DNA of 32,462 nucleotides from positions 1 through 32,462 of the IMG/VR virus record IMGVR_UViG_3300034198_007235; one strand, written 5' to 3'. A model generated the notes under the pieces. It ran no database searches and had not been told where the DNA came from. It saw nothing but the letters and a program-made list of their open reading frames with translations. The stretch comes from a virus. Numbering within the stretch: position 1 is the stretch's first letter; each line of letters opens with the position of its first letter. Of this stretch, positions 1 through 32,462 are shown piece by piece. A program made the translations under genes and the position numbers.

Positions 1-336
1 AGCTGTTCTAGTATCTTCTAGTACAGTTGAGATTACACCATTGTTTAATTGGTCATATTCAAAAATATAACTACTTCCGTTATTTGTAGCAACAAACCAA
101 TATATCTTTTCTTGACCTTCATCTGAACAACTACCGATAGTCTCAGCATCATTAGGTAATGTAATGTTTGATAATTTGTCCAATCCAAATGAATTTTGAA
201 CACTTCCAACCTGAGAACCCTCAGAGTTAGATACCAATACGTTAAATGCGTCTATATATTCTCCTTCAGGTATTAAACGGACATCATAGTCCTTGTTCAT
301 TTTACCTTGTACGAAATTCTTTTTTAATTCACTCAT
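1..336 (-). CDS. Large tail (muzzle/stabilization-type) protein, N-terminal part
   Basis: Partial gene. It starts at 336 and runs off the left edge, so only the first 112 residues are visible and the reading frame is open to base 1. The N-terminus contains KNFVQGKMNKDYDVRLIPEG, followed by a segment with NVLVSNSEGSQVGSVQN. I recognise this as the conserved opening of a large tail protein of crAss-like and other Bacteroidetes podophages, annotated as a tail stabilization or muzzle protein. It starts 5 bases after the stop of the 291-aa ring protein, so it is the next gene of the same head-tail unit. The role, completing the short tail below the rings, comes from family knowledge. The C-terminus and domain content cannot be seen here. 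Confidence 0.7.
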   Translation of the reverse strand, partial: MSELKKNFVQGKMNKDYDVRLIPEGEYIDAFNVLVSNSEGSQVGSVQNSFGLDKLSNITLPNDAETIGSCSDEGQEKIYWFVATNNGSSYIFEYDQLNNGVISTVLEDTRTA

Positions 337-341
337 ATACT

Positions 342-1217
342 TTATTTAATCCAATTTGTTTGACCACGAAGAGATTGTAATATTTCATCATAACGAATAT
401 TCATCATTCTAATCTTGGTATTATTTCTAATCGCTTTAAATTCTGTTTTAGCTCTTTGAACTACATATTCTTGGACACCAAATTTATTAGTAAGTATCTC
501 ATATTTTATATATTGATATAAGAACTTCTCGCATAATTTATTAACTCTAATCTCATCTTCTGCTAAATCAGATAAACCATCAGATATATATTCCATAACG
601 ATTGTTTTTCCAACTACATCACTACTAAATCTTATTACACCTGAGTTTTTGTCTATAACGTATTTACCATTTTGATTAGCTGTCTTTCCATCAATACCAA
701 ATCTACTTCCGTATTGATATAAACTACCACTATCATTTAAGTTATTTGATTTTGGATTTGCACTATTAATTTGACTTAAAGCAGTACCTTCTAAAGCATC
801 TCCATTTTGGTCAAACAATATGTTGTAATTATTATCTTGTAAGTATGCTACAGCTATTGTTGTTTGATTATTTATAACCATTGGTCTTAAATTACCATCG
901 TCATCTACCCAACTAATTCTAACATAATTAACGTAGTCTTTAGGAAGAACCATTGTTAAGTTATCAGGCATATCAAGCTCTAATGCTTTAACTTCTCTAG
1001 CTACATCGTAGTTTAATTCTTGTAAACCTCTTTTAGCGTGAAATACAACTTCGTATCTTTTACAGTCACTTATAACTTTGTCGTCACCAACATACATTAA
1101 GTAAAACTTATTTATAATATCTTTTAATAGTACATACTGATAATCACCCCAATTTTCTTCTCTTGGAGAGTTACCTGAATTTTCGTAGTATTGATAATCT
1201 GTTAAAAAATTAGACAT
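342..1217 (-). CDS. Ring-type head-tail connector protein (crAss-like), 291 aa
   Basis: Predicted virion protein of 291 residues in the neck/tail-ring module. The segment around residues 50-75 (RYEVVFHAKRGLQELNYD), followed by a LPKDYVNYVRISWVDDDG stretch near residue 92, is a pattern I recognise from a highly conserved crAss-like structural protein that forms a ring in the short tail. No signal peptide or membrane segment is seen. It lies 12 bases downstream of the 229-aa ring protein and 5 bases upstream of the large tail protein, so the three are probably cotranscribed from the promoter at 1936-1943. The exact ring number cannot be assigned without structural comparison. Confidence 0.75.
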   Translation of the reverse strand: MSNFLTDYQYYENSGNSPREENWGDYQYVLLKDIINKFYLMYVGDDKVISDCKRYEVVFHAKRGLQELNYDVAREVKALELDMPDNLTMVLPKDYVNYVRISWVDDDGNLRPMVINNQTTIAVAYLQDNNYNILFDQNGDALEGTALSQINSANPKSNNLNDSGSLYQYGSRFGIDGKTANQNGKYVIDKNSGVIRFSSDVVGKTIVMEYISDGLSDLAEDEIRVNKLCEKFLYQYIKYEILTNKFGVQEYVVQRAKTEFKAIRNNTKIRMMNIRYDEILQSLRGQTNWIK

Positions 1218-1229
1218 ATATTATTTATA

Positions 1230-1919
1230 TTATTGTTGTTGTTGTTGATTGTCTTGAGTCTCGTAAGCTATAGCAGCTTGAACTACATCAGCCTCTCTTA
1301 TGTTTAATCCAGCGTATTTTAATATTTTAATTATAATTTCAAACTTATCATCAAAACCAATCTCTAAATCTTGGTATCCTGGAAGTGAAGAGTTAAATAT
1401 AGGATTATCATTAACTATTGTATAAGTCCAGTTAGGGTCTTTAGGTGTTCTAAAATATGTTAATTTAACACCACTTACAATAGTACTTGGGAACACTTTA
1501 TAAGTAGGTCCGTATTTAATGTATGTAGGATAAAAAACACTGTTACCTGACAAGTCATCTTGTAAATGATAGCTTAATTTATCTCTATCTAATAATTCTA
1601 CCTCTCTATCATTGTAAGTTAAATTAATAGTGGTATACATATCAGTAGGCTGATTAAATACTCCATTAACTGAATCATAAGTTAAAGTTGTTGGTTGACT
1701 TATGAATACATCCATATTCTCCCTTGTCTTTCTAAGTATTTGTTTATCGTTAACTCTACCTACTCTAGACACAGAAGCTTTGTTGTAATCGTAGAAATAT
1801 CCATCTACAATTTCTTGTTGCGCTTGTTTTGCAAAACTATTAAACTGCAAAGGAGTTATATAACCACGACTTTCTTTATTAAGAATAAATCTAGTTATGT
1901 TATAAATGTCATTTATCAT
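1230..1919 (-). CDS. Tail-tubular/ring protein (crAss-like), 229 aa
   Basis: Predicted virion protein of 229 residues. The start, MINDIYNITRFILNKESRGY followed by ITPLQFNSFAKQAQQE, matches a family of crAss-like and related Bacteroidetes phage structural proteins whose N-terminus forms helices that join the portal-proximal ring. The protein ends in QDNQQQQQ, a glutamine run encoded by repeated ttg on the plus strand. It is the first gene after a strong promoter (TAACTTTG, 1936-1943), with a leader of only about 10 bases and no Shine-Dalgarno sequence. The function is inferred from family resemblance and its place between the capsid genes and the large tail gene. Confidence 0.7.
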   Translation of the reverse strand: MINDIYNITRFILNKESRGYITPLQFNSFAKQAQQEIVDGYFYDYNKASVSRVGRVNDKQILRKTRENMDVFISQPTTLTYDSVNGVFNQPTDMYTTINLTYNDREVELLDRDKLSYHLQDDLSGNSVFYPTYIKYGPTYKVFPSTIVSGVKLTYFRTPKDPNWTYTIVNDNPIFNSSLPGYQDLEIGFDDKFEIIIKILKYAGLNIREADVVQAAIAYETQDNQQQQQ

Positions 1920-1935
1920 TTTTACGTATTTTGTG

Positions 1936-1943
1936 CAAAGTTA
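1936..1943 (-). promoter_or_regulatory. Bacteroidetes-type -7 element for the ring/tail unit
   Basis: On the minus strand the sequence reads TAACTTTG followed by TGC, matching TAnnTTTG, the -7 element of the Bacteroidetes primary sigma factor. Its last G lies 17 bases before the start codon at 1919, which predicts a very short leader. It sits between a terminator hairpin (1952-1976) and the gene it would drive. Confidence 0.65.
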
Positions 1944-1944
1944 C

Positions 1945-1976
1945 AAAAAAAAAGCACCCCCATTTAGAGAGTGCTT
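1945..1976 (-). terminator. Rho-independent terminator after the 260-aa gene
   Basis: On the minus strand, AAGCACTCTC and GGGGGTGCTT pair as a 10-bp stem (two G-U pairs) around the loop TAAAT. A run of seven or more T follows. It stands 25 bases after the stop of the 260-aa gene and just before the next promoter, so it separates two transcription units. Confidence 0.85.
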
Positions 1977-2000
1977 GTAAACAAAAATGTTTATTTTTTT

Positions 2001-2783
2001 TTATAGTTTATTTGAAATATTTGCTAACACATCCATACCTTCATCAGTCATAAAGAATGCAGCTAATGCACTATATACATTTTCTCCAAATGGAACTGTA
2101 ATTACTTTAGGACCTTTATTTCCAAATGATACATTTCTTCCGTCATTACTGATTTCAAGAATACCCATATCAACAGCTCTAATTGCGATGTTTCTTAATT
2201 TTAAAGATTCATCATTAACTAAGCTCATTAATTCTTTTGGGTTGTTTCTAGCGAATAATAACATATCTCTTCTAATCTCAGAAGATGTCATTCTATCTAC
2301 TTTGCTTTTTAATACCACTCTAGCTATTGCCTCTAAATCTTCAATAGGCATTTCTTTAACTGAAATCTGAGCATCTAATTGAATTGCCATAGCATCATAT
2401 TCTTCACTTGCTACTTCTTCAGCATCAAATTCATAGTACTTAACATTTCTTGCTGGGTGATAAAATGAAAGAAATTTTTGTAACTCTACATTTTCTTTAG
2501 ATACCAATAACTTCCCTTCCTCAAAAATAATAGGAGGACAGATAGCATATCCATCTTGCTCATCTAAAAATGGTGAAGATTGATTATCACTCCATCTTAA
2601 AGCTCTATTGCTTTTTCCGTCAAAATATAAAAGTGGTTTGTTTTGAGTATGTTTTGTTTGTAACATAAAAGTAACTGGTGTTTCGTTACCTTTTAAAAGA
2701 TATAATCTATCCTTAATCTCAAATTCATTAATTGATGGTTTAGAAACCACCTCTGGTTTTTTTGTTTGCTGTTTAGTAGCCAT
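2001..2783 (-). CDS. Conserved virion-associated protein, 260 aa
   Basis: Conserved hypothetical protein of 260 residues, immediately downstream of the MCP gene. The middle contains KPLLYFDGKSNRALRWSDNQ followed by SPFLDEQDGYAI, a pattern I recall from structural modules of Bacteroidetes phages. The C-terminal third (about 160-215) is helical and may be a small winged-helix-like domain (SEIRRDMLLFARNNPKELMS). The first 20 residues are K/T/P-rich and probably disordered. It has its own promoter at 2809-2816 and terminator at 1945-1976, so it is a single-gene unit, which suggests independent high expression. Auxiliary capsid or head-completion protein are both possible. The biochemical role is unknown. 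Confidence 0.55.
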   Translation of the reverse strand: MATKQQTKKPEVVSKPSINEFEIKDRLYLLKGNETPVTFMLQTKHTQNKPLLYFDGKSNRALRWSDNQSSPFLDEQDGYAICPPIIFEEGKLLVSKENVELQKFLSFYHPARNVKYYEFDAEEVASEEYDAMAIQLDAQISVKEMPIEDLEAIARVVLKSKVDRMTSSEIRRDMLLFARNNPKELMSLVNDESLKLRNIAIRAVDMGILEISNDGRNVSFGNKGPKVITVPFGENVYSALAAFFMTDEGMDVLANISNKL

Positions 2784-2808
2784 ATTAAATTAAATTTTAA
2801 ATTCTTTG

Positions 2809-2816
2809 CAAAATTA
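2809..2816 (-). promoter_or_regulatory. -7 element for the 260-aa virion gene
   Basis: The minus strand reads TAATTTTG followed by CAAAG, matching TAnnTTTG. It lies 26 bases upstream of the start at 2783 and directly after the MCP terminator. Confidence 0.6.
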
Positions 2817-2844
2817 CACAAAATAATTATATGGTTTTTAAACA

Positions 2845-2876
2845 TAAAAAAAGGGGAAGAAATTAATCCTCCCCTT
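2845..2876 (-). terminator. Rho-independent terminator after the major capsid gene
   Basis: On the minus strand AAGGGGA pairs with TCCCCTT, with a further G-C closing pair inside after one mismatch, followed by a seven-base T run. The hairpin is 22 bases past the MCP stop. A strong terminator here fits a highly expressed gene. Confidence 0.85.
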
Positions 2877-2897
2877 ATTATTAAAAGTCTAGTAAGA

Positions 2898-4313
2898 CTA
2901 CAACAACATAAAGTTGTTAGCTCCTAATACTACTAAAGCTCTTTCAGATAAGAAGTTTACAGACATGCTGTCTACTTCACTGTTAGTTGCTCCACCAGCA
3001 GAACCAATAATCCAAGATTTGTATTTTCTATCCTCAGTTTCAGATTTTCTGTAACGAGTGTGTAAGAAAGGTCTCTTAGCGTTTTTACCTAATACTTGGT
3101 CATAAACTGTTAAAGTACCAGCAGGAACTAAAACTCCGTTTACTTCATTTACCAATCCACCAGTTGTAGCATCGTTAAGATATTTCCAATCAGTTTTGTA
3201 GAAATCATAACCTAAGTTAAATCCTTTAAATCCTAAGTTTAAAGCCATGTCTTTTTCGTTATCGAAAAGTCCATAAGAAGCTTGCATAACAGAAGAGTTA
3301 GAGATAGAAGCTAATACTTTATCAATATCAAAAGATAATTGACGATTAACGAAAAGAACGTTTTCTTGAATAGCACCCTCTTTGTCTAAAACTTTGATGA
3401 TGTTTTCAAGGTCTTCTCTATCAGAGATTGTACCAGTACCTACGTTACCTCTATTTTTGATTTCGTAGAATAAACCTTTAGTACCTTTATAACCAGCGCT
3501 TAAAGCGGCAGAACCAGCTACAGCAGGCTCTCCTTCAATCATAGAAGTCTCTAAGTAATCTTCAAAACGTAAACGAGTTTCGTGCTCTGATTTCAAGTAC
3601 CATAAGTAACCTGTAGCACCATTTTCAGTAGTAACTTCAATCCATCCGATTTGAGCCATATCTGAACCATTAACTTCATATTTATCTTTGATGATAATTG
3701 GAGTTGTGTCTAATACTTGAGACTCAGCTTCGATTGAACCAACCATTCCAGGAGTTCCTTTTTTGAACTCAGAACCGTAAACAAATACTTTTAATGCAGA
3801 TGCAGTAGAAGATAAAGCAGTTAAGTCAGCAGCAGAGAAAGGAGCAACAGTAATAACGTCACCTCCTGCAGATACAACAGTAACTAAAGCTTTAACAATA
3901 ACTCCTGTAGTAGAATCTTTGATGATGATAGTTTGGTTTGGTCTAACAGCTGGGTATTTAACTTGAGAACCTGAACCTGTTGAAGGTTGGTAAATACTTT
4001 GATTAGAATCAAAAGTAATTTGAGTAGCTGCTGTTTTAGAAGCAGTACCAAAGATGTGAAGACGACCTTGCTCACTCCATTTAATCATATCTGAAGTAGA
4101 AGGCATTTCAGCTCCAACCATTCTTAAGAATGATGCAACTGAACGATTACCGAATCTTTCAAATTCTTTTTCGTAAAGATCTGGAAGTTCGTGTGATAAG
4201 AAGTCAAATGTACCTACGTAGTTTGTAGATAATGTAGTTTTGACTGGAGCTGGTGTCAACAACGGAGCACCTGAGATGCTGTTGCTTGAAAAATTTACGG
4301 TGTTTAATGCCAT
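2898..4313 (-). CDS. Major capsid protein (HK97-fold, crAss-like)
   Basis: Main structural protein of the capsid, 471 residues, within the 450-510 range of crAss-like major capsid proteins. After a flexible N-terminus, residues about 35-90 contain LPDLYEKEFERFGNRSVASF and a following MVGAEMPSTSDMIKWSEQGR stretch. I recognise this as the N-arm/P-domain signature of crAss-like MCPs. There is no obvious prohead protease site, although N-terminal trimming cannot be excluded. The gene follows the acidic 352-aa gene by 22 bases with no promoter of its own, so both probably share the promoter at 5425-5432. A strong terminator follows. Position between the scaffold candidate and the ring genes matches the crAss-like order. 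Confidence 0.88.
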   Translation of the reverse strand: MALNTVNFSSNSISGAPLLTPAPVKTTLSTNYVGTFDFLSHELPDLYEKEFERFGNRSVASFLRMVGAEMPSTSDMIKWSEQGRLHIFGTASKTAATQITFDSNQSIYQPSTGSGSQVKYPAVRPNQTIIIKDSTTGVIVKALVTVVSAGGDVITVAPFSAADLTALSSTASALKVFVYGSEFKKGTPGMVGSIEAESQVLDTTPIIIKDKYEVNGSDMAQIGWIEVTTENGATGYLWYLKSEHETRLRFEDYLETSMIEGEPAVAGSAALSAGYKGTKGLFYEIKNRGNVGTGTISDREDLENIIKVLDKEGAIQENVLFVNRQLSFDIDKVLASISNSSVMQASYGLFDNEKDMALNLGFKGFNLGYDFYKTDWKYLNDATTGGLVNEVNGVLVPAGTLTVYDQVLGKNAKRPFLHTRYRKSETEDRKYKSWIIGSAGGATNSEVDSMSVNFLSERALVVLGANNFMLL

Positions 4314-4335
4314 TTTTAATTTTTGTTTTTAGTGT

Positions 4336-5394
4336 TTATCTTTTTCTAATTCGTAAACCACTTTCAAAACTCTCATCACTAATTGCTCTCATTCTAGGAC
4401 CATCACTATTATCTGTTACTTCTTTAGAATCTCTAACATTCATATCAATGTTTTTCATTCCTTTAATAACATTATTAGTAGAATCAGCTTTACCTTGTTC
4501 ATAAAAGAACTTAGCAAAACCATCTGGGTCTCTAAACATTGCCAAAGCTTTGTGGTAACTGTGAGCGTCTTTTAATACTCCGTTCTCATCTAAGTGTTGT
4601 TTGATTACATCAGATATATTAGACTGAATAGTTTTAGTCTCATTTACATCTTTTGGTTTGTAAACTTGCTTCTTATCTCCTAAGTTAAATTCAAATCCTT
4701 TGAACTCATCAGAAAATAGTTGCGAAGTTTTATCATCAAACACTTTTGCTTTAGCTTGATTAATTTGTTCAGCTTGTTTTGATTGTGCTTCATATTCTTG
4801 ATAGAAGTTAAATGCTTTCTTATAATCTTCAGTAACATCAGCTGCTTTAGACCCTAAATCAACTTTGTATTGTTCCTTAAGATTATTTAGATAGCTTTTA
4901 GCTCTAAACAATTCTTCTTTTAAAGCCACTTGTTTTCTTTTAATATCTCTGTCATCATCAATGTCTTCATCAAAAGAGTATTCTTCTTCTAATAAGTATT
5001 CAATGTCAGCATCATCAAGATGTGGCTTTGTTTGTTTGTAGTACTCTTTTAATGTTTCAGTACTATCAGCATTATCCCAGTCTTTATTAATTTTAATATA
5101 GTTATCTACACCATATTCCATTAACTTCTTAATATCCTCTGGAAGTTCTGCTTGTTTTTCATTCTGTGTAAGAACTTCGTCTAATGACGTGTATTCTTTC
5201 TGATACCTGTCTTTTAAATAATTTAAAACTCTAGCATCATCAATATCTTGTTCAACTATAACATCATCAACTTCTTGTTCATCAGTTGTAACATCTTCAC
5301 TTTGACTTGCTTCAAAATCTTGTTGAATCTGTGCTTCTTGTTCTTGTATAGATTGAGGCTCTTCAGCATCAACTACTTTAAATGTCATTCCCAT
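4336..5394 (-). CDS. Acidic coiled-coil protein between portal and MCP; scaffold candidate
   Basis: A 352-residue, strongly acidic, mostly helical protein. The first 60 residues are rich in E, D and Q with the run DVTTDEQEVDDVIVEQDIDD. The middle (about 130-215) is charged and predicted coiled coil. The C-terminus switches to basic residues, ending SGLRIRKR. An acidic helical body with a short basic C-terminal tail, encoded directly before the capsid gene, is the usual plan of a phage scaffolding protein, whose basic tail docks to the inner capsid surface. This is inference from composition and gene order. It shares the promoter at 5425-5432 with MCP. An internal cargo protein is the alternative. 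Confidence 0.6.
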   Translation of the reverse strand: MGMTFKVVDAEEPQSIQEQEAQIQQDFEASQSEDVTTDEQEVDDVIVEQDIDDARVLNYLKDRYQKEYTSLDEVLTQNEKQAELPEDIKKLMEYGVDNYIKINKDWDNADSTETLKEYYKQTKPHLDDADIEYLLEEEYSFDEDIDDDRDIKRKQVALKEELFRAKSYLNNLKEQYKVDLGSKAADVTEDYKKAFNFYQEYEAQSKQAEQINQAKAKVFDDKTSQLFSDEFKGFEFNLGDKKQVYKPKDVNETKTIQSNISDVIKQHLDENGVLKDAHSYHKALAMFRDPDGFAKFFYEQGKADSTNNVIKGMKNIDMNVRDSKEVTDNSDGPRMRAISDESFESGLRIRKR

Positions 5395-5424
5395 AATGTA
5401 TTATATATTAAATTAAATTTTTTG

Positions 5425-5432
5425 CAAAGGTA
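5425..5432 (-). promoter_or_regulatory. -7 element for the scaffold-candidate/MCP unit
   Basis: The minus strand reads TACCTTTG followed by C, an exact TAnnTTTG match, 31 bases upstream of the start at 5394 and 12 bases after the portal stop. It would give the capsid genes extra transcription over the upstream TerL/portal unit. Confidence 0.65.
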
Positions 5433-5443
5433 TGTAATTATTT

Positions 5444-7867
5444 TTAGTCTACTTTAAACAAGTCATCCATACCACCAAGACTATCCTCTTCATTAAAATC
5501 TATAGGGCTAGTATCTTGCTGTCTTTGGTTTATCATTTTACTTTGCTGTGTTGCTTGTAATTTAGTTCTCTCGTCTTTTCTATCTTCCTTATCCATATCT
5601 TTTTTATGTAACAAATTCATCTCAGCCTGTTTTACTTGACCTTGAAATCCTTGTTGTAATTGAATAAGCTGTGATTTATACTCAAACTCTTTTGCCATCT
5701 TATCCATTTCTAATTGGTGTTTAAGTTGTTCTATCTGAGCATCACTTTGAGATTCAGCTTGAATTATTTGTAACTTACCTTGAGAAGTAGCTTGAGCTAA
5801 TTGAGCTTGACTTTGAGCTTGATTATCAAATGTTTTCTTTTGTAATTCTTGGTCTCTCTCTTCTTTACGTTTTTTCTTAACTTTCAATAATTGAGATGCA
5901 ATTTTAACATTCTTAACATTTCTAATATCTATAGCGTCATCAATGTCAATTTTACCAGCTGCTAATGCTGCTTGTATGTTTTGATTTAATAATTGAGTTT
6001 CTTCTTCATCAGGCATTAAGTTAACATAGATACCGAAATTATACAAATGCAAATCTTTAATTCTATCTATAACATCAACACTTCCAGCTCCAATCATTAA
6101 ACAGAAATCATCTTTCATATCAGAATACTCTAATAAGTCAGACATTCTATAACAAATACATTCAGCAATTCTTCTAGTCATAAATAAACCACTTTGAAGA
6201 ATGTGTCTTGTAGCAGTATTTGAATTTAACGCAGCTAATTTTTGAAGACCAACTAGACTATTTTCATCAGGCATACTTCCATCACGAGCTTCATTAAGTC
6301 CTGTGCTTTGACGAATCATATCTAAGTAGTGATTATACATATTAACGAGACTTTGTATCTTAGCGTTAGCACCTGAAGCTGTAAGCTCTTGAACTGGTGT
6401 TCTTGCATTGTTAAATTCTCCATCTTCTGTATAACTTCTACCTATAACACTACCTGTTTGAAAATATAAGTTTAATGCTTGTTCAGGAGTGTATGATTGA
6501 CCATTACCTAAGTTTACTCCATTAAGACCATCTACATCTAAGAATACACCATCTGGTTTCATTCCTGAGATTACTTGTTGTAATTTTAAATGCGTAAGTT
6601 GTATTTGGTCAGCAAAAGGAATCATTCTTTTAACTAATGAATCTATTGCACCTCTATACATTCTTGGAGCAGACATTATATAAGGAGGATATACTTTAGA
6701 AATAGAAGACTTAGGTCTAACCATATTCTTCATAACTTCCCACTTTAATAAGTAGTTAGTACCCATAACTAAAATACCTTCAAACCAAACATCTATTCTT
6801 TTAGATATTTTTTCAAATTGAGCATCGTCAGTTTTAGGACCTTGAAATTTATCATCTCTTTGTATTACTTTATCTCCTCCATTAGCATTTTTCTTTTTCT
6901 TGTAAACAACATTTAAATCGCTTTTGTATGAAAAGAATAATAATGTAGCAGAGTTATTTCTGATATTACCACCTAAAATAGTTCCTCCTTGAATATTTTG
7001 ATATGCATCCCATTTAGAAGCTAGTTTTGAAATCTCTTTAATCTCTTCTTGAGTTAAATTTGGATTTAATTTTTTAAGTTCAGTAATAGGAACATTTTTA
7101 ACTTCTCCAAAATAATAACAGTCTTGGAACGTAGGGTCTTCAGTTGGACTAAATACCATATTTGCAGGGTCGCAATATTCAATTCTAATTCCGTTATGTG
7201 TATCAAAAGAATGTCTTACTGCTGAAACACCCAATACAACTTGGTCTTCATCAGTTCTTCTTTTAATTAAATCGTAGTTGTTTATATTTAAAACATTTTC
7301 AATAGCTTTTTCTTCTGCAATTTCAATTTCATCTTTGTAAAATTCCATATGCAAATCAAGCTCTTGCTTGTTCTGAGGCATCTCTTCTTCTGGTATTGGA
7401 TACATATCTATACCTAGTAAGTTCTTAGCATCTTTTAAAAGTGGAGCAGCAACCATTGCTTTCTCTACTTCTGTTTTATATTTATTTTTTTTATCAGAAG
7501 ATATGTTATCAACAGCCTCAGCTTTAACTTCATATTGTCTTGTAGACATTCCGTTAACAACTATATCAACAAACTTAGGTATAATTGGAAGTGGAGTCCA
7601 ATCTAAGTTTAAAAAAGAAATATCACCATTAACAGACATTTCTTTCTTATACTTCTGAACAGATTGCTCTCCTCTAGCATATAACCTTAATTTGTGAAAG
7701 TGGTCTCTTGTAGTGTAAAATCTTGAACCATTTAAAGATGTTTTTCTAAACCATTCTGCTTGAATAGAATGTCCAACACTTCTTCCGTAATCTTCACTTT
7801 TCTTAATCTCATCTGTTGCCAGTTGATCAGGAAAATAAATATTAGGCATTGTTAAATCTTGATTCAT
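5444..7867 (-). CDS. Portal protein (crAss-like), 807 aa
   Basis: Forms the dodecameric ring at the capsid vertex through which DNA is packaged and ejected. The length of 807 residues matches crAss-like portals, which are longer than the typical 500-600. Residues about 85-115 contain NLDWTPLPIIPKFVDIVVNG, and residues 470-560 contain VIGRSYTEDGEFNNARTPVQ and STGLNEARDGSMPDENSLVG, typical of the portal stem and crown in this group. The C-terminal region (about 665-780) is a long Q/K/E-rich coiled coil (AQSQAQLAQATSQGKLQIIQ and onward), probably the barrel or an internal extension. It follows TerL by 9 bases in the same unit. No separate head-maturation protease gene is visible. Confidence 0.9.
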   Translation of the reverse strand: MNQDLTMPNIYFPDQLATDEIKKSEDYGRSVGHSIQAEWFRKTSLNGSRFYTTRDHFHKLRLYARGEQSVQKYKKEMSVNGDISFLNLDWTPLPIIPKFVDIVVNGMSTRQYEVKAEAVDNISSDKKNKYKTEVEKAMVAAPLLKDAKNLLGIDMYPIPEEEMPQNKQELDLHMEFYKDEIEIAEEKAIENVLNINNYDLIKRRTDEDQVVLGVSAVRHSFDTHNGIRIEYCDPANMVFSPTEDPTFQDCYYFGEVKNVPITELKKLNPNLTQEEIKEISKLASKWDAYQNIQGGTILGGNIRNNSATLLFFSYKSDLNVVYKKKKNANGGDKVIQRDDKFQGPKTDDAQFEKISKRIDVWFEGILVMGTNYLLKWEVMKNMVRPKSSISKVYPPYIMSAPRMYRGAIDSLVKRMIPFADQIQLTHLKLQQVISGMKPDGVFLDVDGLNGVNLGNGQSYTPEQALNLYFQTGSVIGRSYTEDGEFNNARTPVQELTASGANAKIQSLVNMYNHYLDMIRQSTGLNEARDGSMPDENSLVGLQKLAALNSNTATRHILQSGLFMTRRIAECICYRMSDLLEYSDMKDDFCLMIGAGSVDVIDRIKDLHLYNFGIYVNLMPDEEETQLLNQNIQAALAAGKIDIDDAIDIRNVKNVKIASQLLKVKKKRKEERDQELQKKTFDNQAQSQAQLAQATSQGKLQIIQAESQSDAQIEQLKHQLEMDKMAKEFEYKSQLIQLQQGFQGQVKQAEMNLLHKKDMDKEDRKDERTKLQATQQSKMINQRQQDTSPIDFNEEDSLGGMDDLFKVD

Positions 7868-7876
7868 ATGTACTTT

Positions 7877-10141
7877 TTACTTTATTATTTCGCTATGCAT
7901 TCCTTTGTTAGAATATCTTGCAAAATTAAACATTATTTCGGTATTATTTCTAATGGGTTTTTTAACATAAGTTTGATTTGCCATTATTGCAAGACCACTA
8001 CTAATAGTTGCATCAAACTTTGTACGATTAACTATATCAAAATTTGCCCAATCTAAAAGTGTTCTATTAAAATACATAGCTCCCATACTTCCTTCTTCCC
8101 TAAACTCACCGCTATAATCTATACCTACATATTGATTTATATAGGCTTCTATTGCATTTGCTTGTAACTCAATAGTTTGTGTAGATGATGGAATACCCCC
8201 TAGTTCTTTCTCTGAAGAAGACAAATCATTTTTATGTTTATCAGGTCTATTCAATGAGTAACCTCTATATCCTCTGTTTAAAAAATATTTTAATTGACCT
8301 ACTTTATTGTTCTCAATTAATATTGGCATACCATAAAATACACAAGCCATTAAACAATCTTCATAAAATTCTTCAGATGTTCTAGGTCTTGCTATATATT
8401 CTAAAAAGAAATGATTACTTGGTGCGTCATCCATATTAAATTTTGTAAGTCCGTGAAGAGAACCTTTAGAACCTCCACCTCCTACAACACCTGATATATC
8501 ATATGTATCACACCCAAAACTTCCTATGTGTGCATTTCCAGGATATTTCCTATCATTTTTAAACTCATAGTTATTACGCATCTCAGGTTTTGGTATCCAA
8601 GTAACTTTAAAGTTACCATCTTTGCTAGGTATCCAAACAACCTCACTATCTCTAACACCATTCTTCCAAGCAAACTTACCAGTAGATATCACTCTTGAAT
8701 GTTCTAATCCATCATTAGAATCTATTTGTTCGTATATTTTTGAAAGGTCAAATAAACTATTCTTTGCTTCATCACGGAATGCATGTCCTTCAGTTCTTGG
8801 ATTCTGTCTATAAAATTCATTTAAAGCATCGGAATCTTTCTTTAAAGACTCAACTTTATTCTCAAAGTAATCCAATACACCATCAAGTATGTATCCTCCT
8901 TGAATATCTTCAACTGGTTTCTCGGACTTTCTAAATACTGGGAATCCGTGTAAATCTATATATCCTTCAAAGTTCCATTCCATAGGAATAAATAAAGCAT
9001 ATAATCCACTCGCTGTTTGTCCGTTCTTATCTCTCTTTGTTACATCACTATCGTAATATAATTTTTTAAAATTAGCACCTCCATTAGCTTGTGAGTTACA
9101 CGTGCTACCCATCATACATTTACCTATAAGTTTACGACCAACTCTTAAACAAGTTTGAGTAACCCTCCAGTTATTCTGTATGTTATCAGGTTTTAACCAT
9201 TTACCACTTTCATCGTGTACAAGTAATTTTAATTTTTCTCCATCATAAGAGTTATCTCCTGTATTCTTCCAGTCAATAGAAGTATCTAAACCTTCCATTT
9301 CATCTTGAGCATCAAACATATTATTCTTAGTAATCTTTGAAGCTGGAACACGATAAGACAATTCAGTCTTTGGTTTATCCATACCATCCATAATAGGTTT
9401 GAAAAAGAAAGGATAATTACTTGAGATAGGAACTACTTTGTCTGTAAACATTTTTTTAGCATCACCTCCTGTTTTAGAAAGGATACCAAGTCTTGCATCT
9501 TTTGCAAGTGTTGCTATATTTACAAGTTCAGAGCTACCCATAAATGAAAAACCTGAACGTCTATTTTTTAAATAACACATTCCGAAACTTCTACTATCTG
9601 CTTTACAAGCTTCCCAAAATATCCAAAATATTCTATTACTCTCTCTAAATTCAGGGAGACCAATATCTATTTTAGTCCATTGAAGATACATATAGTGAGA
9701 CCCAGTTATATAAGATGGTTTACCATTGTTCATAAAGAACATTCCTTCTTCCCTTCTGTCAAACTCATTGTCTATATAAGATGTCCATTTTGACTTAAAA
9801 TCATTAGGCATCTCGTTCCACTGAAATATACTTTTTATTTTATGTAATTCTTTAGGATATTCAAAGCTTTCCCAATATTGATTCTCAGGTTTTTTGTCAC
9901 GTTTATATACTAAATTTGTTACAGAAGGTAAGGCTATTTTCAGTCCTTGCACTTCATAAACTTCACCTACAGTTCCATCTTTAGATATGACAACAACATC
10001 AAATTCAGGATTGTATCCATAAGACCATTCCTTCTTTTTATTTAGTCTATCTAAATCTTTTTTAGGTATACAATCTACAATAGAGTAAATGCTACTTTCC
10101 TTTGCTTCTTCTTTCTGCAAAGCTTTCAAATTTTTGCTCAT
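7877..10141 (-). CDS. terL: Terminase large subunit (TerL)
   Basis: ATP-driven DNA packaging motor and headful nuclease, 754 residues, the usual crAss-like size. The ATPase domain has a deviant Walker A around residues 193-199 (NRRSGFS), a Walker B LKLLVHDE at 304-311 ending in the catalytic Glu311, and a coupling motif GSTCNS at 345-350. The nuclease domain begins near 540 with SFGCDTYDISG (Asp545 as a likely metal ligand) and continues with PILIENN (Glu610). The N-terminal ~170 residues are an extension typical of this phage group. The gene overlaps the preceding 95-aa gene by 50 bases, which suggests coupled translation, and is followed by portal after 9 bases. Confidence 0.93.
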   Translation of the reverse strand: MSKNLKALQKEEAKESSIYSIVDCIPKKDLDRLNKKKEWSYGYNPEFDVVVISKDGTVGEVYEVQGLKIALPSVTNLVYKRDKKPENQYWESFEYPKELHKIKSIFQWNEMPNDFKSKWTSYIDNEFDRREEGMFFMNNGKPSYITGSHYMYLQWTKIDIGLPEFRESNRIFWIFWEACKADSRSFGMCYLKNRRSGFSFMGSSELVNIATLAKDARLGILSKTGGDAKKMFTDKVVPISSNYPFFFKPIMDGMDKPKTELSYRVPASKITKNNMFDAQDEMEGLDTSIDWKNTGDNSYDGEKLKLLVHDESGKWLKPDNIQNNWRVTQTCLRVGRKLIGKCMMGSTCNSQANGGANFKKLYYDSDVTKRDKNGQTASGLYALFIPMEWNFEGYIDLHGFPVFRKSEKPVEDIQGGYILDGVLDYFENKVESLKKDSDALNEFYRQNPRTEGHAFRDEAKNSLFDLSKIYEQIDSNDGLEHSRVISTGKFAWKNGVRDSEVVWIPSKDGNFKVTWIPKPEMRNNYEFKNDRKYPGNAHIGSFGCDTYDISGVVGGGGSKGSLHGLTKFNMDDAPSNHFFLEYIARPRTSEEFYEDCLMACVFYGMPILIENNKVGQLKYFLNRGYRGYSLNRPDKHKNDLSSSEKELGGIPSSTQTIELQANAIEAYINQYVGIDYSGEFREEGSMGAMYFNRTLLDWANFDIVNRTKFDATISSGLAIMANQTYVKKPIRNNTEIMFNFARYSNKGMHSEIIK

Positions 10142-10379
10142 CTTTAGTTGTATTGGTATTTCCGTGTAGTATATCTTGCTCTTTTTGTATTTTGTCTAAT
10201 ATGTAAAAAGCATCATCAAGAGCTTGTTTTTTAGCTAATACTGCGTTACGCATTTTATCAGCTGATACATCTCCTTCATCATCAGATATTATTTCGTCTG
10301 CTAATACTTTTATTAGCTCTGTTACAGATTTATAAGCAGCTGTTATAATCTGTTCTTTTAATTCTTCGTGGCTATACAT
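10092..10379 (-). CDS. Small helical protein upstream of TerL; terminase small subunit candidate
   Basis: A 95-residue, all-helical, charged protein whose C-terminal end overlaps the terL start by 50 bases. The sequence gives a predicted helical hairpin (about 35-70: MRNAVLAKKQALDDAFYILD), similar in layout to the oligomerisation core of small terminase subunits. No helix-turn-helix is obvious. The assignment as TerS rests mainly on its position as the first gene of the packaging unit, directly before TerL. A conserved crAss-like protein of unknown role is the alternative. It starts 19 bases after the -7 element at 10398-10405. Confidence 0.5.
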   Translation of the reverse strand: MYSHEELKEQIITAAYKSVTELIKVLADEIISDDEGDVSADKMRNAVLAKKQALDDAFYILDKIQKEQDILHGNTNTTKDEQKFESFAERRSKGK

Positions 10380-10397
10380 TTAATTTAATTTAAAAAA

Positions 10398-10405
10398 CAA
10401 AGGTA
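10398..10405 (-). promoter_or_regulatory. -7 element for the TerS-candidate/TerL/portal unit
   Basis: The minus strand reads TACCTTTG, an exact TAnnTTTG match, with the start codon (10379) 19 bases downstream. It lies directly after the terminator of the collagen-like fibre gene. Confidence 0.65.
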
Positions 10406-10438
10406 TAAAAAAAATGCCTTCTGTTTTAGAAGGCATTT
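10406..10438 (-). terminator. Rho-independent terminator after the collagen-like fibre gene
   Basis: On the minus strand AAATGCCTTC pairs with GAAGGCATTT (10 bp, loop of 7), followed by a T-rich tract. It is 20 bases past the stop of the fibre gene. The outer A-T pairs make the stem symmetric, so some activity on the plus strand is possible. Confidence 0.88.
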
Positions 10439-10458
10439 AATCTTAATATAAATTGTGA

Positions 10459-11922
10459 TTACAATGTAATTTCATTGTATGTAACATACACATCTAAACT
10501 TCCTGTACCTCCTGTTGGATTTCCTCCAACTGCTTTTAATTTATAAGCTCCAGTGGTAGCAGTTCCAGTAACGCTATCTACAATATATAGAGTTGAATTT
10601 ATATATCCAACCTGATTGATTGTTAATGGATTAGGGTTTATTGTATTTTGAGTATCGTTATTAAATTGATCAAGTAACTGCAAAGAGTTGTTAACCAAAG
10701 TATAAGAGTTACCAACATTTCTTCTAATATATAGATTTGTAGGTATGTTTACTTTTCCAGCTGATGGAGCAGGCAATACAACAATAGGAGTTGTAAATAA
10801 CTGCAATACTTGCGCTTGAGAAATAGTTGTTTTTAAAGTCTTTGTAACGATAGTACCAACAGCAAGTGTTCCTGTTTCATTTGGAAACTTAATAAGCTGA
10901 TTACCTGTTAATGTATTTGGTAAAGACAATGCAATGTAATTTGCTCCATTATTAAGTACAATACGATCTGGTTCTAAAAATGAAGTTCCACCACCAGCAA
11001 AAGCTGTTAAAATTTGTCCTGCTGATAAAATAGTTTGATAACTTCCAGCTGAAATTGTATTTCCTACATCGCAAACAGATTGTAAAGAAGGTGAAAATGA
11101 TGATATATCACTTAATAAAGCAACAGTACCACTATTATCAGGAAATTGAATAGTTCTTGCAGCAGATAATGAACTTGGAGGAATTATCTCCAAACTATTA
11201 GCGCCAGCTTTAGTGAATGATAATTTATCCGCAGCTAAAAATGATTCATCATTAGTTATTAGATTACTAACAGCAAAAGAAGCTGAATTTATAAATGACT
11301 GATAATTCGTAGTTGTAACTGTATTACCTAAGTTAATAGTGTCTTGTAATGTTTGAGTAGCAACTCCAATTGGTCCTTGAGGTCCAGTAGCACCAGTAGC
11401 ACCAGTAGGTCCAGCAGGTCCTACAGCTCCTTGAGAAGCTAATAAAGCCCAGTTTGATGTAGCAACAGTTGGATTAGATGTTCCAGATGTAGCTAAAATA
11501 CAAAAATAAGAAGCTCCGTTGTAACCAACTGCGTCATTTAAAATATAAGAAGTTCCTGAAACCCAAGAACCTCTCCAACGAAGTCCAGCAGGTCCTACAG
11601 GTCCTTGTGGTCCAGCAGGTCCAGTAGGTCCGATAGAAGTTAATGTATTATCATCTAAAATAACTTTTAAATCATTAATTAAAGATGCTAAACTAGTGTA
11701 AGCTACGTTAACTGAATTAAATATTTTTTCTACTTCACAAGACAAAATAATACTTCCAGTATATTTTTCTTTAATAACAACTACAACTTTGTTTCCTGGA
11801 GCTACAAATTCATTTGAAGACTCACTAACGTTTACGTTTTCATAGGTTGCTACATAATCTTTTTTTCTGTACAATAGTCCATTTACTTTAAAGTACCTAG
11901 AATCATGATTTTCAATTTTCAT
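10459..11922 (-). CDS. Collagen-like fibre protein with a putative carbohydrate-binding module
   Basis: A 487-residue virion fibre. Residues 1-96 form a beta-rich N-terminal domain. Two collagen Gly-X-Y blocks follow: IGPTGPAGPQGPVGPAG at about 97-113 and VGPAGPTGATGATGPQGPIG at 167-186. Between them residues 114-162 have the aromatic spacing of a small chitin-binding-like module (WRGSW, YILNDAVGYNGASYFC, then a terminal SNWALLA). The C-terminal part carries repeated fibre modules with LQ-x-GNT and FPDNSGTVAL or FPNETGTLAV, also present in the 1504-aa fibre. Collagen blocks trimerise fibres, and the module probably binds host surface glycans. It has its own promoter (11955-11962) and terminator. 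Whether it decorates the capsid or tail cannot be told. Confidence 0.75.
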   Translation of the reverse strand: MKIENHDSRYFKVNGLLYRKKDYVATYENVNVSESSNEFVAPGNKVVVVIKEKYTGSIILSCEVEKIFNSVNVAYTSLASLINDLKVILDDNTLTSIGPTGPAGPQGPVGPAGLRWRGSWVSGTSYILNDAVGYNGASYFCILATSGTSNPTVATSNWALLASQGAVGPAGPTGATGATGPQGPIGVATQTLQDTINLGNTVTTTNYQSFINSASFAVSNLITNDESFLAADKLSFTKAGANSLEIIPPSSLSAARTIQFPDNSGTVALLSDISSFSPSLQSVCDVGNTISAGSYQTILSAGQILTAFAGGGTSFLEPDRIVLNNGANYIALSLPNTLTGNQLIKFPNETGTLAVGTIVTKTLKTTISQAQVLQLFTTPIVVLPAPSAGKVNIPTNLYIRRNVGNSYTLVNNSLQLLDQFNNDTQNTINPNPLTINQVGYINSTLYIVDSVTGTATTGAYKLKAVGGNPTGGTGSLDVYVTYNEITL

Positions 11923-11954
11923 ATTTTTCTTTTTTTTGTTTAAATTTTGAATTG

Positions 11955-11962
11955 CAAAGGTA
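11955..11962 (-). promoter_or_regulatory. -7 element for the collagen-like fibre gene
   Basis: The minus strand reads TACCTTTG followed by CAAT, an exact TAnnTTTG match. It lies 33 bases before the start at 11922 and 9 bases after the stop of the double GroES-like gene. Confidence 0.65.
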
Positions 11963-11970
11963 TAAAATAT

Positions 11971-12540
11971 TTAGTTTAGTTTTAACACCACATCTCTATC
12001 TGTCATCCTGTATAACTTCTCACCATCTATTTCAAACTCATACTCACTATTCTTTGTAAATGCAACTAAATCTCCTTTTTTAAATCCTAAATCTTCTTGA
12101 GATTTGTTTGGATATATTAAAATACCTGAGTGCTTCTCTTCTTTATCAACATTATGTAGTAATTCATCTTGAATAGTATCGATTGGTTTTACAAAACAAA
12201 AGTTCAAATGTGGATTCCATTCTCCATTATTTCTTTTATACATATAAATCCTATCAGGACTTACTATAAATACACCTTCTCTAAAATACTCTGGAGAATT
12301 AGTTTGTCTACCTTTCATATCAAAATAAACTCTAAATATATTGTGATGTAAAATAACTATGTCTCCAACACAAATATCTCCACTGTAATTTATAGGAATA
12401 GCATCTACAACTCCAAGTCTATTTACATACTTTGCTATTTCTAAAGAGGTGTTAACAACAAAGTCTTCACCTCCTACTTTTTTAATATTATTGTACTTAT
12501 CACCATAAGGCGATATTATAAAATTATATGGACTTTTCAT
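11971..12540 (-). CDS. Tandem (two-barrel) GroES-like co-chaperonin, 189 aa
   Basis: Contains two consecutive GroES-like beta-barrels. Barrel 1 (about 1-105) opens with FIISPYGDKYNNIKKVGGED and contains SGDICVGDIVILHHN at 53-67. Barrel 2 (about 112-189) opens with NFCFVKPID and ends in FKKGDLVAFTKNSEYEFEID and GEKLYRMTDRDVVLKL, which follows the Cpn10 C-terminal pattern of GD-V, a beta-turn, then a 'Y-x-h-x-x-x-D' strand. I recall similar ~190-residue proteins in marine and Bacteroidetes phages. I chose the start at 12540 rather than an upstream Met at 12570 because it lies 1 base after the stop of the 74-aa gene. Likely role: capping a GroEL ring, perhaps the phage's own, during folding of fibre or capsid proteins. 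Assignment is from motif resemblance. Confidence 0.6.
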   Translation of the reverse strand: MKSPYNFIISPYGDKYNNIKKVGGEDFVVNTSLEIAKYVNRLGVVDAIPINYSGDICVGDIVILHHNIFRVYFDMKGRQTNSPEYFREGVFIVSPDRIYMYKRNNGEWNPHLNFCFVKPIDTIQDELLHNVDKEEKHSGILIYPNKSQEDLGFKKGDLVAFTKNSEYEFEIDGEKLYRMTDRDVVLKLN

Positions 12541-12541
12541 A

Positions 12542-12766
12542 TTAGTAATTAATGTTAAATTCAACAACAATAGGAAGATTTTTATTTATATTCTTCCATA
12601 TTACCACTTCTTTATCATCATTTTCTATCCATACAAAATACCCTAAATCATCTACAGTTATAGCGTGTATTTTATAATTACCTCCAAGAACTTCTTGATT
12701 AACTAAATAGTGCATTGAATTTTTATAATCAACACCAATAGTTATTTTTCTTATTTCATTTTTCAT
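12542..12766 (-). CDS. Hypothetical protein, 74 aa
   Basis: A 74-residue beta-rich protein with no motif I recognise. It alternates hydrophobic strands and polar turns (GNYKIHAITVDDLGYFVWIE) and is slightly acidic. Its stop is 1 base before the start of the double GroES-like gene, and it is the first gene after the promoter at 12788-12795, so the two are translated from one message. A role linked to the co-chaperonin is only an inference from that arrangement. Confidence 0.6.
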   Translation of the reverse strand: MKNEIRKITIGVDYKNSMHYLVNQEVLGGNYKIHAITVDDLGYFVWIENDDKEVVIWKNINKNLPIVVEFNINY

Positions 12767-12782
12767 TTTATTAAATTATATT

Positions 12783-12811
12783 ATTGGCAAAAATACAATA
12801 AAATTGCCAAT
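12783..12811. promoter_or_regulatory. Inverted repeat spanning a -7 element
   Basis: ATTGGCAA (12783-12790) and TTGCCAAT (12804-12811) form perfect 8-bp arms with a 13-base spacer. The minus-strand -7 element TATTTTTG (12788-12795, TAnnTTTG) begins inside the left arm. The element may be an operator for the 74-aa/GroES-like unit, a weak terminator for the 72-aa gene, or both. No clear T run follows on the minus strand, which argues against a simple terminator. Confidence 0.45.
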
Positions 12812-12817
12812 GATTAA

Positions 12818-13036
12818 TTACACTATAGATGTAATAGCTCCATTAACAACAGTAACTACTTTATTGTCTTGTGTAGTAAAAGTTCCACTAACACCTAAAT
12901 CTATATGTGCTTGTATAAAATTTATTAAGTCTTGTATTGTATAACTTTTTGTACTATTGCTATCTCCAGCATCTGTACCGATTAATTTGTCATCTAATGT
13001 TATTAGACCATCATTTAAGTAATCTTTAATTTTCAT
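12818..13036 (-). CDS. Small fibre-like protein with the tail-anchor motif, 72 aa
   Basis: A 72-residue protein made of two pieces seen in fibres. Residues about 10-41 (ITLDDKLIGTDAGDSNSTKS, then YTIQDLINFI) match the N-terminus of the 1504-aa fibre (NIVANDKWIGSDFNSGGETK, then NFTPTNLAAY). That is a pattern I know as the anchor segment of Bacteroidetes phage tail fibres. The last 15 residues (NKVVTVVNGAITSIV) resemble the C-terminal end of such fibres. The protein therefore looks like a fibre reduced to its two ends: a miniature appendage, an anchor competitor, or a remnant of a longer fibre. It is separated from the 45-aa gene by 21 bases and has no promoter of its own. Confidence 0.65.
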   Translation of the reverse strand: MKIKDYLNDGLITLDDKLIGTDAGDSNSTKSYTIQDLINFIQAHIDLGVSGTFTTQDNKVVTVVNGAITSIV

Positions 13037-13057
13037 ATCTTATTTTTGTTTTAATAG

Positions 13058-13195
13058 TTATTTACCCTGACCTCTATATAATTTTTTATAGTTTTTAGAG
13101 GCTTTTAATTTAGATGTTTTAGATTTAGCGTGAACATTAGGTCTGCTAACTTTAACTACAACTGCTTTTGCTACTGCGTTTGTTTGTTTTGCCAT
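13058..13195 (-). CDS. Small basic conserved protein, 45 aa
   Basis: An unbroken reading frame of 45 codons from ATG at 13195 to TAA at 13058. The product is very basic (about 12 Lys/Arg) and ends in SKNYKKLYRGQGK. I recall this ending from other small proteins of Flavobacterium phages, so I treat it as a real gene. It begins 2 bases after the stop of the 148-aa gene, inside the lysis-region unit. Possible roles are nucleic-acid binding or a minor virion component. Function is unknown. Confidence 0.6.
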   Translation of the reverse strand: MAKQTNAVAKAVVVKVSRPNVHAKSKTSKLKASKNYKKLYRGQGK

Positions 13196-13197
13196 TT

Positions 13198-13644
13198 TTA
13201 AAATAATTTAAATTCTAATACCAAATTAGTATTAGGTGTGTTATATTGTTGTACTGAATATACTACTCCTAAATTTATTCTTTTACAAGTAGCCACAAAG
13301 CTAATGTATAATGAAGGTAGCTTTGTAAATGTGTTAATTGTTTGAGCACCTAAATAACTATGAAACCTAATTAATTTAGGTATATATATCATTTGTTTTT
13401 GAATATCAATATATTCTTTTTGATGATATATTATAGAGTCTTTTATAGATATTACATTGTTAAGATTATCTATTTGTTTTTCTTGTAATAAAACTATTTT
13501 TTTATTTGCATCTCCTCTTACAAGGTCTTTAATAACTTCTCTACCTACCTTATCAGTTAATACTATCTTTTTTATTGTATCTGTCTGAGAAATACCTTTG
13601 AAGCTCACTAATAGACATAGTATCAATAATCTTAATTGTGTCAT
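13198..13644 (-). CDS. Secreted outer-membrane spanin-like protein, 148 aa
   Basis: Begins with a signal peptide (MTQLRLLILCLLVSFKGISQ) with probable cleavage after GISQ, a common flavobacterial site. It continues as a charged helical segment to about residue 90. The last 55 residues are beta-strand-like and end in NLVLEFKLF, a C-terminal Phe pattern typical of beta-barrel outer-membrane proteins. The gene starts inside the preceding 107-aa inner-membrane coiled-coil gene (92-base overlap in another frame), as Rz1 does in Rz. I infer that it is the outer-membrane partner of a two-component spanin. The only Cys in the signal region does not form a good lipobox, so it may be anchored by a beta structure instead of lipid. 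Confidence 0.55.
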   Translation of the reverse strand: MTQLRLLILCLLVSFKGISQTDTIKKIVLTDKVGREVIKDLVRGDANKKIVLLQEKQIDNLNNVISIKDSIIYHQKEYIDIQKQMIYIPKLIRFHSYLGAQTINTFTKLPSLYISFVATCKRINLGVVYSVQQYNTPNTNLVLEFKLF

Positions 13645-13876
13645 TTTCTTTTTGTTTTATATATTTAATTTTTTTCTTTATTTTTATATTTTCAATGTAT
13701 ATTGTATCTATTTTTTTTTGTTCTTTAGCTATCTCAACATCTAATTTTTTTCTTTTTTCAATAAGTGGTTTTAACTCTCCCTCTCCTATAATAGTTACAA
13801 ATATCCAAAAAGCAATAACTACAAATCCAAACCATTGTTTTTTTATAAATCTTAATATTAAATTTATATTTATCAT
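13553..13876 (-). CDS. Inner-membrane spanin-like protein (Rz-type), 107 aa
   Basis: One N-terminal membrane helix (residues about 15-31, WFGFVVIAFWIFVTIIG) is followed by a long, highly charged periplasmic coiled coil (about 35-90, with repeated EK/KK/IDT motifs). This is the plan of an i-spanin, which spans the periplasm and, with its outer-membrane partner, fuses the membranes in the last step of lysis. The start overlaps the endolysin stop by 4 bases (ATGA), which suggests translational coupling. Its 3' part overlaps the 148-aa secreted protein by 92 bases. Family-level similarity to Rz is by architecture, not sequence. Confidence 0.65.
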   Translation of the reverse strand: MININLILRFIKKQWFGFVVIAFWIFVTIIGEGELKPLIEKRKKLDVEIAKEQKKIDTIYIENIKIKKKIKYIKQKENDTIKIIDTMSISELQRYFSDRYNKKDSIN

Positions 13877-14346
13877 ACTATTTCTTTTTTATATTTCTGT
13901 AGTAATTTCTTTCTTTCTTCAATTCCATTATAACCTCCATTTATTTTTTTAGTTATAAGCATTATATTATCTGTATCTGCAATATAATTTAACTTGTGCT
14001 TAGACCAAAACCACAAAGCAGATATTAAGGCATTAGCTTCTTCTTCTAATAATTCAGGGTGATTTAAGAAATCTATTTTAGTATCTTTTGATAAAGCAGT
14101 ATAATTTGCCTTTCCTGTTATTTGTATATAACCCCTACCTTTATATCTTAAACCATCACCTGGTTTGGTATTACCTAAATCTAATCTACCCTCATATTTT
14201 TTAAAATAAGAGTCTTTACCTAATTCTTTAGTATATTTAAAACCTCCGCTTTCATGGTCTACTTGAGCCATAAAATGAGCTTTTCTTAAATTAGTATTGA
14301 TTTGATAATCATCTAATATTGACTTATATTTTTCGTATAATTTCAT
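13873..14346 (-). CDS. GH19-type endolysin (chitinase-like muramidase)
   Basis: A 157-residue glycoside hydrolase family 19 protein that cleaves peptidoglycan glycan strands during lysis. Clear signatures: AHFMAQVDHESGGFKYTKE around residues 23-41 with the catalytic acid Glu32, the second acidic residue Glu52 in KYEGRLDLGN, RYKGRGYIQITGKANY at 67-82, and INGGYNG near 135-141. Short single-domain GH19 proteins of this size are endolysins in phages (for example the SPN1S type) rather than chitinases. No signal peptide is present, so release depends on a holin. It overlaps the upstream 64-aa membrane gene by 1 base (TAATG) and the downstream i-spanin by 4 bases, forming a tight lysis cassette. 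Confidence 0.9.
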   Translation of the reverse strand: MKLYEKYKSILDDYQINTNLRKAHFMAQVDHESGGFKYTKELGKDSYFKKYEGRLDLGNTKPGDGLRYKGRGYIQITGKANYTALSKDTKIDFLNHPELLEEEANALISALWFWSKHKLNYIADTDNIMLITKKINGGYNGIEERKKLLQKYKKEIV

Positions 14347-14540
14347 TACTTTTTAAATATAGATTCAGCTCCAGTTATTGCTAATGCTCCTAGAGATAAT
14401 ATTAAAACGCTCTGTACAAATAAATCTGTATGATATATAAACATACCGATAATTAAAGATAATGCACCTGTAAGCCCTATAAATCGTTTTGAGCTAGTAG
14501 GGTCTTGAGAGTTTAATAATGATTTTATAAATTTAATCAT
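14346..14540 (-). CDS. Holin-like membrane protein, 64 aa
   Basis: A 64-residue protein with two predicted membrane helices (about 20-37, FIGLTGALSLIIGMFIYH, and 41-58, FVQSVLILSLGALAITGA) linked by a short turn, and a basic N-terminus. The size and topology fit a two-helix holin, and its stop overlaps the endolysin start by 1 base. The N-terminal NSQDPTSSKRFIGL resembles Bacteroidetes phage membrane proteins placed beside endolysins. Function is inferred from topology and position. Confidence 0.7.
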   Translation of the reverse strand: MIKFIKSLLNSQDPTSSKRFIGLTGALSLIIGMFIYHTDLFVQSVLILSLGALAITGAESIFKK

Positions 14541-14544
14541 ATTT

Positions 14545-14760
14545 TTAAATATTAGATAGCTCTATTTTTTGCTCTTCAGTTAAAGCATTATAAAACCATT
14601 CTTTACTAAGCATAATCTTAATGTGTTCTTCATTTCTAACTAACGTGTCTTTGTCATCATCAGATAATTCTTCAATTAGTTTTAATTTATTAATTAAATT
14701 AACTGAATCATAAGCCGCATTAATTGAACTTTTAATTTCTTCTTGTGTTAAATCTTCCAT
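14545..14760 (-). CDS. Hypothetical helical protein, 71 aa
   Basis: A 71-residue acidic helical protein starting MEDLTQEEIKSSINAAYDSV, with no recognised family. The frame is open further upstream to a Met at 14808, but that would overlap the 57-aa gene by 47 bases. The start at 14760 lies 1 base after that gene's stop and fits the tight spacing of this unit. It ends with EEQKIELSNI, 4 bases before the holin start. Its role is unknown. Position between fibre and lysis genes would suit a small virion or fibre-assembly factor. Confidence 0.6.
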   Translation of the reverse strand: MEDLTQEEIKSSINAAYDSVNLINKLKLIEELSDDDKDTLVRNEEHIKIMLSKEWFYNALTEEQKIELSNI

Positions 14761-14761
14761 T

Positions 14762-14935
14762 TTATTCTTCTGTTGTATAAGGTTGTTCATCATACCAATT
14801 CCATCCATCTATTGGATATTCATAAACATCTTTCTCTTCTTTTAATAATGTATAATCTGGGGCGTACACATAGTTAGGTGCATATTCCCAAATTAATTCT
14901 TCATTTTGTCTGTAAAATCCTTCTGTTGTTTCCAT
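14762..14935 (-). CDS. Small acidic aromatic protein, 57 aa; possible fibre-assembly protein
   Basis: A 57-codon open frame from ATG at 14935 to TAA at 14762. The product is acidic and unusually rich in Tyr and Trp (PNYVYAPDYTLLKEEKDVYE, then PIDGWNWYDEQPY). It starts 4 bases after the stop of the leucine-rich-repeat fibre. Small proteins with a 'P-DGWNWYDEQ' ending following tail-fibre genes are familiar to me as probable fibre-assembly or chaperone proteins. That is an inference from position and composition. The frame is supported by tight spacing on both sides. Confidence 0.6.
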   Translation of the reverse strand: METTEGFYRQNEELIWEYAPNYVYAPDYTLLKEEKDVYEYPIDGWNWYDEQPYTTEE

Positions 14936-14939
14936 ATTA

Positions 14940-17126
14940 TTATCCTGTTATTGTCCAACCTTTTGATGTTAATACTAATCTATCTCCTGCACTTAATCCT
15001 GCCGCACCTGTGCAACTTGTTATATTTATTGTTTTACTAGTCACTACTCCTTGTGCCGCAATATCAGCAAATAATGTATTTAACGCTGCTGTTGATAAGT
15101 CAGAAAAAGATACATTTATTTGTGGAGAAGACCCTGTCCATTGACCAGTACTTGTATTTAGTAATCTTAAAGAATTTAACTTATTAAAATTTCCTGAACT
15201 ACCACTTAATAATAAACTTGAAAATGGACAACTAAAACTTAAAGATGTTATTAAAGTAGAATATGTTTGACTTCCTGAATTAAAATTACCTAAAACTAGT
15301 GGCGTTGTTGCTAAACTACCTAATTTATTTGTATTATTTATTGTTGTTAAATTTCCGCTAAATGCAAATAATGTACTTAAAGTGGTTAATGATGTTGTTT
15401 GAGTAGTTGGAAGTGTTAAAGTTGTTAATGAATAACACGCATTTATCAAACTTTGAAAAGTTGTTGTAGAAACAGATACTGTGGCAGGCATAGTTAAAGT
15501 AGTAAGACTTCGACAACCAGAAAAAGCAGAATCCCAAGCAGTACAAGCAGACATACTTGTTGGCAAAGTTATAGATTTTAATGAATAACAACTTGCAAAA
15601 CAATTACTCATTGTTGTTACCGCTGGTAATGTTGTAGGAAGAGATACATTTTCTAATTTATAACAACCTGAAAATGTATATGAAAAAGTATTACAAATTG
15701 GTAAACCAGTTGGCATTACAAGATTTTTTAATCTAAAACAGTTATTAAATGTATTTTGCATACTAGTACAATTTATATAACTGGTAGCTGGCAATGTTAT
15801 TGACACTATGTTTGTACATCCGCTGAAAGTTGAAGCCAATGTTGTTGGAGAATATCCAGATGGTATTGTAACACTAGTCAATGAAATACAGTTTGAAAAA
15901 GTTGAACTCATATTAGTTGATCCAGTATAACTAGGTAATGTAACTGATCTTAACATATAACAGTTTTGAAAACAACTTAATATATTAGTCATGGCGGAAG
16001 CTCCTGTTGGAAATATTACACTTGTTATAGAACTACATCCAGAGAATGTAGATCCTAGTAAATTTGGTACAAATCCAGTTGGAAAAGCCATGTTTCTTAA
16101 TAAAGCGCAAGAAACAAACGTATTAGTTAAATTATGAGATGAACTAGATGATGTTGTTGCTGGAAAAAACACATTCAATAAGTTAGTACATCCTGTGAAT
16201 GCAGATGTCCAATTGACTACAGCCCCAGTAGATGGGATACTAGTAAATTGCACCCATTGTAATGCCGCAGAATTTGCAAATGCACTTGTAAGATCAGCAC
16301 ATGCGTTTATACTTGGTAATGTAATATTTCTTAATGAATTACACGTTGAAAATGCTAAATTTATAGTAGTACATCCATTCATTGATGTTGGAAAACTTAT
16401 TGTTCTTAAACTTGTACAATTATAAAGAGCCCCTGCTAATGTTGTAATTCCAGTTGCATTTGATGGAAAAGTTACATCTAATATACTTGTACAATTTTGA
16501 AAAATGTTTTGCATACTACCTAATGAACTTGCTGATGTAGGCATTATAACTTTTGACAAGTTGGTGCAATTCATAAATAGTTGTGTCATATTTGTCCAAG
16601 CAACAGTTGCTGGTAATTTTACATATTCTAAAAGTGTAAAATTTCCTAAATTAGAATTTCCACTGTTTGAATAAAAATAACTTCCAGTAAAATCTGTTGT
16701 ATTACAAGTATTGTTTCCAAAATACGCTTCTAATAAACCACAATTATAATATACTCCTCCACCTGCCGTTGTATTAGGAATATGTTGAGCATTGGTTATT
16801 ACACAAGTAGCATCCCCATAAATTCTAATCTTAAAGGTATTATAACCTCTTGAGCAGGGTGTGCCTCCTGTTGAATATACGTGATTTGTTGTAGTGGAGG
16901 TTGTGGTTGAAATTGTATTTATAACTCCATCACCCCAGTCAATATAAATATTTCCTGTAGTTCTTGTAAATGTAGTTACAATTGAGAAAGCTTTATTTCC
17001 AGTATCAGCAACTAAAAACTGAACTTCATTTGCTGTATCAGTTATAGTTATCCAATCTGCTGGTCTTACCCAATCAGATGGTTGTGTTACAGGAGCTATT
17101 ATACTTATTGGAACGTTAAATGCCAT
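14940..17126 (-). CDS. BspA-type leucine-rich-repeat adhesin/fibre, 728 aa
   Basis: A 728-residue probable receptor-binding protein. The N-terminal ~115 residues form a beta domain with a PKD-like YIDWGDG...HVY signature (61-84). From about 130 to 620 it consists of repeats of ~23-26 residues with the pattern F-x-x-C-x-x-L-x-x-h-x-h-P, for example FSGCTNIVSITLP and FNNCFRLKNLVMP. That is the BspA/TpLRR (LRR_5) class found in Bacteroidetes and Trichomonas surface proteins, here with a Cys in most repeats. A C-terminal beta segment ends GDRLVLTSKGWTITG. It lies 5 bases after the 1504-aa fibre and before a small possible assembly protein, so it is likely part of the same appendage. No signal peptide is present, consistent with a virion protein. 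Confidence 0.75.
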   Translation of the reverse strand: MAFNVPISIIAPVTQPSDWVRPADWITITDTANEVQFLVADTGNKAFSIVTTFTRTTGNIYIDWGDGVINTISTTTSTTTNHVYSTGGTPCSRGYNTFKIRIYGDATCVITNAQHIPNTTAGGGVYYNCGLLEAYFGNNTCNTTDFTGSYFYSNSGNSNLGNFTLLEYVKLPATVAWTNMTQLFMNCTNLSKVIMPTSASSLGSMQNIFQNCTSILDVTFPSNATGITTLAGALYNCTSLRTISFPTSMNGCTTINLAFSTCNSLRNITLPSINACADLTSAFANSAALQWVQFTSIPSTGAVVNWTSAFTGCTNLLNVFFPATTSSSSSHNLTNTFVSCALLRNMAFPTGFVPNLLGSTFSGCSSITSVIFPTGASAMTNILSCFQNCYMLRSVTLPSYTGSTNMSSTFSNCISLTSVTIPSGYSPTTLASTFSGCTNIVSITLPATSYINCTSMQNTFNNCFRLKNLVMPTGLPICNTFSYTFSGCYKLENVSLPTTLPAVTTMSNCFASCYSLKSITLPTSMSACTAWDSAFSGCRSLTTLTMPATVSVSTTTFQSLINACYSLTTLTLPTTQTTSLTTLSTLFAFSGNLTTINNTNKLGSLATTPLVLGNFNSGSQTYSTLITSLSFSCPFSSLLLSGSSGNFNKLNSLRLLNTSTGQWTGSSPQINVSFSDLSTAALNTLFADIAAQGVVTSKTINITSCTGAAGLSAGDRLVLTSKGWTITG

Positions 17127-17131
17127 TATAT

Positions 17132-20100
17132 TTAAGTTGTTTGTGTTATTACTATATCTACAGTCATATTTGCCTGCGGAGGAAATTGAGCGTAAAATGT
17201 TGCCACTCCTGCTGCTACTCCAACAAATGGAAGCACTTGAGCGTTATATGCTGTTAAGTAACTTGCATTTTGTGGTGTTACTGAAACATCACAGGTGGTT
17301 GTTACGTTTGCATTACTGAATGAATAAGTATAATATCCTCCTGATAAAGTCCAAGAACCAACTGCTAAAGTCTGTGATGTAAGTTTTACAGGAGTTGAAC
17401 CTCCACCTCCACCACTATATTGAGGAATATTTAAAGTTGCACCAACTAATGTAGCAGGTCCACTTGTTCCTGTAGTTGTTAATGTTATTGCATTTTGCTT
17501 TGCATTCCAGGAGGTTGAATTACCTCCTGTTGCTGTAATTACTCCATTAACGTCTAATGCTGTTGCAGGAGATGTAGTTCCTACACCTACTCTACCATTA
17601 ATATTATTTGTATATACTTGACCCGATTTGAATATTCCCGAAGGGCCATCATTACTTATTAATGGACCACTACTAAATGTTATAGATTCTACACCTGTTG
17701 CTGCATTTTGCAAATACATACTTCCATTTACATGCAAAGTTGCTGATGGAGATATTGTATTAATACCTACATTTGTTCCATCATCATATATATTTGAATT
17801 TGTAACCCCAATTGGCGATTTTTTAGGTATATATCCTGTTGTTATATTTCCTGTAAGAACTTCAAATCCAGCAAAAGTTATAAAACCTAAAGCTGGAATC
17901 ATTGTTAATGCAGAATATTTATAAGTATAAGGCCCTGATGTAGCATCAAAGTTAACTAAATCTCCTCCATTAAAACTTGATATACCATCAATTCCTATTG
18001 AACTTTTTAAAACTATTTGTGATGAAGTCGAATCTTGAATTGTTAATGAGGCATACGGAGTGTTTGTTCCAATACCTAATTTGTTATTAGCATCATCCCA
18101 AAAGAAATTAGTATTATCTTGTGCTATTGTAGTTCCATTTGAAAATAATACTGAACCACTTGTAAAAGATGGTAATGTAAACTTACTATTTATTTGAGTT
18201 TGAATAGCGGATGTTACTCCTTTTACATAACTTAACTCAGTAAGAGAAGGATATGTTGTGGTTGATAAACTTCCTAATGTATTTGTTCCACTCCAATATG
18301 TAAGTTGATTTGCAACTCCTGTTCCAACAGAAGTGAGATATGTATTAGTATCTAAAGCAAATGTTCCTGCTGCTGTCATTTTTACAAATGATGTTGAAGC
18401 ATAAGATAATCCGCTTAAAGATGTAAGATTAGTTGCTAAAGGTTGACCTCCTAATCCACTTAATGTATATGTAGGAACATTTAATGTATTACTAACAAAA
18501 GTTGATGATCCAGATGACCCAGTAGTTGTTAGTGTTATTGTATTTTGTTTACTATTAAATGTAGTCCAATCAGTTGAACTTAATGCTCCTCTATTTGTTG
18601 CTGATGCTGTAGGTAAATTGAATGTATGTGTATCCGTTGCAGATGATATATTAAAATCTGTACCTGATGTTCCAACTGCAAAATATTGTACTTGAGAAGT
18701 TAATCCGTTTAATGCGGTTAACCCTGAAGAAAATGTCGTTATAATTTGAGACAGATGTGCATCTTCAGTATGCATTGTAATTGTTCTACCACTATGAATA
18801 ACATAGAATCTAACAGCTAATCTATCTGTTACTGTTAATGTAGTAGCAGGAACTGCTAATGCTGTAAAGTACAAATCTATACTTGTACCTCCTGTAATAT
18901 ACTCAGGAGTTGCTGAATTAGTTGCAATTAAAGTAAAAGTAGTTCCATTGTATTTATATAATTCAATATAAAATCTTGGAGAACCACCTGTTGATGAAGC
19001 ACTAAAATAGGTTTCAAAATTCCAATTACCTGCAGGTATTAATAATTTATTTGGGTCTCCTGCATCTGTAATAAATTGAGCAATATATCCATCTGCATTT
19101 ATAGTGAAATCTGTACCTGTACCTTCAATTGGAACACCATTAATTTCATTATACGCAACACCACCTATTGTACCTTGAGATACACTACCGTTTAAATAAT
19201 AAGAAATAGATGCTCCACCGCCTGTTGATGTTGGTAAATTAGCAAGAGTACCATCTCCTCTTATGTATTGACTTGCAACACCTGCTCCTGTTACAGCTAT
19301 TGTTCCTGATGTAGTAACTGGACTACTTGAAACAGTAAATGCAGAAGGCATTGATAATCCTACAGATGTAACTGTTCCAACACTCCAACTTCTATCAGAA
19401 GTTAAATCATAAGCAGTTCCATTTATAGTTAATGTTCTTGATGTAGGAACATAACCAGATAATGAAGGACCTGTACTAACAGAACCATCAGCCATTAAAT
19501 ATTGTACTGAAGTGCCCCCATCTTTAACAAATGAACCTCCTCTTACTTCACCTCTTAATCTAGTAGTTGTTATAGAGGTATTACCCAATGTAACAGTATT
19601 GTCTCCAATACCAACAGCTGTATCGCCTATAACTATTTGATTTGTGCTTGGCGTTGAAAAAGGTTTTGTATTATATCCAATTAAAATTGAATTATTTATA
19701 TTCGTGGCGTAAGCATTGGTACTTGTTAATCCCCCAGAGGATTGTCCAATAAAAACACTCCTACTGCCAGAAGTATTATTATAACCAGCACTTTGACCTA
19801 TAGCCACATTACCATCACCAGTATTAAAATAAATCCCAGCGGTGCTTCCAATTGCTACATTATAACTTCCTGTTGTATTAAAACGCCCAGTAAAATCACC
19901 TAAAAAATTATTACCATATCCAGTAGTTGTTGATGCACCAGATACAAGTCCTATAAAATTATTTCTACTACCCGTTGTTATGGCGTATCCAGGAGCAGTT
20001 CCAATACCTATATTTCCTTCTCCTGTTATAACATTTAATAAAGCTTCACGCCCTACGGCAACGTTGCTTTGTGCGGTAGTACTTGATTTTAATGCTGAAT

Positions 20101-21646
20101 ATCCTATTGCTGTATTTGAAGAACCTGTAGTTGAAGAAGACAAAGCTAAATTACCTATAGCTGTATTTTGTGCGTTTCCAGTTCCAGCTCCTTTACCTAT
20201 TGTTAATCCGTTTACGGTTAAATCATAAGCACCTAAATTTACAGCCCCTGTAGCTCCTGTATATGGTACATATCCTGATAAATTACTAGTTAAAGCAATA
20301 GTTCCACTTGCATTTGGCATTGTATATACCCTATTTGCTGTAAGTCCTGTATAAGATAATTCTAAACTATATCCAATAGCTGACAACTGAGTTGAACCGT
20401 AAGTTATACGAGCTACAGTATCAGTTGGTGTTGTTTTAAATAAAAATTCTTCGCCATTTAATTCAATACTTCCATATACTGAGAATGCTGTATCTAAAAA
20501 ATTATACTTACTTGCAGATATATTATAAATACCTAAATTAACATCAGTAGTAGCTCCAGTATATGGAACAAAACCACTTAATGATGGTATATCATCTATT
20601 GTAGCTAATATATAATCTCCGTGTACTTTATTTGGGAATTGAAAAGTTAAATCATCTGTTATATTTGATGATTTTAATATAGATGAATAACCTAAATTAT
20701 TTCCAATACTTAAATATGATGAACTTACTCCATCTGTCCCTGATAGTAATATAGTTCCATTAAAACTATTATCTGAGGTATCTTGTGAGTGAACTGTAAA
20801 AACAGACTCTTCACCTCTTATATAGTTTGAATATGTATTTATTGAACCTGATATACCAAAACCATACCCAGCGTAATAAGAGTTATATCCTTCACTTGTA
20901 GGGCTTGAAAATGTTTGAAAAGAACCTAAGTCTTCTATAGTATTTACTACAGTATAATCACCATATTTACCAACTGTATTATTTAATATAATATCATTTG
21001 TGGTAGTATTTCCATTATTAGTAACGTCTTGTAATGTACTAGCAGGCGGTGGTAAATCTTCAAGAGTAATAAATGGGTGTATTCCATCAGCACCATCATT
21101 TACTAAATCAGATGTATTTGTAACAATGTTATTAACTGTTTGGCTATCTACCAATAAAGATAAGATATAATCTTTATCTTCAACCATACTTCCATTACCA
21201 CTTATAAATTGTAATGTAATTGTAAAAAAATTAGGGTCTGGAATATAAGACTGAACATTAGATATTTTATAAAATCCAAAGTCATTAATATTCTCACCTC
21301 TTGAAAGTATTACTTTACCTCCATTTAAAAAATTTAAATATTGAGATATTGTATTTCCTTTTAAACTTTTATTACTTACTAAGAATGTAGATATAGATGA
21401 GAATGGAACTGAATCTCCAATCTCTGAAACAAATGATATTGTTCCTTCTCCTCTTACTTCACCTGGAAGTAATGTTTGGTATGTAAATTTTAAATATGGA
21501 CTATCTATTACTTGATTATGATTATAATAAGCAGCTAAATTAGTAGGTGTAAAATTCTTTGTTTCACCGCCACTATTAAAGTCGCTACCAATCCATTTAT
21601 CATTAGCAACTATATTCGTGTCTTTATTATAATTATTTATTCTCAT
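17132..21646 (-). CDS. Giant tail fibre with anchor domain and YadA-like repeats, 1504 aa
   Basis: The largest protein in the window. Residues 1-42 carry the tail-anchor motif (NIVANDKWIGSDFNSGGETK) shared with the 72-aa gene. Residues 200-480 hold modular fibre repeats, including GYVPYTGATTDVNLGIYN and GYVPYTGATGAVNLGAYD, about 100 residues apart. Residues about 494-690 are a left-handed beta-roll of ~13-16-residue repeats (NTAIGYSAL, NVAVGREAL, NVAIGQSAG), the type found in YadA/Hep_Hag trimeric adhesins. The remainder (700-1504) is Thr/Ser/Gly-rich with repeated TLTTTGSSG or TLTTTGTSG modules, suggesting a trimeric fibre. I see no C-terminal peptidase-S74 chaperone signature. Its ATG directly follows the TAA of the 52-aa gene (TAAATG). 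Likely the main host-contact fibre. Confidence 0.85.
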   Translation of the reverse strand: MRINNYNKDTNIVANDKWIGSDFNSGGETKNFTPTNLAAYYNHNQVIDSPYLKFTYQTLLPGEVRGEGTISFVSEIGDSVPFSSISTFLVSNKSLKGNTISQYLNFLNGGKVILSRGENINDFGFYKISNVQSYIPDPNFFTITLQFISGNGSMVEDKDYILSLLVDSQTVNNIVTNTSDLVNDGADGIHPFITLEDLPPPASTLQDVTNNGNTTTNDIILNNTVGKYGDYTVVNTIEDLGSFQTFSSPTSEGYNSYYAGYGFGISGSINTYSNYIRGEESVFTVHSQDTSDNSFNGTILLSGTDGVSSSYLSIGNNLGYSSILKSSNITDDLTFQFPNKVHGDYILATIDDIPSLSGFVPYTGATTDVNLGIYNISASKYNFLDTAFSVYGSIELNGEEFLFKTTPTDTVARITYGSTQLSAIGYSLELSYTGLTANRVYTMPNASGTIALTSNLSGYVPYTGATGAVNLGAYDLTVNGLTIGKGAGTGNAQNTAIGNLALSSSTTGSSNTAIGYSALKSSTTAQSNVAVGREALLNVITGEGNIGIGTAPGYAITTGSRNNFIGLVSGASTTTGYGNNFLGDFTGRFNTTGSYNVAIGSTAGIYFNTGDGNVAIGQSAGYNNTSGSRSVFIGQSSGGLTSTNAYATNINNSILIGYNTKPFSTPSTNQIVIGDTAVGIGDNTVTLGNTSITTTRLRGEVRGGSFVKDGGTSVQYLMADGSVSTGPSLSGYVPTSRTLTINGTAYDLTSDRSWSVGTVTSVGLSMPSAFTVSSSPVTTSGTIAVTGAGVASQYIRGDGTLANLPTSTGGGASISYYLNGSVSQGTIGGVAYNEINGVPIEGTGTDFTINADGYIAQFITDAGDPNKLLIPAGNWNFETYFSASSTGGSPRFYIELYKYNGTTFTLIATNSATPEYITGGTSIDLYFTALAVPATTLTVTDRLAVRFYVIHSGRTITMHTEDAHLSQIITTFSSGLTALNGLTSQVQYFAVGTSGTDFNISSATDTHTFNLPTASATNRGALSSTDWTTFNSKQNTITLTTTGSSGSSTFVSNTLNVPTYTLSGLGGQPLATNLTSLSGLSYASTSFVKMTAAGTFALDTNTYLTSVGTGVANQLTYWSGTNTLGSLSTTTYPSLTELSYVKGVTSAIQTQINSKFTLPSFTSGSVLFSNGTTIAQDNTNFFWDDANNKLGIGTNTPYASLTIQDSTSSQIVLKSSIGIDGISSFNGGDLVNFDATSGPYTYKYSALTMIPALGFITFAGFEVLTGNITTGYIPKKSPIGVTNSNIYDDGTNVGINTISPSATLHVNGSMYLQNAATGVESITFSSGPLISNDGPSGIFKSGQVYTNNINGRVGVGTTSPATALDVNGVITATGGNSTSWNAKQNAITLTTTGTSGPATLVGATLNIPQYSGGGGGSTPVKLTSQTLAVGSWTLSGGYYTYSFSNANVTTTCDVSVTPQNASYLTAYNAQVLPFVGVAAGVATFYAQFPPQANMTVDIVITQTT

Positions 21647-21805
21647 TTAGTTATCTTTTCCGTTTTTTCTGTCGATTAATTTCCAAAGAGTATATACAAT
21701 AGAAATAACAAGAAGAAATATTCTTAGCGCCATTTCAGCTTGAGAAAAAGAAATGGTTAGTGTTGCTGCATTTAATAAATATATTTTCAAATCTTGATGT
21801 GTCAT
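21647..21805 (-). CDS. Small membrane protein, second holin candidate, 52 aa
   Basis: A 52-codon frame from ATG at 21805 to TAA at 21647. An amphipathic N-terminal helix is followed by one membrane helix (about residues 26-43, ALRIFLLVISIVYTLWKL) and a charged tail IDRKNGKDN. The layout (amphipathic helix, single TM, short basic/acidic tail) resembles small holin-like proteins of marine and Bacteroidetes podophages. It is far from the endolysin. Its stop touches the giant fibre's ATG and its start overlaps the HNH gene's stop by 1 base, so the frame is clearly used. It could be a holin, an antiholin or a membrane-associated assembly protein. Confidence 0.65.
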   Translation of the reverse strand: MTHQDLKIYLLNAATLTISFSQAEMALRIFLLVISIVYTLWKLIDRKNGKDN

Positions 21806-22107
21806 TATTTTTTATTCTTAGTGTTATTTACTTTAGCAGAGACAACTCTAAGATTACTCTTGTTATTACTACCACCTTTTGCAAGTGGTTTTATGTGATC
21901 TACTACATATCCATTAGGAATGTTTGAAAATTTAGAACGAGCTTTAATTCTTTCTGCTTGTTTTTTCTTTTCTTCAGGTGTATTGTTCTTAGCTTCTTTA
22001 TAAGCTTTACCTTTCTCACTTTTATTCCATTTTGTAGAAGTTTCCATATGTTTTTTTCTAGCCTCTGGATGTTCTCTGTAATATTTAGCTGTTCTACCTA
22101 ATGTCAT
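21805..22107 (-). CDS. HNH-type protein, 100 aa
   Basis: A 100-residue, very basic protein. The C-terminal half carries a compact HNH motif: GYVVDHIKPLAKGGSNNKSN (66-85) followed by LRVVSAKVNNTKNKK. His71 after Asp70 is the catalytic-type His, Asn85 the central Asn and Asn94/95 the final position. The N-terminal LGRTAKYYREHPEARKKH resembles the start of small conserved proteins that many crAss-like phages carry in the late region without an intact HNH motif. It may therefore be a packaging-associated HNH nuclease or a DNA-binding virion protein rather than a free homing endonuclease. There is no intron or split neighbour nearby. It overlaps the downstream 52-aa gene by 1 base. Confidence 0.7.
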   Translation of the reverse strand: MTLGRTAKYYREHPEARKKHMETSTKWNKSEKGKAYKEAKNNTPEEKKKQAERIKARSKFSNIPNGYVVDHIKPLAKGGSNNKSNLRVVSAKVNNTKNKK

Positions 22108-22112
22108 AATAA

Positions 22113-22946
22113 TTAGTTATAAACTCTTACTTCTATGCATGTTTGATCTAAATAATCATTATATTGTGAATCCCCTCCTATTCCAGAAACTATTCCAATA
22201 TGGTTTGTGGAGTATTTATATATTGAAAAATTAAGATTATCGCCAAATCCCTGTATATTTAAGGAAATATTTGTCCAAGTACTATCAGTAAATAAACCGT
22301 CAGAATTTAAAGTGTAGTTTCCTGTGCCATTATAAGTAAACCATAAATTACCAATAGTGTTCTCTAATACAGTCGCTACTGGAGCACCAGCATCATAAGC
22401 AAGTGTATACATAGCTCCATCTCCCCAACTATTAGGAGTTGTTCCAGTTGCTATAAATGAAGTTCCTAAATCATTACTAAGAGCACCTACATTTGTAAAA
22501 TCCATGCTTGCAGATTCTTGATTTATATAGTAAGTTCTTCCTATTGTTAGTTCTCCTGAATTGATACTATCTTCTGTTCCTGTTCCACTCTGAGTTAATA
22601 ACGCAGTAAATACTTTATACGGTAAAGAAGCAGGTGTTGCTAAATTATTATCTAAGTAATCTATTAATTCTCCTAGTGAAATAAATAATCTATTTAATGC
22701 TACAGAGAAAAACTCATAATTAGCATTCTCACAAAAAATATCATATCCTCCACTTTTGATTTTACTACCATCTAAAAGTTTAAAGTATAGATAATTTTTA
22801 TTATCAGATGAACTAGGGTCAATATCTTGAGGTGTAAAAACTTGATAACTAGTGTAAGAAAGAGGGTAGTTTGTAACATTACCAGTGCTTGTATCTTCTA
22901 CTAATAAAAAATTCCCATCAATGTTTAAATTTATTTGTACAGCCAT
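22113..22946 (-). CDS. Putative virion/fibre protein, 277 aa
   Basis: A 277-residue beta-rich protein with no assigned fold. Residues 1-110 form a domain with a short helix (RLFISLGELIDYLDNNL). From about 111 there is a motif I recognise from Bacteroidetes phage tail proteins: ALLTQSGTGTEDSINSGELT, then GRTYYINQESASMDFTNVGA, SFIATGTTPNSWGDGA and VATVLENTIGNLWFTYNGTG. This module appears in many fibre or minor structural proteins. It ends in CIEVRVYN. It lies between the small basic proteins and the HNH gene. Probable role: a virion appendage, by family resemblance only. Confidence 0.65.
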   Translation of the reverse strand: MAVQINLNIDGNFLLVEDTSTGNVTNYPLSYTSYQVFTPQDIDPSSSDNKNYLYFKLLDGSKIKSGGYDIFCENANYEFFSVALNRLFISLGELIDYLDNNLATPASLPYKVFTALLTQSGTGTEDSINSGELTIGRTYYINQESASMDFTNVGALSNDLGTSFIATGTTPNSWGDGAMYTLAYDAGAPVATVLENTIGNLWFTYNGTGNYTLNSDGLFTDSTWTNISLNIQGFGDNLNFSIYKYSTNHIGIVSGIGGDSQYNDYLDQTCIEVRVYN

Positions 22947-22958
22947 TTTATATATGTA

Positions 22959-23219
22959 TTATTTTTTCTTTTTAAAAGGAACAAAGCCTTTTTTAGCTTC
23001 TTCTTTTTTCTCTATTTTTTTACCTTCACTTTTTTCGTGTTTCATCATTGCAGATTTAGAAGCATATTTTTCTCCTGTTTTTTTCTCTACAATCATTCCA
23101 GTTTTTTTTGTTGTTGCTACCTTTTTCATATTTTTCTTTTTATCTATGTTTTTTAAAATATTAACTTGAGTTTCATTGAATCTCATTACTTTGTGGTTTA
23201 ATGATAATCCAGTGTCCAT
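22959..23219 (-). CDS. Lysine-rich small protein, 86 aa
   Basis: An 86-residue protein with about one third Lys. After an N-terminal LNHKVMRFNETQVNILKNID, residues 30-86 are K/E-rich (KKVATTKKTGMIVEKKTGEK, then SAMMKHEKSEGKKIEKKEEA), ending FVPFKKKK. The start at 23219 overlaps the stop of the 60-aa gene by 1 base (TAATG), supporting it. Like its two basic neighbours it could be a DNA-associated virion (core) protein. No family is recognised with certainty. Confidence 0.6.
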   Translation of the reverse strand: MDTGLSLNHKVMRFNETQVNILKNIDKKKNMKKVATTKKTGMIVEKKTGEKYASKSAMMKHEKSEGKKIEKKEEAKKGFVPFKKKK

Positions 23220-23401
23220 TATTTTTTACCTTTGTTTTGAGGCATAGATTTTTTAGGAAGTTCTTTAGGGCCATTACCCTTAACTTTAGATTTCCCAGCA
23301 ACAGACAAAGCAATTGCTATAGCTTGAGCTTTTGATTTTCCGTGAGACATTTCTGTCTTAATATTTTTACCTACGTTTTGTTTTCCTTTTAATAGTGGCA
23401 T
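23219..23401 (-). CDS. DUF6496-like small basic protein, 60 aa
   Basis: A 60-residue basic protein. The core KNIKTEMSHGKSKAQAIAIA (13-32) followed by LSVAGKSK matches a widespread small phage family that I know as DUF6496, with the pattern 'NI-TEM-GKP--QA-AIAL'. Its function is unknown. The C-terminal half is Lys/Pro-rich (PKELPKKSMPQNKGKK). It overlaps the downstream 86-aa gene by 1 base and lies 5 bases after the 51-aa gene's stop. The family is usually found near structural genes, as here. Confidence 0.75.
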   Translation of the reverse strand: MPLLKGKQNVGKNIKTEMSHGKSKAQAIAIALSVAGKSKVKGNGPKELPKKSMPQNKGKK

Positions 23402-23406
23402 AATTT

Positions 23407-23562
23407 TTATTTTTTATATGGAAATTTTTTATTTAAAGATTCTTTTCTTTTTTCACAAGGACTGCAATCTTTACCTTTATTCATTTTTTTAACCAATGGT
23501 TTAATCCCTGTATACTTAGTTATTTTTTCTATAGTATCTCCTAATCCTTTACTTTTAGCCAT
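23407..23562 (-). CDS. Small Cys-pair protein, 51 aa
   Basis: A 51-codon frame from ATG at 23562 to TAA at 23407. The sequence KGLGDTIEKITKYTGIKPLV is followed by KGKDCSPCEKRKESLNKKFP near residues 29-48. The CxxC pair in a 'KDC-PCE-RK--LN--FP' context and the GLGDTIEKIT start are familiar from other Bacteroidetes phages, where the protein is unnamed. A single CxxC is too little for a zinc finger unless it dimerises. It overlaps the 102-aa gene by 1 base (TAATG), which supports both starts. Confidence 0.65.
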   Translation of the reverse strand: MAKSKGLGDTIEKITKYTGIKPLVKKMNKGKDCSPCEKRKESLNKKFPYKK

Positions 23563-23870
23563 TATTTTTTCTTTTTAAATCTTTCTCCTACTCCTGAAGT
23601 TTTACCTTCTCTATATACTTTAGATTTTGGACTCCATAAATCGTGCATAGCCCAATAACCTGCTGTTAACTTAGATTGGTTTCCTTCTCCAGCGTGTCTT
23701 TGTTTGTATTGCTTTCTTGCTTCAGGACTATAATTAGAACTATATCCTTTAGCTCCATATCTCACTATTTTTTCTTGTCCTCCAGAGCAAGCTTTAACAA
23801 CTCTTTTGTGCTTACCATCGTTAGCAGGTCTAGGTTTGTTGCAAGGCATATTTTTTTTATCTATCGGCAT
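23562..23870 (-). CDS. Conserved basic phage protein, 102 aa
   Basis: A 102-residue basic protein with PCNKPRPANDGKHKRVVKAC near the N-terminus, IVRYGAKGYSSNYSPEARKQ at about 34-53, then RHAGEGNQSKLTAGYWAMHD and LWSPKSK. I recognise this pattern (RYGA-GY-x-NYS-EAR and KLTA-YWA-xDLWSP) from a conserved family in podophage structural regions. Function is unknown. It is the first gene of the long late unit that runs left to about 12.8 kb and starts 64 bases after the -7 element at 23934-23941. A second Met at residue 8 (23849) is an alternative start. Confidence 0.7.
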   Translation of the reverse strand: MPIDKKNMPCNKPRPANDGKHKRVVKACSGGQEKIVRYGAKGYSSNYSPEARKQYKQRHAGEGNQSKLTAGYWAMHDLWSPKSKVYREGKTSGVGERFKKKK

Positions 23871-23933
23871 ATGTATGTTATTTAAAACTTTTACTTATGT
23901 TTTGTATGGAATAGCATACTTTCATAATCTGTG

Positions 23934-23941
23934 CAAAGTTA
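23934..23941 (-). promoter_or_regulatory. -7 element for the long fibre/lysis unit
   Basis: The minus strand reads TAACTTTG followed by CAC, an exact TAnnTTTG match. No other match was found in the intergenic gaps between here and about 12.8 kb, so it probably drives the whole 11-kb leftward unit. It faces the plus-strand element at 23957-23964. The outer ends of the two are 31 bases apart. Confidence 0.65.
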
Positions 23942-23956
23942 CATATTTTTTTGTAT

Positions 23957-23964
23957 TATATTTG
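23957..23964 (+). promoter_or_regulatory. -7 element for the winged-helix gene
   Basis: TATATTTG on the plus strand, an exact TAnnTTTG match, 21 bases before the ATG at 23986. It overlaps the region where RNA polymerase would sit for the opposite promoter. Confidence 0.65.
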
Positions 23965-23985
23965 TTGTATAAAATCAAATTTAAT

Positions 23986-24516
23986 ATGCCTAGAATAGCT
24001 GGTAGAAGAAGAATGTATAAAAAGGGTGAGAGAAAATATACTACCCAAAAGAAAAAATTAGAGAAGAAGCCTGCGTACTTTTTTAGTGAGAAAGCATCTT
24101 CTTATTTAAAATATATGCGTGTAGTTAGAAAATACATACAAAAGAAACACGGTGTTAGTTTATCTGAGTTAGAGCTTATATTGTATCTATATGATGAAAC
24201 AATATTTGATAAAAAAACATTTGAAGGATACGGAGTAATTCTTGGGTTTACTTCTTTAGATTGGTTTTCTAAATTAAAAGAAAGGGAGATAATTAAAGTT
24301 TGGAGAGATGAACCAGGATATAAAAGATTGTTTACTTTAACGCATAAATATAAACTTATGTGTAATAGTTTTTACAAACACCTAGAAGGTGAACCAATAC
24401 CTACAAATGTAAATCAAAATCCACTATTTAAAAGTAATGCCTCTTTTAGTGAAAAGATGTATGCAAGACTTATAAAACAGATGAATGCAAAAAGAGAGGA
24501 AAAGAAACAAATCTAA
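23986..24516 (+). CDS. Winged-helix (MarR-like) DNA-binding protein, 176 aa
   Basis: The only sizeable plus-strand gene within the late region. A strongly basic N-terminus (RIAGRRRMYKKGERKYTTQK) is followed by a winged-helix-type domain at about 40-135: helices around VRKYIQKKHGVSLSELELIL, the recognition-helix region LGFTSLDWFSKLKEREIIKV, and a wing WRDEPGYKRLFTLTH. The layout resembles MarR-type regulators, and I recall similar proteins in Bacteroidetes phages. I chose the start at 23986, not an open upstream extension to 23806, because it follows the TATATTTG element and the upstream part would overlap the divergent gene. Likely a transcription factor acting on the divergent promoter it shares with the fibre/lysis unit. 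Confidence 0.65.
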   Translation: MPRIAGRRRMYKKGERKYTTQKKKLEKKPAYFFSEKASSYLKYMRVVRKYIQKKHGVSLSELELILYLYDETIFDKKTFEGYGVILGFTSLDWFSKLKEREIIKVWRDEPGYKRLFTLTHKYKLMCNSFYKHLEGEPIPTNVNQNPLFKSNASFSEKMYARLIKQMNAKREEKKQI

Positions 24517-24526
24517 ACCTCTCTTT
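24489..24526 (-). terminator. Terminator hairpin between the converging winged-helix and chaperonin units
   Basis: AAAGAGAGG (24491-24499) and CCTCTCTTT (24518-24526) pair as a perfect 9-bp stem with an 18-base loop. On the minus strand a run of five T follows, so it can end the chaperonin unit, whose last stop is at 24547. It overlaps the 3' end of the plus-strand gene. Confidence 0.55.
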
Positions 24527-24546
24527 CAAATTCAAAAGAATAGTTA

Positions 24547-24714
24547 TTATTCTGCTACAGCAACAGGCTCTTCTTCTGCAACAGGAGTTCTCATCTCTAA
24601 TAAAAGGTCCAATGCAGTATTAACAACTGCTGAATCTTTTAAGTTAAACACTCCTTTTGTAGCAGCCATATTTAATGCTTGCTCAACTACTGTAATTGCT
24701 TGATCTAAATTCAT
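24547..24714 (-). CDS. Small helical protein, 55 aa
   Basis: A 55-codon frame from ATG at 24714 to TAA at 24547. Sequence: two helices (MNLDQAITVVEQALNMAATK and DSAVVNTALDLLLEMRTPVA) and an acidic tail EEEPVAVAE. I recall similar 'AI--VEQAL--A---G-F-L-D' small proteins in other phages, without function. It starts 19 bases after the GroES-like stop, so it is the last gene of the chaperonin unit. Confidence 0.6.
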   Translation of the reverse strand: MNLDQAITVVEQALNMAATKGVFNLKDSAVVNTALDLLLEMRTPVAEEEPVAVAE

Positions 24715-24733
24715 TTTTTATTTATTTAATTGG

Positions 24734-24994
24734 TTAAAGTACGATTCTAATGTCATTCTCGCTAATGACTAGATATTTATTACCCTCTATTCTTATTTCA
24801 CTTGCGTTGGTCCTATCATAATATATTTTATCTCCTATATTAATCCCATTTACCAAATCACCAGTTAAAAAAACATCTGCTAATTTATATCTTATTTCTC
24901 TATCGTTGGCCTCAGTTATTACTAATCCAACTTTGTTTTTTACCTCTTCTTTAATTGGAGATATAACTATTGTTCTTCGGAATGCTTTTGCCAT
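24734..24994 (-). CDS. GroES-like co-chaperonin, 86 aa
   Basis: Short Cpn10-like protein (86 versus about 95 residues). The N-terminus RRTIVISPIKEEVKNKVGLV matches the first strand and the approach to the mobile loop. The C-terminal half, VNGINIGDKIYYDRTNASEI followed by RIEGNKYLVISENDIRIVL, follows the Cpn10 pattern 'hGD-V-y...h...g--Yhhh---dI'. The usual mobile-loop triad GGI/GGL is reduced to VGLV, so contact with a GroEL apical domain may differ from the host pair. It follows groEL by 3 bases, so the gene order is groEL-groES, the reverse of the usual bacterial operon. Likely role: lid for the phage GroEL. Confidence 0.75.
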   Translation of the reverse strand: MAKAFRRTIVISPIKEEVKNKVGLVITEANDREIRYKLADVFLTGDLVNGINIGDKIYYDRTNASEIRIEGNKYLVISENDIRIVL

Positions 24995-24997
24995 TTG

Positions 24998-26575
24998 TTA
25001 AGCTCTTTTGTTTGTTATTGTTGCTTCAGTAGTAAGTAATATAGATGATACAGACACAGCATTCTCAATTGCGTTACGAACAACTTTAGTTGCATCAATA
25101 ACTCCCATTTTAAACATATCCCCAAACTGCTCAGTTATTACATTATAACCATAACCTCTAGTCTCTGATTTCTCAATATTCTCATAAATACTTTGTGGGT
25201 TAACACCTGCATTTTTTAATATTTGATTTAACGGAGATGATAACGCGTATCTAACAGCGTAATATCCTTTCATATAATCTGAATCCATTTTAGGAGTTCT
25301 TAGAGACATTAATACATCCGCTAATGCTATTCCTCCTCCAGGTAAAATACCTTCTTCTAACGCAGCCTTTGTAGCTTTAATCGCATCATCAACTCTGTCT
25401 TTCTTCTCGTTCATCTCAACCTCGCTATTAGCTCCTACTTTTACTACTGCGATACCACCACATAATCTACCAAGTCTATCTTCGTAATGCCACAAATCTA
25501 ATTTGTTCTCTGAGTTTTCAATGCTCTCTCTAACATTAGCAGTTCTAGCTTCAATATCATCAATGTATTTCTCTCTATCTGTGATTAAAATAGTTTGGTG
25601 TAAATCAGAGATACATTTAAATGCCTCTCCTAAATAAGATGCGTCTACAGTAGATAAATCATTTCCTGTTTCATCAGATGCAAGTGTAGCTCCTGTTAAT
25701 GCACATAAGTCTTCTAAAAGTTCAAATCTTTTAATACCAAACCCTTCAGGTGATACTACATTTACTTTGATAACTCCTTTGGCTTTATTTACATTAAGAG
25801 TATTCATAACTCCATCATCTATATCAGAGATTATCAGAAGACTTCTCTTGTTTTGCATAGCAGCTTCACATAGTGGTAATATATCCTCAAGGCTTTTAAT
25901 TTCTTGGTCAGATACAAATACTAATGGATTTTCTAATACACACTCTTGTTTTTGTTGGTTTGTAACTAAATATGGAGAGTTATATCCTTTTTTAATTTTA
26001 GTTCCATCAATAATATCTACATATGTTTTAGATGACATACTTTCTTCCATTGTAACAACACCATCTACACCAACTTTTAAATAAGCATCGGCAATAATAT
26101 CTCCAAGCTCCGAATCATTGTTAGCTGAAATCCTAGCGACACTCTTAAGAGTTTTGTTATTAACTTTTTTACTTTGTTTTTTAAGGGCCTCAACAACGTC
26201 TTTTGAAGCAGCCTCCATACCTTTTTTAAACTGAGATATGTTTGTCTTTTCATCTATTAATGTAATTGCTTTATTTACAATACTTTGCGTTATTACTGCT
26301 GTTGTAGTAGTTCCATCTCCAGCATTATCAGCACTTCTATTTGATGCTTGTTTGATAATACTAGCACCAAGATTTTCCGTAGCATCTGAAAGCACGATAG
26401 ATTTTGCAACAGTAACACCATCTTTTGATAGGTGTGGTAAACCTCTCTCATCTTCTATAGCAACATTTCTACCTGCTGCTCCTAGTGTAACTTTTACTGC
26501 ATCTGCAACAATGTTAACACCATTAATAAGTTTTCTTTTGGCTTCGTCTCCAAATAAGATTTCTTTTTCAATCAT
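24998..26575 (-). CDS. groEL: Phage GroEL (Hsp60 chaperonin)
   Basis: A 525-residue ATP-dependent chaperonin. Key residues keep the E. coli numbering at the N-terminus: TLGAAGRN at 30-37 (P33 and K34 of the usual TLGPKGRN are both Ala), KDGVTVAK with Asp52, and AGDGTTTT at 85-92 with Asp87. The C-terminal catalytic motif RVDDAIKATKAALEEG has Asp397 (equivalent to Asp398), followed by LPGGGIAL. All three ATPase aspartates are present, so it should be active. The apical domain is diverged (SPEGFGIKRFELLEDLCALT near 275-294), and the C-terminus stops at ITNKRA with no Gly-Gly-Met tail. It is cotranscribed with a 44-aa gene upstream and a GroES-like gene downstream. It may fold capsid or fibre proteins the host system handles poorly. 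Confidence 0.95.
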   Translation of the reverse strand: MIEKEILFGDEAKRKLINGVNIVADAVKVTLGAAGRNVAIEDERGLPHLSKDGVTVAKSIVLSDATENLGASIIKQASNRSADNAGDGTTTTAVITQSIVNKAITLIDEKTNISQFKKGMEAASKDVVEALKKQSKKVNNKTLKSVARISANNDSELGDIIADAYLKVGVDGVVTMEESMSSKTYVDIIDGTKIKKGYNSPYLVTNQQKQECVLENPLVFVSDQEIKSLEDILPLCEAAMQNKRSLLIISDIDDGVMNTLNVNKAKGVIKVNVVSPEGFGIKRFELLEDLCALTGATLASDETGNDLSTVDASYLGEAFKCISDLHQTILITDREKYIDDIEARTANVRESIENSENKLDLWHYEDRLGRLCGGIAVVKVGANSEVEMNEKKDRVDDAIKATKAALEEGILPGGGIALADVLMSLRTPKMDSDYMKGYYAVRYALSSPLNQILKNAGVNPQSIYENIEKSETRGYGYNVITEQFGDMFKMGVIDATKVVRNAIENAVSVSSILLTTEATITNKRA

Positions 26576-26599
26576 AATTTTAATTTAATTTTATTTTTT

Positions 26600-26734
26600 T
26601 TATTCCCAAGTAAATTTAATGTTTAAAACAAAAAAGTATAAGTTTATTTCATTATAAGGGTATTCTTCGTCAGCCCAAAAAAAGTTAAAGCCAAATAGGC
26701 ATAATTGTGGTGACATTTCAAGAGTTATTTCCAT
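26600..26734 (-). CDS. Small hydrophobic-aromatic protein, 44 aa
   Basis: A 44-codon frame from ATG at 26734 to TAA at 26600, first in the chaperonin unit. The product is Phe/Tyr/Trp-rich (LCLFGFNFFWADEEYPYNEI, then LYFFVLNIKFTWE) and looks beta-stranded rather than membrane-helical. It begins 26 bases after the -7 element at 26760-26767 and ends 24 bases before groEL. No family is recognised. It could be a real small protein or a leader peptide. Confidence 0.5.
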   Translation of the reverse strand: MEITLEMSPQLCLFGFNFFWADEEYPYNEINLYFFVLNIKFTWE

Positions 26735-26759
26735 ATTTAATTAAATTTGTTTTACATTG

Positions 26760-26767
26760 CAAATATA
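26760..26767 (-). promoter_or_regulatory. -7 element for the chaperonin unit
   Basis: The minus strand reads TATATTTG followed by CAATG, an exact TAnnTTTG match. It forms one arm of a 9-bp inverted repeat (CAAATATAT at 26760-26768, ATATATTTG at 26782-26790) with the plus-strand promoter. Confidence 0.65.
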
Positions 26768-26782
26768 TAATAATTATTTTAA

Positions 26783-26790
26783 TATATTTG
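26783..26790 (+). promoter_or_regulatory. -7 element for the 72-aa plus-strand gene
   Basis: TATATTTG on the plus strand, 24 bases before the ATG at 26815. It is the mirror image of the chaperonin promoter. The outer ends of the two elements are 31 bases apart, as at 23934-23964. Confidence 0.6.
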
Positions 26791-26814
26791 TCTTTCAATA
26801 ACAATAAAATATAA

Positions 26815-27033
26815 ATGAGCAATAAATTTGTAAAAAACTGTCAGATATTATTAAAATCTTTTCAAGAGACTGGAAATATAGAATACCTTCTTTACTTAGA
26901 GTCTGACTTACATGAATTTTTAGATGAGACAGTTGAAGATTACCTTGAAGAGAAAAATGATTCTTACATCGATGAAAACACAAGTTTTTCGTCTTGTTTT
27001 TATTTTCAATGGAATTCTGACTCTACTTTATAA
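26815..27033 (+). CDS. Hypothetical acidic protein, 72 aa
   Basis: A 72-residue, acidic, mainly helical protein (LESDLHEFLDETVEDYLEEK). No family is recognised. Support for the gene: a clean TATATTTG promoter 24 bases upstream, mirrored with that of the chaperonin unit, and a codon pattern like its neighbours. Its 3' end overlaps the 3' end of the converging oxygenase gene by 28 bases. Divergence from the chaperonin unit suggests shared control. Confidence 0.55.
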   Translation: MSNKFVKNCQILLKSFQETGNIEYLLYLESDLHEFLDETVEDYLEEKNDSYIDENTSFSSCFYFQWNSDSTL

Positions 27034-27569
27034 AAACACACTAATACTATCCTTTCACCACTATCTATTTTCTTTGGGTATTTTGAATGAAAGTAATTTG
27101 AATCATACATAAGTAATCTGTTTGGTCTTGATGATATATAATCTAATCTGTTCCATTTACTCTCGTCATTACTATCATTTATTATTAAATCATCAAACTC
27201 TTCATCAGAACAATTCTCAGGTAGTTTAAGACCATAATCTTTATGTTCATAAAAACAAGTTCCATTATCAGTAACTCCTTCTGATTTATTTATATATAAT
27301 ACACACGCTATAGATGTTTTTTCTCCATTTATGATATTGTCTGCATGTATTCTTATATCTTCATCAAAACCATTGTATGCATTTCTGATAAATCCTAATA
27401 CTGGGGAAAGTCCTTTAAACTTAAAATAGTCAGTTATATTCTCAGGTATGTTTAAAACTGAGAATTCTTTCTCACCTGCCTTTACAATTTGAAAATTATT
27501 GTTGTAGCAATAGTCTTGTAGTTCATTGAATACTTCTTGTGGTAAAAAATTATCTGTTACTTGTATCAT
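27006..27569 (-). CDS. 2-oxoglutarate/Fe(II)-dependent oxygenase, 187 aa
   Basis: A 187-residue double-stranded beta-helix dioxygenase of the prolyl-hydroxylase-like class. The iron triad is HxD at His75/Asp77 (IRIHADN) and His161 (SNYFHSKYP). Arg173 (GERIVLVCFY), about 12 residues after the distal His, is in position to bind 2-oxoglutarate. The intervening ACVLYINKS and NGTCFYEHKDYG fit the family. These enzymes oxidise a protein, small-molecule or nucleic-acid substrate using oxygen and 2-oxoglutarate. The substrate cannot be inferred here. It overlaps the stop of the 80-aa gene by 1 base and is last in the unit led by the two-HTH regulator. Confidence 0.85.
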   Translation of the reverse strand: MIQVTDNFLPQEVFNELQDYCYNNNFQIVKAGEKEFSVLNIPENITDYFKFKGLSPVLGFIRNAYNGFDEDIRIHADNIINGEKTSIACVLYINKSEGVTDNGTCFYEHKDYGLKLPENCSDEEFDDLIINDSNDESKWNRLDYISSRPNRLLMYDSNYFHSKYPKKIDSGERIVLVCFYKVESEFH

Positions 27570-27811
27570 TAATTACTTCCTTTGTAAACTTTAATTAAGT
27601 TGTTGTTTTTATCGTAAAGCTTATCTAGTTTAAACTTGTCGTCAATGTGATTTAATACAGCCTCAAGATTAGATGTGTTAAACACAAATTGGAATTTAGT
27701 AAAGTCCATATTCCTGTCTTTTGATTCTTGCATGTAGTACTCGTAAAACCAAGCTATATCATACTGGTTTTTATTACGCATTTCAATGTACCTCTCTTCC
27801 TGTGTTTTCAT
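27569..27811 (-). CDS. Hypothetical protein, 80 aa
   Basis: An 80-residue charged protein with no recognised motif. It is predicted helical to about residue 35 (NQYDIAWFYEYYMQESKDRN), then a short alpha/beta segment ending LIKVYKGSN. It lies 6 bases after the two-HTH regulator and overlaps the oxygenase start by 1 base, so the three form one unit. A functional link to the oxygenase is possible but not shown. Confidence 0.6.
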   Translation of the reverse strand: MKTQEERYIEMRNKNQYDIAWFYEYYMQESKDRNMDFTKFQFVFNTSNLEAVLNHIDDKFKLDKLYDKNNNLIKVYKGSN

Positions 27812-27817
27812 AGTTTT

Positions 27818-28633
27818 TTATTCAAATATATATTTAGTTAGTTCTTCCCATCTTTTGTTAACTGTATTTCTAGATACACCACTGTATTGACTCACACTTA
27901 TCTTTGTTATCTTAAGACCAAGATTCTTTAATTTTGAGATTGACTCTTTCATCACAGACAACTTCTCATCTTTAAGACAACTATTCTTATTGATTACAAA
28001 GTGGTATTCATCTAAAGTAAACTCCTCCATATAATCCTCGTAATGTCTTTTCACAGTATTATAAGATATACCTGTTCTTCTTGCAAGGTCAGATATAGAA
28101 CAAGAGCCTACCTCTTCTTTTATACTTATTATTGCATTCAATATTATTTTCTTTGTTTTATCCATCTTTAAACTATTTAAGCATCTAAGGCTCTCTTTTA
28201 TTTTAGCATTCTTTATTACGGTGGATGCATCTTTACCCTCTATATCAAGACCATTTAACAACCCTCCTATATTTGCTTTCCACTCTATACTCTTTCTGGT
28301 CTTAATCTTATCAAATAAATCATTCTCAAAGTCACCATTAAACAATTCTGAGCATATCCTGTAAACATCTTCATCTAATAAATACACCCCGTGAGTTTTC
28401 ATAGTATCGTGCAATACATTTAAACCACAGAATACAAAGTCATCTTCAACCATTCCTGGATTCAAGTACATCAACTTATAAATGTATATCCTAAAGTTGT
28501 ACAAAGCCACATCCCTAGAAGTAACTATGTTTACATACCTAGCGTCTACACACTCGTATTTTTCCTCCCACACATATAAGTAATCAAACTCTACCCTATG
28601 AGAACTCTCGCTAAGTATACTGAACTTTATCAT
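27818..28633 (-). CDS. Two-HTH DNA-binding regulator, 271 aa
   Basis: A 271-residue protein with two helix-turn-helix motifs in the C-terminal third: SISDLARRTGISYNTVKRHY (179-198) and ISVSQYSGVSRNTVNKRWEE (245-264). The N-terminal 170 residues are alpha/beta with no family I recognise. The HTH pair resembles repeat-type DNA-binding domains used by replication initiators and regulators. An upstream Met at 28663 is in frame, but the -7 element TATATTTG (28639-28646) ends 5 bases before the Met at 28633, so I place the start there and predict a leaderless or nearly leaderless mRNA. It lies at the edge of the divergent gene-free region with repeats, so it may control the early/late switch or bind an origin. 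Confidence 0.65.
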   Translation of the reverse strand: MIKFSILSESSHRVEFDYLYVWEEKYECVDARYVNIVTSRDVALYNFRIYIYKLMYLNPGMVEDDFVFCGLNVLHDTMKTHGVYLLDEDVYRICSELFNGDFENDLFDKIKTRKSIEWKANIGGLLNGLDIEGKDASTVIKNAKIKESLRCLNSLKMDKTKKIILNAIISIKEEVGSCSISDLARRTGISYNTVKRHYEDYMEEFTLDEYHFVINKNSCLKDEKLSVMKESISKLKNLGLKITKISVSQYSGVSRNTVNKRWEELTKYIFE

Positions 28634-28638
28634 CTCTG

Positions 28639-28646
28639 CAAATATA
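28639..28646 (-). promoter_or_regulatory. -7 element for the regulator/oxygenase unit
   Basis: The minus strand reads TATATTTG, then CAGAG, then ATG at 28633. With transcription starting about 5-8 bases after the element, the start codon would be at or next to the 5' end of the mRNA. Confidence 0.65.
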
Positions 28647-28675
28647 CATAAAATAAATAACACTTACAAGTAACT

Positions 28676-28710
28676 GTATACATAAATACCATATATATAA
28701 AAATGTATAC
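28676..28710. promoter_or_regulatory. Inverted repeat, operator candidate upstream of the regulator
   Basis: GTATACAT (28676-28683) and ATGTATAC (28703-28710) are perfect 8-bp arms separated by 19 bases of A/T-rich DNA. The repeat lies 30 bases upstream of the -7 element of the two-HTH gene, where an activator or repressor would act. Arm centres are 27 bases apart, between two and three helical turns. Confidence 0.45.
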
Positions 28711-28772
28711 ACTTTGCAATCACTTCTATTATAACCTACCTATTGATAGGGTGTGCACATTTTTTTAAAACC

Positions 28773-28819
28773 TTAGATGTCTATAGTATTTTATTGGTGT
28801 TAGATGTCTATAGTATTTT
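28773..28819. repeat. 20-bp direct repeat, two copies
   Basis: TTAGATGTCTATAGTATTTT occurs exactly at 28773-28792 and 28800-28819, a period of 27 bases. I saw no other copy in the window. A candidate binding-site pair or iteron in the divergent region. Confidence 0.85.
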
Positions 28820-29194
28820 GGTTATACCTCAGATCTACGCAAACTGTCATTTCATCAAAACGATTTTTTTTTCACCCCCTACCTTAATACATTACAATTT
28901 CAATTTCAAATTTTTGCCTTTTTATACCTATATATATAATCACGTTTCAAATACCTATTTTTAATTTTACCTATCTTTTTTGTGATGATTATTTTATGAT
29001 TTTGTCAAATGGTTACATTAATTGGTTTATCCCTATCAAACATTTTCAATTGAATTAAATTTTAATACTACCTATTTTCGATAAATTTACCTTTGTTTTA
29101 TACCTTGATTTTTAGACGTTTCAACCTTATTAATACATTAATATATTATCGGCTTTCCTTAGTGAATTAAATTGACTTTTTTAGTTAATGAAAT

Positions 29195-29216
29195 GTTAAA
29201 GTTATGTTAAAGTTAT
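29195..29216. repeat. 11-bp tandem repeat, two copies
   Basis: GTTAAAGTTAT is repeated head to tail at 29195-29205 and 29206-29216, about one helical turn apart. It is 120 bases upstream of the early promoter. Confidence 0.8.
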
Positions 29217-29311
29217 CTTAAAAAATTAACATATTAATCAAAACATAACCTTTGCGAAGCCCAGTAAAATGGCTTCAAATGTTAAATTTTTCTTAAAGTT
29301 TCAAAAAAAAC

Positions 29312-29343
29312 TTGACTTTTGCTTTTTTACAAACATATATTTG
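29312..29343 (+). promoter_or_regulatory. Promoter of the rightward (early-type) arm
   Basis: TATATTTG (29336-29343) matches TAnnTTTG. TTGAC, beginning at 29312 with 19 bases between the elements, is a fitting -33 TTG-type element. It is the clearest two-element promoter in the window and faces the first gene of the rightward arm (29418). Confidence 0.65.
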
Positions 29344-29387
29344 CACCGTTCAAATGATGAACACGAAAAAAATAATATAAACAATTT

Positions 29388-29407
29388 AATAGGTTGTGTC
29401 TTACCAC
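29388..29407 (+). promoter_or_regulatory. Repeated 5'-leader element, copy 1
   Basis: AATAGGTTGTGTCTTACCAC, 10 bases before the ATG at 29418. It matches copy 2 at 31751-31770 in 19 of 20 positions. It can form a small stem (TTGTG with CACAA). A preceding AATAATATAA word is also shared with copy 2. Confidence 0.65.
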
Positions 29408-29417
29408 AAAAATCAAA

Positions 29418-29855
29418 ATGAAAGCAAATGCAAAAAATTTAGTAGTAGTTAGTAAAGAAACTCAAAAAGAATTGGCAAAGCCATTCAAAAGATTAACGCC
29501 TAAAGAAACGGCAAAGGCGACTAGTAGAAAAGTAAGTCAAGCAAAAACGCCTAATGTAGTAAAGGCAAAAGCCGAACCAAAAGCAAAGCAAAAAAGTTAT
29601 CACAACGCATTATTAGAGTGCAACAAATTAGATAAAGCCGAAAATTTCAGTTTATCGGGTGCATTAAACCGATTAAAAAAGCAAATTTTTGATAATGTAG
29701 ACTACAAAGGCATTAACCCTGATGTTTTAAATAGTGCCTTAACTTTCGATAATTTATTAGCAAATGTTAACCCTAAATGTATAGAAAAACAAAGGTTTAC
29801 AGTTTACGCCTTAGGTTTAGCCGTTAACAAATACCTTAAAAACGCCTTAAAATAG
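29418..29855 (+). CDS. Basic two-part protein, 145 aa
   Basis: First gene of the rightward arm, 145 residues. The N-terminal ~65 residues are disordered and rich in Lys and Ala (KPFKRLTPKETAKATSRKVS, then KAKAEPKAKQKS). The C-terminal part (about 66-145) is helical (FSLSGALNRLKKQIFDNVDY and later FTVYALGLAVNKYLKNALK). No family is recognised. A basic disordered tail with a helical domain suggests nucleic-acid binding, by composition only. An in-frame Met at 29394 lies inside the repeated leader element, so I prefer the start at 29418. Cotranscribed with whatever follows the promoter at 29312-29343. Confidence 0.65.
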   Translation: MKANAKNLVVVSKETQKELAKPFKRLTPKETAKATSRKVSQAKTPNVVKAKAEPKAKQKSYHNALLECNKLDKAENFSLSGALNRLKKQIFDNVDYKGINPDVLNSALTFDNLLANVNPKCIEKQRFTVYALGLAVNKYLKNALK

Positions 29856-29860
29856 GCGTT
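29841..29860 (+). terminator. Hairpin at the end of the first early gene
   Basis: AACGCCT and AGGCGTT form a perfect 7-bp stem with a 6-base loop. It spans the stop codon (29853-29855). No T run follows on the plus strand, so its role as a terminator is uncertain; attenuation or 3'-end protection is possible. Confidence 0.4.
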
Positions 29861-29886
29861 TGAACCTTATAATTAACCTTTGTTAG

Positions 29887-30004
29887 CTTATTTTAGATAA
29901 GCGTAAAAGTCGGACTTTTGCAAAGGTTCAAATGTAGCTTATTTTAGCTATAAAAAGCCCTTATTTTAGGTGCTTGTGTCTTAATTACTTTGTGCTTATT
30001 TTAG
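29887..30004. repeat. Four direct copies of CTTATTTTAG
   Basis: Copies at 29887-29896, 29938-29947, 29960-29969 and 29995-30004. Three of the four are preceded by G (GCTTATTTTAG). Spacings are 51, 22 and 35 bases. All are in the same orientation and lie in non-coding DNA. Confidence 0.8.
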
Positions 30005-30078
30005 TACGTGATTAATTCTATTCTTTGAAATACTGATAACAAACCATTAACAAAAGTTTGACAAACTAATGTTTTATG

Positions 30079-30086
30079 CAAAGGTA
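30079..30086 (-). promoter_or_regulatory. Possible leftward -7 element upstream of the CTTATTTTAG repeats
   Basis: The minus strand reads TACCTTTG followed by CAT, the same sequence as three late promoters here. Two more minus-strand matches lie at 30172-30179 (TAACTTTG) and 30286-30293 (TATCTTTG). No gene lies downstream on the minus strand, so a transcript from here would be non-coding and antisense to the 145-aa gene. Confidence 0.35.
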
Positions 30087-30303
30087 GTTTAAGCCTTAGA
30101 CGTTTGCAACGTCTTAAAATTACGTTGTGTTTTATTGGTATACATAACAGGGTTAAATAGGTATAATGTACCAAAGTTAACACACAAGGGAACGCAAAAC
30201 TTATTTTGTTTATGCGTGGGCGTCCTTTGTAGTAAAAAAGCCAAAAGTCGAGAGGGCAAAAAAATGTATACCTATTCAGTAGGTACAAAGATAAATTATA
30301 GTT

Positions 30304-30333
30304 AACACGTATCTAATAAAATAGGTACGTGTT
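30304..30333 (+). other. Strong hairpin, 12-bp stem
   Basis: AACACGTATCTA (30304-30315) pairs with TAGGTACGTGTT (30322-30333) around the loop ATAAAA, with eleven Watson-Crick pairs and one G-U. Two further G-U pairs can extend the base. No T run follows, so it is not a typical terminator. It sits 11 bases before the tRNA-like element. Confidence 0.65.
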
Positions 30334-30344
30334 GGCTTTATTAT

Positions 30345-30407
30345 AGGTATGTGCAAAAATCTTTTATAGATAGGCGTATTCTGTTGGTTCGAGTCCGACC
30401 ATACCAC
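30345..30407 (+). other. tRNA-like element (T-arm and acceptor, reduced body)
   Basis: The 3' part has a canonical T-arm: GTTGG (30383-30387), loop TTCGAGT (30388-30394), CCGAC (30395-30399), followed directly by CATACC (30400-30405). CATACC pairs with GGTATG (30346-30351), giving six acceptor pairs in correct register. The interval between them is 31 bases, against about 41 in a normal tRNA, with no clear D-arm and only a weak 3-4 bp anticodon-like stem (ATC/GAT). No CCA is encoded. It may be a decayed tRNA, a tRNA-mimic RNA, or the 3' end of a host tRNA kept as an attachment-site core. Confidence 0.5.
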
Positions 30408-30429
30408 AACTATAAAAATAGTTAATTAA

Positions 30430-30443
30430 AATAATATAAACAA
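30430..30443 (+). repeat. Repeated leader word AATAATATAAACAA
   Basis: Identical to 29371-29384 upstream of the first early gene. The shorter AATAATATAA also precedes the leader at 31738-31747. It lies 31 bases upstream of the 69-aa gene and may be an AT-rich translation-enhancing or transcription-start element. Confidence 0.5.
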
Positions 30444-30474
30444 GAGCTGGCAACGGTTCACAATCATCAAAGTT

Positions 30475-30684
30475 ATGCGAAAAAGAATTGCAACAAAGGT
30501 AAACGTGTATTCTATAGGCGAAGATATGCGTAAAAAAGAAGAGAGAAGAAGAGAGGTAATGACCTTACTACTACTGGACATCTGTAATAGGGATAATGTA
30601 CCTATGCGAGAGGCAAAGACAACACTAAAAAACGAGGTTAAATGGTCATTAATGGCTAAAGAAGTACAAGCGTTAAACGTATAA
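30475..30684 (+). CDS. Basic hypothetical protein, 69 aa
   Basis: A 69-residue, highly charged, basic helical protein (GEDMRKKEERRREVMTLLLL then NVPMREAKTTLKNEVKWSLM). No family is recognised. The helix-rich C-terminal part could be a small DNA-binding unit, but no clear HTH pattern is present. It starts 31 bases after the repeated AATAATATAAACAA word and is followed by a 43-aa membrane protein gene. Confidence 0.55.
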   Translation: MRKRIATKVNVYSIGEDMRKKEERRREVMTLLLLDICNRDNVPMREAKTTLKNEVKWSLMAKEVQALNV

Positions 30685-30701
30685 TCAAAAATAACATAAA
30701 A

Positions 30702-30833
30702 ATGAGAACAACTCTAAACACCATTGTAGCTTTTATAGGATTATTAGCTAACAATAACACGACTTTTATAGTAGCAGTAGTATGCTTAGTGTTAATCAAT
30801 ATCGTGCCTTTATTTGCACCTAAAAACGACTAA
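30702..30833 (+). CDS. Small membrane protein, 43 aa
   Basis: A 43-codon frame from ATG at 30702 to TAA at 30833. Two hydrophobic stretches (about 6-16, NTIVAFIGLLA, and 22-39, FIVAVVCLVLINIVPLFA) suggest one or two membrane helices with a polar NNNTT turn between. It ends PKND. The next gene's ATG follows the stop by 1 base (TAAGATG), which supports translation of this frame. A small early membrane protein could act in superinfection exclusion or host takeover, but nothing in the sequence decides this. Confidence 0.6.
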   Translation: MRTTLNTIVAFIGLLANNNTTFIVAVVCLVLINIVPLFAPKND

Positions 30834-30834
30834 G

Positions 30835-31182
30835 ATGAACTACGAAACTACACAAGATTTTTTAAACCAATTAGACAGGTTAACTTTTATAAAGTACGAC
30901 AACAAAACTCTGTATACATTAGAGGGATTTGAGATTAGTTATTCGCTTGAATTAATAGGCGTATCAATGCCTAGTATGCCAATACAATTTCTACTTAAAG
31001 TAAGGAAAGATAATGTTCACGTTACTACTTGGGGATGCGATGGTAATGAAAGCGTAGTATTGTCAGTAAAGTGGTGGCAAAAAAAGGAATGGGAAGTATA
31101 TTTAGCTGAAAGTGAGTTTGCTTCAGAGATAAAAAAATCATTAAAAAAAGAATTTGAAAACCTAACTAAAACTACAATCTAA
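30835..31182 (+). CDS. Hypothetical protein, 115 aa
   Basis: A 115-residue protein, start chosen at 30835 because it follows the stop of the 43-aa gene by 1 base. An in-frame Met at 30814 would overlap that gene. Beta strands rich in aromatic residues (TWGCDGNESVVLSVKWWQKK) are followed by a charged C-terminal helix (EFASEIKKSLKKEFENLTK). No family is recognised. It forms a tight cluster with the next two genes. Confidence 0.6.
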   Translation: MNYETTQDFLNQLDRLTFIKYDNKTLYTLEGFEISYSLELIGVSMPSMPIQFLLKVRKDNVHVTTWGCDGNESVVLSVKWWQKKEWEVYLAESEFASEIKKSLKKEFENLTKTTI

Positions 31183-31184
31183 TT

Positions 31185-31508
31185 ATGGAAAGAGTGACTG
31201 AAATTGTACTTGAAGGTACACAAAGAAGATTAGAGCAAGATATATTAAAGTACAATCCAAAGGTAATTGACTTTAAATGCGAGTATGAAATTAAAGGAGA
31301 TTACATATTTATAATTGGATATTCAAAATTGCTCAATGAATATGGGGATTTAGGTATATATAGAATGATTTGCGTAAGTATATACGGAGAAAAACTATAC
31401 GAAGATGGAAACGTGATTGATTATGCTTCAATGTACGGTGTTGACAAAGTTATAGAAAGAACAAAGGGATATTTTAACCATTATTCAAAAAGATTAAACC
31501 AATTATAA
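31185..31508 (+). CDS. Hypothetical protein, 107 aa
   Basis: A 107-residue alpha/beta protein (KCEYEIKGDYIFIIGYSKLL, then YGVDKVIERTKGYFNHYSKR). No family is recognised. Its ATG is 2 bases after the preceding stop (TAATTATGG), the same spacing as to the next gene, so the three are probably cotranscribed. Confidence 0.6.
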   Translation: MERVTEIVLEGTQRRLEQDILKYNPKVIDFKCEYEIKGDYIFIIGYSKLLNEYGDLGIYRMICVSIYGEKLYEDGNVIDYASMYGVDKVIERTKGYFNHYSKRLNQL

Positions 31509-31510
31509 TT

Positions 31511-31723
31511 ATGAAAGATATAACACATTACTCAGACCAAGAATTAAGCCTTATGTTTCTAAATGATGAATTCTTATATAGAGAATTGATGAGGGCTATT
31601 AGAAGAGCCGACTTCACTATTGTAAAAGAATTGTGTGATGAATACTTCATCTACTCGGAAGATCAATTAGAGGACTTAATAGATACGTTTAACGATGAAT
31701 TAATAGAGTACGAACAAGAATAA
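31511..31723 (+). CDS. Acidic hypothetical protein, 70 aa
   Basis: A 70-residue, very acidic helical protein (SEDQLEDLIDTFNDELIEYE at 49-68). Small, acidic, helical early proteins of phages often act as inhibitors or DNA mimics. Here that is only a suggestion from charge. It starts 2 bases after the 107-aa gene's stop. Confidence 0.6.
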   Translation: MKDITHYSDQELSLMFLNDEFLYRELMRAIRRADFTIVKELCDEYFIYSEDQLEDLIDTFNDELIEYEQE

Positions 31724-31750
31724 TTAACAAGCAATAAAATAATATAATCA

Positions 31751-31770
31751 AATAGGTTGTGGCTTACCAC
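31751..31770 (+). promoter_or_regulatory. Repeated 5'-leader element, copy 2
   Basis: AATAGGTTGTGGCTTACCAC, 10 bases before the ATG at 31781. It differs from copy 1 (29388-29407) at one base. GTGG and CCAC can pair around CTTA. The same upstream word AATAATATAA is present (31738-31747). Confidence 0.65.
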
Positions 31771-31780
31771 TAAAGAAACA

Positions 31781-32125
31781 ATGAAATTTAAAATAGACAG
31801 ACCAATAAATGGGTCTTACACACTAAAGATAACGCACGAAGAAACTGATGATTTCTCTTGGGTAAAAAAATATGGCGAAAGAACAATAGAAAAAGAAAGA
31901 TTAGATTTTATAAGGATTGATGACCAAGTAATCAAAGGTTGGATTGATGATGATGGAGTTGGTCATAGAACAAGAATAGAAACTAATGAAATAATAGAAG
32001 TAAATACGCTTGAGGAATTATATGCCATCACTAAAGAAAATGGAGGTCAAATAGTAGTTAGTACTAATAGATGGAGAAAAGATTTAGATGGTTGGATAGA
32101 AATTTACGATGATTATAGAGAGTAG
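31781..32125 (+). CDS. Hypothetical protein, 114 aa
   Basis: A 114-residue acidic, beta-rich protein with Trp/Asp/Gly motifs (VIKGWIDDDGVGHRTRIETN, then RWRKDLDGWIEIYDDYRE). No family is recognised. The start at 31781 is chosen over 31757 because the latter lies within the repeated leader element, as for the 145-aa gene. It begins a new block with its own leader, 57 bases after the previous stop. Confidence 0.6.
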   Translation: MKFKIDRPINGSYTLKITHEETDDFSWVKKYGERTIEKERLDFIRIDDQVIKGWIDDDGVGHRTRIETNEIIEVNTLEELYAITKENGGQIVVSTNRWRKDLDGWIEIYDDYRE

Positions 32126-32150
32126 TAACAATTAAATAAAATAAAATAAA

Positions 32151-32462
32151 ATGAACAAAATAATTGTAGATTTTATAAACGAGCAAGAGTGCGTTTATAT
32201 TGTTGAGACAGAAGATATGGTTTTAGATTCATTAGAGCCTGAAATCGGTAGAGAAGTGATAGGTACAAGTAACAAGGGAGTAGTTTACGAGTATATGTAT
32301 CAATACGGAATAGAAAAGTGGAGAGACATTGAGAATTATTCTTTAGTATCAATAGTTGATTGCTATAGTTCTGAAAGAGGAGGAGAAGAACGTAGCAAAA
32401 TTATATGCGTATTCGACTGCAAAACATTAGAGAGTACAAAAGTAGATTTAGAAATATATTAA
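32151..32462 (+). CDS. Acidic hypothetical protein, 103 aa
   Basis: A 103-residue acidic alpha/beta protein (ECVYIVETEDMVLDSLEPEI, then VVYEYMYQYGIEKWRDIENY and the end TKVDLEIY). Its stop is the last three bases of the window, so the gene is complete. No family is recognised. It starts 25 bases after the 114-aa gene, behind the AT-rich repeat AAATAAAATAAAATAAAATG. Confidence 0.6.
   Translation: MNKIIVDFINEQECVYIVETEDMVLDSLEPEIGREVIGTSNKGVVYEYMYQYGIEKWRDIENYSLVSIVDCYSSERGGEERSKIICVFDCKTLESTKVDLEIY

Follow-up and report, generated by a model that had tools for sequence, protein, structure and literature searches.

Bacteroidota viruses carry their own GroEL together with two different GroES-like genes, one ordinary and one a predicted double barrel

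Certain viruses of Bacteroidota carry their own GroEL with two different lids, one ordinary and one fused double. The newly recognised arrangement is a conserved triad of a phage GroEL, an adjoining single GroES, and a distant gene for a double-barrel GroES-like protein (hereafter, the double lid). It is described here for the window, which is the whole 32,462-nucleotide stretch of viral DNA that was analysed (IMG/VR record IMGVR_UViG_3300034198_007235), and for its relatives. With a probability of roughly 70%, we regard the double lid as a tandem lid that serves the phage's own GroEL, is docked via the loops of the N-terminal barrels, and is used late for virion proteins. One chain would form two GroES/Cpn10 barrels head to tail in a Cpn20-like build, and several such chains would lie side by side in a ring capping the phage GroEL. 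The N-terminal barrel would dock on the GroEL apical domains by its conserved mobile loop with the hydrophobic tripeptide, and the C-terminal barrel, of which the loop is degenerate, would fill out the ring. Late in infection, the double lid would most likely replace or join the single lid and thereby fold virion proteins, comparable to T4 gp31 and gp23. All features are compiled in Table 1.

Table 1. Position and basis of the features discussed in the text.
Feature	Position	Strand	Basis or remark
Double-barrel GroES-like co-chaperonin gene	11971..12540	minus	189 aa; PHROG 13932 match
N-terminal barrel (predicted), residues 1-105	12226..12540	minus	AlphaFold2 model, Foldseek, hhalign
N-barrel mobile-loop region, residues 12-41, conserved	12418..12507	minus	alignment of homologues
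Hydrophobic GroES-like tripeptide FVV of the N loop, residues 27-29	12454-12462	minus	98/123 homologues
HHN motif, residues 65-67, near-invariant	12340..12348	minus	alignment of homologues
Inter-barrel linker, short, residues 103-112, conserved Trp108	12205..12234	minus	model and alignment
C-terminal barrel, residues 113-189, classical Cpn10 C-terminal region	11974..12204	minus	Pfam Cpn10, hhalign
C-barrel loop, residues 121-137, short and variable, lacking the hydrophobic tripeptide	12130..12180	minus	tripeptide in 6/123 homologues
Protein of 74 aa, of unknown function	12542..12766	minus	immediately 5' of the double-lid gene
Terminase large subunit, a conserved neighbour on the downstream side of the double lid	7877..10141	minus	synteny
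Virion structural protein, likely major capsid protein	2898..4313	minus	PHROG 13704
Single-barrel phage GroES, 86 aa, canonical mobile loop	24734..24994	minus	Pfam Cpn10, 33.9 bits
Phage GroEL, 525 aa	24998..26575	minus	retains the ATPase residues, lacks the inter-ring residues and the GGM tail

Gene, family and conservation

The gene was assigned an ATG start at position 12540. A TTG lies 30 nt further out and would extend the protein to 199 aa, and the ATG is preferred since the homologues begin there. All 24 double-lid members of alignment A2 match PHROG 13932 ('co-chaperonin GroES'), hence the gene family as such is already known; the protein of the window aligns to it with residues 1-185 over profile positions 1-196 of 200 (E 8.7e-23). 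Bartlau et al. listed a 'chaperonin cpn10' as a core protein of the Pervagoviridae (PMC8776804), and homologues of GroEL and GroES are noted in the Panino paper (PMC11590407). Within the literature searched, of which the coverage was partial, no description of the tandem build or of two lids was found. With general models, the whole protein scores 19.2 bits to Pfam Cpn10 (PF00166; cut-off 21.1) and has an E-value of 3e-4 to NCBIfam GroES, which is below that model's own cut-off.

The scan of IMG/VR with one query sequence returned 50 relatives of full or near-full length, and the family profile extended this to at least 594 contigs. Furthermore, annotated phage records with the double lid number 77 (68 Flavobacterium elemo, 7 Cellulophaga, 1 Maribacter, and 1 uncultured), and 20 contigs that carry it had been assigned to genome bins of bacteria or archaea, for the most part Bacteroidota. 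The dN/dS of approximately 0.13 in both halves indicates purifying selection, and on the grounds of this value and the IMG/VR relatives, a spurious open reading frame or a chance resemblance was rejected. A role as a virion protein was set aside as well, as the gene is unmarked in phi40:1, where structural proteins had been assigned by MS/MS, although this is weak negative evidence.

Predicted fold of the two halves

The initial annotation had proposed two Cpn10 barrels in one chain of 189 aa, with a GD-V strand pattern in both halves. The two barrels were borne out, the C-terminal one by sequence and the N-terminal one by predicted fold, and the strand pattern is present as VGDIV (residues 58-62) and KGDLV (residues 155-159). 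In the profile comparisons, a strong Cpn10 match was obtained for the C-terminal half only. Scanned alone, this half reaches 21.7 bits with Pfam Cpn10 (cut-off 21.1), and hhalign aligned it to bacterial Cpn10 over 76 of 81 columns with an E-value of 6e-9, and to a merged profile of bacterial and phage Cpn10 with 7e-11. It is a Cpn10 domain as judged by sequence.

For the N-terminal half, the sequence and profile searches of Pfam, NCBIfam, and PDB gave no Cpn10 match. The hhalign comparison with the merged profile yielded an E-value of 0.0018 in the expected register, a score that was reached by none of 200 column-shuffled profiles. For this half, structure carries the decisive evidence: an AlphaFold2 model of residues 1-105, built from 72 sequences, has a pLDDT of 90.9 and a pTM of 0.78, and the 13 best Foldseek matches of this model in the PDB are all GroES/Cpn10 chains. 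The top match spans the whole half with TM-scores of 0.52/0.58 and a probability of 1.00, while r.m.s.d. values are high at 5-8 A and the best E-value is only 0.008. By its predicted fold, the N-terminal half is a GroES/Cpn10 barrel, with weak profile support.

The best PDB sequence match of the N-half profile was LpxA (E 0.003) via an HNxFRxY-like stretch. The segment in question, HHNVFRxYxDMKG at residues 65-82 (about 12295-12348), resembles the HNxFREY...KGT segment of LpxA. As the predicted fold differs, with GroES/Cpn10 chains and no LpxA among the matches listed, the likeness was judged coincidental. Matches to HupF/HypC (E 0.22) and to DUF1953 (E 0.05) did not reach the threshold and were rejected. 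In the alignment, the HHN motif adjoins the position of GroES Tyr71, which we take to be a cavity-facing site, and the motif would accordingly be placed towards the cavity.

The model of the full-length protein has a pLDDT of 76 and a pTM of 0.72, with low confidence at residues 31-38 and 124-133. The GroES fold that had been anticipated for the monomer was recovered, and the best PDB match is Cpn20 of Chlamydomonas (7ekq chain R), with TM-scores of 0.57/0.56 over 209 columns and an E-value of 3e-6. As single Cpn10 chains reach TM-scores of only about 0.30 against the full model, both barrels superpose together on Cpn20, and this joint superposition favours barrels that lie side by side and head to tail. 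In the comparison with predicted structures of viral proteins, the 'Chaperonin cpn10' of Cellulophaga phage phi18:3 was one of the best matches. With all structures being predicted, the GroES beta-barrel fold was thus found in each half: by Foldseek for the N-terminal half, by hhalign for the C-terminal half, and by the model for the whole.

Mobile loops

The two barrels differ in their loops, a difference that the initial annotation had not foreseen. Three consecutive hydrophobic residues, as in the GroES tripeptide, are present in the N loop of 98 of 123 homologues and in the C loop of only 6, and the same tripeptide is found in the loop of 32 of 34 phage single GroES proteins. Across the 123 homologues, the N loop is almost as conserved as its barrel (mean entropy of 1.76 vs 1.60 bits), whereas the C loop is poorly conserved and variable in length (2.57 vs 1.59 bits). 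A Cpn10-type tripeptide loop thus occurs in the N-terminal barrel only, and judging from these alignments, this barrel alone has kept the canonical GroEL-binding motif. As the C-terminal barrel is devoid of it, the double lid may bind GroEL at only about half of its positions.

Neighbouring genes and expression

Directly upstream of the double lid, a gene for a protein of about 74 aa was found in 116 of 116 loci. Its usual overlap of 1 or 4 nt with the start of the lid gene implies that the two are translationally coupled. Matches to this gene are essentially restricted to phages with a double lid. The protein has the consensus IRKISIGxDYKNAMHYxVGQxVLGG...WKxFN...EYNI, and searches against Pfam, PHROGs, NCBIfam, and PDB gave no meaningful match.

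In every annotated relative, the double lid lies between the gene of about 74 aa and the terminase, portal, and capsid genes. The proximity to fibre genes that was noted at first holds for this window; however, it is a local accident, and the conserved neighbours are the 74-aa gene and the terminase/portal/capsid module. A collagen-like tail-fibre gene (10459-11922, minus strand) stands between the double lid and the terminase here and is missing at this site in the annotated relatives; it is a local insertion. A good terminator-like hairpin with a T run (10412-10438, minus strand) is located 3' of the inserted fibre gene and splits the lid and fibre genes from the terminase unit.

Different promoters had been suggested for the two lids. 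In elemo NC_055853 and Calle_1, the GroEL/GroES pair is on the strand opposite the double lid, so that the two lids must come from separate transcripts in the elemo and Calle phages. To this extent the suggestion holds, but promoter scans of the window (sigma-70 and Bacteroidetes-type TTTG/TAnnTTTG) gave nothing above chance. An open reading frame on the plus strand (23806-24516; 236 aa from a TTG, with a probable shorter start inside) separates the groES/groEL pair, which is on the minus strand, from the structural genes. With regard to timing, gene order and the likeness to gp31 suggest that the double lid would be expressed late, together with the head proteins; T4 requires gp31 for the folding of its capsid protein (PMC3012670). 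Expression from the packaging and head module, apart from groEL-groES, makes a late lid role the most likely one, and the likely major capsid protein would be a candidate client.

The triad and the chaperonin partner

The GroEL gene and the 86-aa GroES-like gene, beside which the double lid had been described as a possible second lid, were both confirmed as real genes. The double lid, GroEL, and single GroES are present together in each of the five complete phages that were examined (elemo NC_055853, MW202828, Panino, Calle_1, and phi40:1), with the single GroES at most about 350 nt from GroEL. In IMG/VR contigs with a detectable GroEL, the single GroES is adjacent in 29 of 29. All 11 contigs that reach 17 kb or more to the 5' side of the double lid contain GroEL, as do 14 of the 16 that reach 14 kb or more. 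One of the two exceptions ends short of the GroEL distance seen in a close relative, and the other belongs to a Cellulophaga-like group, where the GroEL/GroES pair sits elsewhere. Among the phage genomes covered well enough to judge, none was found to have the double lid but no GroEL of its own. Conversely, related GroELs without a double lid are common among phages (258 vs 77 records). That the double lid is seen only alongside a phage GroEL favours this GroEL as its partner. Many of the Bacteroidota genomes searched have a second, longer GroES-like open reading frame (about 130-150 aa, 40-49 bits to Cpn10) beside the ordinary GroES.

The ATPase residues Asp52, Asp87, Asp398, and Asp495 are retained in the phage GroELs, of which the apical groove is altered. 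These GroELs are devoid of the GGM tail and mostly of the inter-ring residues of host GroELs (Arg452, Glu461, and neighbours). By analogy with the chaperonins of OBP and AR9, which are single rings (PMC9598537), they may be single rings as well.

Alternative readings

A possible, though rather unlikely, alternative is that the two genes make one lid, in which three double chains and one single GroES form a ring of seven barrels. The arithmetic (3 x 2 + 1 = 7), the constant company of both genes in complete genomes, and the superposition of the model on Cpn20 agree with such a mixed lid, and precedents exist in the seven-domain hetero-oligomers of plastids (PMC5780408) and in the CPN11/CPN20/CPN23 heterotetramer on ClpP of Chlamydomonas (PMC8889267). 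However, tandem lids of six or eight barrels are also functional in vitro (PMC5780408), and the separate transcription units on opposite strands in the elemo and Calle phages mildly disfavour a synthesis at a fixed ratio of 3:1. The complete picture of a compound seven-barrel lid, with GroEL-binding loops at four of seven positions, namely on the three N-terminal barrels and the single chain, and three apical domains left free, is unlikely; if true, such a lid would match the Cpn20/Cpn10 lid of plastids but would have evolved independently of it.

It is less likely again that the double lid serves the host GroEL and the single GroES the phage GroEL, a division of labour of the kind raised in the initial annotation. 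T4 gp31 acts in this way on the host GroEL for capsid folding (PMC3012670), and it is the single GroES that lies beside the phage GroEL gene. Nevertheless, nothing in the data points to the host chaperonin: a phage GroEL accompanies the double lid in all neighbourhoods with sufficient coverage, whereas GroEL frequently occurs without the double lid, and this constant presence argues against host dependence.

We consider it improbable that the GroES folds were reused for another job, such as the capping of host ClpP, terminase or portal assembly, or work with the 74-aa partner. The nearest fold match does stem from a co-chaperonin ring bound to ClpP (PMC8889267), the 74-aa partner always adjoins, and the C-barrel loop has lost the GroEL-binding motif, but the tripeptide of the N-terminal barrel is conserved and GroEL always co-occurs. 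A lid of two tiers, in which the N-terminal barrels of seven chains sit on GroEL and the C-terminal barrels are stacked outside as an enlarged dome, would explain the canonical motif in the N-terminal barrel only, yet it is also improbable, since the linker is short and the monomer model superposes in a Cpn20-like manner, both of which favour side-by-side barrels.

Comparison with known systems

The preferred reading, in which a tandem lid caps the phage's own GroEL, can be set against four groups of proteins. The closest in sequence are the PHROG 13932 proteins of the elemo, Calle, phi40:1, phi18:3, and Panino phages, which belong to the same family, match over the full length, and occupy the same site beside TerL. 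Their annotation is silent on the two-barrel tandem, on the accompanying second lid and GroEL, and on the loop motif in one barrel only. New are the triad, the tripeptide confined to the N-terminal barrel unlike in Cpn20, the upstream gene of about 74 aa, and the terminase and head genes as conserved neighbours.

The closest in predicted architecture is the plastid and apicoplast Cpn20 (7ekq chains R and Q), in which two GroES domains likewise follow each other head to tail within some 190 aa, and both proteins coexist with a single-barrel Cpn10. The double lid differs in being viral, in an identity of about 15%, and in the shortened C-barrel loop without tripeptide. While it shares the head-to-tail arrangement, it departs from Cpn20 in its loops, as Cpn20 keeps mobile loops in both domains (PMC3542282). 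The double form of co-chaperonin has been called specific to eukaryotes of plant lineages (PMC3542282). The sequences were judged too divergent for a reliable tree and we assume independent fusions, so that the double lid was not filed as a Cpn20.

T4 gp31 and RB49 CocO are, like the double lid, phage-made GroES-like lids with a proposed capsid client, and gp31 (1g31) is among the PDB fold matches of the full model. In contrast to the double lid, they are single barrels that work with the host GroEL, and no phage GroEL is involved.

Lastly, the phages EL, OBP, and AR9 encode GroEL homologues, as is the case here, but these act without a co-chaperonin (PMC9598537, PMC7185714), whereas the phage GroEL described here has two lid genes. 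The phage GroELs studied to date act lidless (PMC9598537); here, a phage encodes both a normal and a double lid in addition to a GroEL of its own. This widespread viral family offers a small natural system for the fit of an even-numbered lid to a seven-fold chaperonin. It raises the questions of how many mobile loops are needed for chamber closure, which is directly testable since the C-terminal barrel is devoid of the loop motif, and of whether viruses switch lids for capsid folding. Unlike the lidless phage chaperonins, the GroEL described here is accompanied by lid genes, and the double lid resembles Cpn20 in its predicted build but not in its loops.

Follow-up and report, generated by a model that had tools for sequence, protein, structure and literature searches.

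The window, that is, the whole stretch of DNA analyzed here, is an IMG/VR virus record of 32,462 bases from a phage of Bacteroidota-type bacteria. Two genes, groEL and groES, lie near the upstream end of a minus-strand array that runs on to the tail, terL, portal, and capsid genes. A third gene of chaperonin type, at 11971-12540 on the same strand, was left out of the preliminary description of this DNA. The features referred to below are as follows.

27006-27569, minus strand: DUF6445 protein (PF20043, 2.4e-6; PHROG 'minor coat protein'), upstream of groEL
24998-26575, minus strand: groEL-like group I chaperonin, 525 aa (PF00118, PHROG 5725, residue mapping)
24734-24994, minus strand: groES-like single-domain Cpn10, 86 aa (PF00166), directly 3' of groEL
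24547-24714, minus strand: 55-aa ORF directly after groES, its position kept in the IMG/VR relatives L002 and L004
14940-17126, minus strand: protein of 728 aa with BspA-type leucine-rich repeats in six stretches (LRR_5, 7.7e-48), adjoining the lysis genes
13873-14346, minus strand: endolysin with a GH19 (chitinase class I) domain (PF00182, 6.7e-8)
11971-12540, minus strand: predicted tandem Cpn10 (Cpn20-like) protein, 189 aa, counted from a conserved ATG at 12540 (in the mechanical ORF, the start is a TTG at 12570)
10459-11922, minus strand: tail-fibre-like protein containing collagen-like G-X-Y runs; its gene is flanked by the tandem Cpn10 gene and a 95-aa ORF before terL
7877-10141, minus strand: terminase large subunit, TerL (PHROG 6681, 3.9e-164), a lineage marker downstream of the tandem Cpn10 gene
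5444-7867, minus strand: portal protein (PHROG 6547, 7e-154)
2898-4313, minus strand: putative major capsid protein, judged by its gene lying behind the portal gene (PHROG 13704 'virion structural protein', 6.3e-92)

The 55-aa ORF has no match in Pfam and no significant match in PHROG. Phage Panino, too, has a DUF6445 homologue close to groEL, separated from it by one ORF, and in L131 a homologue immediately follows the tandem Cpn10 gene. A receptor-binding or adhesion role is possible for the leucine-rich repeat protein. The window holds no tRNA, and a search of it for the Bacteroidota promoter pattern gives 8 matches (3.7 expected), none of them ahead of groEL.

The preliminary description called this a crAss-like genome. 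The term is too strong, but 'distant relative of Crassvirales' is fair. The PHROGs of TerL (6681) and portal (6547) are common to the Crassvirales phage phi14:2, and the direct similarity of TerL to the gut crAss-type TerLs is marginal, with about 21-22% identity. The capsid protein is not of the crAss type: its PHROG (13704) differs from that of phi14:2 (11589), and a capsid search at E 0.01 retrieves nothing beyond flavophages and the Manatee Spring phage. By TerL and capsid, the nearest kin are the Manatee Spring phage (63.5% identity in TerL and 55.6% to its structural protein) and the Elemovirus phage elemo (43% and 46%), followed by the Cellulophaga phages of Pervagoviridae and Pachyviridae. 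The records of Elemovirus, Pervagoviridae, and Pachyviridae do not assign them to Crassvirales. The lineage that carries the groEL-groES pair is a large phage group, uncultured for the most part.

The groEL ORF has no internal stop. Its product matches PF00118 (E 4.5e-60) over profile positions 1-489 of 490 and PHROG 5725 'chaperonin groEL' (E 1.5e-140). It is a full-length, three-domain group I chaperonin in which K51 and the ATPase aspartates D52, D87, and D397 (D398 in E. coli) are all in place. The three aspartates, the replacement of both P33 and K34 by alanine (VTLGAAGRN), and the absence of a Gly-Gly-Met tail (the C-terminus reads TTEATITNKRA) agree with the preliminary description. The same description spoke of a divergent ATP loop. 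The loop is altered at residues 33 and 34, but all catalytic residues are kept. Among the 23 GroELs of the phage clade to which the window belongs (see below), K51, D52, D87, D398, and D495 are invariant and residue 33 is alanine in 13; residue 34 is lysine in none of the 18 non-redundant members. Because residue 34 is never lysine in the clade and the catalytic residues are retained, the change is a lineage trait and not a sign of an inactive site. Likewise, the columns of the ATP/Mg site are retained at 85% across the phage clade, compared with 60% for other conserved columns (permutation p 0.0001), consistent with an intact ATP site.

The groES gene follows groEL after 3 nt, directly behind it as had been described. 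The 86-aa product matches PF00166 (Cpn10) with an E of 3.2e-8, which exceeds the curated cut-off, and carries GLVI at the position of the mobile loop. Its AlphaFold2 model has a pLDDT of 81, falling below 50 only at residues 23-30, which lie in the mobile loop. The model superimposes on M. tuberculosis Cpn10 (PDB 1p3h) with a Z of 11.9 over 83 residues, indicating that the protein is predicted to adopt the Cpn10 fold, as the preliminary description expected. The roof segment comprises 9 residues, as it does in 27 of 29 phage sequences, whereas it comprises 13 residues in 19 of 23 Bacteroidota and 18 in most others; Campylobacterota also have short roofs of 9-11 residues. In T4, gp31 has a reduced roof and enlarges the cage. 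The short roof of the phage GroES recalls that principle by analogy, although short roofs occur in Campylobacterota too.

In bacteria, GroES lies 5' of GroEL at all 78 loci where a GroES was found, and the window has the opposite order. The groEL gene is followed by groES on the same strand in the elemo phages of Flavobacterium (68 Flavobacterium records matched) and the Manatee Spring podovirus, and also in the Maribacter phage Panino, where one ORF intervenes and the GroES carries no annotation. Among 22 listed IMG/VR loci of the lineage, most reached via the tandem gene and three via GroEL, the small GroES is 3' of GroEL in 20; one other has it 3.3 kb downstream, and one is a contig-end fragment. 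The Pervagoviridae phages phi38:1 and Calle_1 have the arrangement Cpn10-ORF-GroEL instead. Since the IMG/VR relatives mostly have GroEL before GroES and bacteria have GroES first, the order is a lineage trait. The reversal noted in the preliminary description is thus real with respect to bacteria, but it is the norm in the lineage and not peculiar to this genome. The small GroES gene of Panino, at 40968-41234 (minus strand), is annotated as hypothetical and was found by profile search two genes after groEL.

To place the GroEL, we use a tree of 41 sequences, from which EL, JM-2012, and others were left out after an earlier, less well resolved tree. The window, two close IMG/VR relatives, elemo, the Manatee Spring phage, Panino, phi38:1, and Calle_1 form one phage clade, set apart from bacteria and from other phages by a branch with support 97/90. 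Forcing the window group together with flavobacteria is rejected by the AU test (p-AU 0.0097). The window GroEL is about 42-45% identical to GroELs of Bacteroidota; no phage GroEL other than those of its immediate relatives L002-L004 exceeds this, which could be taken to indicate that a host groESL operon was captured recently. The tree and the AU test oppose such a capture, as do the reversed gene order, the shortened roof, and the missing GGM tail. Recent capture is thus highly improbable, and we reject it on the tree and the AU test, with the caveat that several phage sequences have long branches. The GroEL does not nest among flavobacterial sequences, and the long independent evolution proposed in the preliminary description is borne out. 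Capture of groEL did happen in other phages, because the GroEL of Bacteroides phage SJC03, for example, nests within Bacteroidota in the tree, as does that of LR756501. Separately, contig CALPIT020000291.1, which bears the label of a Streptomyces griseus MAG, has a GroEL that falls inside Chitinophagaceae; this contig is probably mis-binned or mislabelled.

The apical domain, which the preliminary description regarded as diverged, is indeed the most changed domain across the phage clade. Columns conserved in bacteria are retained at 41% in the apical domain, compared with 60% in the equatorial and 62% in the intermediate domain. In the groove of the apical domain where GroES and substrates make contact, the window has the changes F204L, L237C, L259M, and V263N, and L234 is replaced by glutamate in many relatives. 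Taken together, the groove positions do not exceed the remainder of the apical domain in divergence (p 0.46). If GroEL and GroES have co-evolved, such changes are as expected next to a GroES of the phage's own. However, V263N, and L234E in relatives, could equally fit reduced binding of lid or substrate.

The contacts between rings are changed as well. In the window, T105, E109, N452, N461, Q463, and S464 replace K, A, R, E, S, and V, respectively; R452, E461, S463, and V464 are the sites altered in SR1, a single-ring mutant of E. coli. The testable inter-ring columns, only three in number, show 20% identity in the clade and equatorial columns 60% (permutation p 0.03). The changed contacts therefore predict either a single ring or a new interface. 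That the phage chaperonin is a single ring with altered allostery, like those of OBP and AR9, has a chance only a little short of even in our estimation; surface contacts diverge easily, and the double ring could be held by a new interface. A single ring is compatible with a self-contained chaperonin system, not opposed to it.

The third gene lies 12 kb from groEL. Its product matches PHROG 13932 'co-chaperonin GroES' (1.1e-22), and Pfam Cpn10 matches its C-terminal end only, below the cut-off. The C-terminal half aligns with the bacterial GroES profile with an hhalign probability of 96.9%. The N-terminal half is weak as a Cpn10 by sequence (hhalign 14-26%) and does not match the C-terminal half of the same protein by direct hhalign (3.4%). 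The predicted model of the whole protein has a pLDDT of 83. Over its full length, the model is matched best in the PDB by Cpn20 of Chlamydomonas (7ekq chain R), with a Z of 11.6 and an rmsd of 3.6 over 164 residues and a Foldseek E of 2.3e-5; against single Cpn10s, residues 107-189 reach a Z of up to 8.6 and residues 1-101 a Z of 7.4. By the model, the protein comprises two Cpn10 domains in one chain. The identity of the C-terminal half is secure, and that of the N-terminal half comes mainly from the predicted model.

A search of IMG/VR with the tandem protein yields at least 597 relatives. In all of the best 80, terL lies downstream of the tandem ORF, and the distance from the end of that ORF to the ORF matching terL is 184 to 1217 bases, mostly 200-300. 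A protein of phi14:2, g095, has the same size and place but no match to the tandem protein, and we reject it as a homologue. The constant place 5' of terL amid head genes, seen in the best 80 of at least 597 relatives, would also suit a virion or packaging protein that took over the GroES barrel without acting as a co-chaperonin. The N-terminal domain carries the highly conserved motifs HHN and DMKGR, which have no counterpart in GroES, and the residues of the mobile loop are conserved only in part; both features point in the same direction. Against such a role, both Cpn10 domains are complete in the predicted model and Cpn20 is its best match, the C-terminal domain is clearly Cpn10 by sequence, and GroEL is also encoded in all ten long records of the lineage among the matches listed. 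We consider it unlikely that the tandem protein is such a virion or packaging protein.

These ten records, each of at least 46 kb and carrying the tandem gene, are all those of that length among the matches listed, and all ten encode a small GroES in addition to GroEL; one of them, that of L002, was found through its GroEL, which is therefore not an independent observation. In the wider phage group the association is looser. The Pachyviridae phage phi18:3 encodes a full-length tandem homologue, gp096 (profile E 1e-18, hhalign 99.9%), one gene from terL, and GroEL is absent from its whole record; no GroEL was found in Gundel_1 either. The tandem lid may therefore be older than GroEL in the wider phage group. 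This would be expected if the tandem protein were a specialized lid for the host GroEL, as T4 gp31 is, and groEL-groES were a separate module acquired later. The location of the tandem gene, which stays with terL while groEL lies elsewhere, is in line with that explanation. However, the presence of both genes in all ten long records among the matches listed argues against it, as do the loops of the tandem protein, which have no close match to the GGIVL loop of bacteria. A host-directed lid is possible but rather improbable.

The likeliest reading is that late proteins are folded in a chamber which the phage itself supplies, and that the tandem protein serves as a second or mixed lid. We think it probable that a GroEL ring, a single GroES lid, and a two-domain co-chaperonin make up a self-contained group I chaperonin system of the phage. 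The groEL and groES genes would probably share a transcript. The ring, dependent on ATP, would take up ATP and unfolded late proteins of the phage, the capsid protein being the most plausible. By analogy with gp23 and gp31 of T4, late proteins such as the capsid protein are probably the clients. A lid of Cpn10 domains would then close the chamber, and the tandem Cpn20-like co-chaperonin, although encoded with the packaging genes, would act as a lid too. The simplest lids of seven domains would consist of seven single proteins, or of three tandem proteins and one single protein. A hetero-oligomeric lid in the style of chloroplasts, for example of three tandem proteins and one single Cpn10, serving a phage GroEL that may be single-ring, would represent an independent viral use of the Cpn20 principle; we regard this as doubtful. 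We infer that the three products work as one system from the retention of the ATP site, the GroES fold with its flexible loop, the match of both tandem halves to GroES, the co-occurrence of the genes, and their position in the array. Counted against it are the weak sequence match of the N-terminal half, the 12 kb gap, the groove changes, and the lidless chaperonins of EL, OBP, and AR9.

Pairs of phage GroEL and GroES are already known and annotated in the lineage of the window, including in isolates. 'Chaperonin cpn10' is among the core proteins of Pervagoviridae (PMC8776804), and GroEL and GroES homologues are mentioned in the paper on Panino (PMC11590407). The new part is the three-gene set with a Cpn20-like lid: a non-exhaustive search of open papers found no report of two co-chaperonins, or of a tandem one, in these phages, and literature searches for crAss phages with GroEL and for elemo with GroEL found nothing. 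A gene whose annotation went no further than 'co-chaperonin GroES' or 'hypothetical' thereby becomes a lineage marker adjoining terL.

The arrangement closely resembles that of elemo, in which groEL (gp43) and groES (gp44) are adjacent on one strand in the same order, and gp30, a 180-aa protein annotated as GroES, adjoins terL; the annotation is silent on a tandem nature. The proteins themselves differ: GroEL is only 39.7% and GroES 29% identical, and elemo reads GDSTTC in the ATP loop instead of GDGTTT. The nearest annotated genome is that of the Manatee Spring phage (Podoviridae sp. ctfjg026, MW202828), which also has groEL followed by cpn10 and a tandem homologue, annotated as hypothetical, before terL; its GroEL is 36% and its GroES 35% identical to those of the window. 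The Pervagoviridae phages phi38:1 and Calle_1 likewise encode GroEL and a small Cpn10, and phi38:1 has a 194-aa gene annotated as GroES adjoining terL, but their Cpn10 is ahead of GroEL with one ORF between, and GroEL is 38% identical.

Beyond the lineage, the closest structural parallel is chloroplast Cpn20 (Chlamydomonas, 7ekq chain R), in which two Cpn10 domains are joined head to tail as in the model of the tandem protein, although the identity is 13% and the tandem protein is encoded by a phage. According to PMC5780408, the type with two tandem Cpn10 domains is specific to chloroplasts, and in Chlamydomonas CPN20 and CPN23 assemble with the single-domain subunit so that the complexes contain seven GroES-like domains. 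T4 gp31 is a phage-encoded GroES analogue, and the model of the single GroES matches 1g31 and 2cgt; gp31, however, acts on the host GroEL, whereas the window phage also encodes a GroEL. Phages EL, OBP, and AR9 encode GroEL orthologues, as the window does, but these function without a co-chaperonin (PMC9598537), and the GroEL of EL is only 23% identical and distant in the tree. The lineage of the window thus combines a barrel, a single lid, and a predicted two-domain lid, while the chaperonins of EL, OBP, and AR9 work without a lid and T4-type phages have only a lid for the host GroEL. Its cultured flavophages allow asking why a virus needs both lids and whether mixed lids exist beyond plastids.
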